Of a DNA stretch of 39,520 nt, positions 1-39,520 are shown piece by piece (the stretch's first letter is position 1; every line of letters begins with the position of its first letter). The stretch is from a virus. The position numbers and the translations under genes are program-made. The stretch is taken from IMG/VR virus record IMGVR_UViG_3300032092_002572, positions 1 to 39,520 of that record; one strand, 5' to 3'. Below the pieces are notes generated by a model, which ran no database searches, had not been told where the DNA came from, and saw only the letters and a list, made by a program, of their open reading frames with translations.

Positions 1-716
1 GCTTCAGCCTCCTTGATTTTCTTATTCAACTCCTTGATTTTCTCGTCAAGGCTGCGGAACTTCTTCTCAACATCTTCAGGGATGAATCCTGAGTTCTTAT
101 CCTTGTACTCCTGTATCTTCTTCTCAGCAGAGTATCCGAACTTGGAGTTGCGGTAGATGTCGTCCAGTGAAGATATGAATCGACCAGCGCTTCTTGCCTT
201 ACGGTCAAACTCATTGAACAACTGCTGCTGCAACTCAACCAATTCAGCCATTTCCTGATCGGTCTCAGCAAACTCCATATCCGTTTCCAGCTGATCGATA
301 AGCTCTGCAAACACATACGCCCCGGCCCCATCGTCCATCAGGTTAATTCTCACCGATTGCAACGCGGCGTCAAAACCAACTTTCTCAATATACTTTTGTG
401 CCGCCTGTCTAGCATCTGTTCTGCTCTCTACATCGTAAGTCAATCCGTACTGCTCAATGGCTTTTTTAGCAGCCTCCACATCCATTCCTTTCACCGCTCT
501 ACCAAACAATGCCTTGCGGCGTGTCTTTGGTTTCTCTTCTTCGGCTTCTTTTGCACCGGCTATTTCACCTTTGAGAGCATTGGCGTTCAGTGTGCCATCG
601 GCAATGAACTTATCCAACGCCCCATTATAGAGCATCTCCATGTACTCCTCAAAGGTCATCTCCTTTGGAGTAGCAGTCTTAGAGGTTTTGATTGTTACCT
701 TACAAGGGTTGGCCAT
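1..716 (-). CDS. Partial coiled-coil phage protein (C-terminus off the window)
   Basis: I translated 238 codons from the ATG at 716 without meeting a stop, so the gene continues past the left edge. It begins MANPCKVTIKTSKTATPKEM, which looks like a proper soluble N-terminus. After about residue 75 it is dominated by charged, heptad-like helices (AELVELQQQLFNEF, SLDEKIKELNKKIKEAEA), so a long coiled coil is likely. Its ATG overlaps the stop of the ferritin-like gene as TAATG, so it is the next member of the same late operon. Position after the polyvalent protein suggests a virion-associated or morphogenesis role, but I do not recognise the family. Confidence 0.75.
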   Translation of the reverse strand, partial: MANPCKVTIKTSKTATPKEMTFEEYMEMLYNGALDKFIADGTLNANALKGEIAGAKEAEEEKPKTRRKALFGRAVKGMDVEAAKKAIEQYGLTYDVESRTDARQAAQKYIEKVGFDAALQSVRINLMDDGAGAYVFAELIDQLETDMEFAETDQEMAELVELQQQLFNEFDRKARSAGRFISSLDDIYRNSKFGYSAEKKIQEYKDKNSGFIPEDVEKKFRSLDEKIKELNKKIKEAE

Positions 717-1207
717 TAGAACAGTTTTTCTTCGAGAAGCAATAACTTGAACTTATCTTTTCCGTCTACGTCCTCAAGCAGGTTGAGCTTGTCGCTGTAT
801 TCCGCAACAGACTTAGTCTGTATCAATCGGAACTGCTGCAAGAAATCAAACGTGCAAAGGTCCATATTGAAGAGTTTCTTAGATGTCTCTTCGTATGCCT
901 CATACAAATCATACTCGATCTTGTACGCCTCTTCCAAAACTTCAAGAAGTCCGGAGAAGTCTACCTGCGGCTTGGGTACGGTGGGAAGAGGAACTGTGAT
1001 GTTCCAGTCAACCAAATACTTTTCAATCTTGGCTGCGTGTTCGAGTTCGTCCTGAGACTCAGCAGCAAAGAAGGCCGCAGCCTTGAAGTATCCAACACCC
1101 TGACACCAGTTACTGGCGGCACGATAGAAGTAAAACGCATCCATCTCGTCCAAGTGACGTGGAGCTAATAGGTCTACTACACCTTTGTCTAAACTATGAG
1201 GTTTCAT
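716..1207 (-). CDS. Ferritin-like non-haem iron protein
   Basis: The 163-aa protein follows bacterial ferritin (E. coli FtnA type) closely over its whole length. The segment SNWCQGVGYFKAAAFF resembles the FtnA stretch with SAWC and GAAAF, and ESQDELEHAAKIEKYL matches the metal-binding helix. By eye, the ferroxidase ligands are kept: E21, E54 and H57 for site A, E98 (in YKIE) and Q130 for site B. The extra glutamates of FtnA site C are replaced (S133). Length is a little under the usual 165 to 170 aa and no signal peptide is seen. The expected role is oxidation and storage of Fe(II) in a 24-mer. It lies 6 nt after the polyvalent protein gene and overlaps the next gene as TAATG, so it is expressed with virion proteins. 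Iron storage in the infected cell and iron carried in the virion are both only inferred. A non-ferroxidase ferritin-fold protein is the main alternative. Confidence 0.85.
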   Translation of the reverse strand: MKPHSLDKGVVDLLAPRHLDEMDAFYFYRAASNWCQGVGYFKAAAFFAAESQDELEHAAKIEKYLVDWNITVPLPTVPKPQVDFSGLLEVLEEAYKIEYDLYEAYEETSKKLFNMDLCTFDFLQQFRLIQTKSVAEYSDKLNLLEDVDGKDKFKLLLLEEKLF

Positions 1208-1213
1208 GTTTTA

Positions 1214-4200
1214 TTACGGGCAACCGTCGGTTTTATCTGTTATCACACCTGCGTCTTGCAGCTGCTTGTTGATCTTTGAAATATTGTCGTAAATATACTT
1301 CAACTTTGGGTCGCTGCCCAAAATTTCGTTGATAGCCGCACGAGCAGAACGGTCTCCATCCTTGAGCTTGTAATAGTTATCAACGATACTTGCAATCTGT
1401 TTTCCAACAGGAGTCTTAGCCTTTGGCTCACTTGCCGTAGCCCCGAACTCGTCTTGAAGAATTTCATTCAGTTGTTCCTTCTGGGCAGCATTCAAATCAC
1501 CGTACCAGTCCTGGTTTGAGATGTTCTCGTCAACAGCCTGCTGTGGATCCATGCCCTCTGCGATTGCCGCTTCAACTGCGTCTACCCCGTCTTCTACGGC
1601 TTGTCTGACCTGGGATGGAGTGCGTTTAACTACGGATGGCTGGATGGTTGGCTTTGGTATTGAGTTGGTTCCGTATTCAGTCTGGGTTTCTCTTAGTTTA
1701 CCTTGATCGGTGTAAGATTGATAATAACCCTTAACGCCATCGCTATCGCTATTTATGATTACATAATCAAAAACTTTAATATCCGCACTTTCAAGCGAGT
1801 TAATCATTGGTTTTACACCTGATGAAAACTGATCTTGATTCGAGTAAAATATAACGGCTGTTCCAACTCCTGATTCAGCAATGAATGATGTCGCTTCATT
1901 GTAATCAAATCCTTTTTTAAATATGTAATTGCCTATGATTTCATTTTTGTTGTTAAGCAATAACATCCCATGTTTAGGAAGAGCTGTAAATCTAACCTGC
2001 ATCAAAAACTGAGAAACATCTTTTGAGCTTTTAATGGCCTCAACAGGTTCAGACAAGATTTTTTGCTCGTCCATTACTTCAACTTTGAGAGCCTTGTTGT
2101 ATTCTTCTATACTTTCTTTGGTTATGTCTCTGTTTTTAATCAATGATATATCATCAGGATAAAGGTGTACATATTGTTTTTTATACGTATCCATGATGAT
2201 ATGTTCAAGCTCAATACCAAGTGGTCTTAGGGCGTTATCAACCTTATTAGTTAGTTGCATATCGGGTTTACTCGCCACTAATGATCCCGAAGGGTGGTTG
2301 TGGACAAGGTAAACCTTCTTAGATTTGAATTTTTTTGCTCCGGATAAAACTAATCTGGGATCTACTACGGTAGATGTCGGTCCGCCCATACCCAGGAATT
2401 GGATGTGAGCTTTTCCACTCTTGTCGACGTGTACAGCAAATGCGTGTTCAACAGATTTATCTTCAAGTTTACGCATAATATGAGCCACATCTTCTGCATC
2501 CTTGACCTTGACACTTCCGTTAAACTTAATTTGATTGTACTTGTTCCATACGGCTTTTACTGTATTACCGACTCCTCCCTCTCGTACAGTTTGCTCCCGT
2601 ACTCCACTAGGTTCACTATACGGAGCGTTTCCACTTTCGGATACAAACGGGCCGGAGGCTGTGTCTGTTTGTGTAAGTCCTTTATTTGGTCCATCTGTTA
2701 TTTTTTTATTTTCAACTAAATCTAATACGGATGCCAACGCTGGAGTGCGCTTTACCATTGATGGCTGGCCAATTGGCTTTGTAACCAGAGCTAATACTTC
2801 ATCCCTACGCTTAACTCCCTGCTCATAAAAATAATCTTCAGGATCCCCAGGCTCCGGCTTCCTATTCTTAAACTTAGCCTCGAACGTGTCATTGATGAGT
2901 TTGATTTTCTCTTCAGCAGACATATTCATAATCTGAATAACATTGGCCTTGGTGTATGGGCCGAATTTATTCAGGAATTTAGAAGCATAAGCAGCAATTT
3001 CTCTGTCGGCCTTTGTTCCAAGTTCGTCTCGCTTAGTTAAAGTGATTACTTTTTTCTCTCCCCACTTTTTATCAACCTCTTTTCTAGCCTGATCCACGAA
3101 GGAATCCCTGTAGGAGATCATGTCGCCATAGTCATCGAACTTCTTGAATTCAATATCCAGCTTGTTGTCGGGATCGTAAACCATTGAAACAACATCCGGA
3201 GTACCATCCTTCTCTTTCGACCATCCCTCAGGGGCGTACTCCTCATTGAAAGGAACACTGGAAACTTTTCTGAACCCGTTCTTTGAATACAACTCGGTAA
3301 GACGACCATCGAAATTGTCGAGCTTAATACCTCCAGCATTAATAGCCTTTGGGATCAAGCCTGCCAACGTGTTTTTCTTAGCTGGCACGCCCTCTCTTTG
3401 TTTTGCTGCGTTAGGATTGAATACGCCCTTGATATCCCCATCCTCTGTCACTACACCGTATGTGCCTTCGTTCTCTACAATCCTAGACTTTTTAAGTGTT
3501 TCTTCAGAAACGGGATCCACCGCCCACGCAAATGGACTTGTGCTGCGGAAGAACTCTTGTTCCGACAAATACTTGTCTACATCAGCTTTCGTTGGGCGCT
3601 TGCCTCGAAGGATGCCTTTGGATGGCTGAACGCTTCTAACTCCAATTCCATATGGAGCAACTGTTTGCTGCTGTTGAGTTCTAGGCATTTCACCATATTT
3701 TGACTTGAACTCATCAGTCATAATATCGTATGCATTTATCTTGCGATCAGGCACACCAATCACATTACCTAAAACATCGTTCTCATATGTGGAATGTTTA
3801 GATGTTCCCCCAAACCCAGTTGGTTGGAGAACAAGCATAACATCATTTAGCTCAAAATTATTATCAGCATAGAACCCATCTCTAAATTCATTTAAATCAA
3901 CAAACGCATTGTATTTCTCAAACAGTTTTTTCAATGGAGTCTGCTTGGATTGTTGATCAAGCATATCGATTAAGAACTGTTTTCTTTTTGGGGAATTTAG
4001 AAGCTCATCAAATGAATTGACGGAATTTAATATAGAGTTTAGTGAAGACACTTTTGATACTCCAAGTATTTCCTTTTTGAATTTATTAAATGGATCAATT
4101 TTTTTGTCAGCAGACCGATCCATTATTGCTTTTTCTATTCTGTTAAATACAACTTCTGAAATCTTCTTATTAAACAACTTACTGAGCTGAGGACTTCCAC

Positions 4201-7200
4201 TGATTATAAAAATATAATCGGTTTGACCCATTAGTTTTTCAATTTCTTTTTGGTTTTTTCCAGTAGCCCAGATAATGTTTTTATTTCTGTTTTCAGGGTC
4301 AAGAGCAAAAGATGGTCCTGCATCTAAAAAATGATATCCATCAACAACAGAATCAAAATACAAACCACGTCCCAATTGGTCGGCAACCCAAAACCAAACT
4401 TTTTGATCTTTATCTGCAATCTCTTTTATTAAAGAGCTAATATCTTTTATATCAGAAGGTTGTACAAATGATAAACTATGTCCATTTGGATTTACTTTAA
4501 CTTTAGGCGCACGATTTAAGTTGCTTGGTTGAACAATGCTTGTAGGAGTTCCAATGGTGTTTTGAAACTCACCTATATTCTTTTTCCCTACAACATCACT
4601 AATCTTACCGCCCTCATTCAACATTTTGTTGATCTGCTCAGCCAAACGCTTCACCTCAACTTGTGGAGAATTTGTAAGGATAGGTCTCAATCCAAACGCC
4701 TTAGCTATATCGTTCATGAATTCGATGAACTTCTCGCGGAACGAAGGCTTGAACGTGTTGATATCAATGTCTCCAGTTGCTACACGAGCCATGGTCTCAA
4801 CAACCGTTTCGTCTTCAATGCTCTCAGGACCTCTTCTTTGATACTCTTCAGAAGCGGCAATGTCAGCAGCAGCCTTAGCTACCGCGTTATTTCTTGTCGC
4901 CTCCGCCTTGAGTCCGTCTACGATTGCTCTGTATCGTTTTGGATCAGTGTTGCGTATGATATTTATCACAGGGTGAATACCTTCGTGGAACACGATAGTT
5001 TTACCCCACTCGCCCTTAATCTTATCTCGGTTTAAGATAATCGTTCCATCATCAGCCACAAACATACCTTCTGAACCACGACCTTGACTACGCTTTATAC
5101 GATCGTCATCATTATAATCGGCATCATCTTTAACCTCTACTTTTATACCGCTTTCAGAAAGAGATTGCTCAATTAACGGAACGGCTTCTTCGCCGTCGGA
5201 TGTTTCAAAAATCTTGGCCAGTCGAGTCTTGCGGGTTGGCTTAGGAGTGGGTTCTTCTGTAACCTGTGGGGTTACTACTTCTTCTTGCCCTTGTGCTTGA
5301 AGTACTCCACCTGTTGCAGGCGCTTCTTCGCTTGTGACTTCGATAGGTTGGGCTGCGATAGGTTCTTGCCCGACTCCGATTTCACTTGGTACCCCTTGGA
5401 TGTTTTCTTGATCATCGACTTGTTGTTTTACCTCGGCAGTTCCTTCGAGTGTACGAATGTCCTGCTCTAATTGTTTTTGAACATTTGAAATCTGTTGACG
5501 AGTCATCATCCGGTTTGGATCTGACTTCATGTTAGTCAACTCTTTATATTTCTTGTACAGATAGTTTGACGCAGCCTGCTTTACAGACTGAGCCACCGGC
5601 TGTCCCTGCTCCATCCTTTCTACCGCAAATGGAACCATTGGTTTCATATCGCTAAACAAAGTATCAACCTCGTTAACACCCCGCTCTTCACGCTGCTTCT
5701 GAAGCTCTACAATTTCCTGGTCACGCTCATCTTCTTGAACTGGAAACTCTTCGCCCTCCATGGACTTGTTGAACTCGTCCTCGATAGCCTTGAGCTTTGC
5801 GTCCTTAGCCTTCTCTTTGTCCTGCTCCATTTGCATGGAGAACATCTGATTGACTTCATCCTCTAATTTCTTGATCTCAGCATCCTTTCTTTCGTCAGGA
5901 ATGCGAAGTTCTTTCATTCGGTCCTGTTCCTTCTTCATCACTTCGGCCTGTTGAGCCAAGGCAAGGGCGTGATTCTGCTCCTCGCGACTCATAACATTCC
6001 AGCCGCTATGAGAACTCATTGCATCATAAATTGCAACAGCCTCATCTATATTGCTAAGATCTAATTTATTTATTTTATCGGAGGCGGTACCCTTCATTTT
6101 TTCATGAGGGCGTCTTTCTACGATTTCTCGCATCACCTCTTCTTGAATTGGACTCTTGGGGGTAGGGCGAGAAAATACAGACATACCTCCACCTGCTATA
6201 AATCCACCGAGGATAGCATCTTCATAAGCCTCTCCATTAAACGTATCATTAAAATATTGACGTTGACCAGCCGCGTTTAATGCCAGCTTACCAACATCTT
6301 CTCCGATCTGTCCAAGAAGTTCTTCACCCGCTTCTTTAATTGCCGTCTTACCATATGTAATTCCTGATTCTGGAACGGCCTTAATAGCGTTTTTTAATGC
6401 CAACTTTGCGGCTTCCTTAACAGGAAGACCCGACTTAATACCATTCGAAACACCCTGCATTATACTCTTACGAAATGCGCTAGGTTCAAAGTATTTTATA
6501 TCAGGGATAATTGATTCAATAAGGGCCGTTTGAGCAGCAAGGTAAGTACCAGCTAATGCTGCTTCTTGTGGGGACATACCGGCATCGAGTGCTTCTTGGT
6601 AGTAACCGGATTCGCTTGTCAAGAAAGCTGTACCAAAAGTGGCCGCCGCCTTTCCAATATTACTTGTCGCACCAATAAGTCCGCCACCAGCGGCAAACAG
6701 ACCGGCAGATCCAATTGCATTACCACCAACTACAGCAAGTCGCGCAGCAAGTGGGAGGTCTGACATATTCTTACCTTGAGGTAGTGGTGCGCCAAATTCA
6801 CGATCCAAGTCAGACTTTTGACCCGTTACCATGTCGTACATCTGGTCAGACCAGTCATAGTCTTTATCTCCAATTAAATCACCAAAGACCTTAGGGACTT
6901 GACCTATACTCAACACACCATTTGCTACAGCACCTCCGATTCCCTTAAAAAATTCAATCGTCTTACCATCCCCTGCCTGAAGGGCTTCAAATCGGCGCAA
7001 CTTAGCCTCCTCATCCACCATTTCGGTTCCTGCAATCTTTCCGTATTGCAGTTTGTTTTGTTGATATACGGAAGAAGTTCCTATTAAAGAATTTCTCTTT
7101 TTTTCGTATTGGCCATACAAGTCATTTAGTTGCGCCTTCTCTTCGTCAGTTACAGCGGTTTTTTCAAGGTTGTCAATCTCACTTGATATTTTAGACAATT

Positions 7201-7936
7201 CCCACTCCTTAGCATCATAAAACGCTCCCACAGCCTCAGCTTCAACTTGTCTTAGAAACTTTTCATCTTGATCTGTTCTATCGGCCTTTGACTTTGCTTT
7301 TAAAGTCTTGTATTTTTCTTTATAAGTATCACTCTTACTGGAACCAACAACCTCTAAATAATCTAAGTAACCGCTTGTAATATCTGTCGCGTATTCCTTA
7401 GATTCACCAGCCGTTGGCATCTTATAAATATCCTTATCACCAATAACAGAGTTGAAGATAGCCTTACTTTTTTGAGAGTTCTTAGCAACAACAACAGGAT
7501 CAGCAAATTTTGGAGCCTGGGTACCGTCCTGCTTCTCTTCTATATCAACTTCAAAGTATTTTGATGTAGGAATCTTAGCTTTCTTCTCAGCGGCTTTCTT
7601 TTCTTCTTGAGCCTGAAGACCTGTCTTTAATGGGACTTGCGTTTGGCTTGCTGAGTTGGTTATCTTCTCAGTTATTTTCTGCCCAAAACTCGGCGCAGAA
7701 GGCTCGCCACGCTGCTCGGCAGGCTCTGAAGAATCTGTAGATACTTTTTTTTTTGAAGGATTAAAATACTGACTATAAAAATCATCAGCGCCCTTGGTGG
7801 TTAAACCATTGTCAGTCATAAACTTATGAAGCTCGGCTGACTTTTGAGGGTTAGAATATTCTGAAACGAAAGTGGCCTCATCCTTCTGGGTGAGACCATT
7901 ATCTTTCATGAATTTGTATATAGGGTTAATTTCCAT
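1214..7936 (-). CDS. Giant polyvalent virion protein: zincin, GNAT-like and RadC/JAB domains
   Basis: At 2240 aa this is the largest gene. Residues 6-62 hold two copies of a ~30-residue repeat (KFMKDNGLTQK / KFMTDNGLTTK). Around 390-445 and 570-590 are Gly/Ala-rich hydrophobic segments that could enter a membrane. About 595-870 is charged and helical. HEGIH at 984-988 is an HExxH zincin motif, with a possible third ligand near E1046 (VVETMARVA). Around 1540-1575 a segment (LTELYSKNGFRKVSSVPF) resembles a GNAT C-terminal part. HNHPSG at 1879-1884 with a following D is the RadC/JAMM signature, and a second RadC-like copy near 1950-2070 lacks it. QPS-containing linkers separate several of these parts. 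Such domain strings are typical of large polyvalent proteins injected with phage DNA. Its place after the tail genes supports ejection into the host. The start overlaps the preceding stop as TAATG. Individual domain calls are by eye. Confidence 0.85.
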   Translation of the reverse strand: MEINPIYKFMKDNGLTQKDEATFVSEYSNPQKSAELHKFMTDNGLTTKGADDFYSQYFNPSKKKVSTDSSEPAEQRGEPSAPSFGQKITEKITNSASQTQVPLKTGLQAQEEKKAAEKKAKIPTSKYFEVDIEEKQDGTQAPKFADPVVVAKNSQKSKAIFNSVIGDKDIYKMPTAGESKEYATDITSGYLDYLEVVGSSKSDTYKEKYKTLKAKSKADRTDQDEKFLRQVEAEAVGAFYDAKEWELSKISSEIDNLEKTAVTDEEKAQLNDLYGQYEKKRNSLIGTSSVYQQNKLQYGKIAGTEMVDEEAKLRRFEALQAGDGKTIEFFKGIGGAVANGVLSIGQVPKVFGDLIGDKDYDWSDQMYDMVTGQKSDLDREFGAPLPQGKNMSDLPLAARLAVVGGNAIGSAGLFAAGGGLIGATSNIGKAAATFGTAFLTSESGYYQEALDAGMSPQEAALAGTYLAAQTALIESIIPDIKYFEPSAFRKSIMQGVSNGIKSGLPVKEAAKLALKNAIKAVPESGITYGKTAIKEAGEELLGQIGEDVGKLALNAAGQRQYFNDTFNGEAYEDAILGGFIAGGGMSVFSRPTPKSPIQEEVMREIVERRPHEKMKGTASDKINKLDLSNIDEAVAIYDAMSSHSGWNVMSREEQNHALALAQQAEVMKKEQDRMKELRIPDERKDAEIKKLEDEVNQMFSMQMEQDKEKAKDAKLKAIEDEFNKSMEGEEFPVQEDERDQEIVELQKQREERGVNEVDTLFSDMKPMVPFAVERMEQGQPVAQSVKQAASNYLYKKYKELTNMKSDPNRMMTRQQISNVQKQLEQDIRTLEGTAEVKQQVDDQENIQGVPSEIGVGQEPIAAQPIEVTSEEAPATGGVLQAQGQEEVVTPQVTEEPTPKPTRKTRLAKIFETSDGEEAVPLIEQSLSESGIKVEVKDDADYNDDDRIKRSQGRGSEGMFVADDGTIILNRDKIKGEWGKTIVFHEGIHPVINIIRNTDPKRYRAIVDGLKAEATRNNAVAKAAADIAASEEYQRRGPESIEDETVVETMARVATGDIDINTFKPSFREKFIEFMNDIAKAFGLRPILTNSPQVEVKRLAEQINKMLNEGGKISDVVGKKNIGEFQNTIGTPTSIVQPSNLNRAPKVKVNPNGHSLSFVQPSDIKDISSLIKEIADKDQKVWFWVADQLGRGLYFDSVVDGYHFLDAGPSFALDPENRNKNIIWATGKNQKEIEKLMGQTDYIFIISGSPQLSKLFNKKISEVVFNRIEKAIMDRSADKKIDPFNKFKKEILGVSKVSSLNSILNSVNSFDELLNSPKRKQFLIDMLDQQSKQTPLKKLFEKYNAFVDLNEFRDGFYADNNFELNDVMLVLQPTGFGGTSKHSTYENDVLGNVIGVPDRKINAYDIMTDEFKSKYGEMPRTQQQQTVAPYGIGVRSVQPSKGILRGKRPTKADVDKYLSEQEFFRSTSPFAWAVDPVSEETLKKSRIVENEGTYGVVTEDGDIKGVFNPNAAKQREGVPAKKNTLAGLIPKAINAGGIKLDNFDGRLTELYSKNGFRKVSSVPFNEEYAPEGWSKEKDGTPDVVSMVYDPDNKLDIEFKKFDDYGDMISYRDSFVDQARKEVDKKWGEKKVITLTKRDELGTKADREIAAYASKFLNKFGPYTKANVIQIMNMSAEEKIKLINDTFEAKFKNRKPEPGDPEDYFYEQGVKRRDEVLALVTKPIGQPSMVKRTPALASVLDLVENKKITDGPNKGLTQTDTASGPFVSESGNAPYSEPSGVREQTVREGGVGNTVKAVWNKYNQIKFNGSVKVKDAEDVAHIMRKLEDKSVEHAFAVHVDKSGKAHIQFLGMGGPTSTVVDPRLVLSGAKKFKSKKVYLVHNHPSGSLVASKPDMQLTNKVDNALRPLGIELEHIIMDTYKKQYVHLYPDDISLIKNRDITKESIEEYNKALKVEVMDEQKILSEPVEAIKSSKDVSQFLMQVRFTALPKHGMLLLNNKNEIIGNYIFKKGFDYNEATSFIAESGVGTAVIFYSNQDQFSSGVKPMINSLESADIKVFDYVIINSDSDGVKGYYQSYTDQGKLRETQTEYGTNSIPKPTIQPSVVKRTPSQVRQAVEDGVDAVEAAIAEGMDPQQAVDENISNQDWYGDLNAAQKEQLNEILQDEFGATASEPKAKTPVGKQIASIVDNYYKLKDGDRSARAAINEILGSDPKLKYIYDNISKINKQLQDAGVITDKTDGCP
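1617..2781 (-). repeat. Pair of 40-bp imperfect direct repeats encoding QPS-VKRTP linkers
   Basis: Positions 1617-1656 and 2742-2781 match at 31 of 40 bases by eye, both inside the giant polyvalent gene. They encode the linkers QPSVVKRTP (about residue 2101) and QPSMVKRTP (about residue 1725). A shorter related stretch near 3610-3640 encodes VQPSKGILRGKRPT. The repeats flank the tandem RadC-like region, so they may mark a duplicated or exchanged module. Confidence 0.6.
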
Positions 7937-9153
7937 TAAAATCCTCCTTGTGGTACGCCTGTATATGTTTTTCCTGTAGGACTAGTTGTTCCTGTCCTTG
8001 TCCTAAACTCGTCAAAGATATTAGGGTATCCCTGAGCATCAAAGTTTCCTTTGTTTTTATCGTAGTCAACCTCAACTTGAATTTGCTTGGCTAATTTAGT
8101 TCCATCTAGCTGAACCTCTTCTATTGTTCCATAACCAACCGCAGCCACAGAACCTCCTGGCTTCAAATAAAATCCATCTGCTGGTACGAAGTTCATGACC
8201 GGTTTTCCATTGTCATCATAAACATATACCGGCTTTGTTTTACCAAGAGCTATCTTGTTGAGGTTATAAGACTGATCCCATCGAGAGTCAGCCTCCTTGC
8301 TTTGGCCTGTAATAAGAACGTCTGGTTCTTTTTTAGAACCGCCGCCGCCGCTGCCTCCACCGCCGCCTCCCTGTGGAGCGGGTTGAACATCAGTTTTTAT
8401 CGGATAGCGCTTCTGACCCTCTTGGGAAACACGCTCAGCAAACAAGTCCACGGTTTCTCCGGGTTTCTTTAGCGATTCGTAAATCTCTTGCCCTTGAGCG
8501 TCATTGGTAATGTAATCAAGAACCAAACTGCGATGAGCCTCTCTGTTACGAGAAGTAACCTTCTTGCGACCGGTGTCTACCACCTCTTCTTTTGGAATCG
8601 TCTCATCAATGAACTCAATCAAGTCATAATTCAACTTGAATGGGTTTGACTCAGTGCGTAGCTTAGCTCTGTCTTGTGGACTCTTATTAGGGTCAGCGTA
8701 ATCCTTCAACCATTGAGTAGCATGGTCCTTATTGTACTTGCTCTGCTTGTCTTGATTGAGAATATTGAAAGATTGGTTGTAGTAAGTTTCATTGTCTTTA
8801 GCCGCAGAAGAAGCCTTTCGAATTTTATTCTCAAGCTCCTTCGCTTTTCTCATTAGACTTGAATCCATTGTTTCGGGGTCAATCCCCTGAGATTTAAGAT
8901 CTATGATAAAATCATTATACTCATTTACAGCCTTACTTACGTAATCATAATCAGATTGCCAAACATCGGGCATGTCTTCGAGCAAAGAATTCCAGGTTTT
9001 CTGCTGTTGCTCATACTCCTTTCTTTTCTTTTCTTCTTGAGCTAAAACATCTTTTTGGATATTGTATATCTGATTGTAAAACTGAGACGTGTCAAAGACG
9101 GTAGCTTCGCCACCACCCTGAGAAGTCACTCTTCCTTGGCTTGCTACTTTCAT
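7936..9153 (-). CDS. Probable virion (ejected) protein with Gly-Ser linker
   Basis: This 405-aa protein has an N-terminal two thirds that is helical and charged (QEEKKRKEYEQQQKTWNSLL and similar), probably coiled coil. A striking GGGGGGSGGGG linker follows near residues 265-275, and then a smaller beta-rich C-terminal part (KPVYVYDDNGKPVMNFVPADG). I do not recognise a family. Its start lies 2 nt after the pilot-like gene and its stop overlaps the polyvalent gene as TAATG. The trio 308 aa, 405 aa, 2240 aa sits where T7-like phages keep their internal core proteins gp14, gp15 and gp16, so an internal or ejected virion role is inferred from position only. The flexible linker suggests two independently folding parts. 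Confidence 0.75.
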   Translation of the reverse strand: MKVASQGRVTSQGGGEATVFDTSQFYNQIYNIQKDVLAQEEKKRKEYEQQQKTWNSLLEDMPDVWQSDYDYVSKAVNEYNDFIIDLKSQGIDPETMDSSLMRKAKELENKIRKASSAAKDNETYYNQSFNILNQDKQSKYNKDHATQWLKDYADPNKSPQDRAKLRTESNPFKLNYDLIEFIDETIPKEEVVDTGRKKVTSRNREAHRSLVLDYITNDAQGQEIYESLKKPGETVDLFAERVSQEGQKRYPIKTDVQPAPQGGGGGGSGGGGSKKEPDVLITGQSKEADSRWDQSYNLNKIALGKTKPVYVYDDNGKPVMNFVPADGFYLKPGGSVAAVGYGTIEEVQLDGTKLAKQIQVEVDYDKNKGNFDAQGYPNIFDEFRTRTGTTSPTGKTYTGVPQGGF

Positions 9154-9155
9154 TT

Positions 9156-10082
9156 TTAATAAAATGTATTATATAGTTTCATCACATCCTTAAATGATGT
9201 GGTAGGCATCAAATCTCTTCGCTCCCCTGTAAAACCCGCAATGCCTAATCGAGGAAAAATAGCTCCAGAAGTTGGATTAAATGCGCCTGGTGAATAACTT
9301 GGGTTTTGTTGGAATTGAAGCGCGTTATTAAAGTTGCTCCAGATGTTTCCAAACTGAGCCTGTCCAGCAGCTACTGGAGGTGGGACTTGGCCTACTTGAC
9401 TATTTTGCATCATCGTCTTCATCAAATTTTTCCCTGACATAGGGGAAAAATCAATGGAAGATGGTAGGTCTGAAGCCTTAGTAAATGAATCAGCCATAGA
9501 ACCCGTAGTTCCTCCACCAGATCCACCCATGCCTGCACCTCCTCCCATCATCATACCCATTTGACCTGCGCTTTGAGCGGTTCCCATAAGATTCTGCAAT
9601 CCGCCTTCTTTCATCTGAGCAGCGGCCTCGGCCCTTTCATACCAATCTCTTTGTCTATCAGCCGTTACCTTATCTTGATAACCAGCCATATTTTGCATTG
9701 CCCCGTAAAGAGCTTGTTGTCTTTGCTGATAGTTTTGAGCGGCTTGAATACCTAGATTCAATTGGTTCTCTTGTCCTTGCTCACCAAGTGCCGTTGCTAC
9801 CCCAAGCAAGTCTTGCGATGATATTGCTGCGCGAGAAGCGTTACCATAAGCCTTTTGAGCCTGTAAATCCATCATCGCTTGCATAGACGCTTGACCAGGC
9901 ATCTCTTGTGAAGAGGCCAGCCTTTGGGCAAGAGCGTATGCCCTTTCAGCTTCTTCAGGGATTTCATAGTTAACCCTTTCGCCAAGCTCCTTTTGCATTT
10001 TTCTTGCCTTACTAAGCTGGGACGCGGCCGTGATCCCTTGTATGACGGCCGGTGCTGCTAATAATGCTAATGGTATAGGCAT
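9156..10082 (-). CDS. Probable DNA-ejection/pilot-like virion protein
   Basis: The 308-aa product opens with a short hydrophobic Ala/Leu segment (MPIPLALLAAPAVIQGITAA). A long Ala/Gln-rich amphipathic helical region follows (about residues 25-165). Then come a Gly/Met-rich stretch (GMMMGGGAGMGGSGGG, near 175-195) and a Pro/Asn/Phe-rich tail. This composition is typical of podovirus ejection or pilot proteins, which are stored in the capsid or tail and pass into the cell envelope with the DNA. It follows the tail-hub gene after 41 nt that hold a promoter-like sequence, and precedes the 405-aa and 2240-aa genes by almost no gap. No enzymatic motif is seen. The family assignment is inference from composition and place. 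Confidence 0.7.
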   Translation of the reverse strand: MPIPLALLAAPAVIQGITAASQLSKARKMQKELGERVNYEIPEEAERAYALAQRLASSQEMPGQASMQAMMDLQAQKAYGNASRAAISSQDLLGVATALGEQGQENQLNLGIQAAQNYQQRQQALYGAMQNMAGYQDKVTADRQRDWYERAEAAAQMKEGGLQNLMGTAQSAGQMGMMMGGGAGMGGSGGGTTGSMADSFTKASDLPSSIDFSPMSGKNLMKTMMQNSQVGQVPPPVAAGQAQFGNIWSNFNNALQFQQNPSYSPGAFNPTSGAIFPRLGIAGFTGERRDLMPTTSFKDVMKLYNTFY

Positions 10083-10118
10083 CTTTTTATTTTTTTAATT
10101 AACCACTTGGTCAATGGG

Positions 10119-10149
10119 CAAATTTAAGATAAAACACCCTTAATTCCAA
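10119..10149 (-). promoter_or_regulatory. Internal late promoter, TTG-N20-TAAATTTG
   Basis: On the minus strand TTG (10149-10147) is followed by a 20-nt spacer and TAAATTTG (10126-10119), a full match to the Bacteroidota TTG / TAnnTTTG pattern. The ATG of the pilot-like gene lies 36 nt downstream. The -33 box lies inside the end of the 1462-aa gene. It could boost the ejection proteins, the polyvalent protein and the ferritin relative to the capsid genes. Confidence 0.6.
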
Positions 10150-13100
10150 CTGAGAAAAGAATCGAGGAAGTATTGTTAATTGCAGGGTCGTACTCTAACG
10201 TATGAGTCAAAGCATTAGCCCTGATGTCCTGTCCATTACAAAGCGCTCGTTCAGTAAAGTACCAATTTCCATTTACCCCAAACGTACCCGGCTCTGAACC
10301 TACTAGTGTAATTGTTGTAACATCTAAAATGGCATCATATACAGCAGTATCAACCTGTCCCGTGTAAATATTGCCATCAAGTTGAATTATAGTAATACTA
10401 TCTGCCGGTATTGGTGGTACGGCTAGAGGATCATTCAATAAACCGGTTTGATCGCCATTTAAAATCCATCCATTTGTAGGAGACAAAGGCGGATCGTAAG
10501 AAGTAACAGAGGTATTTGAATCGATGAAAAACTTGGGATCATACAGATTCTTTCTGTAGTTAACCTTGCCATACCCCTCATAGGTACTGATTAAGTTGGT
10601 GGGCATAGTTGTCTTCATGCCGCGAGGGTAACTTCTATTTGGCTCTGATTCCGCCTCGACAGAGAAAAGATCGTCAGACACTAAGGTTATATCTTGATAA
10701 CGCTTGAGCATGAGCGGGCTTTCATTAGACACAAAAGAAACTTTCTGAACGAATGGGTCTCCGTGGAAGTTCCATTGATTAGGTTGGTTATGTAGGTATA
10801 GTTGATTGTCTGCCCCCCATCCTACTAAAGTTTGACCTAGGTTGCAATACTGTTGGAAATTGTAATCATAAGTGGATCTCCATCTCATGTTCACATAATC
10901 AAACACAACGTGGTCATACAAAAGTCCACTAGTTGTGTAATAATAACCAGGCTGAAGATAGTCTGCCGGATCGGGAGTCACTCCTTCTAGCTGTATGCGC
11001 GTAGAATTAGTAAGCGGAAAGAATTCAACAGAATTTACTATCCCGCTGTAAAAATTATTGGTTCCATTGAAGTAAAAAAACATCTCGTATCCGTAAAGCT
11101 CTTCAAGGTCGCCCTGAACTGAGAATCCTTCAAATAATGAGAATGGTGGACTAAATAGACCAAAGGCTACCCCCGAATATGGAGGATCAAAACGAAACGC
11201 AAATCCAACCTCACCAACTGACTCATTCACGTAAGTGCGAACCATTGGCGCTGAACTAGCATTGTATGAAGATGCCAAATCCTTAGTCTTCGTTCTAAAC
11301 TTATAATCCTTTCCTGTGTCGGGGTCTATTTCACTTACCTCTATCTGACCGTTACCTCCTGAGTACACAAATACCCCCGCATTGTTATCGAAGTACATTG
11401 TTGCTCCATTAGGTAGAACCGCTGTAGCCCCAGGGTTTTCGCACCCAAGCAAGCTCTTGTAATCAAACCATGAAGCAAAGGTCTTATTCGATACGCGAAC
11501 AGTTGAATCCGATCCCACCTCGTTAGGGTAGTACTGGATGTAAATTGAGTTCTCCTTCTTTGGCTGAAGACATTTAAGCGTCTTACCTTCTCGACCCGAC
11601 ATATAAGCCCTAATAACGGGGCCGAACGTAGGGTTCATGTCTTCAATATTGGTGTTGTCTAAAGCAAATGAAGATAAACCGTTTATTTGAGTCCCTACAA
11701 TAAATGAATCAGAATGTATCGCGGTCGCTTGGCGATGGGTCATTCTAGCATTCGGGTCTTCAATCCTTATTCGCCCATCGTTATAAACTTTACTTGACCA
11801 ATAATCTGAATAGTGAGGGTCTTCGATGTAATAATAATATACTGCGGCTAAACCATCCAAACCAGTCTGATAATTACGTTGGCGAACATAAACATCACCG
11901 TATCCAAGTTCAAATGTGGCTGGTCGAGTAGAACTCAAAGCCGTAACAATTTGGTATTCATTTGTTTCCCCAGGAGCCGCCGTGGTATCTGTATCAAATG
12001 TCATATAAGGCGTACTTGCTGTAGCAGTTATACCAGTTAAAATAAACAATGTGTTATTTTGAGATGGAAAATAAAAAGCTGATAATATGTTAGTTACTCC
12101 TGTAGTAGTAGTACCATCATCATTGTAAACCGTATAGCCAAATGTTTCCCCAATCAGTGACGTAAAATCTCCGCTCATGCTAAACAAGTAAACGCCGGGG
12201 GCGCCAAATTCAACTGGAAATAAGAAATATAAAGGCGGCACACCATGCGCTCTATTTTCGGTGTGTGGTTCACGTATATTAATGGCCTCAGTGACATCTT
12301 TCCAAGTAGAAACAAAAACATTTCCATCGTCGTCAACTGATGGTCGAGGGGTGTATATCTCCAAAAGTTGGCCAAACAACAACGGACCGATTGAACTTGT
12401 GAAGTCATCAAGAGCTATAAGGGAGGTGTCAAACAAGTTTACAAATACTCTGTTTCTTCCCGCAACGCCCCCCCCGGGTTCATAACCAATAACATCTAAT
12501 TCTAAGTAGCGTAAGTATGGAATATTACCCGCCTCAAAACCACCAGGTCTTCTTCTGATAAACCTAACCTTGTCTCCAACCTTTATTTCATGCTGAATAG
12601 TTGCGCCTATGTTTTGAACCCCGTAGTACTCATCTAGGTCTATTATGTATCTGTTGTTTGTGCTTGTGTCTAAAAATATAGAACTAGCGTAGAATCCGCT
12701 ACCTGCTGGCTGTACAGGTACTGCGTTTGTGGTGTATTGACCAAAACTTAAGATTTCTGTTGCGGGTTTAGCAACTATCCAATATTTAGTCGCCCATACT
12801 GGAGGGATATGATCTATTGTAAATCTTGGATTTATTGTAAATGGGTTTTCCGAATTACTTAATCCCGACCTATCTATATCCCAGAACCAAGGCACAAAAA
12901 GATTCATAGAGTCGACGGTATAAACCGTGCTGTCTCTATAGGCTCTGTCACCATAAACAATTCCAAATTCATGAGTTGCTCCTGACTTTAAAGACGGCGT
13001 TGCAAAGGTTGGTCTTAGTGTAAAAACGGACGTGTTATATAAAGGACTAGCCACAGGCAGTGTAGCGTCATAACGTATTTGTCCAGGAGAAGGACCACTA

Positions 13101-14512
13101 GTAACGAATCCAAGACCTATTCCCATTTGAGTTGCAAAGGAGTCTCCTATCACTCCCATTATACTTGCATTTCTTTGGTATACAGTTGCAAAAGACAGTG
13201 CTGTTTGTATGTCTTGTGACGAAAGTGTATACAGAAAAATCTCTCCACTCCTATCTGAATAACTAAAGGTCATCCCCTCCGAAAACGCGAAAATAACTGT
13301 TGCGTCAAAAGAAACGGTGGCCGATTCTACAATGTAATTTGTAAATCGAAAAAGGCTGAAATTATATTCAACCTCAAGAAAAGACGATGGGCCTACAGGG
13401 TTCCAGTCAATCTCATTAACTTCATATCCAACATTGACATCTAGGATAAACGGTTCTTCAGTAGGCTTATCGTATCCCTCTCTGAAGTTAACATATGTCA
13501 ACTGATTTGTAGGAAGATACTCTTGACAATCAGCAACTATTGGAAGTCGGTCGTAATTTTTAAAAACATCTACTGCTGGAACAGTTGACACACCACCGTA
13601 GTAATCTACTGTGTATATAGTATTATCTGGGATTACATCTTGATCCTTGTCTAATTGCAAGAAAATGGAAAAGGGAGGGGTTGTTCCAAAAGCATCCCTA
13701 TCAAATTGTTGTACAGCAATGTTGAACTTTCTTATTATAGAAGGACCCGTTTCAAATTGAATTCGAATACCATTGCTATTGTTTGGGAAAATCCAATTGG
13801 TTCCCGAAACAAGTTCGGATTGTTCAGGTAAATCCAAGTTTGAGTACATTGACCAAACGCCGAGTTCACCGTTCTCGTAAATCGGCTGGATGATAAACTT
13901 AAAAAGTTTGTTTCGCAGTTTATTGTCACTACGAGTATCATCTGTAAAGTATCTTACAAGAGGAGGGTCCAGTGGCCATTTTATCGCATCAATTGTCTGT
14001 AGGGTTATTAATGGGTAGTCACCATCAAGAGCCTTCCTAAGATTTATTTGATATGGCGGATTAAATAGACGGGTTCCATCAGCCTCATACATTTCCGGGT
14101 CCCATCTACCGTCAGTGAACTTCAAAATATCATCAATCACATTAGCATGGAAGACTGGCCAATCGCGACTAAAGTTAAGTTCTGATGACTCTATAACCAA
14201 GTCATGGATCTGACTATCAGTATAGTATACCCAAATTTGATGATCTAAGTCAGCCTTGAATACAAAGTAAACAATCGCGTTTTGCTTTATCCATTGTGTT
14301 GCCCCTAGTATTTGATCTTGAATCAATATAGGGTCTGGACCATCATTAGGTATAACCAACGTTCCATCAGAAGTCTCTACCGCGTAAGCATTACCGGAGT
14401 TGTATCCAAGTCGGCAATACGAAAAGTCACGGTAGTCACCCTTGGGCATACCCTGCGGGGTATCGTCGGTGTTTATTCCACCTTCAAAAGTTATGATCTC
14501 GTTGAACTGCAT
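10124..14512 (-). CDS. Large tail-hub protein (beta-propeller / muzzle-like)
   Basis: The 1462-aa protein is beta-rich throughout, full of Tyr, Thr, Gly and Asp, with no coiled coil and no membrane segment. Its N-terminus (FEGGINTDDTPQGMPKGDY) and the following block around residues 160-240 (NPPYQINLRKALDGD, KFIIQPIYENGELGVWSM) resemble the start of tail-hub, stabilisation or muzzle proteins of short-tailed Bacteroidota phages, including crAss-like phages. These close the tail and form a beta-propeller. This comparison is from memory of the family pattern, not a search. It sits directly after three small connector proteins and overlaps the 243-aa gene as TAATG. A receptor-binding or enzymatic part in the middle cannot be excluded. 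Confidence 0.75.
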   Translation of the reverse strand: MQFNEIITFEGGINTDDTPQGMPKGDYRDFSYCRLGYNSGNAYAVETSDGTLVIPNDGPDPILIQDQILGATQWIKQNAIVYFVFKADLDHQIWVYYTDSQIHDLVIESSELNFSRDWPVFHANVIDDILKFTDGRWDPEMYEADGTRLFNPPYQINLRKALDGDYPLITLQTIDAIKWPLDPPLVRYFTDDTRSDNKLRNKLFKFIIQPIYENGELGVWSMYSNLDLPEQSELVSGTNWIFPNNSNGIRIQFETGPSIIRKFNIAVQQFDRDAFGTTPPFSIFLQLDKDQDVIPDNTIYTVDYYGGVSTVPAVDVFKNYDRLPIVADCQEYLPTNQLTYVNFREGYDKPTEEPFILDVNVGYEVNEIDWNPVGPSSFLEVEYNFSLFRFTNYIVESATVSFDATVIFAFSEGMTFSYSDRSGEIFLYTLSSQDIQTALSFATVYQRNASIMGVIGDSFATQMGIGLGFVTSGPSPGQIRYDATLPVASPLYNTSVFTLRPTFATPSLKSGATHEFGIVYGDRAYRDSTVYTVDSMNLFVPWFWDIDRSGLSNSENPFTINPRFTIDHIPPVWATKYWIVAKPATEILSFGQYTTNAVPVQPAGSGFYASSIFLDTSTNNRYIIDLDEYYGVQNIGATIQHEIKVGDKVRFIRRRPGGFEAGNIPYLRYLELDVIGYEPGGGVAGRNRVFVNLFDTSLIALDDFTSSIGPLLFGQLLEIYTPRPSVDDDGNVFVSTWKDVTEAINIREPHTENRAHGVPPLYFLFPVEFGAPGVYLFSMSGDFTSLIGETFGYTVYNDDGTTTTGVTNILSAFYFPSQNNTLFILTGITATASTPYMTFDTDTTAAPGETNEYQIVTALSSTRPATFELGYGDVYVRQRNYQTGLDGLAAVYYYYIEDPHYSDYWSSKVYNDGRIRIEDPNARMTHRQATAIHSDSFIVGTQINGLSSFALDNTNIEDMNPTFGPVIRAYMSGREGKTLKCLQPKKENSIYIQYYPNEVGSDSTVRVSNKTFASWFDYKSLLGCENPGATAVLPNGATMYFDNNAGVFVYSGGNGQIEVSEIDPDTGKDYKFRTKTKDLASSYNASSAPMVRTYVNESVGEVGFAFRFDPPYSGVAFGLFSPPFSLFEGFSVQGDLEELYGYEMFFYFNGTNNFYSGIVNSVEFFPLTNSTRIQLEGVTPDPADYLQPGYYYTTSGLLYDHVVFDYVNMRWRSTYDYNFQQYCNLGQTLVGWGADNQLYLHNQPNQWNFHGDPFVQKVSFVSNESPLMLKRYQDITLVSDDLFSVEAESEPNRSYPRGMKTTMPTNLISTYEGYGKVNYRKNLYDPKFFIDSNTSVTSYDPPLSPTNGWILNGDQTGLLNDPLAVPPIPADSITIIQLDGNIYTGQVDTAVYDAILDVTTITLVGSEPGTFGVNGNWYFTERALCNGQDIRANALTHTLEYDPAINNTSSILFSVGIKGVLS

Positions 14513-15243
14513 TATCCTAAGTTAAATTCAGAGCTTTGAGCAAGAGCATCAATCATTTCACTGAGTCGTGGAGCCTTGACAAGCAAGTTTGCGCTCCACT
14601 GAGCCGCCTCGTATTGAATCTGTAATTCCTTGTATTTAGCCTTATCCTCACTACCTCCTTTGTGCAAGCAGTATTCGCTCATCAAATACAAACGGAAAGG
14701 CTCGGCATACGCTGTATCAATCAGCGTATTTTCATCTACCGCAGACCCATTGGAGAAGTATTCTATTACTAATTGACCGTCGGGTATATTGTGACTAAAA
14801 ATAATATTGTTACCATCTATACGATAGTAGTTTTCATTTCGTCCGCCGCCCACTGTGTAATTAGGTTGGTTGTAAAAATACCCAAAGTAACCAGTTGGAA
14901 AGAAGCCATCTAAAACAACATCATCCTGTGCATCACTTTCACATTGGAAGAACTCTTCAGGATAGGTCAATGAAGTATCGGGTGTTAATGTCCAAATACG
15001 ACGACCCGACTTCAATCCCACCTTGGAAATTCTCATGCAGTCTCCGGGCATGGTAAACACCCGCGCCCCCGTGTCAATCTTACCGTAAATAGTCCTGAGC
15101 GACACATTGCCATCAAGGGGAGACTTTTCACTCAAATAATCAATAGCCACCTGAGTCATCCACGTCAACTCTCGGCCAACAGGATTCTTGCCCAAACGGT
15201 ATAGGGCTGAGGTAGCAATATATTTTATGTTCTTAATCGTCAT
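14512..15243 (-). CDS. Tail connector/tubular protein (head-tail adaptor type)
   Basis: This 243-aa protein begins with a helical stretch (MTIKNIKYIATSALYRLGKN), continues with beta-rich segments containing MPGDCMRISKVGL, and ends in a helical tail (AKYKELQIQYEAAQWSANLL). Helical ends around a beta middle resemble podovirus tail tubular protein A and related ring proteins that sit under the portal. It overlaps the upstream gene as ATGA and the tail-hub gene as TAATG. Together with the next two upstream genes it forms a three-gene set of 206 to 251 aa, as expected for stacked ring proteins between portal and hub. The exact ring position cannot be told from sequence alone. Confidence 0.65.
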   Translation of the reverse strand: MTIKNIKYIATSALYRLGKNPVGRELTWMTQVAIDYLSEKSPLDGNVSLRTIYGKIDTGARVFTMPGDCMRISKVGLKSGRRIWTLTPDTSLTYPEEFFQCESDAQDDVVLDGFFPTGYFGYFYNQPNYTVGGGRNENYYRIDGNNIIFSHNIPDGQLVIEYFSNGSAVDENTLIDTAYAEPFRLYLMSEYCLHKGGSEDKAKYKELQIQYEAAQWSANLLVKAPRLSEMIDALAQSSEFNLG

Positions 15244-15860
15244 TGATTAGTATACATTCTTGACGTATCTCTCGCCAATTTCTGGGCGTCGATAGAGTCA
15301 TTGTTTAAGTCATCTTGATATCCTTGTGTTGACAGAATCTGCAAACACATTTGGAACAGCATGGTTTCACCCTTACCTGTCTCATCACTTGGGACGATTA
15401 AAACATCGTCATCATCCATTTGGTAGACGTTGGGAACCATCGTAACAGTCACGTCTCCCGTAGGTTTTTTGTTAAAACGCAATTTATCCTTGAAAAGGAT
15501 TGCTCCTGAATTATTTCCTCCACGCAAGATGTTGATTGCCGTAGCCTCCGCCTTAGTCTGAACGATATAACCGTTATCACCTGTGGTCTGGTCCTCTACG
15601 CTAAAGATAGCCATAGTCCCCGCGATGGGTTGTGGACTCAAGGTCACATAGTACCCATTGGTGTCAACAGCTGGAGTAAACGTATATGGAACCGCCATGT
15701 CGCTTGCCTCATAAGGATCGCGTGAAACGATATCGGCAAGCGCCATGTTTAACACCCTTGAAATAATTGAACGTGGGTACAATCGGCGCAAGTCTTCGGG
15801 GGTGTCCCCGCCTGTCAACCTGTGCTGTATTAATTCTATGGCTTGACGCTTGGTTATCAT
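15240..15860 (-). CDS. Tail-connector (ring) protein candidate
   Basis: The 206-aa protein has an N-terminal helical part (ITKRQAIELIQHRLTGGDTP, then RVLNMALADIVSRDPYEAS) that looks like a head-completion or connector start. A beta-rich middle (GYYVTLSPQPIAGTMAIFSV) follows, then a C-terminal helix (MLFQMCLQILSTQGYQDDL). It overlaps both neighbours as ATGA. The place between the 251-aa and 243-aa genes, and the shared helix-beta-helix layout, suggest a ring protein joining portal and tail. I do not recognise a named family. Confidence 0.6.
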   Translation of the reverse strand: MITKRQAIELIQHRLTGGDTPEDLRRLYPRSIISRVLNMALADIVSRDPYEASDMAVPYTFTPAVDTNGYYVTLSPQPIAGTMAIFSVEDQTTGDNGYIVQTKAEATAINILRGGNNSGAILFKDKLRFNKKPTGDVTVTMVPNVYQMDDDDVLIVPSDETGKGETMLFQMCLQILSTQGYQDDLNNDSIDAQKLARDTSRMYTNQ

Positions 15861-16612
15861 ACTTTACTTGGCATTTGAGTCTGAATATTCCACTGGTTTT
15901 CATTACCAATTCCAACGTAGGTCTTGATCAAATCTGTCAAGTGGTCTACGCAGCTTTCTGGATACTCAAATTCAACACTCAAACTTGGATCACCTGGAGC
16001 TGCTACAGTATTGTTGACGTGAACAGAACCCGGAGGTAAATATACGGGAATTCCGTTAATAATGTCGTAGTCAAATACAGGTTGAATCGGTTCTCGTATG
16101 TAAGTAAAGGTTATCCGTGGCATATACGGATAAATAAAATACTGATTGTTTCGTGTGACTAAAATCGGGTCGTTTTCCTGCGGGTTTTCAATCGGGCTTA
16201 TGATTGAGCTACGCATCTTGGCGTCGAACTCATGTTGGCTTACAAACTCAACACTCCGATAGTTTGTATCATAAGAGCAGTTGTTGTTGAGTATCTCAAG
16301 GAAATTCGCAGTTGCTTGATACCAAATATCAGCAGGAATATCCGCGTATCCTCCGCGCTCAGGCCGCCCTGGTAACACAGGAGTAAAAGATAATGCTGGA
16401 TATTGCGGAGAACCCAATGTCTTTATAAATGTCTGAAGGTCACTTGTAATCTCTCGGCTATCCTCAAAGTTGTCTACGAGCGTATTAAGATAACGCTGGT
16501 TAACAATTTTGATGGCCCGATTAAAGTCATCGGGCGTGATGTAGCCACCCCTCAGATCCTTTCCGGCTCTGAAGAGAAGCTCATCATATATTTGTCCAAG
16601 ATTAGTAGTCAT
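15857..16612 (-). CDS. Tail-connector (ring) protein candidate
   Basis: The 251-aa protein starts with helices (LGQIYDELLFRAGKDLRGGYITPDDFNRAIKIVNQ split over residues 5-40). Residues 130-200 are beta-rich, with the segments RNNQYFIYPYMPRITFTYI and GIPVYLPPGSVH. It ends in a helix (CVDHLTDLIKTYVGI) and a short polar tail. Proteins with this opening (GYxTPxDFNxA) are common next to tail genes of Bacteroidota short-tailed phages. It follows the fibre-like gene with a TAATG overlap and overlaps the 206-aa gene as ATGA. Role in the head-tail connector is inferred from context. Confidence 0.65.
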   Translation of the reverse strand: MTTNLGQIYDELLFRAGKDLRGGYITPDDFNRAIKIVNQRYLNTLVDNFEDSREITSDLQTFIKTLGSPQYPALSFTPVLPGRPERGGYADIPADIWYQATANFLEILNNNCSYDTNYRSVEFVSQHEFDAKMRSSIISPIENPQENDPILVTRNNQYFIYPYMPRITFTYIREPIQPVFDYDIINGIPVYLPPGSVHVNNTVAAPGDPSLSVEFEYPESCVDHLTDLIKTYVGIGNENQWNIQTQMPSKV

Positions 16613-18936
16613 TAGTAAACCTCAATTCTAATATATGAACCAGCTGCAATTACTGCATCATTTAAAACCCCCGCTGTGTTATACGTCCTAATGGTTATCG
16701 TACTGCCAGTAGCTACATCAGATGTCGCAAAACCCGCTGTTTGTAATTGTACAAACACAGCTGTAGCGGATGTAAATACTGGACTAGAAGCAGTTATTGT
16801 GTACAACCCAACACCAGTATTACTTATTGAAATAGTCGCTCCAATTGTATTCCCGTATTCAGCTATTATAATTGCTGGTCCAGAAAATCTCGTTCTACCA
16901 GTGTAAAATCGAGGGCCTACTTCAATTATGTTTCCAGAACTATCAACAGCTAAGTTGTAGGTGGCAACACCCGTAAATGTACCTGCACCATACTCGTTAA
17001 GAGTTACAGAACTGTTTGGATTCAACGTAAACCCTGGACTTTCAGTCCCACCTAATTTTGTGGTTAATTGAAGATTTGAGTTTCCAATTGCAGCATCGAC
17101 CCACGTGCTTATAATCTTGGCGGTAGTTGACAACGATCCAAGTGCATCTACCGCTCTCATCCAAATAGACGAACCAATTCCATTGCCGCCAGCACCTCCT
17201 GTTGTGGTGGTTTCGAGATAAAGATTACCAGGGGTAGTTGTGGTTGACGCTTGTTCAACTGTCATCCTAGAAGCAGGCCCATCTAACGTCTGAATATCAA
17301 ATGCTAAACCGCTTCCGAGAAGAGTTAACGTACCGAGAGCTGCGTTAATGGTTGTTGGACCATCAAGCGCACCACCCAAACGAACATCATTACCAACCTT
17401 ATTTAAACCATTTATACCATCAAACACCGCAAGGGCATCAACCTGATCTAACTGAAGTTGAACGTTATTGGCGGTAAGGAAGTTAGGACTTGGAACAGCA
17501 GGAATTTCAGCAGCAGTAGGCAATACACCTGGCGCATAATATTCTTCCCACACAGCCGCGCCCTCTGTATTATCCGTACAACGATAAATAATACCCGTGT
17601 TAAAATCTTGCCAAAGCGCCCCGATTTCAACACCCTGAGTAACATCTTCAGTGATTCCGGGAATGCCATTAAAGAGTCTAAATTGAAATGCAGCAATTAA
17701 ACTTTCGATTACTGAAACCCCAGAGTTATTTGAGACCCAGTAATAAGTCTCATCATCGCAACAAGCACAATCGCATCCGGAAGCATCAAGTTGAGCTTGA
17801 AGATGAGCAATTGCATGCCTATATTTATCAAGTTCACCACAAGACCTATAGTTCATTGCCTCGATGTAAAACATCAAAACATTATCTACAAATACTTGGT
17901 ACTTAGAGATTCTGTTACGAACAAGTTCCGCTTGATGGGCGGCTCGAAGGTTTTCAATACAAGGAACAAGTCCACAAAGGCTTCCCGCACAACTTACTTG
18001 AAACTCTTTAATGACTGATCTTGAGTAAAGAACAATAAGACCACTTGTTTGAGTTTGTTGGATTTGTTGGGTCAACGAAACCGTATACGTACCTGTTGCA
18101 AGCGGGGTTTCCACGCCGGGAGCGCTAGGATATGGAAGTGAAGTAACTACCACGTTTCCAGGGAACGTTGGGCTAAGAATAGTCCAAGATGGGTAGTTAA
18201 TCGTGCAGTTCAAACTCGCCACCACTTCATTAGCAGCAAGAGGAGTCGTATTCGCAACAGCCCATGTTCCGTTATCCCCTACTTCGCAATCATATACAAA
18301 ACTAACATCCGCATTTACTTGAGTGCATCCCGCGTAAGAAAAGACCCCAGAAAATTGCACATTCGTTATATCAAACGCAAACCCCGTGAATAAAGGAGAC
18401 GAAATAGGAGTAGATGTTACTATGTTTATGTCGGGATCCGTAAACTCAATGGACTCAATGATAACATTGAATTGAGCTGGCGCTCCTAAAACAAGATTTA
18501 TGTCGTCACCGGGTTCCAAGAAATCAACAAGCCAAGGTGTGCTTCCGTCAACGACCATAACATTTGCCGTTGGAATGGTAACAATGCTAAGTGGAGTAGC
18601 CGAAGTATTTAATCTAAGGCTGTACTGAAAAGTGTAAACACCATTTGCCACATTGCCATTTAAATCAAGTGGCAAATCAAAAGTATAAGTAGGAACCCCA
18701 TCAAGGACATAATCCCAGTTTTGCAAGTCAATCATGGGGGTTCCAATAGTGTTCAAATCGACAATAATATCGCCGTTAAAAGTAACAACACCCAACCCTT
18801 TTGCTAGTGTAAGAAGAAGGTCAATTCCAAGACCTGCATAATCGGTCGAATCTATGACAATACCTCGCGGCTGTAACGCACCCGTGACTGGGTTGGTGTA
18901 CGTTAAGTCAAACGAAAGGGTTACGGTGCTAATCAT
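16612..18936 (-). CDS. Fibre or capsid-decoration protein with Ig-like and Cys-rich parts
   Basis: This 774-aa protein has three parts by eye. Residues 1-320 are beta-sandwich-like (Thr/Val/Asn/Pro-rich, Ig-like). Residues about 320-410 are helical and cysteine-rich (CAGSLCGLVPC, then SCGELDKYRHAIAHLQ and CDCACCDD). The rest is repetitive beta structure with many Gly, Thr, Ala and Asn, as in trimeric fibres or decoration proteins. No chaperone or peptidase end domain is recognised. It lies between the capsid and connector genes, so it could be a head fibre rather than a tail fibre; receptor binding is possible but not shown. It starts 4 nt after the preceding gene. Confidence 0.65.
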   Translation of the reverse strand: MISTVTLSFDLTYTNPVTGALQPRGIVIDSTDYAGLGIDLLLTLAKGLGVVTFNGDIIVDLNTIGTPMIDLQNWDYVLDGVPTYTFDLPLDLNGNVANGVYTFQYSLRLNTSATPLSIVTIPTANVMVVDGSTPWLVDFLEPGDDINLVLGAPAQFNVIIESIEFTDPDINIVTSTPISSPLFTGFAFDITNVQFSGVFSYAGCTQVNADVSFVYDCEVGDNGTWAVANTTPLAANEVVASLNCTINYPSWTILSPTFPGNVVVTSLPYPSAPGVETPLATGTYTVSLTQQIQQTQTSGLIVLYSRSVIKEFQVSCAGSLCGLVPCIENLRAAHQAELVRNRISKYQVFVDNVLMFYIEAMNYRSCGELDKYRHAIAHLQAQLDASGCDCACCDDETYYWVSNNSGVSVIESLIAAFQFRLFNGIPGITEDVTQGVEIGALWQDFNTGIIYRCTDNTEGAAVWEEYYAPGVLPTAAEIPAVPSPNFLTANNVQLQLDQVDALAVFDGINGLNKVGNDVRLGGALDGPTTINAALGTLTLLGSGLAFDIQTLDGPASRMTVEQASTTTTPGNLYLETTTTGGAGGNGIGSSIWMRAVDALGSLSTTAKIISTWVDAAIGNSNLQLTTKLGGTESPGFTLNPNSSVTLNEYGAGTFTGVATYNLAVDSSGNIIEVGPRFYTGRTRFSGPAIIIAEYGNTIGATISISNTGVGLYTITASSPVFTSATAVFVQLQTAGFATSDVATGSTITIRTYNTAGVLNDAVIAAGSYIRIEVY

Positions 18937-18940
18937 CTTT

Positions 18941-19870
18941 TTATAGTTTTCTTAATTTACCTAATAATTCTTCATTTACCTTGAGGTGGTCAATCAACGC
19001 AAATGCAGCCTCGCTACCGGTTTGCGCTGACTCAAAAAATGGTGATTTCAACCACTTTGTTCCATCGCCTCTACGGTCGCGAATATACCACATTCCGTCT
19101 TCATTTTTAATAAAATTCTCACTTATCAGTCGGTTAACTAATTCATGAATAGACTCTTCTTCAGAAGCCTTGGCTTGTTGTGGTCTAGATGAGTTAATAA
19201 TCTCAAAAGCATTCTTCTTAAATGTTTCGCTTCCGTTCTTAATTGCATCATGAAGAGCAACGCGGGTTTCTTCCTCGGTGTGAAGAGGAGCCATGCCCAA
19301 GCCATCAACGGCCTTTAAGATTGTCTTGTAATCAGTATCGAAGTAAATGAGATTCTCAAGCTCACGAGCGGCTTTAGCTAAACTAATTTTGCTCTTAGCC
19401 TCAACATCTTTTTTCTCATATTCGTATCTAATCCCTTGAGATTTGTGAATAGACTTGTTGTTGTCTACAAGTGGGCAAATGTAATGAACGTAAAAAAGAA
19501 GATCTTTTTGATGTGGCTGAATTGTAAAACCATCTCCTATTTGAACCCTTGTGTTCTGATAGCTAAATGTCCCACCAATATTGGTTGGAGCCATTGTGGT
19601 ATACAATAAAGTATACTCTGACTCACTTTCTTTATCGTAAAAATTACCCCTTGATTTGATAGATATCGAACCAGGCGTGTGAATCATTAGTATAGGATCT
19701 GAATCTGGACTATTTGTTGGAACCTTGTAGGTTTTCAACTTGTGTTCGTCTTTCACTCGCAAAACGACTGGCCTTTTTTCATTAAAAAAATACGGAAACT
19801 CATTTCTCAATTCCTGTTCTGCCCACTCTGGAACATCTACAGCTTGGTTGTTGCTTAGATCAAATAACAT
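18941..19870 (-). CDS. Unknown protein next to the capsid gene
   Basis: The product is 309 aa. The first 155 residues mix charged and beta-rich stretches (PILMIHTPGSISIKSRGNFY, then LLFYVHYICPLVDNN). Residues 155-250 are helical (KSKISLAKAARELENLIYF). A C-terminal winged-helix-like stretch ends with IHELVNRLISENFIKNEDG, followed by MWYIRDRRGDGTKW. I do not recognise the family. It follows the major capsid gene after a strong hairpin, so its expression may be lower than that of capsid protein. A head-completion, vertex or packaging-related role would fit the place, but nothing in the sequence proves it. Confidence 0.6.
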   Translation of the reverse strand: MLFDLSNNQAVDVPEWAEQELRNEFPYFFNEKRPVVLRVKDEHKLKTYKVPTNSPDSDPILMIHTPGSISIKSRGNFYDKESESEYTLLYTTMAPTNIGGTFSYQNTRVQIGDGFTIQPHQKDLLFYVHYICPLVDNNKSIHKSQGIRYEYEKKDVEAKSKISLAKAARELENLIYFDTDYKTILKAVDGLGMAPLHTEEETRVALHDAIKNGSETFKKNAFEIINSSRPQQAKASEEESIHELVNRLISENFIKNEDGMWYIRDRRGDGTKWLKSPFFESAQTGSEAAFALIDHLKVNEELLGKLRKL

Positions 19871-19894
19871 ATTGTTTTATTTTTTGTTTGTATG

Positions 19895-19926
19895 AAAACC
19901 GGGAGAAGTTCCCCCCTCCCGGTTTT
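19895..19926 (-). terminator. Hairpin after the major capsid gene
   Basis: An 11-bp perfect stem (AAAACCGGGAG at 19895-19905 with CTCCCGGTTTT at 19916-19926) encloses a 10-nt loop. It lies 14 nt past the capsid stop codon. Both flanks carry four A/T pairs in the stem, and no long U-run follows on the minus strand. It may therefore be a partial terminator that lowers downstream expression, or a 3' stabiliser of the capsid mRNA. Confidence 0.65.
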
Positions 19927-19939
19927 GAATTTACTAAGA

Positions 19940-21382
19940 TTAGGCTGTGAACAAACCGTATTTGTTAGCGTTTACAAACTTGTAAGCTACTTCAGATACG
20001 ATGTGAACACCGAGTTGCCATACGTCAGTCTTGTTAGCTGCCGCACGACCACCTGTTTGCCACATATTCATGAATGCGCCTGGCTTATGGCATACACGGA
20101 TATACTTACCCATGTTACCAATACCATCGTCAACAGCTCCATTGGTACTCAATGGAATGAAGAACGCATAGTTTTTCCAAGCGTTATCAGCCGCAGTAGC
20201 GCCAGCACCAAACATGGTTGGGTTGTCGAAGATTCCCATACGAACAAACGCGAAGTTCTTGTTGTTGAACACGAGGTTGTTGAACGAGAACGTCTTGCTC
20301 ATCAAATCAGCGTAAGCGCCTTCACCCCAGAAGGTTTTCTCCATCTGAACCTTGTTAACTTGTACGTTAAAGTTCAAAGGATTCAAGTTAGCTGCGCCAG
20401 GCTGACCAATTCCGAACAAGTTCTGCTCCATCAATTGCTGCATAAATCCGCTTGCCCAAACCATGTAGTTCTTTACAGAACCATCCTGTGAGGTCAAGGC
20501 GGCTTCCATTGCATAGAAATCAGTAGCGTCAGGAGTACCACCAGTTGGAACAACTGTGTTTAAACCACCACCGTTACTAGCAGCACCAGATTGGTTGTTA
20601 CGAATTGCATTCTCCAAACCTTGAGTAGTTTGGAATGAAGTAGCACCAATAGTAGTGTTAGTAGTAGGTGCGCCAGTAAAGAAGGTGTTTACTAAAGCAA
20701 CTTGGTGTTCACGCTGCAAATAGATAATGTCGCGTGAGTTAGAGTATGGAGTTTGAACTCCATTTTCTAGCTGTGAGTACCAAAGTTGGTTGTAAAGCGC
20801 CTCTGAACTAGAAGTGGTGTCGTTACGGAAAGTCTGCAAGAATGAAGTCTTTACTGTATCGAATGTGAACTTAGAAGGATAAGCACCACCGTTTTCAGGA
20901 GCTGAGTTACCAACGTAATACATTATTCCGTTAGGAGCAGCTGAACCAGCGATAACCAATGGAACCATTGTAAGGATAAGGGCAGTAACGTCCTTAGCTG
21001 TGATTTGATACAATTCACCAGTACTAGCATCTTTCCAAATGTCACCTACATTAGGCCAAGAATAAGCAACCCCGTTAATGGTTTGAGCGCCCGCAGTCAT
21101 GGTTACTGTGTATGGACCAGGAGCTGCACCAACACCAGTTACGGTAATTGGAGCCTCCATACGAGTTAATTCAAACCAACGAACACGAGGGTTCTTCGCG
21201 ATTTCGCGGTTACCTACTGCGTTCATGATTTGGTTCATCGCATCGAAATACTCATCACCAAAAGGAAGATATGCTACCGCATCGAAGTCTTCCATAATTG
21301 CATCCCAGTTGTTTTGGATGCCCCCAAAAGTCATCGCACCCGTTGACAACGGATTAATGACGGGACTCTGTACAAATGCCAT
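19940..21382 (-). CDS. Major capsid protein
   Basis: The 480-aa protein sits after a scaffold-like gene and before a strong hairpin, the usual place for the capsid gene. It is rich in Ala, Asn, Gly and Phe and poor in charge. It has an N-terminal arm (MAFVQSPVINPLSTGAMTFG), a long helical part around residues 25-75 (NWDAIMEDFDAVAYLPF, DAMNQIMNAVG), and a typical HK97-fold-like end (LGVHIVSEVAYKFVNANKYG). Residues about 80-165 look like an inserted beta domain. No protease cleavage site is evident. It would form the icosahedral shell. The call is from context and composition; the family was not searched. Confidence 0.85.
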   Translation of the reverse strand: MAFVQSPVINPLSTGAMTFGGIQNNWDAIMEDFDAVAYLPFGDEYFDAMNQIMNAVGNREIAKNPRVRWFELTRMEAPITVTGVGAAPGPYTVTMTAGAQTINGVAYSWPNVGDIWKDASTGELYQITAKDVTALILTMVPLVIAGSAAPNGIMYYVGNSAPENGGAYPSKFTFDTVKTSFLQTFRNDTTSSSEALYNQLWYSQLENGVQTPYSNSRDIIYLQREHQVALVNTFFTGAPTTNTTIGATSFQTTQGLENAIRNNQSGAASNGGGLNTVVPTGGTPDATDFYAMEAALTSQDGSVKNYMVWASGFMQQLMEQNLFGIGQPGAANLNPLNFNVQVNKVQMEKTFWGEGAYADLMSKTFSFNNLVFNNKNFAFVRMGIFDNPTMFGAGATAADNAWKNYAFFIPLSTNGAVDDGIGNMGKYIRVCHKPGAFMNMWQTGGRAAANKTDVWQLGVHIVSEVAYKFVNANKYGLFTA

Positions 21383-21407
21383 TTTATTAAATTTTTTTAA
21401 TGGTTAA

Positions 21408-22481
21408 TTATGATTTTAGCGTCTGTGATGGGAAGGGAATACCGCGCTCCATGAGATCTCTTTGAGCAGGGCTTAATCCCTTCGTATCAGCAGCCGTTTT
21501 GCCTACACGGTTCGGCGTTTTAGGCTGACCGTTGTAGACTTCTTTTACCACCTTTTTTTCGGTTTCCGCGATAAGTGACTTAGCTATTTGAACACCTAGA
21601 TCCCCAGACTGAACCTTATGAATGAGGATTTGGTTCGACAACCATTCACGCACCGCTTGTTTACCTTCCTTTGTGGTAGTATCAAAGGCTTGACCTAAAT
21701 AACCTGCATACTGCGACTTCAAAATCGAATCGATCTCTTCGTTTGATACTTTTAACGAAACTTCCGAATCGCCGAATTTGTAGGGGACCTCCTTTAGCTG
21801 CTTACCGTAGGACTCTGCCTCGCTAAGTGCTATAGTCTGTCTTTCCGCAATCTGTCTTTGAGTTTGGCTCTTTAGCTCTTTTGCAAAGGTAAAAGGATTT
21901 TTAACAGTTTCAACATCTTTCTTAGTCTTTTCAATCATTTCGATTGCATCGATTGCATCAGACTTCAAAAGAGCTGTAGCGTAATACTCACCTTCACCTA
22001 AGTTATATTTTTCGCGAATGGCTTCCTCGATAGTCGATTGGCCAAGTCGCTTGAATTTATCTGGATTCTTTACAGCCTCAGCAAGCACAAGTGCCTTCAG
22101 CGGGTCCTCCATTAAACTATCTGCCGTAGAAGATACAATTTGGTTGGCTATAGCAGAGTTAATACCCTTCTTTCCAAAAGCAACCATTGTCTTAGCCTCC
22201 TCAATACCACCAAACGGATCGTCCGCTTCTTGGAGCAAGGCAATTCCCTCTTCAATATCTTTCTGCTTTTCAGCCAACTCTTGTGCTAAACTTTTATAAG
22301 AACGGAGTTGTTCGAACTCGGTCTTAAATGAGTCTTCGCTGTCGTAACCGTAAGCAGAAAACCACGGCGAATCTACCGGGTTAACCTCCTCGTTAACTTG
22401 TTCGTTTACTTGGTCAGCTACTTGATCGTTTACTTGATCGTTCACTTGTTCGTTTTGATTTTCTAATTCGTTCGTTTCCAT
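21408..22481 (-). CDS. Scaffold-like acidic protein before the capsid gene
   Basis: The 357-aa protein is acidic, Glu/Gln/Lys-rich and predicted helical. Its N-terminus consists of about six copies of a four-residue unit (NDQV, NEQV, ADQV) covering residues 10-34. A single aromatic patch follows (SPWFSAYGYDSEDSF), then long helices and a polar tail (GIPFPSQTLKS). Size, acidity, helix content and place between portal and capsid genes are those of an internal scaffolding protein, which guides shell assembly and then leaves. No serine protease motif is seen, so a fused protease is unlikely. Gaps of 5 nt upstream and 25 nt downstream fit tight co-expression. Confidence 0.7.
   Translation of the reverse strand: METNELENQNEQVNDQVNDQVADQVNEQVNEEVNPVDSPWFSAYGYDSEDSFKTEFEQLRSYKSLAQELAEKQKDIEEGIALLQEADDPFGGIEEAKTMVAFGKKGINSAIANQIVSSTADSLMEDPLKALVLAEAVKNPDKFKRLGQSTIEEAIREKYNLGEGEYYATALLKSDAIDAIEMIEKTKKDVETVKNPFTFAKELKSQTQRQIAERQTIALSEAESYGKQLKEVPYKFGDSEVSLKVSNEEIDSILKSQYAGYLGQAFDTTTKEGKQAVREWLSNQILIHKVQSGDLGVQIAKSLIAETEKKVVKEVYNGQPKTPNRVGKTAADTKGLSPAQRDLMERGIPFPSQTLKS
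22380..22454 (-). repeat. Tandem 12-bp repeat in scaffold-like gene
   Basis: About six copies of a 12-bp unit encode N-[D/E]-Q-V at residues 10-34 of the scaffold-like protein. The copies differ at a few bases (one reads ADQV, the last NEEV). Repeats of this length can expand and contract by slippage without breaking the frame. Confidence 0.75.
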
Positions 22482-22486
22482 ATGTT

Positions 22487-24883
22487 TTATACTCTACCTG
22501 TGATTTCGTTTCCTAATTCTGACTCTAGTTGTGCTTCGAGTTGTATCTCTTGTAGCGCTTGCTGACCCTTGAGAAGTTGAACTTGATAGTTTGAATCAGC
22601 CTTAATCTTAGCAAGTTGCTGTTCCTTCATGAGTTCCATGTTGGCCATCTCGCGCTGCTTCATTATTTCAATCTGAGCAAGTTGCATTGCGGTCTGGCGC
22701 TTTGCCTCCTCGGTCATCATGGCTGATTGCTGCTGACCTTGTATTGTCTGTTGGAGCATCATCTGAGCATGTTGCTCCTCGCGCTGACGAGCCTCTGTCT
22801 CCTCCGTTGCCATAAACCAAAGAGCCTCATCTACATCCCCGTTCTTCAGCATTTGAGCAACTCGCTCTACACTTGATGGACTAAGAAGAACCGCTCCATC
22901 CTTGGTTGGCATCTGAGACATTTGCATAGCTCGTTGCAGAATAGCGCTCTTTTCTTTTTCATTTGGAAGAACCTTGCATGAAATAGCGAGTTGATCCAAT
23001 GACAAACCCTCAATATCGTCAAGAGCGTTTATCATTGTCTCTCCAATAATGCTTTCATAGAACTCCCGAATCTTGGGGTCATACTCAATATCTATTCGTG
23101 CCTGGTGAATAATTCTCTCGCCAAGTTTCTGCTTGAACTGACGCTCAGATTCTCGAAGAGGCCAGTTGGCGTGGTTTCCAGCAACATAATCCGCTTCCAT
23201 TACACCAACCAAACGCTCCGCTGATTGGTCTGGACTAGCGGCCATTGCATCCGGAATACCCATCAGATCCTTAATCATCATTTGGATATTCGCTATCTGA
23301 GCAAGCCACTCTTGTCCTTGTGGTCCCAAGCCATTATCCATTTCGGTAAGTGGCTGCGAAACGTATTTACCAGTCGCTGCATTAAACTTAGTGGCAACAA
23401 TCTGAATACCGTTTTGACGGTGGATGTGCATGAGGTCGAACAGGTCGTACTCTACACCTCCAATCTTGATGTTAGCGGCTTCACCAACATCAATTCTATA
23501 TCCCTTTGGAGCAGCAGCCCATACAGCTGCGCGTAATTTCAATACTGCAAACATCAAATCATCAAGCAACCCCTTTACACTACGTGTAGGAGACTGACCG
23601 TTGATACGATGAATTACATACGAACTCATTGGAGAAAGGCCCTTCTGCATTTGATTTGGCTTCTTCCTCCATTCGTAAATACGATCTTGACCAGTACCAG
23701 AAATAATATATGAACCCTCGTACCAATAGTTGCAAGAAACCTCATCATAGGTATCATTAGGGTTCTTTTTCTTCTCGTCTACTGGTTTATTGTTTCGGAT
23801 ATAGTTACCATATCCCTGCTTATTTACCCGCTCTACATACTGCTTATAGTCTGTAGACAGGTACTCAAACTTTAATACGTAAACCTTAAAGTCCATCCAA
23901 ACCCAACGATTTGTGGTTGAATCTTTACGTTCAAATGCCCACTGAGGAATAGTTGATATGTTAGTTTGGTATGGCACGTATGATTTAGCCATTGCTTGTA
24001 TCTGAGCTTCATTAAACCCAGCGTCTATCAACTTGTCGTAAATAGACTGAACAGTTTCAGATTCTATATGACCAATTGCTACCGGCTCATCTTGGTTGTC
24101 CTCATTCCAAAGCATAACCATGCGGGCCGGATCGATATAATTAAATTTAACTTGCCCAGTAATTGGGTCGTTGTAAATTTTAGCGGCACGGAAGTGAAAA
24201 TCAATCGCGTCACGATTAAACTCCATTCGTTGACCAGCCCAATTAGATGCTCGGAATCCCGACTCAGCTAATTTCTCTAAGGCAACTTCGTACTTGGTTT
24301 TAAAGAACCCTAGACGATCAGCCATCTCTAACATCGTCTCATCCTTAGGAACAAACGGCAACTTAAATTCGGGAAGCCCAAGCTCCCTCATCAGCGGATT
24401 TGTAAAATTCGCTTTAGCGTAGACGTCATACTTGCTACGCTTCTTTTTATTGATGATATTTTTATCAAGAGAAACACAGTCAAGTTTATAATCGTTATCT
24501 GCAAGAATTGATAGAAGAACATTCGATAGTTTTCGCATGGGTGAGAAAATATCATAGCTAACATTAGCCATTGCTTTTCTTTGAGCCTTGCTCATACCCC
24601 TTGTTACAGTGGAGGAATCACCCTGAGGAATACCTTTTACACCTATTGGTGACCCATTCGTAAACCAGTTTTTGTATTTTTCCTGAGATTGATTTCCGGC
24701 ACCATAATTTCTAGTCTCCTGCATCTCAGGCACTTGCGTATATGTAAAATATGCACCGCCAGCGCAAAAACGAGTATATAATGCTCGCGCACAACGAAGC
24801 CCAAACTCAGGCTTTAACTTATCAACCTCAGGTATGTTGTCGTTTGGAAACAACATACTGCCAAGTATTTGTGGCAATATCAT
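22487..24883 (-). CDS. Portal protein
   Basis: The 798-aa protein follows the large terminase and precedes scaffold and capsid, the standard portal position. It is long for a portal, as in other large short-tailed phages of Bacteroidota. The middle has portal-like features: RAAKIYNDPITGQVKFNYIDPARM, a conserved-looking KPNQMQKGLSPMSSYV, and a stretch around residues 550-600 (NIQMMIKDLMGIPDAMAASP). The C-terminal ~130 residues are a Gln/Met/Glu-rich coiled coil (MMLQQTIQGQQQSAMMTEEA, ELMKEQQLAKIKAD), which may form the barrel. It would be a dodecamer at one vertex, acting as the DNA entry and exit channel and docking site of terminase. Confidence 0.8.
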   Translation of the reverse strand: MILPQILGSMLFPNDNIPEVDKLKPEFGLRCARALYTRFCAGGAYFTYTQVPEMQETRNYGAGNQSQEKYKNWFTNGSPIGVKGIPQGDSSTVTRGMSKAQRKAMANVSYDIFSPMRKLSNVLLSILADNDYKLDCVSLDKNIINKKKRSKYDVYAKANFTNPLMRELGLPEFKLPFVPKDETMLEMADRLGFFKTKYEVALEKLAESGFRASNWAGQRMEFNRDAIDFHFRAAKIYNDPITGQVKFNYIDPARMVMLWNEDNQDEPVAIGHIESETVQSIYDKLIDAGFNEAQIQAMAKSYVPYQTNISTIPQWAFERKDSTTNRWVWMDFKVYVLKFEYLSTDYKQYVERVNKQGYGNYIRNNKPVDEKKKNPNDTYDEVSCNYWYEGSYIISGTGQDRIYEWRKKPNQMQKGLSPMSSYVIHRINGQSPTRSVKGLLDDLMFAVLKLRAAVWAAAPKGYRIDVGEAANIKIGGVEYDLFDLMHIHRQNGIQIVATKFNAATGKYVSQPLTEMDNGLGPQGQEWLAQIANIQMMIKDLMGIPDAMAASPDQSAERLVGVMEADYVAGNHANWPLRESERQFKQKLGERIIHQARIDIEYDPKIREFYESIIGETMINALDDIEGLSLDQLAISCKVLPNEKEKSAILQRAMQMSQMPTKDGAVLLSPSSVERVAQMLKNGDVDEALWFMATEETEARQREEQHAQMMLQQTIQGQQQSAMMTEEAKRQTAMQLAQIEIMKQREMANMELMKEQQLAKIKADSNYQVQLLKGQQALQEIQLEAQLESELGNEITGRV

Positions 24884-24889
24884 ATCTTA

Positions 24890-24916
24890 CAAATTTAGTT
24901 TACCAGCACAAATGTA
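24890..24916 (-). promoter_or_regulatory. Two TAnnTTTG boxes upstream of the portal gene
   Basis: The 63-nt gap between terminase and portal carries TACATTTG (24916-24909) and TAAATTTG (24897-24890) on the minus strand. The second ends 6 nt before the portal ATG at 24883. Neither has a TTG at 19-20 nt, so promoter activity is uncertain. The 63-nt gap is one of the longer ones in this tightly packed operon. Confidence 0.35.
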
Positions 24917-24946
24917 GTAAATTTTTCATTAAATAGTTGAAAACAA

Positions 24947-27409
24947 TCATTCTACATCAAACATTGCAAATCCTCCTTTTATCTCTACTGGTTGATATAC
25001 TTCCTTGTAAAGATCTGGCATTCTGCTTTTTATAGCCCTCATACACCACCCGGTTGCGGCACACAAGTCATGGTTTGTTAAATCATCGAGACCCCTCATC
25101 TGACTCCACTCTTCAATTATCTCCCACATTTTCACGTACTTAACATTATTATTGAAGAATGTCATGATATCCCCAGCCATTTCATTTTTTTCCGCTTCAC
25201 CCGCCCATACACCAGGTCTCGCATCCTGCTTTCCATCAGACCCCAAATCTTTCAAAAGGTAGCCGTCAAACCCATTATCTCTAAAATATTCTACAAGGGC
25301 TTCTCCGTCGGGCCATTCGGGGTAAACGTAGGCGCCAAGAAATATAGCAGCCTTTAACCATTCCTCATGGTATTCAGCCTTATCCTCGGTTTGTCTGTTA
25401 TAAATCAAAATCCAATCATTGCTAACCCATTCGCTTCTTGGCTTCGTATCTGAATCGACTTGACTATCTCGTTTGTAGAAAACTGCTGCCGCTGCGTTTG
25501 ATTTCTTTTTTCCAACCGTGTTTCGTTTATGGAACTTCACTGGGTCACAACAAAGGAAATACTTATTCATTACCGATGGATCGGGAGCATAAATTGGCCC
25601 CCTTTCTTTTGGAGATATGTACCCCTCTTCAGCAGTTACAACCGTTCGCCTATTTCTTTGATCCTGGGGAGGTAGATAGGTCATTGTCCAACTTCCTTTG
25701 GGGTCGTTGTCCACGTAAACATCTCCACCAAACTTATCCCCCATCCATTTGAAGTTCACCTTAGTGCTGATTGGAGTCCTTGAAAACTTAAGTTCAGATA
25801 TGCGGTCACGCATCTTCTCGATGGGCATACCCATGTCCTTGGGTATTACGGCAAACGCTTGCTTCCAACTCATTGGAAAGTTCTGCTGCAATTTGATGAG
25901 CTTCTGCCACTCACGCTTACGTTCAAAATAGTCTGCCTGGTTCAACAGATAAGACTTGGCTCCCTTGGTGATCCACTTGCCCTCATTGGACATTACCGGC
26001 TCCTTGGGGTCATCAATAATGCTTGCCCCGTACTCGTCGATGTATCCTTCTACCGCGTAATAACCGGGCAGGAAGAAGTTGATGAGTCCCGATGGCGTTG
26101 TCCCGTTCTCGTTGCGGTCAGAGAAGTGTGAGTCGTTGGCAATATCAAAAAATTGCGCTCCACCACCTGTATCCATGTCACCCACCGTAGACGGCATGAT
26201 GCAGAACCCGCGAATGTTCTCTCCTCGCTCGATAGCTGGCTTCATCGTATTGTACCACCACGTCGGGATGTTTTGGTCAGCCGCCTTCGCATCCGTTTTC
26301 TTCGCTGGCTCGTCACGGTAGACAAATGCGATTTCCGCTTCTCCGTCCGCTGCCTTCTCCGTTGACGGGAGTGGGGTAATGAAGCACTCCATTTGTTCGG
26401 GGACAATTCCTGCCCTTGCTGCTGATGCGATGGCTCCCTCATACTGAAAACGCAAACCTTCCTTTGCTTCTATTCGACCTCTGTAATAAGGTCGGAAGAA
26501 GAAAGGAAGTTTGCTTACAGGTGTTTGAATTTGTTTTATGAATATCTTGTTGACTGCCTGGTCCTCGTTCATCGCTTGAATGATAAAGGTTTGGTCAGGC
26601 ATATTGAGTGTTCCCCACGTGCAGAAGCAACAAGCGATAGCGGTCTTAGCGATACGTCGTCCAGAAACAAAATTGATTCCATGAACCGTTCTCTTACCTT
26701 TTCCTACAGTCACATTTACATTAGGCTCCATAAAATACTCAACACCCATCTCGTTCATGTCTTCCACAACATTTTTCACATCCTGGTTCGAGTACTTTGT
26801 TTTTACCACGCCATCTTCCCTGTACAGCACTTTATGCTTGTAGAACGCATCTTCCGTAGTGTAAGCATACATAAATAGATGGAACATCTTACGCTGATAG
26901 TCCCTGTAGTCTGGGCGGTTGTTGTTCTTGCCAAAGTTCTTTACGGTCCAAAAGTTTAAAAAGAAATAGTTGGCTCCGTTTAGATATACTGGCCTTCCTT
27001 TAATGAAACACCAGTACCCAACGTATCTACGCTTGATTTGTAGCTTGATCCACTCAATCTCCATTGCGTAATACTTTTGATTGGACTCAATCTCTTCGTA
27101 AATGTCCTCAAGTCTTACGTCCCCGACTTCCTTGTATTTGGATTTGTTGGTTGCGTGTTTTTTATTGAACACGACCTCATAAATCAACTTTATCTTCTCA
27201 GGAACTTCTTGGTATTGGAACTTTTGGTCCTTTGGAGCAAGGCCATATCCATCTACGTATGTGAGCGCCTCTTCCCTTGTAACGTCTCGCTTCAAATGGT
27301 GAGAGTACCATTTCTCTAAGCGCGGCAAAGGGATACGAATTGTATCCAACTCATCATCATCCTCATGGAACGAAACGTATTTATCTTCCTCATCGTATTC
27401 GTACTTCAT
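24947..27409 (-). CDS. terL: Terminase large subunit (ATPase and nuclease)
   Basis: The 820-aa protein has the parts of a packaging motor. There is an N-terminal ~240-residue extension, then a Walker A-like SGRRIAKT at about 249-256, where Ala replaces the usual Gly before Lys. A Walker B-like FVYRDE follows with D366/E367. The C-terminal nuclease part has aspartates in FLCCDPVK (~622), LKDLGSDGKQD (~724) and TNHDLCAA (~781). It would bind the portal, translocate DNA with ATP and cut concatemers. It overlaps the 217-aa gene by 4 nt (ATGA type). Length is above the common 450-600 aa but similar to TerL of other large Bacteroidota phages. The ligand assignments are by eye. Confidence 0.88.
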   Translation of the reverse strand: MKYEYDEEDKYVSFHEDDDELDTIRIPLPRLEKWYSHHLKRDVTREEALTYVDGYGLAPKDQKFQYQEVPEKIKLIYEVVFNKKHATNKSKYKEVGDVRLEDIYEEIESNQKYYAMEIEWIKLQIKRRYVGYWCFIKGRPVYLNGANYFFLNFWTVKNFGKNNNRPDYRDYQRKMFHLFMYAYTTEDAFYKHKVLYREDGVVKTKYSNQDVKNVVEDMNEMGVEYFMEPNVNVTVGKGKRTVHGINFVSGRRIAKTAIACCFCTWGTLNMPDQTFIIQAMNEDQAVNKIFIKQIQTPVSKLPFFFRPYYRGRIEAKEGLRFQYEGAIASAARAGIVPEQMECFITPLPSTEKAADGEAEIAFVYRDEPAKKTDAKAADQNIPTWWYNTMKPAIERGENIRGFCIMPSTVGDMDTGGGAQFFDIANDSHFSDRNENGTTPSGLINFFLPGYYAVEGYIDEYGASIIDDPKEPVMSNEGKWITKGAKSYLLNQADYFERKREWQKLIKLQQNFPMSWKQAFAVIPKDMGMPIEKMRDRISELKFSRTPISTKVNFKWMGDKFGGDVYVDNDPKGSWTMTYLPPQDQRNRRTVVTAEEGYISPKERGPIYAPDPSVMNKYFLCCDPVKFHKRNTVGKKKSNAAAAVFYKRDSQVDSDTKPRSEWVSNDWILIYNRQTEDKAEYHEEWLKAAIFLGAYVYPEWPDGEALVEYFRDNGFDGYLLKDLGSDGKQDARPGVWAGEAEKNEMAGDIMTFFNNNVKYVKMWEIIEEWSQMRGLDDLTNHDLCAATGWCMRAIKSRMPDLYKEVYQPVEIKGGFAMFDVE

Positions 27410-28059
27410 GGTATAACCTCCGGAAATATCTCCTTCTTCTCACGCCATATTCGACTGTAATGCTCTGGTTGTATGCCAAGGTTCTCTGCGCGAACCGAAA
27501 ACGTGATTGCCTTTTGCAAGGTTATACTCACCTCATCATTCATGATTCGACTACGAGCATCTACAAGCGTTTGTCTCCAACTCTCAAGCCCTGCTTGGAA
27601 GTTCTTGTCGTCATTAGATCTGTCGACAGGTTGTGTCAACAACGCTCTCTGCAAGGCGGCTATTCGGATATCAGCAGTACACATAATGGAGTAATCCTCC
27701 GAGCATTGTAGGCGGGTGAACGTGATGTAACGCTCCACCGCCCAGTCCACATTCATCATGCAGAGCTGGGCGTACCCGTTATCTGGATCCGTGTCATCAA
27801 CCATGATGTTCAGCTTGTTCAAAGTGTATCGTTTGCGCTGGTTGATGTCCGGATACGCATCTTTGACGGGAGTACCTGGAGCGAACATATATATGAGATA
27901 TCGAACAACCTTGTCGGCGCTAACCCCCTCAGGAAGGTCGTCAGACCTGTCGAGAATATGGGCTTGGCTGGCCAGGTCCGAGAAACGGTATATCACCGCC
28001 TCGTCATCCGGGATGCCTTCAATGTTGTAAGATATTTTACTAAAGTCTAATTTTATCAT
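27406..28059 (-). CDS. Protein of unknown function before terminase (TerS candidate by position)
   Basis: The 217-aa product is mixed alpha/beta with no recognised motif. It begins MIKLDFSKISYNIEGIPDDE and has helical segments RYLIYMFAPGTPVKDAYPDI, DIRIAALQRALLTQPVD and FQAGLESWRQTLVDARSRI. Its stop overlaps the start of the large terminase, and its start overlaps the GroES-like gene as ATGA. The position directly before terL is where a small terminase subunit is often found. However, I see no clear N-terminal helix-turn-helix, so that role is only a suggestion. Confidence 0.6.
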   Translation of the reverse strand: MIKLDFSKISYNIEGIPDDEAVIYRFSDLASQAHILDRSDDLPEGVSADKVVRYLIYMFAPGTPVKDAYPDINQRKRYTLNKLNIMVDDTDPDNGYAQLCMMNVDWAVERYITFTRLQCSEDYSIMCTADIRIAALQRALLTQPVDRSNDDKNFQAGLESWRQTLVDARSRIMNDEVSITLQKAITFSVRAENLGIQPEHYSRIWREKKEIFPEVIP

Positions 28060-28859
28060 CTTTCGTAAGCCATTATAACTCGTGGCTGGAAACGAACATA
28101 CTCTGTTGTCTTAGCAAGTGTAGGATCTAGCTTGGTAGCAAATATGTTTCTAACACAAACAACATCCCCTTTCTTGACCTCTGTATTAGTCCACACTTCT
28201 GGGCTTGCGTATCTAGGTGTTCTTGCATTTGGGACCACTACCTCTACCCTACATATATCGTTATCCGGAATATGAATAGATCCAAACTTGCGTTCGTTGC
28301 CAAGCAGTTTTCCGATGATGTATCCATTTAGACTAAATATATCGTCACCACGTTTGGCGGCATAAATTGATTTTTTCGATATGGTTAAATATACCTTACC
28401 GTCAATTATGCATCCCCCTTCTCCTTCTGTAATCATTTCACGAGTGAACGTAGCGTCAAACCAAACGTCATCTCCCTCCACTGCATCAAATTCACAATCG
28501 TAATCCCAACCTTGATAAGCCAAGTCCTTTACAGCTATTCTGACAATTTTGCCGCGTCTTACTGCTTGTTTCCCTTGAATATCTTCTTTATCTGGATCTG
28601 CCTCTCTGCTTGACTCTCCAGCCATCAACTCATACTCCTTTAAAAGTTGCTTGTCCTTGTATTTAGATTTCTTCAACGCCTTTACAATACCAATCATTTC
28701 ATCGTCATTTACTTCAGAAATGTAATTCTTGATTTTGTTTACAATCTTTAACTTGCCTCCGTTAAAGTTGATTTCATCTTCGGTCAACGAATGAAGCTCG
28801 ATAATACACTCTCCATTAATGAGTTTTATCTGGTCTAAGTCTATTCCCGCTAAATTCAT
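28056..28859 (-). CDS. Tandem GroES-like (co-chaperonin-like) protein
   Basis: In this 267-aa protein two stretches look like the second half of a GroES fold. Copy 1 (about residues 103-170) has GKIVRIAVKDL, VEGDDVWF, DGKVYLTISKKSIYAA. Copy 2 (about 185-267) has GYIIGKLLGNERKFGSIHIP, VKKGDVVCVRN and YVRFQPRVIMAY. Both follow the order G-x-V, then V(E/K)xGDxV, then a tyrosine strand ending in I-x-A. GroES itself has this order and caps GroEL. The N-terminal ~100 residues are helical and charged. Phages such as T4 use a GroES analogue (gp31) to fold capsid protein, and this gene is upstream of the head genes in the same operon. The match is by pattern only; a mobile GroEL-binding loop could not be identified. 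Confidence 0.5.
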   Translation of the reverse strand: MNLAGIDLDQIKLINGECIIELHSLTEDEINFNGGKLKIVNKIKNYISEVNDDEMIGIVKALKKSKYKDKQLLKEYELMAGESSREADPDKEDIQGKQAVRRGKIVRIAVKDLAYQGWDYDCEFDAVEGDDVWFDATFTREMITEGEGGCIIDGKVYLTISKKSIYAAKRGDDIFSLNGYIIGKLLGNERKFGSIHIPDNDICRVEVVVPNARTPRYASPEVWTNTEVKKGDVVCVRNIFATKLDPTLAKTTEYVRFQPRVIMAYER

Positions 28860-29113
28860 TTGTTTGCTAATTTTTGTTCGTAAATTTCAAGGACTTGTTT
28901 CTGCTTATCAAAGTTCTTCTTCCCAATTGGAATCTTGTTTTTTAACTTATTCACGCATCTACGCAGGGATGAGTAACTACCAAAAACCATAACTGCATCC
29001 CAGTCAGACATCAATCCCTCGACCTTTACCGAGTCAATCTTTTCCCTACGAATGTAGTATTCGTACACCTCTATAATTTTGAGATAGTTATTTTTTGTCT
29101 TTGTTCTGATCAT
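28856..29113 (-). CDS. Small basic protein of unknown function
   Basis: The 85-aa product is basic and helical (NYLKIIEVYEYYIRREKIDS, SLRRCVNKLKNKIPIGKKNF). It overlaps the upstream gene by 26 nt and the GroES-like gene as ATGA, so it is part of the same transcript. The charge pattern would suit nucleic-acid binding, but no known motif is present. Confidence 0.6.
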   Translation of the reverse strand: MIRTKTKNNYLKIIEVYEYYIRREKIDSVKVEGLMSDWDAVMVFGSYSSLRRCVNKLKNKIPIGKKNFDKQKQVLEIYEQKLANK

Positions 29114-29390
29114 AATGCTCTTGCAGTGTTTTGAAGAATGAAGATCGCTTTATTCGTGTCTCCACCTTTGTTTTTGATATTTCATCAAGGGTCTCCCGGT
29201 ATCTTCTTATAGCCTTCTCAACCTGATCCAGGTCCTCAGATGTAATCGCCGGATCGCAATACAAAAGTTTGCGGCGAGACTTGGTGGCCATTGGAGTAAA
29301 AATCCTCATGACCTCGTATATTTCAATCTTCTCCTCAATCATGGTATTGAGTAGAATAATGGCTCTGTTCCAATTTTGCTCGTTATTCAT
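29088..29390 (-). CDS. Small helical protein of unknown function
   Basis: The 100-aa product is nearly all helical and charged (NWNRAIILLNTMIEEKIEIY, then EDLDQVEKAIRRYRETLDEI). It overlaps the first gene of the operon by 8 nt and the next gene by 26 nt. Lys/Arg and Glu/Asp alternate as in coiled-coil proteins. No family is recognised. Confidence 0.6.
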   Translation of the reverse strand: MNNEQNWNRAIILLNTMIEEKIEIYEVMRIFTPMATKSRRKLLYCDPAITSEDLDQVEKAIRRYRETLDEISKTKVETRIKRSSFFKTLQEHYDQNKDKK

Positions 29391-29598
29391 ATACCATCAC
29401 AATATATCGCTCATGCACAGAGTACTCTGTTACATCTTGCAGTTCAACCTTATCTATCTTACCGACAATACAAATACGCTGGCCTACTTCAAATTGGCAG
29501 AAATTACCAACCTTAGTTATAACCGCATCGATTTGCTTGTCAGTTTTATTTTCTATCTCAACAAACACCCGGTGGTCGGGTGGAAACAAATTACTCAT
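29383..29598 (-). CDS. First gene of the late operon; small protein, likely leaderless
   Basis: The 71-aa product starts MSNLFPPDHRVFVEIENKTD and is beta-rich (IDAVITKVGNFCQFEVGQRI, then CIVGKIDKVEL), like a small barrel. An upstream in-frame ATG at 29613 was not chosen because it lies within the -7 box of the late promoter. The chosen ATG follows TATATTTG by four bases, so the mRNA probably starts at or very near the ATG. I do not recognise the family. As the first gene made from the late promoter it could be an early regulator of the switch, but this is a guess. Confidence 0.65.
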   Translation of the reverse strand: MSNLFPPDHRVFVEIENKTDKQIDAVITKVGNFCQFEVGQRICIVGKIDKVELQDVTEYSVHERYIVMVYE

Positions 29599-29602
29599 TT
29601 TG

Positions 29603-29632
29603 CAAATATACAAAAAAACAACACTGTGTCAA
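29603..29632 (-). promoter_or_regulatory. Main late promoter, TTG-N19-TATATTTG
   Basis: On the minus strand TTG (29632-29630) is separated by 19 nt from TATATTTG (29610-29603), a full match to the Bacteroidota pattern. The start codon at 29598 begins four bases further on. It faces away from the early promoter at 29641. It is the only full promoter match found in the gaps upstream of the terminase and head genes, so those probably depend on it. Confidence 0.75.
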
Positions 29633-29663
29633 GTTCTTGCTTGGAAACAAGATTAAACAGTGT
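29621..29663. promoter_or_regulatory. Nested inverted repeats between divergent promoters (operator candidate)
   Basis: A 7-bp outer inverted repeat pairs ACACTGT (29621-29627) with ACAGTGT (29657-29663). Inside it lie CAAG-TT-CTTG (29630-29639) and CTTG-GAAA-CAAG (29640-29651), two further inverted repeats. The inner repeats cover both TTG boxes and the outer pair reaches the -7 side of each promoter. A dimeric repressor or activator bound here could control both directions at once. No regulator gene is recognised nearby. Confidence 0.5.
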
Positions 29664-29670
29664 AAATTTG
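29641..29670 (+). promoter_or_regulatory. Early rightward promoter, TTG-N19-TAAATTTG
   Basis: TTG at 29641-29643 is followed by 19 nt and TAAATTTG at 29663-29670. The ATG of the first rightward gene begins four bases later at 29675, which is the same spacing as on the opposite strand. The -33 boxes of the two promoters are only 8 bp apart. Confidence 0.7.
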
Positions 29671-29674
29671 CGTT

Positions 29675-29866
29675 ATGTTTATCGTTTCAATCTTATTGGT
29701 TTTATTCTGCCTTTCGTTCATGATAAAGAACTCCATATATGGCTGCGGAAAAAGGTGTTACAAGACTCGCAAAGAGGCTCAAGAACACTGTGACTATGAC
29801 CAGCAGGTGTATATGTGCTGGGAGTGCGAAACATGGCATATAAAAAATAATAAAGAAAACACTTGA
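29675..29866 (+). CDS. Small membrane-anchored zinc-ribbon-like protein
   Basis: The 63-aa product has an N-terminal hydrophobic helix (MFIVSILLVLFCLSFMI). A compact domain follows with CGKRCYKTRKEAQEHCDYD and VYMCWECETWHIKN. The CxxxC, CxxC and W-H arrangement matches the common small phage proteins that end in YxCxxCxxWH, which probably bind zinc. The membrane segment in front is less usual. The start is supported by a promoter ending four bases before the ATG, so the mRNA is probably leaderless. It is the first gene of the early block and likely among the earliest products. Function is unknown. Confidence 0.65.
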   Translation: MFIVSILLVLFCLSFMIKNSIYGCGKRCYKTRKEAQEHCDYDQQVYMCWECETWHIKNNKENT

Positions 29867-29893
29867 CAACCTCGCGTGGTTGTTTTATGTTTG
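29863..29893 (+). promoter_or_regulatory. Replication-operon promoter with palindrome in the spacer
   Basis: TTG at 29863-29865 lies 20 nt from TATGTTTG at 29886-29893, a full match to the Bacteroidota pattern. Within the spacer, ACAACC (29866-29871) and GGTTGT (29878-29883) flank TCGCGT, an 18-bp palindrome with only the two central-flank T bases unpaired. A repressor bound there would block the polymerase. The same palindrome followed by four T could also act as a weak terminator for the preceding small gene. Confidence 0.65.
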
Positions 29894-29898
29894 CTGAA

Positions 29899-30010
29899 AT
29901 ATTCCGCCCCCCGTTTGTTAAGAGCAACAACAACCGGGGGTTGGAAGGTGGTTACAAATCATAACCAACTCAAAAGCCCGTAAAGTTGCTCTTACGGGTT
30001 TTTTTATTCT
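29899..30010 (+). ncRNA. Structured leader RNA of the replication gene (attenuator candidate)
   Basis: From the predicted start near 29899 to the ATG at 30011 the leader folds by eye into three hairpins. Hairpin 1 pairs 29908-29919 with 29929-29940 (11 of 12 pairs, five G-C at the base) and has a 9-nt loop. Hairpin 2 pairs TGGTTA (29949-29954) with TAACCA (29962-29967). The third is an intrinsic terminator just before the gene. TAAGAGCAAC (29919-29928, loop side of hairpin 1) is the exact complement of GTTGCTCTTA (29985-29994, terminator loop plus the 5' end of its right arm). Pairing of these would prevent the terminator stem, so the leader can exist in two exclusive states. No known riboswitch class is recognised, and energies were not calculated. 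Confidence 0.55.
29972..30005 (+). terminator. Intrinsic terminator directly before the replication initiator gene
   Basis: The stem CCCGTAA (29977-29983) with TTACGGG (29992-29998), extended by G-U and A-U pairs, encloses an 8-nt loop and is followed by seven T (29999-30005). It ends five bases before the ATG of the replication gene. It would stop transcripts from both upstream promoters unless prevented. On the other strand only a short T-run follows, so it works mainly rightward. Confidence 0.75.
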
Positions 30011-30706
30011 ATGAACACAGGACAAATTGTTAAAGGGAAGCGCAAGCATGACTTCGCGATTATCCCAAACGAAATCTCGCAATCCGATCAGCTTACAATG
30101 GAGGAGAAGGGAATGATGTGCTTCCTTCTTTCGCTTCCGGACAATTGGGTGCTTTACAAGAAGAATATGTATGATCAGCTTCCCGATGGAAAACACGCGA
30201 TTGACCGTGTGTTTAAGTCCCTGCAAGACAAGGGTTATGTGCTTAGTTGTCGTCACATGGATGCTGCCACAGGCAGGATGTTGGGTTGGAACCATATTGT
30301 GTATGATGAACCTCAACTTGACCGAGAAGCGGATTTACCGACATCTGGTTTTCCCGTTGTCGGTGATACCCAACAGTCGGGTAACATCGATATATATAAA
30401 GAAACAAACATCTACAAAGAAACAAAAACATATAAATACGCATTTGATGATTTTTGGCTTGCCTACGACAAGAAGGTGGACAAGAAGCAAACCCTTGCTG
30501 TTTGGAATAAACTATCTGATGAGGACCGTACACACGCAGTAGAAGGCATGGGGAACCATAAGAGTGGGCGCGAGAAAAAATATTGGAAAGATCCGGTGCG
30601 ATATCTTCGAGATAGAAGGTGGGAAGACGAAACAACGAATACGAATACAAATGCAAAACAAATTAATTACAGCTATGACCCAAATGACCCAAGGAATAAA
30701 TGGTAA
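30011..30706 (+). CDS. Phage replication initiator (winged helix plus C-terminal domain)
   Basis: The 231-aa product has an N-terminal winged helix (FAIIPNEISQSDQLTMEEKG, LLSLPDNWVLYKKNMYDQLP, IDRVFKSLQDKGYVLSCRH), as in phage replisome organisers. A low-complexity linker follows around residues 125-145 (IYKETNIYKETKTYK). The C-terminal part (FDDFWLAYDKKVDKKQTLAV, NKLSDEDRTHAVEGM, then PVRYLRDRRWED) is shared by many phage replication proteins. The protein would bind the phage origin and load the helicase made from the next gene, which starts inside its 3' end. The linker DNA is repetitive, as in origin-containing initiator genes such as lambda O. Expression appears to be controlled by the terminator just before it. 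Confidence 0.75.
   Translation: MNTGQIVKGKRKHDFAIIPNEISQSDQLTMEEKGMMCFLLSLPDNWVLYKKNMYDQLPDGKHAIDRVFKSLQDKGYVLSCRHMDAATGRMLGWNHIVYDEPQLDREADLPTSGFPVVGDTQQSGNIDIYKETNIYKETKTYKYAFDDFWLAYDKKVDKKQTLAVWNKLSDEDRTHAVEGMGNHKSGREKKYWKDPVRYLRDRRWEDETTNTNTNAKQINYSYDPNDPRNKW
30392..30427 (+). repeat. Two 18-bp iteron-like repeats inside the initiator gene
   Basis: Positions 30392-30409 and 30410-30427 are tandem 18-bp copies differing at four bases; both contain the core AAAGAAACAAA. A third, partial copy begins at 30428 with ACATATAAA. They encode the IYKET repeats of the linker and lie in an AT-rich stretch. Initiator-binding iterons of a replication origin are a likely reading. Confidence 0.55.
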
Positions 30707-32621
30707 GGTATCCATCTACAAAGACTTTAACGACCTGCAAGGACACCAAGTTAGTATACTGGGCGCACTTGAACGAATTAGGACTGGAAAGTCAAAGGCA
30801 CTTGTTGAGAAGGCGAGGGAAGCCAAAACCAAGAAAGAGGCGGACGAGTTAAAAAAGAAACTCCCTGCCGTTTGTTTTAGTGGCACTTTTTCCAAGAGAA
30901 AGGACTCAGAACTGCTTGAACATTCGGGATATATCGTTTTGGACTTCGATAACGTGGCGGATATGGCCCAAAAACGAAACGAATTGTGTTCGGTGGGGTA
31001 TATTACCGCGGTCTGGGTTTCGCCCTCAGGAAAGGGCTTAAAAGCGCTCGTTCAAATTGAGTGGAAAACCAAGCATAAGGAACACTTTGATTCTCTGATG
31101 GCGGAGATGCCTGACATCGACAAAACTGGTCGCAATGTTTCCCGATTATGTTTTGAGTCGTATGACCCCGAACTATACTACAATCCTAACGCAGAAATTT
31201 ACACTAAACTGCCGGTAAAGAAGGCCGATAGAAGATTGCCTCAACAGACAACTACCGAGACGATTAACGACGACGACAAGATATTCCAGAATCTTTTGAC
31301 GTGGATGACATCAAAGGGTGATGCGTTCCGTGAAGGGGAAAGAAACCACTTCGTGTTCAAGTTGGCTGCAAGCTGCTGCCGATTCGGGATGATGGAGGAG
31401 GCCTGCTACAACTTAATGATGATGCACGTCACCCCCGACTCTAGCTTTAGTCAGAAGGAGTGCCGTCAAGCAATCCGCAGTGCGTATCGGGCCAACATGA
31501 ATCAGTGGAATACTGCCGAGTTTACTAAGGACCAATTAGTTAGCAAGATTAATCACAAGGAAGTAGAGATTGTAATCACCGCAGAAGATGCGGAGAATAT
31601 CGCCGCAGAGGATGTGATTTACGCTGAGGAAGTAATGGAACAGGCGTCCGAGATTTACCTCAAGGGATATCAAGCCGCCATGCCACTCGGTGTGCCTCTA
31701 CTTGACAAACACTTCAAAAGGGTCAAGGGTGAATTAACAATTGTTTCCGGAATAGGAAACTATGGTAAGTCATCGTTCATGAAATGGGAGATGATATTCC
31801 GCATGGTTAAGTTTGGAGAGAAGGTGGCCATCTTTACCCCTGAAGAATTGCCGGCGGAACAGTTCTACCATGACCTTGTTGAGATTTACTTTGGAAAGGA
31901 CTGTACACCAAGCAATTACAATAGACCTAGTTACGACGCGTACATGAAGGTTTATAAGATGATCGGCGAACACATCTTCATGGTATACCCCAAGAACGTA
32001 AGCCCTACGCCTGACTACGTAAAAGAAGTTTTCCTCAGTATGATCATCAAACACGGGGTGGATCGTGTGATTATTGACCCGTTCAATCAGATGGCCAACG
32101 ACTACACCAAGGGCGGTGGTCGCAGCGATAAGTACCTAGAGACGTTTCTTTCAGACTGCACCCGATTTGCCCGAAAGAATAACGTGTACTTCGACATCGT
32201 TGTCCACCCACACAAGATGCGTAAAGGAGACGACGGCAACTACCCGTGTCCAGAAGTGTTTGACCTTGCTGATGGTGCGATGTGGAACAACAAGGCGGAC
32301 AATATTATCATTTACCACCGTCCACTTGCTCAGACCGCACCGGAAAGTCCTTTGTGTGAATTCCACTCCAAGAAGATCCGCAGACAAAAGATTGTAGGTA
32401 TCAAGGGATTCTTTGACTTTGAACTTGTAAGGTCTACTCGCAGGTTCACGTTCGAGGGGGTTGATTACCTTCAACAGGCCATCGACGGAAAGTATGTCCA
32501 GTCCGAGATCAAGCAGCCAACAGCAATAAAGCCAAACAGAAATTGGACGGACTCAAAAGAGGCAAAGGAATGGAATGAGGATGTAGCGCACCCGAATGGA
32601 TATAAGGAGGCGTGGGAATAA
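30675..32621 (+). CDS. VirE_N-type primase fused to DnaB-like helicase
   Basis: The 648-aa product (from the ATG at 30675) has three parts. Residues 1-190 resemble the VirE N-terminal / BT4734-like domain of Bacteroidota (VSIYKDFNDLQ, LPAVCFSGTFSKRKDSELLE, VLDFDN, VSPSGKGLKALV). Residues 200-290 are a helical linker like the primase C-terminal region. Residues about 330-620 are a RecA-fold helicase with Walker A GIGNYGKS at 359-366, Walker B VIIDPFNQ near 466 and VVHPHK. This is the layout of replicative primase-helicases (T7 gp4/Twinkle type). A longer reading frame starts at 30564 but runs inside the initiator gene with no family match, so I chose 30675 (30684 is also possible). It overlaps the initiator gene by 32 nt. 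Confidence 0.85.
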   Translation: MTQMTQGINGKVSIYKDFNDLQGHQVSILGALERIRTGKSKALVEKAREAKTKKEADELKKKLPAVCFSGTFSKRKDSELLEHSGYIVLDFDNVADMAQKRNELCSVGYITAVWVSPSGKGLKALVQIEWKTKHKEHFDSLMAEMPDIDKTGRNVSRLCFESYDPELYYNPNAEIYTKLPVKKADRRLPQQTTTETINDDDKIFQNLLTWMTSKGDAFREGERNHFVFKLAASCCRFGMMEEACYNLMMMHVTPDSSFSQKECRQAIRSAYRANMNQWNTAEFTKDQLVSKINHKEVEIVITAEDAENIAAEDVIYAEEVMEQASEIYLKGYQAAMPLGVPLLDKHFKRVKGELTIVSGIGNYGKSSFMKWEMIFRMVKFGEKVAIFTPEELPAEQFYHDLVEIYFGKDCTPSNYNRPSYDAYMKVYKMIGEHIFMVYPKNVSPTPDYVKEVFLSMIIKHGVDRVIIDPFNQMANDYTKGGGRSDKYLETFLSDCTRFARKNNVYFDIVVHPHKMRKGDDGNYPCPEVFDLADGAMWNNKADNIIIYHRPLAQTAPESPLCEFHSKKIRRQKIVGIKGFFDFELVRSTRRFTFEGVDYLQQAIDGKYVQSEIKQPTAIKPNRNWTDSKEAKEWNEDVAHPNGYKEAWE

Positions 32622-32636
32622 TTTAACATTTTTTTC

Positions 32637-32667
32637 TTGCACAAAAGAAACACATATGCTACATTTG
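32637..32667 (+). promoter_or_regulatory. Promoter of the SSB gene, TTG-N20-TACATTTG
   Basis: TTG at 32637-32639 and TACATTTG at 32660-32667, 20 nt apart, match the Bacteroidota pattern fully. The SSB start codon lies 32 nt further, after an AT-rich leader without a Shine-Dalgarno sequence. A separate promoter would let the phage make much more SSB than helicase. Confidence 0.75.
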
Positions 32668-32699
32668 CAAATATAACCAATTAATTAATCAAAAAATCT

Positions 32700-33332
32700 A
32701 TGGGATTAAATCAAGGTGGTTCATCAAACCGTACTTACCTCAGCATATCTGGTGGTAAGATTGCCAAGCGAGTTCCGGAAGGTACAGCTGGCTCAATTAA
32801 GTGTAACAGCAAGGACGGCACTAAGGTGTGGTATGAGCAGCGATTTGCTTCGCTCTCAGGTTACATCGTGGACGTTTTCAAGCGTGTATCCGAACAGGGT
32901 TACGGCGATCAGCTGTGCGTTGTTCTGAAAGATGGTTCAGAGGAGTACCAAATCCAGATGCCGTGGTCATCACGCTACTCATCTGGCTTCTTCTTGTCAA
33001 TGCCTAACATCGACGCAGGTAAAGAAATTACTCTTACCCCATGGTCTAAGGAGGTTGACGGAAAGACACGCACAATGCTTTACCTCCGTCACGGACAGGA
33101 GGACATCAAGTGGGGTTGGACCAAGGACAACCCAGGCAATATGCCTGAGATGAAGCAGATCAAGGTAAAAGGTCAGATTGTATGGGACGACTCAGAGCGT
33201 CAAGAGTTCTTCGAGAAGCACCTCAACGACATCTTCATGCCACAAGTGAAAGCTGTTAGTTCCGTGAAAAAATTAGACTCATACGCCCCTCAGGCGGTAG
33301 AGGATCCGGACGATGACGGATTGCCATTCTAA
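32700..33332 (+). CDS. ssb: Single-stranded DNA-binding protein
   Basis: The 210-aa product has a beta-rich core with aromatic residues (KVWYEQRFASLSGYIVDVFK, YQIQMPWSSRYSSGFFLSMP). It ends in an acidic tail closing with DPDDDGLPF, the signature tip through which SSB proteins recruit replication partners. It would coat single-stranded DNA during phage replication. The core does not resemble E. coli SSB closely, but the layout fits SSBs of Bacteroidota phages. Its own strong promoter and its place between helicase and DnaA-like genes support the call. Confidence 0.75.
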   Translation: MGLNQGGSSNRTYLSISGGKIAKRVPEGTAGSIKCNSKDGTKVWYEQRFASLSGYIVDVFKRVSEQGYGDQLCVVLKDGSEEYQIQMPWSSRYSSGFFLSMPNIDAGKEITLTPWSKEVDGKTRTMLYLRHGQEDIKWGWTKDNPGNMPEMKQIKVKGQIVWDDSERQEFFEKHLNDIFMPQVKAVSSVKKLDSYAPQAVEDPDDDGLPF

Positions 33333-33344
33333 TCTTAACCAAAA

Positions 33345-33383
33345 GTCGTGGCGGGGGATAAATGCAAGCAAACCCGCCACGGC
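33345..33383 (+). other. Strong hairpin between SSB and DnaA-like genes
   Basis: An 11-bp stem pairs 33345-33355 (GTCGTGGCGGG) with 33373-33383 (CCCGCCACGGC), with one G-T wobble and a 17-nt AT-rich loop. No T-run follows, so it is not a classical terminator. It lies 12 nt past the SSB stop codon. It may protect the SSB mRNA 3' end, be a processing site, or be a DNA element. Confidence 0.6.
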
Positions 33384-33402
33384 TTAACTAAACAAACGAA
33401 CA

Positions 33403-33888
33403 ATGAGATATACATTCAAAGACCTAGTGGACATGGTTCCGGTTACAAGACGAGCGGAGTTCACGAAGATTTACGAATACCTACACAAGGTAGATAATCC
33501 GCATGAAAATGAAATATTAGAAAAGGTTAGCAAACACTTCAATGTTGTTACTGCGGACATCAAGAGTGATAAGCGTTACGCTGACATAGTTTTGGCTCGC
33601 CATGTATACATGGCCGCTGTAAAAGTTTGCTCTACCAAGAGTCTAGCAGAGGTTGCCAGAACAGTTAACAAAGATCATTCAACTGTCTGTCACGCAATTA
33701 AAACCGTGAGAGGTGATTATTCTTACAACGTAGTGCGCCGCAATAAAATACGGCACTTCATCGCTGACCTAGATCCAACCAAACAAGAACTTTTATTAGA
33801 TTTTTTCAATGAACGGAATCCCGATATACTTGCCGCCTACGCCGTCGACGCAGACCGAGTTACAGCACCTGCGGAAGCTAAGGCATAA
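33403..33888 (+). CDS. Stand-alone DnaA domain IV-like DNA-binding protein
   Basis: Residues about 40-105 of this 161-aa protein follow the DNA-binding domain IV of DnaA. There is HFNVVTADIKSDKRYADIV with the conserved R, then ARHVYMAAVKVCSTKSLAEV, and DHSTV at 91-95, the DnaA signature for contact with DnaA boxes. There is no AAA+ ATPase part. The N-terminal 35 residues and the Ala-rich C-terminus are not recognised. It could bind DnaA-box-like sites in phage or host DNA, for example to redirect or block host initiation or to mark the phage origin. It sits in the replication block, after the SSB gene. Confidence 0.75.
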   Translation: MRYTFKDLVDMVPVTRRAEFTKIYEYLHKVDNPHENEILEKVSKHFNVVTADIKSDKRYADIVLARHVYMAAVKVCSTKSLAEVARTVNKDHSTVCHAIKTVRGDYSYNVVRRNKIRHFIADLDPTKQELLLDFFNERNPDILAAYAVDADRVTAPAEAKA

Positions 33889-33889
33889 G

Positions 33890-34078
33890 ATGCTTAAGAG
33901 CGACGCTCAGTATCCCAAAAAAAAGGGTGCATACAAACCAATGGACAAATACAAACGAGATAAATCTCTAATGCGCCTGATAAATAATAGGTTGTATGAT
34001 TTAACTGGAAATGATATGTACCTTTGGCTTGGTGGAAACTTTAACGAACTTAAAAAAATAGAACATGGGCAGAATTGA
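33890..34078 (+). CDS. Small basic hypothetical protein
   Basis: The 62-aa product is Lys-rich (MLKSDAQYPKKKGAYKPMDK, then YKRDKSLMRLINNRLYDL). I chose the ATG that follows the preceding stop by one base. The same frame stays open back to an ATG at 33809, which would add 27 residues (with TELQHLRKLRHK) and overlap the DnaA-like gene by 80 nt, and this longer form is possible. No family is recognised; the charge would fit nucleic-acid binding. Confidence 0.55.
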   Translation: MLKSDAQYPKKKGAYKPMDKYKRDKSLMRLINNRLYDLTGNDMYLWLGGNFNELKKIEHGQN

Positions 34079-34340
34079 AATAAAAGACGCTCGTCGGACA
34101 GTCGATGGTAAAAAAGTGAACGCATTTCGCGTGAAAACCATAGGGGAAAACAACGAAGTACTTCAAACGTCAGAGGTTCTAAATAGTGTTGATGCTGTGA
34201 AAAAGCATATTAAAGCTATGGCTATGGCCTGGGGAAGTAACGGAGATTGCGAAGTTGTTGATTGCACCTATCGAGGCAAGTTTGAGAGCAAGCAGATTGA
34301 TATTGGTGAATACGACAAATTAAAGTTTGATCTTATTTAA
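34065..34340 (+). CDS. Small protein resembling the YegP/DUF1508 fold
   Basis: The 91-aa product has the pattern of a YegP-like repeat: a beta strand, a turn with NNEVLQTSEV, and a helix (SVDAVKKHIKAMAMAWGS), followed by another strand. The match is partial and by eye. It overlaps the preceding gene by 14 nt and meets the isolated minus-strand gene tail to tail with an 8-nt overlap. Function unknown. Confidence 0.6.
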   Translation: MGRIEIKDARRTVDGKKVNAFRVKTIGENNEVLQTSEVLNSVDAVKKHIKAMAMAWGSNGDCEVVDCTYRGKFESKQIDIGEYDKLKFDLI

Positions 34341-34623
34341 GACGACCGTTTTTCCCATGACCATTCCTGGATCTATTAGAAGACTGTTTTTCTTTGACAA
34401 GTTTTCCGGACTTGGTGTGGGACATATCCTTTCCGTCGCCATTGCCGTAGGTATTTGCATTTCGGTTGGCGCGGTTAAGGGATACGCGATACTTTTTTCT
34501 TTCTTCAGTCGAATGATATTTTTTATCATACTCGGCTTTCTTTTCTCTGGATTCTGCATTACTTGCATAATGCTTGGCAGACTTAGATTTCCCCAAAGAC
34601 TTACCGGCAAGTTTATTTCTCAT
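34333..34623 (-). CDS. Isolated lysine-rich conserved-type phage protein
   Basis: The 96-aa product is very basic: MRNKLAGKSLGKSKSAKHYA, then REKKAEYDKKYHSTEERKKY, RVSLNRANRNANTYGNGDGK and a Ser/Lys/Arg tail. The block with NRANR and TYGNGDGKD looks like a family I have seen repeatedly in environmental phage genomes, with unknown function. I chose the ATG at 34623 because an upstream in-frame ATG at 34641 lies inside the -7 box. The opposite-strand reading frame here is hydrophobic and unlikely. It is the only minus-strand gene inside the plus block and has its own promoter. Its style matches the lysine-rich cassette at 38508-39423. Confidence 0.7.
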   Translation of the reverse strand: MRNKLAGKSLGKSKSAKHYASNAESREKKAEYDKKYHSTEERKKYRVSLNRANRNANTYGNGDGKDMSHTKSGKLVKEKQSSNRSRNGHGKNGRLK

Positions 34624-34638
34624 GGCCACTAATTTCAA

Positions 34639-34672
34639 CAAAGATAAATCAAAACATACCCTACAATGTCAA
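34639..34672 (-). promoter_or_regulatory. Promoter of the isolated minus-strand gene
   Basis: TATCTTTG (34646-34639) fits TAnnTTTG and ends 15 nt before the ATG at 34623, close to the 14 nt of the right-end cassette. TTG boxes are present at 17 nt (34666-34664) and at 23 nt (34672-34670, part of TTGACA), neither at the usual 19-20. Confidence 0.45.
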
Positions 34673-34809
34673 TAATCGAGTCACGGATATTTGAAAGGTT
34701 TACTTGGGTTGAAGATGGAGAAAATAAAACGATGTATATTTGCGTCCCGGCGACATTGATAATAATGGGAGACATAAACCCAAAAACACAATTCATATTT
34801 TGGAACTAA
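34666..34809 (+). CDS. Possible 47-aa protein
   Basis: The frame MSIIESRIFERFTWVEDGEN continues with KTMYICVPATLIIMGDINPK and ends QFIFWN. It fills the gap between the isolated minus gene and the membrane-protein gene and looks protein-like. The only support is the open frame and place; no promoter or homologue pattern was found. A TATATTTG box at 34735-34742 inside it could instead serve the downstream gene. Confidence 0.35.
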   Translation: MSIIESRIFERFTWVEDGENKTMYICVPATLIIMGDINPKTQFIFWN

Positions 34810-34829
34810 AAAAATCATTCATTCGACAT

Positions 34830-35039
34830 ATGTTGGAACTTCCCAACATTACCCTCACATCATTCCTTGTTGCATTTTTTATTGCTTTTGTACTTTCTAT
34901 TGTGCAGAAAAACTATGCAAGTGCATTAGGTTGTGCGTTAACGATTGGTTCAATAGTTCCAATCAAATACATGGCTTGGAAGAAAGGAATGCAACCAGAA
35001 AATAAAAAGCAAAAAGTCATCGTAATCAAAAGAAAATGA
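34830..35039 (+). CDS. Small membrane protein with two hydrophobic segments
   Basis: From the ATG at 34830 the product is 69 aa: MLELPNITLTSFLVAFFIAF with VLSIV, a short polar turn, ALGCALTIGSIVPIKYMAW, and a Lys-rich tail. Two membrane helices with a basic C-terminus resemble class II holin-like proteins, but this shape is common and function is unproven. The same frame is open further upstream with a TTG start at 34794 or 34740. Its stop overlaps the next small frame as ATGA. Confidence 0.5.
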   Translation: MLELPNITLTSFLVAFFIAFVLSIVQKNYASALGCALTIGSIVPIKYMAWKKGMQPENKKQKVIVIKRK

Positions 35040-35125
35040 GCAAACTAAAATGTTTGTTGATACATTTGCTGAGTTGCGTTGTTGTGGCGCAAGTTCAGTT
35101 TGTTTTAATCATTTCGTTTGTGTGA
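35036..35125 (+). CDS. Possible 29-aa hydrophobic peptide
   Basis: A 29-codon frame (MSKLKCLLIHLLSCVVVAQV then QFVLIISFV) starts at an ATGA overlap with the preceding gene and stops exactly where the terminator stem begins. It is one hydrophobic helix after a short basic start. The neat fit between overlap and terminator supports translation, but length makes this uncertain. Confidence 0.4.
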   Translation: MSKLKCLLIHLLSCVVVAQVQFVLIISFV

Positions 35126-35153
35126 ACCGCTCCTAACAAGGGGCGGTTTTTTT
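35125..35153 (+). terminator. Intrinsic terminator of the upstream early block
   Basis: The stem ACCGCTCC (35126-35133) pairs with GGGGCGGT (35140-35147), one G-T wobble, six-base loop TAACAA, followed by seven T (35147-35153). It ends the transcription unit before the metallophosphoesterase gene. Confidence 0.85.
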
Positions 35154-35166
35154 CGGTGATGGTGAT

Positions 35167-35174
35167 TATATTTG
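35167..35174 (+). promoter_or_regulatory. TATATTTG box before the metallophosphoesterase gene
   Basis: TATATTTG lies just after a terminator and 15 nt before the ATG at 35190. No TTG sits at 19-20 nt because that region is the terminator's GGCGGT/T-run, so the -33 part is poor. A new transcript must start here for the next gene to be made efficiently. Confidence 0.45.
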
Positions 35175-35189
35175 CAATATATCAACTAA

Positions 35190-36212
35190 ATGAAAAATAA
35201 CGTACAAAACTATCTGAACATTCTCAACGATTCACGAGACCTAAGTCAGAACCGTAAGATTGAAGAGGAATGGCACAAAACCGAAACTGGATGTACCCTA
35301 GATTCCTTTAAGAGATCTTTTATGGCATGGAAAAAGAAAAACTCACATAAAGAGCCGGTAAAAAAGGCTCGACTAAAACCACAAGCAATAGTAAACGCAT
35401 TCGAGGAAATCATTAATGAGCTGATGCCCGAAAACAATCCATTGGGTCTTCCAGACTCAAAGGAGAACAAGTACAATCCGTATAAATTTCCAGTCAACCA
35501 TAATGATATCCTATTTCTCACCGACATTCACGTACCATATCACAACATTCCTGCCCTCACAGCTGCACTCAAGTACGGCCTTGAAAATGAGGTCAACACT
35601 ATCTACATCAACGGGGACCTCATCGACTTCTACGCGATCAGCCGTTTCCAAAAAGACCCGCGCAAAAGGGATCTCGCAACAGAAATCTACATGGCAAGAG
35701 ATTTCCTCTACACCCTGCGACGACTGTTCCCTACACAGGCAATATACTTCAAAGCAGGAAACCATGACATCCGCTGGGACCACTACCTGATCAATAACGC
35801 ATCGGATCTCGTTGGAATTGAGGAGTTTTCCCTGCAATCTATCCTACATCTGGAAAAATTGAACATCACGTTCATTCCAGACAAGCAACTTGTTAAAATG
35901 GGTAAATTGGTTGCCCTTCATGGACACGAATTCGGCTCAAGTATGTTCAGTCCGGTAAACATAGCTCGTGGACTTTATCTCCGGGCCAAGGACAACGCAA
36001 TCTGCGGACATCACCACCAGACATCGGAGCATACCGAGCCAAACATCAATGGAAAGGTGACCACTTGCTGGTCGGTCGCCTGCCTGTGTGAGCTTCACCC
36101 AGACTATATGCCGATTAACAAATTTACTCACGGCTTCGCACACGTGAAAGTATTTGATAATGAGGATTTTGAGGTAACAAACTACCGCATCGTAGAGGGT
36201 AGAATTAAATAA
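35190..36212 (+). CDS. Calcineurin-like metallophosphoesterase
   Basis: The 340-aa product holds all metal-binding motifs of the family in order: DIH at 112-114, GDLID at 142-146, GNHD at 190-193, LHGHE at 243-247 and GHHH at 273-276. The N-terminal 100 residues are helical and basic (TLDSFKRSFMAWKKKNSHKE) and look like a DNA-binding or partner-binding part. The enzyme would hydrolyse a phosphoester with two metal ions; substrates in this superfamily range from DNA ends to cyclic nucleotides and proteins, so the target is open. It has its own transcription unit after a terminator. A role in DNA processing fits the block but is inference. Confidence 0.85.
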   Translation: MKNNVQNYLNILNDSRDLSQNRKIEEEWHKTETGCTLDSFKRSFMAWKKKNSHKEPVKKARLKPQAIVNAFEEIINELMPENNPLGLPDSKENKYNPYKFPVNHNDILFLTDIHVPYHNIPALTAALKYGLENEVNTIYINGDLIDFYAISRFQKDPRKRDLATEIYMARDFLYTLRRLFPTQAIYFKAGNHDIRWDHYLINNASDLVGIEEFSLQSILHLEKLNITFIPDKQLVKMGKLVALHGHEFGSSMFSPVNIARGLYLRAKDNAICGHHHQTSEHTEPNINGKVTTCWSVACLCELHPDYMPINKFTHGFAHVKVFDNEDFEVTNYRIVEGRIK

Positions 36213-36279
36213 TCTCTCGTAACATTTTTGTGCGTGTTTTTGTTACGGGCCAGTGGAATTTTTTTCTGTATTTTGCAGT

Positions 36280-36522
36280 ATGGAGAATCCGAGGATCAAA
36301 TATCGCAAGTTAGGCAGGGAAAAGGCTCGTGGCCTTTACCATGAGGATGGCTTGATTGAAATCGACCCTCGGCTCCCCGCAAAGGAACATTTGGAGGTTA
36401 TTATCCACGAATATCTTCATCATGAGTTCAAACATTGGGACGAAGAGTATGTTTATGAGTACGGGATAAAAATTTCCGACTTCCTTTGGGCGCTTGGTTA
36501 CAGACGAGTAAATTTGGACTAA
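36280..36522 (+). CDS. Small HExxH metallopeptidase-like protein
   Basis: The 80-aa product reads MENPRIKYRKLGREKARGLY, a short strand GLIEIDPRL, then a helix with HEYLH at 43-47 and a second cluster HEFKHWDEEYVYE. HExxH plus nearby acidic residues is the layout of zincins such as SprT-like or ImmA/IrrE-like proteins, which are usually longer. I chose the ATG at 36280; an in-frame ATG at 36253 would only add a hydrophobic stretch translated from promoter-like DNA. TATTTTG ends four bases before the ATG. It could cleave a host protein, or be a structural zinc protein. Confidence 0.65.
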   Translation: MENPRIKYRKLGREKARGLYHEDGLIEIDPRLPAKEHLEVIIHEYLHHEFKHWDEEYVYEYGIKISDFLWALGYRRVNLD

Positions 36523-36523
36523 T

Positions 36524-36778
36524 ATGCTGAGAATCATACTACCTGTGGTGATTGATACCGATGAAAAAAGGGTCGCGGATCTAGTTGGTGCGACTCCCGA
36601 TAAGTTCGAGTGTGAGCCGGCTATATTCTACAGTATAGACAACGTACGTCCATATCAAAACTACAAGAATCTCTGTATGGTTAGTTCCGGTGGGGACGAC
36701 TTTATCGTTGGTCTTTCGATGGATCAGGTGGACGAGATCATCATGAGCGACGTAAGTTTTATGTTTAGCGCAAATTAA
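36524..36778 (+). CDS. Small hypothetical protein
   Basis: The 84-aa product (MLRIILPVVIDTDEKRVADL, CEPAIFYSIDNVRPYQNYKN, GGDDFIVGLSMDQVDEII) is a compact alpha/beta protein without a recognised motif. It starts one base after the stop of the HExxH gene, so the two are co-expressed and may act together. Confidence 0.6.
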   Translation: MLRIILPVVIDTDEKRVADLVGATPDKFECEPAIFYSIDNVRPYQNYKNLCMVSSGGDDFIVGLSMDQVDEIIMSDVSFMFSAN

Positions 36779-36789
36779 TGTTAATTGAT

Positions 36790-36819
36790 TTGACTTTAAC
36801 CACGCGTGTTGTATATTAG
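36790..36819 (+). promoter_or_regulatory. Promoter-like TTG-N19-TATATTAG
   Basis: TTG at 36790-36792 (within TTGACT) and TATATTAG at 36812-36819 are 19 nt apart. The -7 box has one mismatch (A for the second-last T of TAnnTTTG). It lies 17 nt before the next ATG, in the only longer gap of this gene group. Confidence 0.5.
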
Positions 36820-36836
36820 CCACCTAAATAAACGAA

Positions 36837-37310
36837 ATGAACGATCTCGAAAGAAAAAAACGACTGATTGTGACCGCTTTGGGCGCACAACAGATCTACG
36901 CGCAATGTCATGACGAGTGTGTGGACTTGAATTTCTTCAAGCACGACCTCAAAATGCACTCAAAAAACCTAGTTTCTAAGCTGGAACGCGAGCTTATGCC
37001 TGTGTTTAAACTTATGGGGGACATTGACGGAGGTGATGCGTACCTAAACACAGTAGACTTGATGGAAGTCACGCTACAGAGCCTAGCAACCCTACCGGTA
37101 GAGTACTGGGCGCTAGTAAATCAAGGAATCGCGGACATAAAACGACAAATAGATGAAAAGAACCAAGCAAGCACTGAAGGATCATCTAATCCAGAAGCTA
37201 ACGGAGTGGAGACCACAGATGGATCAGGACATCATCAAGACGGCGGTGAACGTCAACCTGAACAAGCTGAAGTCAATGAAGATGGAGGACGTGGAGAATC
37301 TATACATTAA
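36837..37310 (+). CDS. Hypothetical protein with disordered C-terminus
   Basis: Residues 1-105 of this 157-aa product are helical (LIVTALGAQQIYAQCHDECV, KNLVSKLERELMPVFKLMGD, EVTLQSLATLPVEYWALVNQ). Residues 106-157 are low-complexity and polar (ASTEGSSNPEANGVETTDGS and similar), rich in Gly, Glu, Asn and Gln. That tail overlaps a different reading frame with a more protein-like sequence, so the tail may be the by-product of an overlapping gene. It follows a promoter-like site and is the first of a row of short overlapping genes. Confidence 0.6.
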   Translation: MNDLERKKRLIVTALGAQQIYAQCHDECVDLNFFKHDLKMHSKNLVSKLERELMPVFKLMGDIDGGDAYLNTVDLMEVTLQSLATLPVEYWALVNQGIADIKRQIDEKNQASTEGSSNPEANGVETTDGSGHHQDGGERQPEQAEVNEDGGRGESIH

Positions 37311-37410
37311 TTGTAAAAATGATCTTTTGCCCTTCACCAATCCCAGTTACGACTCCCCTTGGAGACGGATACATCCTCTACATAACTCCGGGGGGGATGC
37401 TGGAGAATGA
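37153..37410 (+). CDS. Possible overlapping small gene in another frame
   Basis: The 85-aa frame starts MKRTKQALKDHLIQKLTEWR and continues QMDQDIIKTAVNVNLNKLKS, MKMEDVENLYINC. This is a regular helical pattern, while the frame of the upstream gene is disordered over the same DNA. It overlaps the upstream gene by 158 nt and the next gene by 92 nt. It may be a separate gene or the product of a frameshift from the upstream gene. Its last ~25 residues look less convincing. Confidence 0.45.
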   Translation: MKRTKQALKDHLIQKLTEWRPQMDQDIIKTAVNVNLNKLKSMKMEDVENLYINCKNDLLPFTNPSYDSPWRRIHPLHNSGGDAGE

Positions 37411-37510
37411 TGAGATAACGGTCGTTCTCCTAAATGGAGGGGAGATCAAGCACTTTACCAGCGATCAGGTGCGTGTGTGGAAAAATTCAACCTACGAGAT
37501 ACATGAATAA
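37319..37510 (+). CDS. Small beta-rich hypothetical protein
   Basis: The 63-aa product (GDGYILYITPGGMLENDEIT, VVLLNGGEIKHFTSDQVRVW) has the look of a small beta barrel of five strands. It starts 8 nt after the preceding stop and its end overlaps the next start by 8 nt. Similar short GGxIKHF-type proteins occur in phages of Bacteroidota, to my knowledge without known function. Confidence 0.6.
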   Translation: MIFCPSPIPVTTPLGDGYILYITPGGMLENDEITVVLLNGGEIKHFTSDQVRVWKNSTYEIHE

Positions 37511-37691
37511 TTACGTAATAACGGTTTGGGACGGCGATACGCTGATTCACAACGCCAAGGCAAGGGCTAAGACTCCCGAACTGGCCAAATCCAAGGCCCT
37601 CAACGACTGCTGGAAGCTGGATAAAATGATGGGAACTGAACGAAACTGGCATAAATACAGATGGGACATACAAGCGACAATAAGCCGATGA
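37503..37691 (+). CDS. Small hypothetical protein
   Basis: The 62-aa product (MNNYVITVWDGDTLIHNAKA, PELAKSKALNDCWKLDK) has a strand-turn-strand start followed by a helix. I chose the ATG at 37503, which overlaps the previous stop by 8 nt; a longer frame from 37434 would lie inside the upstream gene. The stop overlaps the next start as ATGA. Function unknown. Confidence 0.6.
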   Translation: MNNYVITVWDGDTLIHNAKARAKTPELAKSKALNDCWKLDKMMGTERNWHKYRWDIQATISR

Positions 37692-37879
37692 AATACGTGT
37701 CTGACTTACTCAATGAAGTGGTCATAGACATGATTATGCGTGAAAAGAAGGGTTTTTCACAGTATAATCACACAATGGACCGGACAGATTTGACCAGAGA
37801 GGAGTGGATCCAGCACGCATACGAGGAGGCGCTTGACCTTGCGCTGTATCTTAAAAAAATCATGAAACAAACGAAATGA
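37688..37879 (+). CDS. Small helical protein with EEALDLALYL motif
   Basis: The 63-aa product is all helical: MKYVSDLLNEVVIDMIMREK, then DLTREEWIQHAYEEALDLAL and a Lys tail. The motif W-x6-EEALDLALYL is common in small phage proteins and somewhat resembles the EExxD helix of MazG-like NTP pyrophosphatases, although one motif is too little for an enzyme call. I chose the ATG in the ATGA overlap with the previous gene; an in-frame start at 37661 would lie inside it. The stop again overlaps as ATGA. Confidence 0.6.
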   Translation: MKYVSDLLNEVVIDMIMREKKGFSQYNHTMDRTDLTREEWIQHAYEEALDLALYLKKIMKQTK

Positions 37880-38163
37880 AAAATAAAGAACAATACACAA
37901 TTTTTGCCTACGAGCCAGGCACAGATGTCTACGCGGTATCATTTTGGCACGACAACGGAGATCCAACCGATCATCTAGCAATCTACAAGGCCCGTGTAGC
38001 TTCATGGCACTACGACACTGATGACAAGGACGTAACTTATTGGCTCGAAACTCCTGGTGGTAAGGTATGGGGAGATGCTGTTGAGGGGCAGTATGTGTCC
38101 GAAAACTTTGAAGACCTACTTACCTACGCTAAAGAACTCTGGAAGCATGAAGAAGAAATATAA
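37876..38163 (+). CDS. Small acidic hypothetical protein
   Basis: The 95-aa product is acidic and aromatic (TIFAYEPGTDVYAVSFWHDN, VASWHYDTDDKDVTYWLETP, then a helix FEDLLTYAKELWKHEEE). It is probably a small alpha/beta domain. It starts in an ATGA overlap and ends 16 nt inside the next small membrane-protein gene. Function unknown; small acidic early phage proteins often inhibit host proteins, which is only a possibility here. Confidence 0.6.
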   Translation: MKNKEQYTIFAYEPGTDVYAVSFWHDNGDPTDHLAIYKARVASWHYDTDDKDVTYWLETPGGKVWGDAVEGQYVSENFEDLLTYAKELWKHEEEI

Positions 38164-38263
38164 CTTCCGAAAGGACATCGAACACCTCATCCCGTATTTA
38201 GTCATGATCACCCTTGCGGTGGTAACTTTTTATCTTATTCAACTATGTGCAAATCTGATGTAA
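38147..38263 (+). CDS. Small single-pass membrane protein
   Basis: The 38-aa product has a basic start (MKKKYNFRKD) and one membrane helix (IPYLVMITLAVVTFYLIQLC). It starts within the last 17 nt of the preceding gene, in the usual overlap style. It is the first of three short membrane proteins in a row. Confidence 0.5.
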   Translation: MKKKYNFRKDIEHLIPYLVMITLAVVTFYLIQLCANLM

Positions 38264-38391
38264 GACGCGGTATGAGAAAGATCTGGTGGCAAATGAACAA
38301 GCCCCACTGGTATACCGTAGTAGTCTACTACTTAATTCTAACAATCCTTTATTTTGTATTCGTATGGAAACTTACATCCACCTCGGACTGA
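38245..38391 (+). CDS. Small single-pass membrane protein
   Basis: The 48-aa product has a basic start (MCKSDVRRGMRKIWWQMNK) and a membrane helix (YTVVVYYLILTILYFVFVW). It starts 19 nt before the preceding stop and ends 28 nt into the next frame. Positive-inside charge places its N-terminus in the cytoplasm. Confidence 0.5.
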   Translation: MCKSDVRRGMRKIWWQMNKPHWYTVVVYYLILTILYFVFVWKLTSTSD

Positions 38392-38459
38392 TCGTACTTG
38401 CCCTATACGCCGGAGTCTACGCCCTGGTGCGTATAATAGAAAAAACCGACCATCACTGA
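38364..38459 (+). CDS. Small single-pass membrane protein
   Basis: The 31-aa product is mainly one helix (METYIHLGLIVLALYAGVYA) followed by LVRIIEKTDHH. It overlaps the previous gene by 28 nt. Its 3' end contains the terminator of the convergent minus-strand cassette. It is the last rightward gene seen. Confidence 0.45.
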   Translation: METYIHLGLIVLALYAGVYALVRIIEKTDHH

Positions 38460-38463
38460 TCGG
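38440..38463 (-). terminator. Terminator of the lysine-rich cassette, embedded in the last plus gene
   Basis: On minus-strand RNA CCGAUC (38463-38458) pairs with GGUCGG (38451-38446) through one G-U pair around a six-base loop, followed by six U (38445-38440). On the plus strand that pair is a C-A mismatch and no T-run follows, so the element works leftward only. The DNA also encodes the end of the 31-aa protein. Confidence 0.65.
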
Positions 38464-38507
38464 CTTTAACCGTAATTATAACGGGCCATCTACACAACCC
38501 GTGCATC

Positions 38508-38771
38508 TTAACAGTCCCACTTGCGAAGAGCCAATGCCTTTCTTGTAGGCTTTCCGTTAGGCTTCTTCATAGGACCAGGCATACCACTCATCCTAGCACA
38601 GAATGACTTGCGGCGTGCGGCTGCTTTGGGAGACTTTTTAGCTTGCTTAGCTGACACAGGGGGCTTCAATGTACCTCCTGTTTCGCGTTTGTACGCAGCG
38701 CGACCCTTGGCATTCAATCCGCCCTTTGGGTTCTTGCCTTCCTTACGCTGCCATGCCGGGGACTTTGCCAT
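38508..38771 (-). CDS. Lysine-rich conserved-type phage protein (PAWQRKEGKNPKGGL)
   Basis: The 87-aa product begins MAKSPAWQRKEGKNPKGGLN, continues AKGRAAYKRETGGTLKPP and ends KSFCARMSGMPGPMKKPNGK with TRKALALRKWDC. I recognise this motif set from many aquatic phage genomes (probably a DUF family, possibly DUF6321, not checked). Function is unknown to me. It is highly basic with two cysteines. It is the last of four genes on this strand, 3 nt after the preceding stop, and is followed by a leftward terminator. Confidence 0.75.
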   Translation of the reverse strand: MAKSPAWQRKEGKNPKGGLNAKGRAAYKRETGGTLKPPVSAKQAKKSPKAAARRKSFCARMSGMPGPMKKPNGKPTRKALALRKWDC

Positions 38772-38774
38772 CCT

Positions 38775-38936
38775 TTATTTTTTTTTGGTTTTTTTAGCTG
38801 TCAACTTAGACTTGATAAAGTCCTTCAACTTAGGAGCGCCCTTACTTCCGGGCTTCCTCATCTTCTCGCCTGATCCTTCAGCTATTCGCTTCCGCTTGGC
38901 GTGAATGTTTGCGTATAATCCTGCCTTTGCTTTCAT
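38775..38936 (-). CDS. 53-aa basic conserved-type phage protein (GLYANIHAKRKRI)
   Basis: I translated MKAKAGLYANIHAKRKRIAE, GSGEKMRKPGSKGAPKLKDF and a Lys-rich tail from the ATG at 38936 to the TAA at 38775. The string GLYxNIHxKRKRI followed by GSGEKMRKPGSKGAP is one I have met in many phage genomes, so the small gene is real. Its ATG overlaps the preceding stop as ATGA. Function is unknown; about one third of residues are Lys or Arg, which would suit binding to DNA or RNA. Confidence 0.75.
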   Translation of the reverse strand: MKAKAGLYANIHAKRKRIAEGSGEKMRKPGSKGAPKLKDFIKSKLTAKKTKKK

Positions 38937-39052
38937 CCTTGTCCTCTTGATGGTTTTGTTTTCTTATCCATAGGAGACTTGCGCTTACACGCCTTGCCGT
39001 CTCTTCTCTTGCCAAATGTCGTCTTGGCCCCATTGCCCAGCGCCTTTGCCAT
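38933..39052 (-). CDS. 39-aa basic conserved-type phage protein (TTFGKRRDGKACKRK)
   Basis: The 39-aa frame reads MAKALGNGAKTTFGKRRDGK, ACKRKSPMDKKTKPSRGQG. The ending RGQG and the FGKRR block recur in small proteins next to the other members of this set in phage genomes. It overlaps its upstream gene as TAATG and its downstream gene as ATGA, so all are translated from one mRNA. Function unknown. Confidence 0.65.
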   Translation of the reverse strand: MAKALGNGAKTTFGKRRDGKACKRKSPMDKKTKPSRGQG

Positions 39053-39423
39053 TACTTCATGTAGTTTGGTTTAGGTGGACCCATGCGCTCCATTTCCTCT
39101 TTCTGCTTCTTAGTTAGGTTCTTCATCGCAGGAGCCTTCTTACGGTTCTCCTCAAACTCCTTAGCCCTCTTCTCAGCATCCTTCTTGCTCATCACCTCGT
39201 TCTTCTCGCCGGTAGTGGCAGAAGAGGTCTTGCCCTCCTTTACATCACCACCAGCACGTACCTCACCACGTCCATCGCCACAAGGCTTAGCATCGTCACG
39301 ACCACAGTCAACCTCCTCCTTGGAAGCCTTTTCCTTGGCTTCCTTTTCCTTTTTCCTCTTCAAGAATTGACTTACGTAGCTTGCGCCAAACATATTGTCC
39401 ATATAGTCCTTTGATGCCTGCAT
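39052..39423 (-). CDS. First gene of the lysine-rich cassette; charged helical protein
   Basis: The 123-aa product starts MQASKDYMDNMFGASYVSQF, then KRKKEKEAKEKASKEEVDCG. Its middle is Gly/Asp-rich and the C-terminal part has NLTKKQKEEMERMGPPKPNY. It is highly charged and mostly helical or disordered. I chose the ATG at 39423, 14 nt past a full promoter match; a longer frame from 39450 starts upstream of that -7 box and would not be in the mRNA. It opens the four-gene cassette of basic proteins. Function is unknown. Confidence 0.7.
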   Translation of the reverse strand: MQASKDYMDNMFGASYVSQFLKRKKEKEAKEKASKEEVDCGRDDAKPCGDGRGEVRAGGDVKEGKTSSATTGEKNEVMSKKDAEKRAKEFEENRKKAPAMKNLTKKQKEEMERMGPPKPNYMK

Positions 39424-39437
39424 AGCCCTTTTTTTTA

Positions 39438-39467
39438 CAAATATATGCAAGATCGTCTATTATCCAA
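39438..39467 (-). promoter_or_regulatory. Promoter of the lysine-rich cassette, TTG-N19-TATATTTG
   Basis: On the minus strand TTG (39467-39465) lies 19 nt from TATATTTG (39445-39438), a full match and the same box as in the main late promoter. Fourteen nt separate it from the ATG at 39423. Confidence 0.75.
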
Positions 39468-39471
39468 AAAA

Positions 39472-39501
39472 TTAGACGTCCCTAGACATTTTTAGACATT
39501 T
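39472..39501. repeat. Three TAGAC repeats at exact 10-bp spacing upstream of a promoter
   Basis: TAGAC occurs at 39473-39477, 39483-39487 and 39493-39497, with the last two units sharing TAGACATTT. They are one helical turn apart, and lie 5 bp upstream of the TTG box of the cassette promoter. An activator site or early iteron set is possible. Confidence 0.5.
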
Positions 39502-39520
39502 CGAAAACCAATCCGGGTTG
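39502..39520. other. End of window, no gene recognised
   Basis: The last 19 bases hold no start codon in a supported frame and no repeat of the left end. They are probably part of a regulatory gap leading to genes beyond the window. Confidence 0.5.

Follow-up and report, generated by a model that had tools for sequence, protein, structure and literature searches.

A conserved divergent promoter unit predicted to give leaderless mRNAs on both strands in an uncultured freshwater phage family

Gene content and layout of the divergent unit

The window analysed here, the whole of a 39,520-bp viral record (43% GC), carries minus-strand genes that lead into terminase and portal, and plus-strand genes that include repA, a primase/helicase and a metallo-phosphoesterase. 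A tandem repeat (12-bp unit, 5.5 copies, 22390-22455) lies inside the coding region adjoining the portal gene, and a protein with a DnaA C-terminal DNA-binding domain is encoded on the plus strand at 33403-33888 (Pfam E 4.7e-18). The phage belongs to an uncultured, freshwater family whose hosts are probably Flavobacteria/Bacteroidota, because the terminase relatives belong to Flavobacterium and Cellulophaga phages (about 24% identity), a terminase search returned a 96% match on one small contig of a Flavobacteriales MAG, and the promoters are of the TAnnTTTG type. No close relatives were found among cultured phages, either by DNA or by the protein P0001.

P0001 (29383..29598, minus strand; 71 aa) is the first gene of the terminase/portal operon. 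In its structure model (pLDDT 84.5), P0001 is a beta-barrel of the Cpn10/GroES fold, the top 15 VIA-align rows being all Cpn10-type with Z from 8.1 to 10.8 (10.8 to Thermus thermophilus Cpn10, 8.1 to T4 gp31) and Foldseek giving an E of 5e-4. It shares its fold with GroES/Cpn10 and T4 gp31 but differs in its length of 71 residues, and it may be without the mobile loop that binds GroEL, 14 residues at this loop being omitted from an hhalign alignment that is itself weak (E 0.011, low probability). Its start codon is well defined: 45 sequences align from Met1, and no other Met occurs before residue 67. In the Flavobacterium phage elemoF, a gene annotated as GroES also adjoins the terminase.

On the opposite strand, P0002 (29675..29866, plus strand; 63 aa) begins with a hydrophobic N-terminus and continues into a Cys/His-rich part; it carries a conserved C-x2-C-x2-WH motif and matches no Pfam family at cut-off. 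Of 44 distinct variants, 43 share the length of 63 residues. Codons 2-15 vary as expected of coding sequence, with 71% identity at positions 1 and 2 and 51% at position 3. A terminator-like hairpin that follows P0002 (29865-29884) is missing from some relatives, and we do not claim that P0002 is monocistronic.

The whole unit is 82 bp long (29596..29677) and consists of a 76-bp intergenic region, which holds two back-to-back promoters, and a start codon at either end. Reading along the minus strand, a -33 element (TTGACAC, its TTG at 29632-29630) and a 19-nt spacer (together 29611..29632) are followed by the -7 box TATATTTG (29603..29610), a 4-nt gap (CAAA, 29599..29602) and the P0001 ATG (29598-29596). 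The plus strand repeats this arrangement, with a TTG at 29641-29643 and 19-nt spacer (together 29641..29662), the -7 box TAAATTTG (29663..29670), a 4-nt gap (CGTT, 29671..29674) and the P0002 ATG (29675-29677). Exactly 8 bp (29633-29640) separate the two TTG boxes. On either strand the TAnnTTTG -7 element and TTG+19 fit the Bacteroidota sigma-A promoter. The full pattern TTG-N19-TAnnTTTG-N4-ATG matches the window twice, both times at this unit, where 0.02 matches are expected by chance; none of 100 shuffles contained two matches. No further TAnnTTTG was found in a scan of 29611-32660 on the minus strand and 29082-29662 on the plus strand. The preliminary description of this locus spanned 29603-29670, that is, both -7 boxes, and proposed two back-to-back promoters with -33 boxes 8 bp apart and exactly four bases between TAnnTTTG and ATG on each side; both features are read directly in the sequence. 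Control of the unit through DnaA boxes was considered, since the phage encodes the DnaA-domain protein at 33403, and rejected: TTWTNCACA sites were no commoner than chance, and none lies in the gap between the genes.

Predicted transcription start sites

Mapped F. johnsoniae promoters have the first T of the -7 box at -12 and its last G at -5, with the start site 4-5 nt beyond the box (PMC6847099), and the box occupies the same -12 to -5 position in F. psychrophilum (PMC9723704). A 4-nt gap combined with this published distance places +1 on the A of each ATG, i.e. at 29598 on the minus strand and at 29675 on the plus strand. Both mRNAs are thus strongly predicted, from sequence, to be leaderless, as the preliminary description had proposed, and the case rests on the conservation of the gap together with the start-site position published for F. 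johnsoniae.

The bases around the predicted start sites were also compared among relatives. The usual start-site context is a pyrimidine at -1 and a purine at +1. With +1 as the A of ATG, the -1 base on the plus side is T in 35/35 haplotypes, and on the minus side it is a pyrimidine in 33/35. The window's own minus-side -1 base is an A, not a pyrimidine, which counts against a leaderless start there. The minus-side -3 base is an A in nearly all members of clade A, the clade of the window. This A might be taken for a Kozak-like leader signal, which would likewise count against a leaderless start, though clades B and C lack it.

Were transcription to begin elsewhere, from upstream promoters or through other sigma factors, the mRNAs would carry leaders. 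Leaders prevail in the Flavobacterium species mapped: in F. johnsoniae 87% of them are longer than 10 nt (PMC6847099), and only 5.5% of F. psychrophilum mRNAs are leaderless (PMC9723704). However, the scanned intervals upstream of the two boxes hold no alternative TAnnTTTG, and leadered transcripts would not account for the invariance of the boxes or for a gap fixed at 4 nt, so that we regard this alternative as very improbable. Leaders shorter than 10 nt amount to 3.7% in Bacteroides thetaiotaomicron (PMC7366714), and the leaderless share of Bacteroidota transcripts is about 4-5% (PMC9723704, PMC7366714). Given this rarity, two leaderless mRNAs in one divergent pair would be unusual. In elemoF, a gap of 4 nt occurs at 3 of 13 promoters, gaps of 5-13 nt at none, and the rest fall at 14-32 nt, a distribution in which the 4-nt gap resembles a discrete class.

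Conservation across the phage family and its sister clades

To compare the unit between relatives, haplotypes were gathered by protein searches with repA and P0001, which yielded 33 distinct units without an indel; in all, 35 distinct haplotypes are available, and none carries an indel. A second search of 2.9 million viral contigs used the minus promoter only, the gap and the plus side being left out of the pattern, and returned 55 contigs. In every one of these 55 the gap is 4 nt on both sides, the start codon lies at the promoter-predicted +1 on both sides, and the two -7 boxes are 52 bp apart. The preliminary description had set this comparison in related phages beforehand as a test of the leaderless prediction; as the spacing proved conserved, it gives no refutation.

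Across the 35 haplotypes, the minus -7 box is invariant at 8/8 bases, the minus TTG at 3/3 and the minus spacer at 12/19, and the plus side is invariant at 7/8 bases of the -7 box and 4/19 of the spacer; in one haplotype (L050) the plus-side -33 element departs from TTG+19. Mean identity over the intergenic gap is 83%, whereas the third positions of P0002 codons reach 61%. Conservation extends beyond the boxes: GTGTCAA, which adjoins the minus -33 box, is invariant, as are 5/8 of the middle base pairs between the TTG boxes.

Constraint of this kind, reaching into the spacers and the middle 8 bp and fixing the length between the -7 boxes, could mean that the geometry is kept for reasons acting at the DNA level, such as an operator or obligatory competition between polymerases, the 4-nt gaps being a by-product and leaderless translation having no special role. 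We consider this a real possibility, somewhat short of an even chance. It is countered by the sister clades B and C (L128/L132/L139 and L025/L037/L038/L144), in which the promoter sequence differs and the plus-side layout is different, with no plus-side 4-nt gap in either clade, yet the box still stands exactly 4 nt before P0001. Retention of the minus-side gap despite these changes suggests that it is conserved independently of the divergent geometry. A zero-length P0001 leader would therefore be the deeper feature, and the symmetry a trait of the main clade.

Other promoters within the family are leadered and less rigidly spaced, with a box-to-ATG gap of 25-26 nt before the portal gene, 30-38 nt before the gene at 32700 and 15-16 nt before the metallo-phosphoesterase. 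A copy of TAAATTTG 6 nt before the portal gene was considered as a near-leaderless candidate and rejected, since some relatives lack it and the conserved box is the one at 25-26 nt. The uniformity of the divergent unit may also owe something to its recent history. A single promoter haplotype stands beside P0001 alleles that are 37-96% identical to that of the window (L016, L018, L030, L035, L059, L069), which suggests module recombination or exchange at the start codon; identical units beside divergent alleles imply that the gap uniformity may be partly due to recent exchange of the module.

The repA leader and the question of a phage switch

Downstream of P0002, repA has a promoter separate from the plus-strand leaderless one (29863..29893, plus strand), comprising TTGACA and, 20 nt after its TTG, the box TATGTTTG. 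In L139 the homologous position reads TATATTTG, and in L037/L038 it reads TACATTTG. A structured leader RNA of about 110 nt (29898..30006, plus strand; fold z -4.9) precedes repA itself (30011..30706, plus strand), which encodes a replication initiation protein (phrog_270, E 4.4e-17). The leader comprises hairpin 1 (29902-29946), a middle hairpin, and a terminator hairpin (about 29972-30003) immediately ahead of the repA start codon. Hairpin 1 has a loop (GAGCAAC, 29922-29928) complementary to that of the terminator (GTTGCTC, 29985-29991). Over 38 sequences, 99.1% of pair cells in the leader hold, vs 38-52% when the pairing is slid, and the loop-loop helix is 100% paired with two covarying pairs. 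Two interchangeable loop pairings occur, GAGCAAC/GTTGCTC in 19 sequences and GAACCAC/GTGGTTC in the other 19, and the two loops co-switch on the same stem and middle-hairpin backgrounds; a third complementary combination, GTAGTGC/GCACTAC, is present in the distant phage L049. A covariance model detects the leader in all seven of the clade B and C phages listed above. No Rfam family is found in the window at gathering score, the best sub-threshold match to the leader reaching 21 bits of the 59 needed. These data suggest that the repA leader is likely a transcription attenuator with a kissing loop, and it is more novel than the promoter unit. With its own promoter and a terminator-bearing leader, repA does not rely on the leaderless promoter alone.

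These data bear on whether the locus is a lambda-like switch, in which operators in the gap would bind a phage repressor and so alternate early and late transcription. A divergent layout in which the structural operon faces away from the replication genes is in keeping with such a switch, and the gap does contain invariant bases outside the promoters. However, neither flanking gene is a repressor, P0001 having the Cpn10 fold and P0002 a hydrophobic N-terminus with no family match; no HTH family matched either protein. Moreover, none of the proteins searched was identified as an integrase, the repA search found no prophage copy among 84,980 species genomes, and repA has the separate promoter and terminator leader described above. 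A lambda-like switch is thus an unlikely reading. The preliminary description had spoken of a phage switch, a label that the evidence does not support: no repressor gene is adjacent, both promoters match the host consensus, and two sister clades lack the plus-side 4-nt gap. Its terms 'late' and 'early' survive in part: the minus operon indeed continues into terminase and portal, but the plus-side leaderless gene is a small 63-aa ORF, and repA has its own promoter.

Discussion

The reading we favour, and consider highly probable, is that the 76-bp gap is a conserved bidirectional unit used by the primary sigma factor of the Bacteroidota host, with both transcripts starting at the A of AUG. Each promoter would place its TTG at -33, TAnnTTTG at -12 to -5 and the start codon at the start-site position, such that both transcripts would have a leader of at most 1 nt. 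The minus transcript would begin with the Cpn10-fold gene and continue to terminase and portal, and the plus transcript would yield the 63-aa P0002. As the hosts use no SD sequence, the 5'-terminal AUG would itself serve as the ribosome entry signal. The preliminary description went on to the hypothesis that leaderless starts on both sides would tie expression to ribosome state. The centres of the two -33 boxes are separated by 11 bp, which suggests that two polymerases could probably not bind freely together; the two operons would thus probably compete for, or alternate in, promoter use.

The boxes, their spacing and the expected start-site position match the Flavobacterium consensus for sigma-ABfr/sigma-A promoters (TTTG at -33, TAnnTTTG at -7). 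The phage unit differs in that its box stands exactly 4 nt before the ATG, whereas typical F. johnsoniae leaders average 33 nt. It resembles known leaderless mRNAs of Bacteroidota in that the 5' ends are predicted at the start codon, and differs from them in that both divergent partners are predicted to be leaderless and are fixed family-wide.

Lambda PRM and PR are likewise divergent promoters, of which PRM gives the leaderless cI mRNA and PR the leadered cro. The phage unit shares the divergent arrangement and a predicted leaderless first gene; unlike lambda, it is predicted to have no leader on the second side either, and it has no identified repressor genes or operators. Leaderless mRNAs and divergent promoters are each already known; what is new is a family-wide divergent pair predicted to be leaderless on both sides.

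More speculatively, the central control region of the family may make deliberate use of leaderless initiation at both divergent operons and so sidestep translation that depends on a leader, in a host that lacks SD sequences. The expression of repA would then be governed by a leader RNA of a new class, whose hairpin loop forms a kissing contact with the terminator loop through one of several exchangeable complementary pairings. This combined proposal is tentative, and we think it rather unlikely to hold in full.

Leaderless mRNAs are rare in Bacteroidota, at about 4-6%, and how they are translated in hosts without SD sequences has been little studied. Predicted zero-length leaders that are fixed on both sides, while other promoters drift, provide a natural test for selection on leaderless initiation, and the unit is a ready, short promoter-gene construct for reporter work in Flavobacterium.
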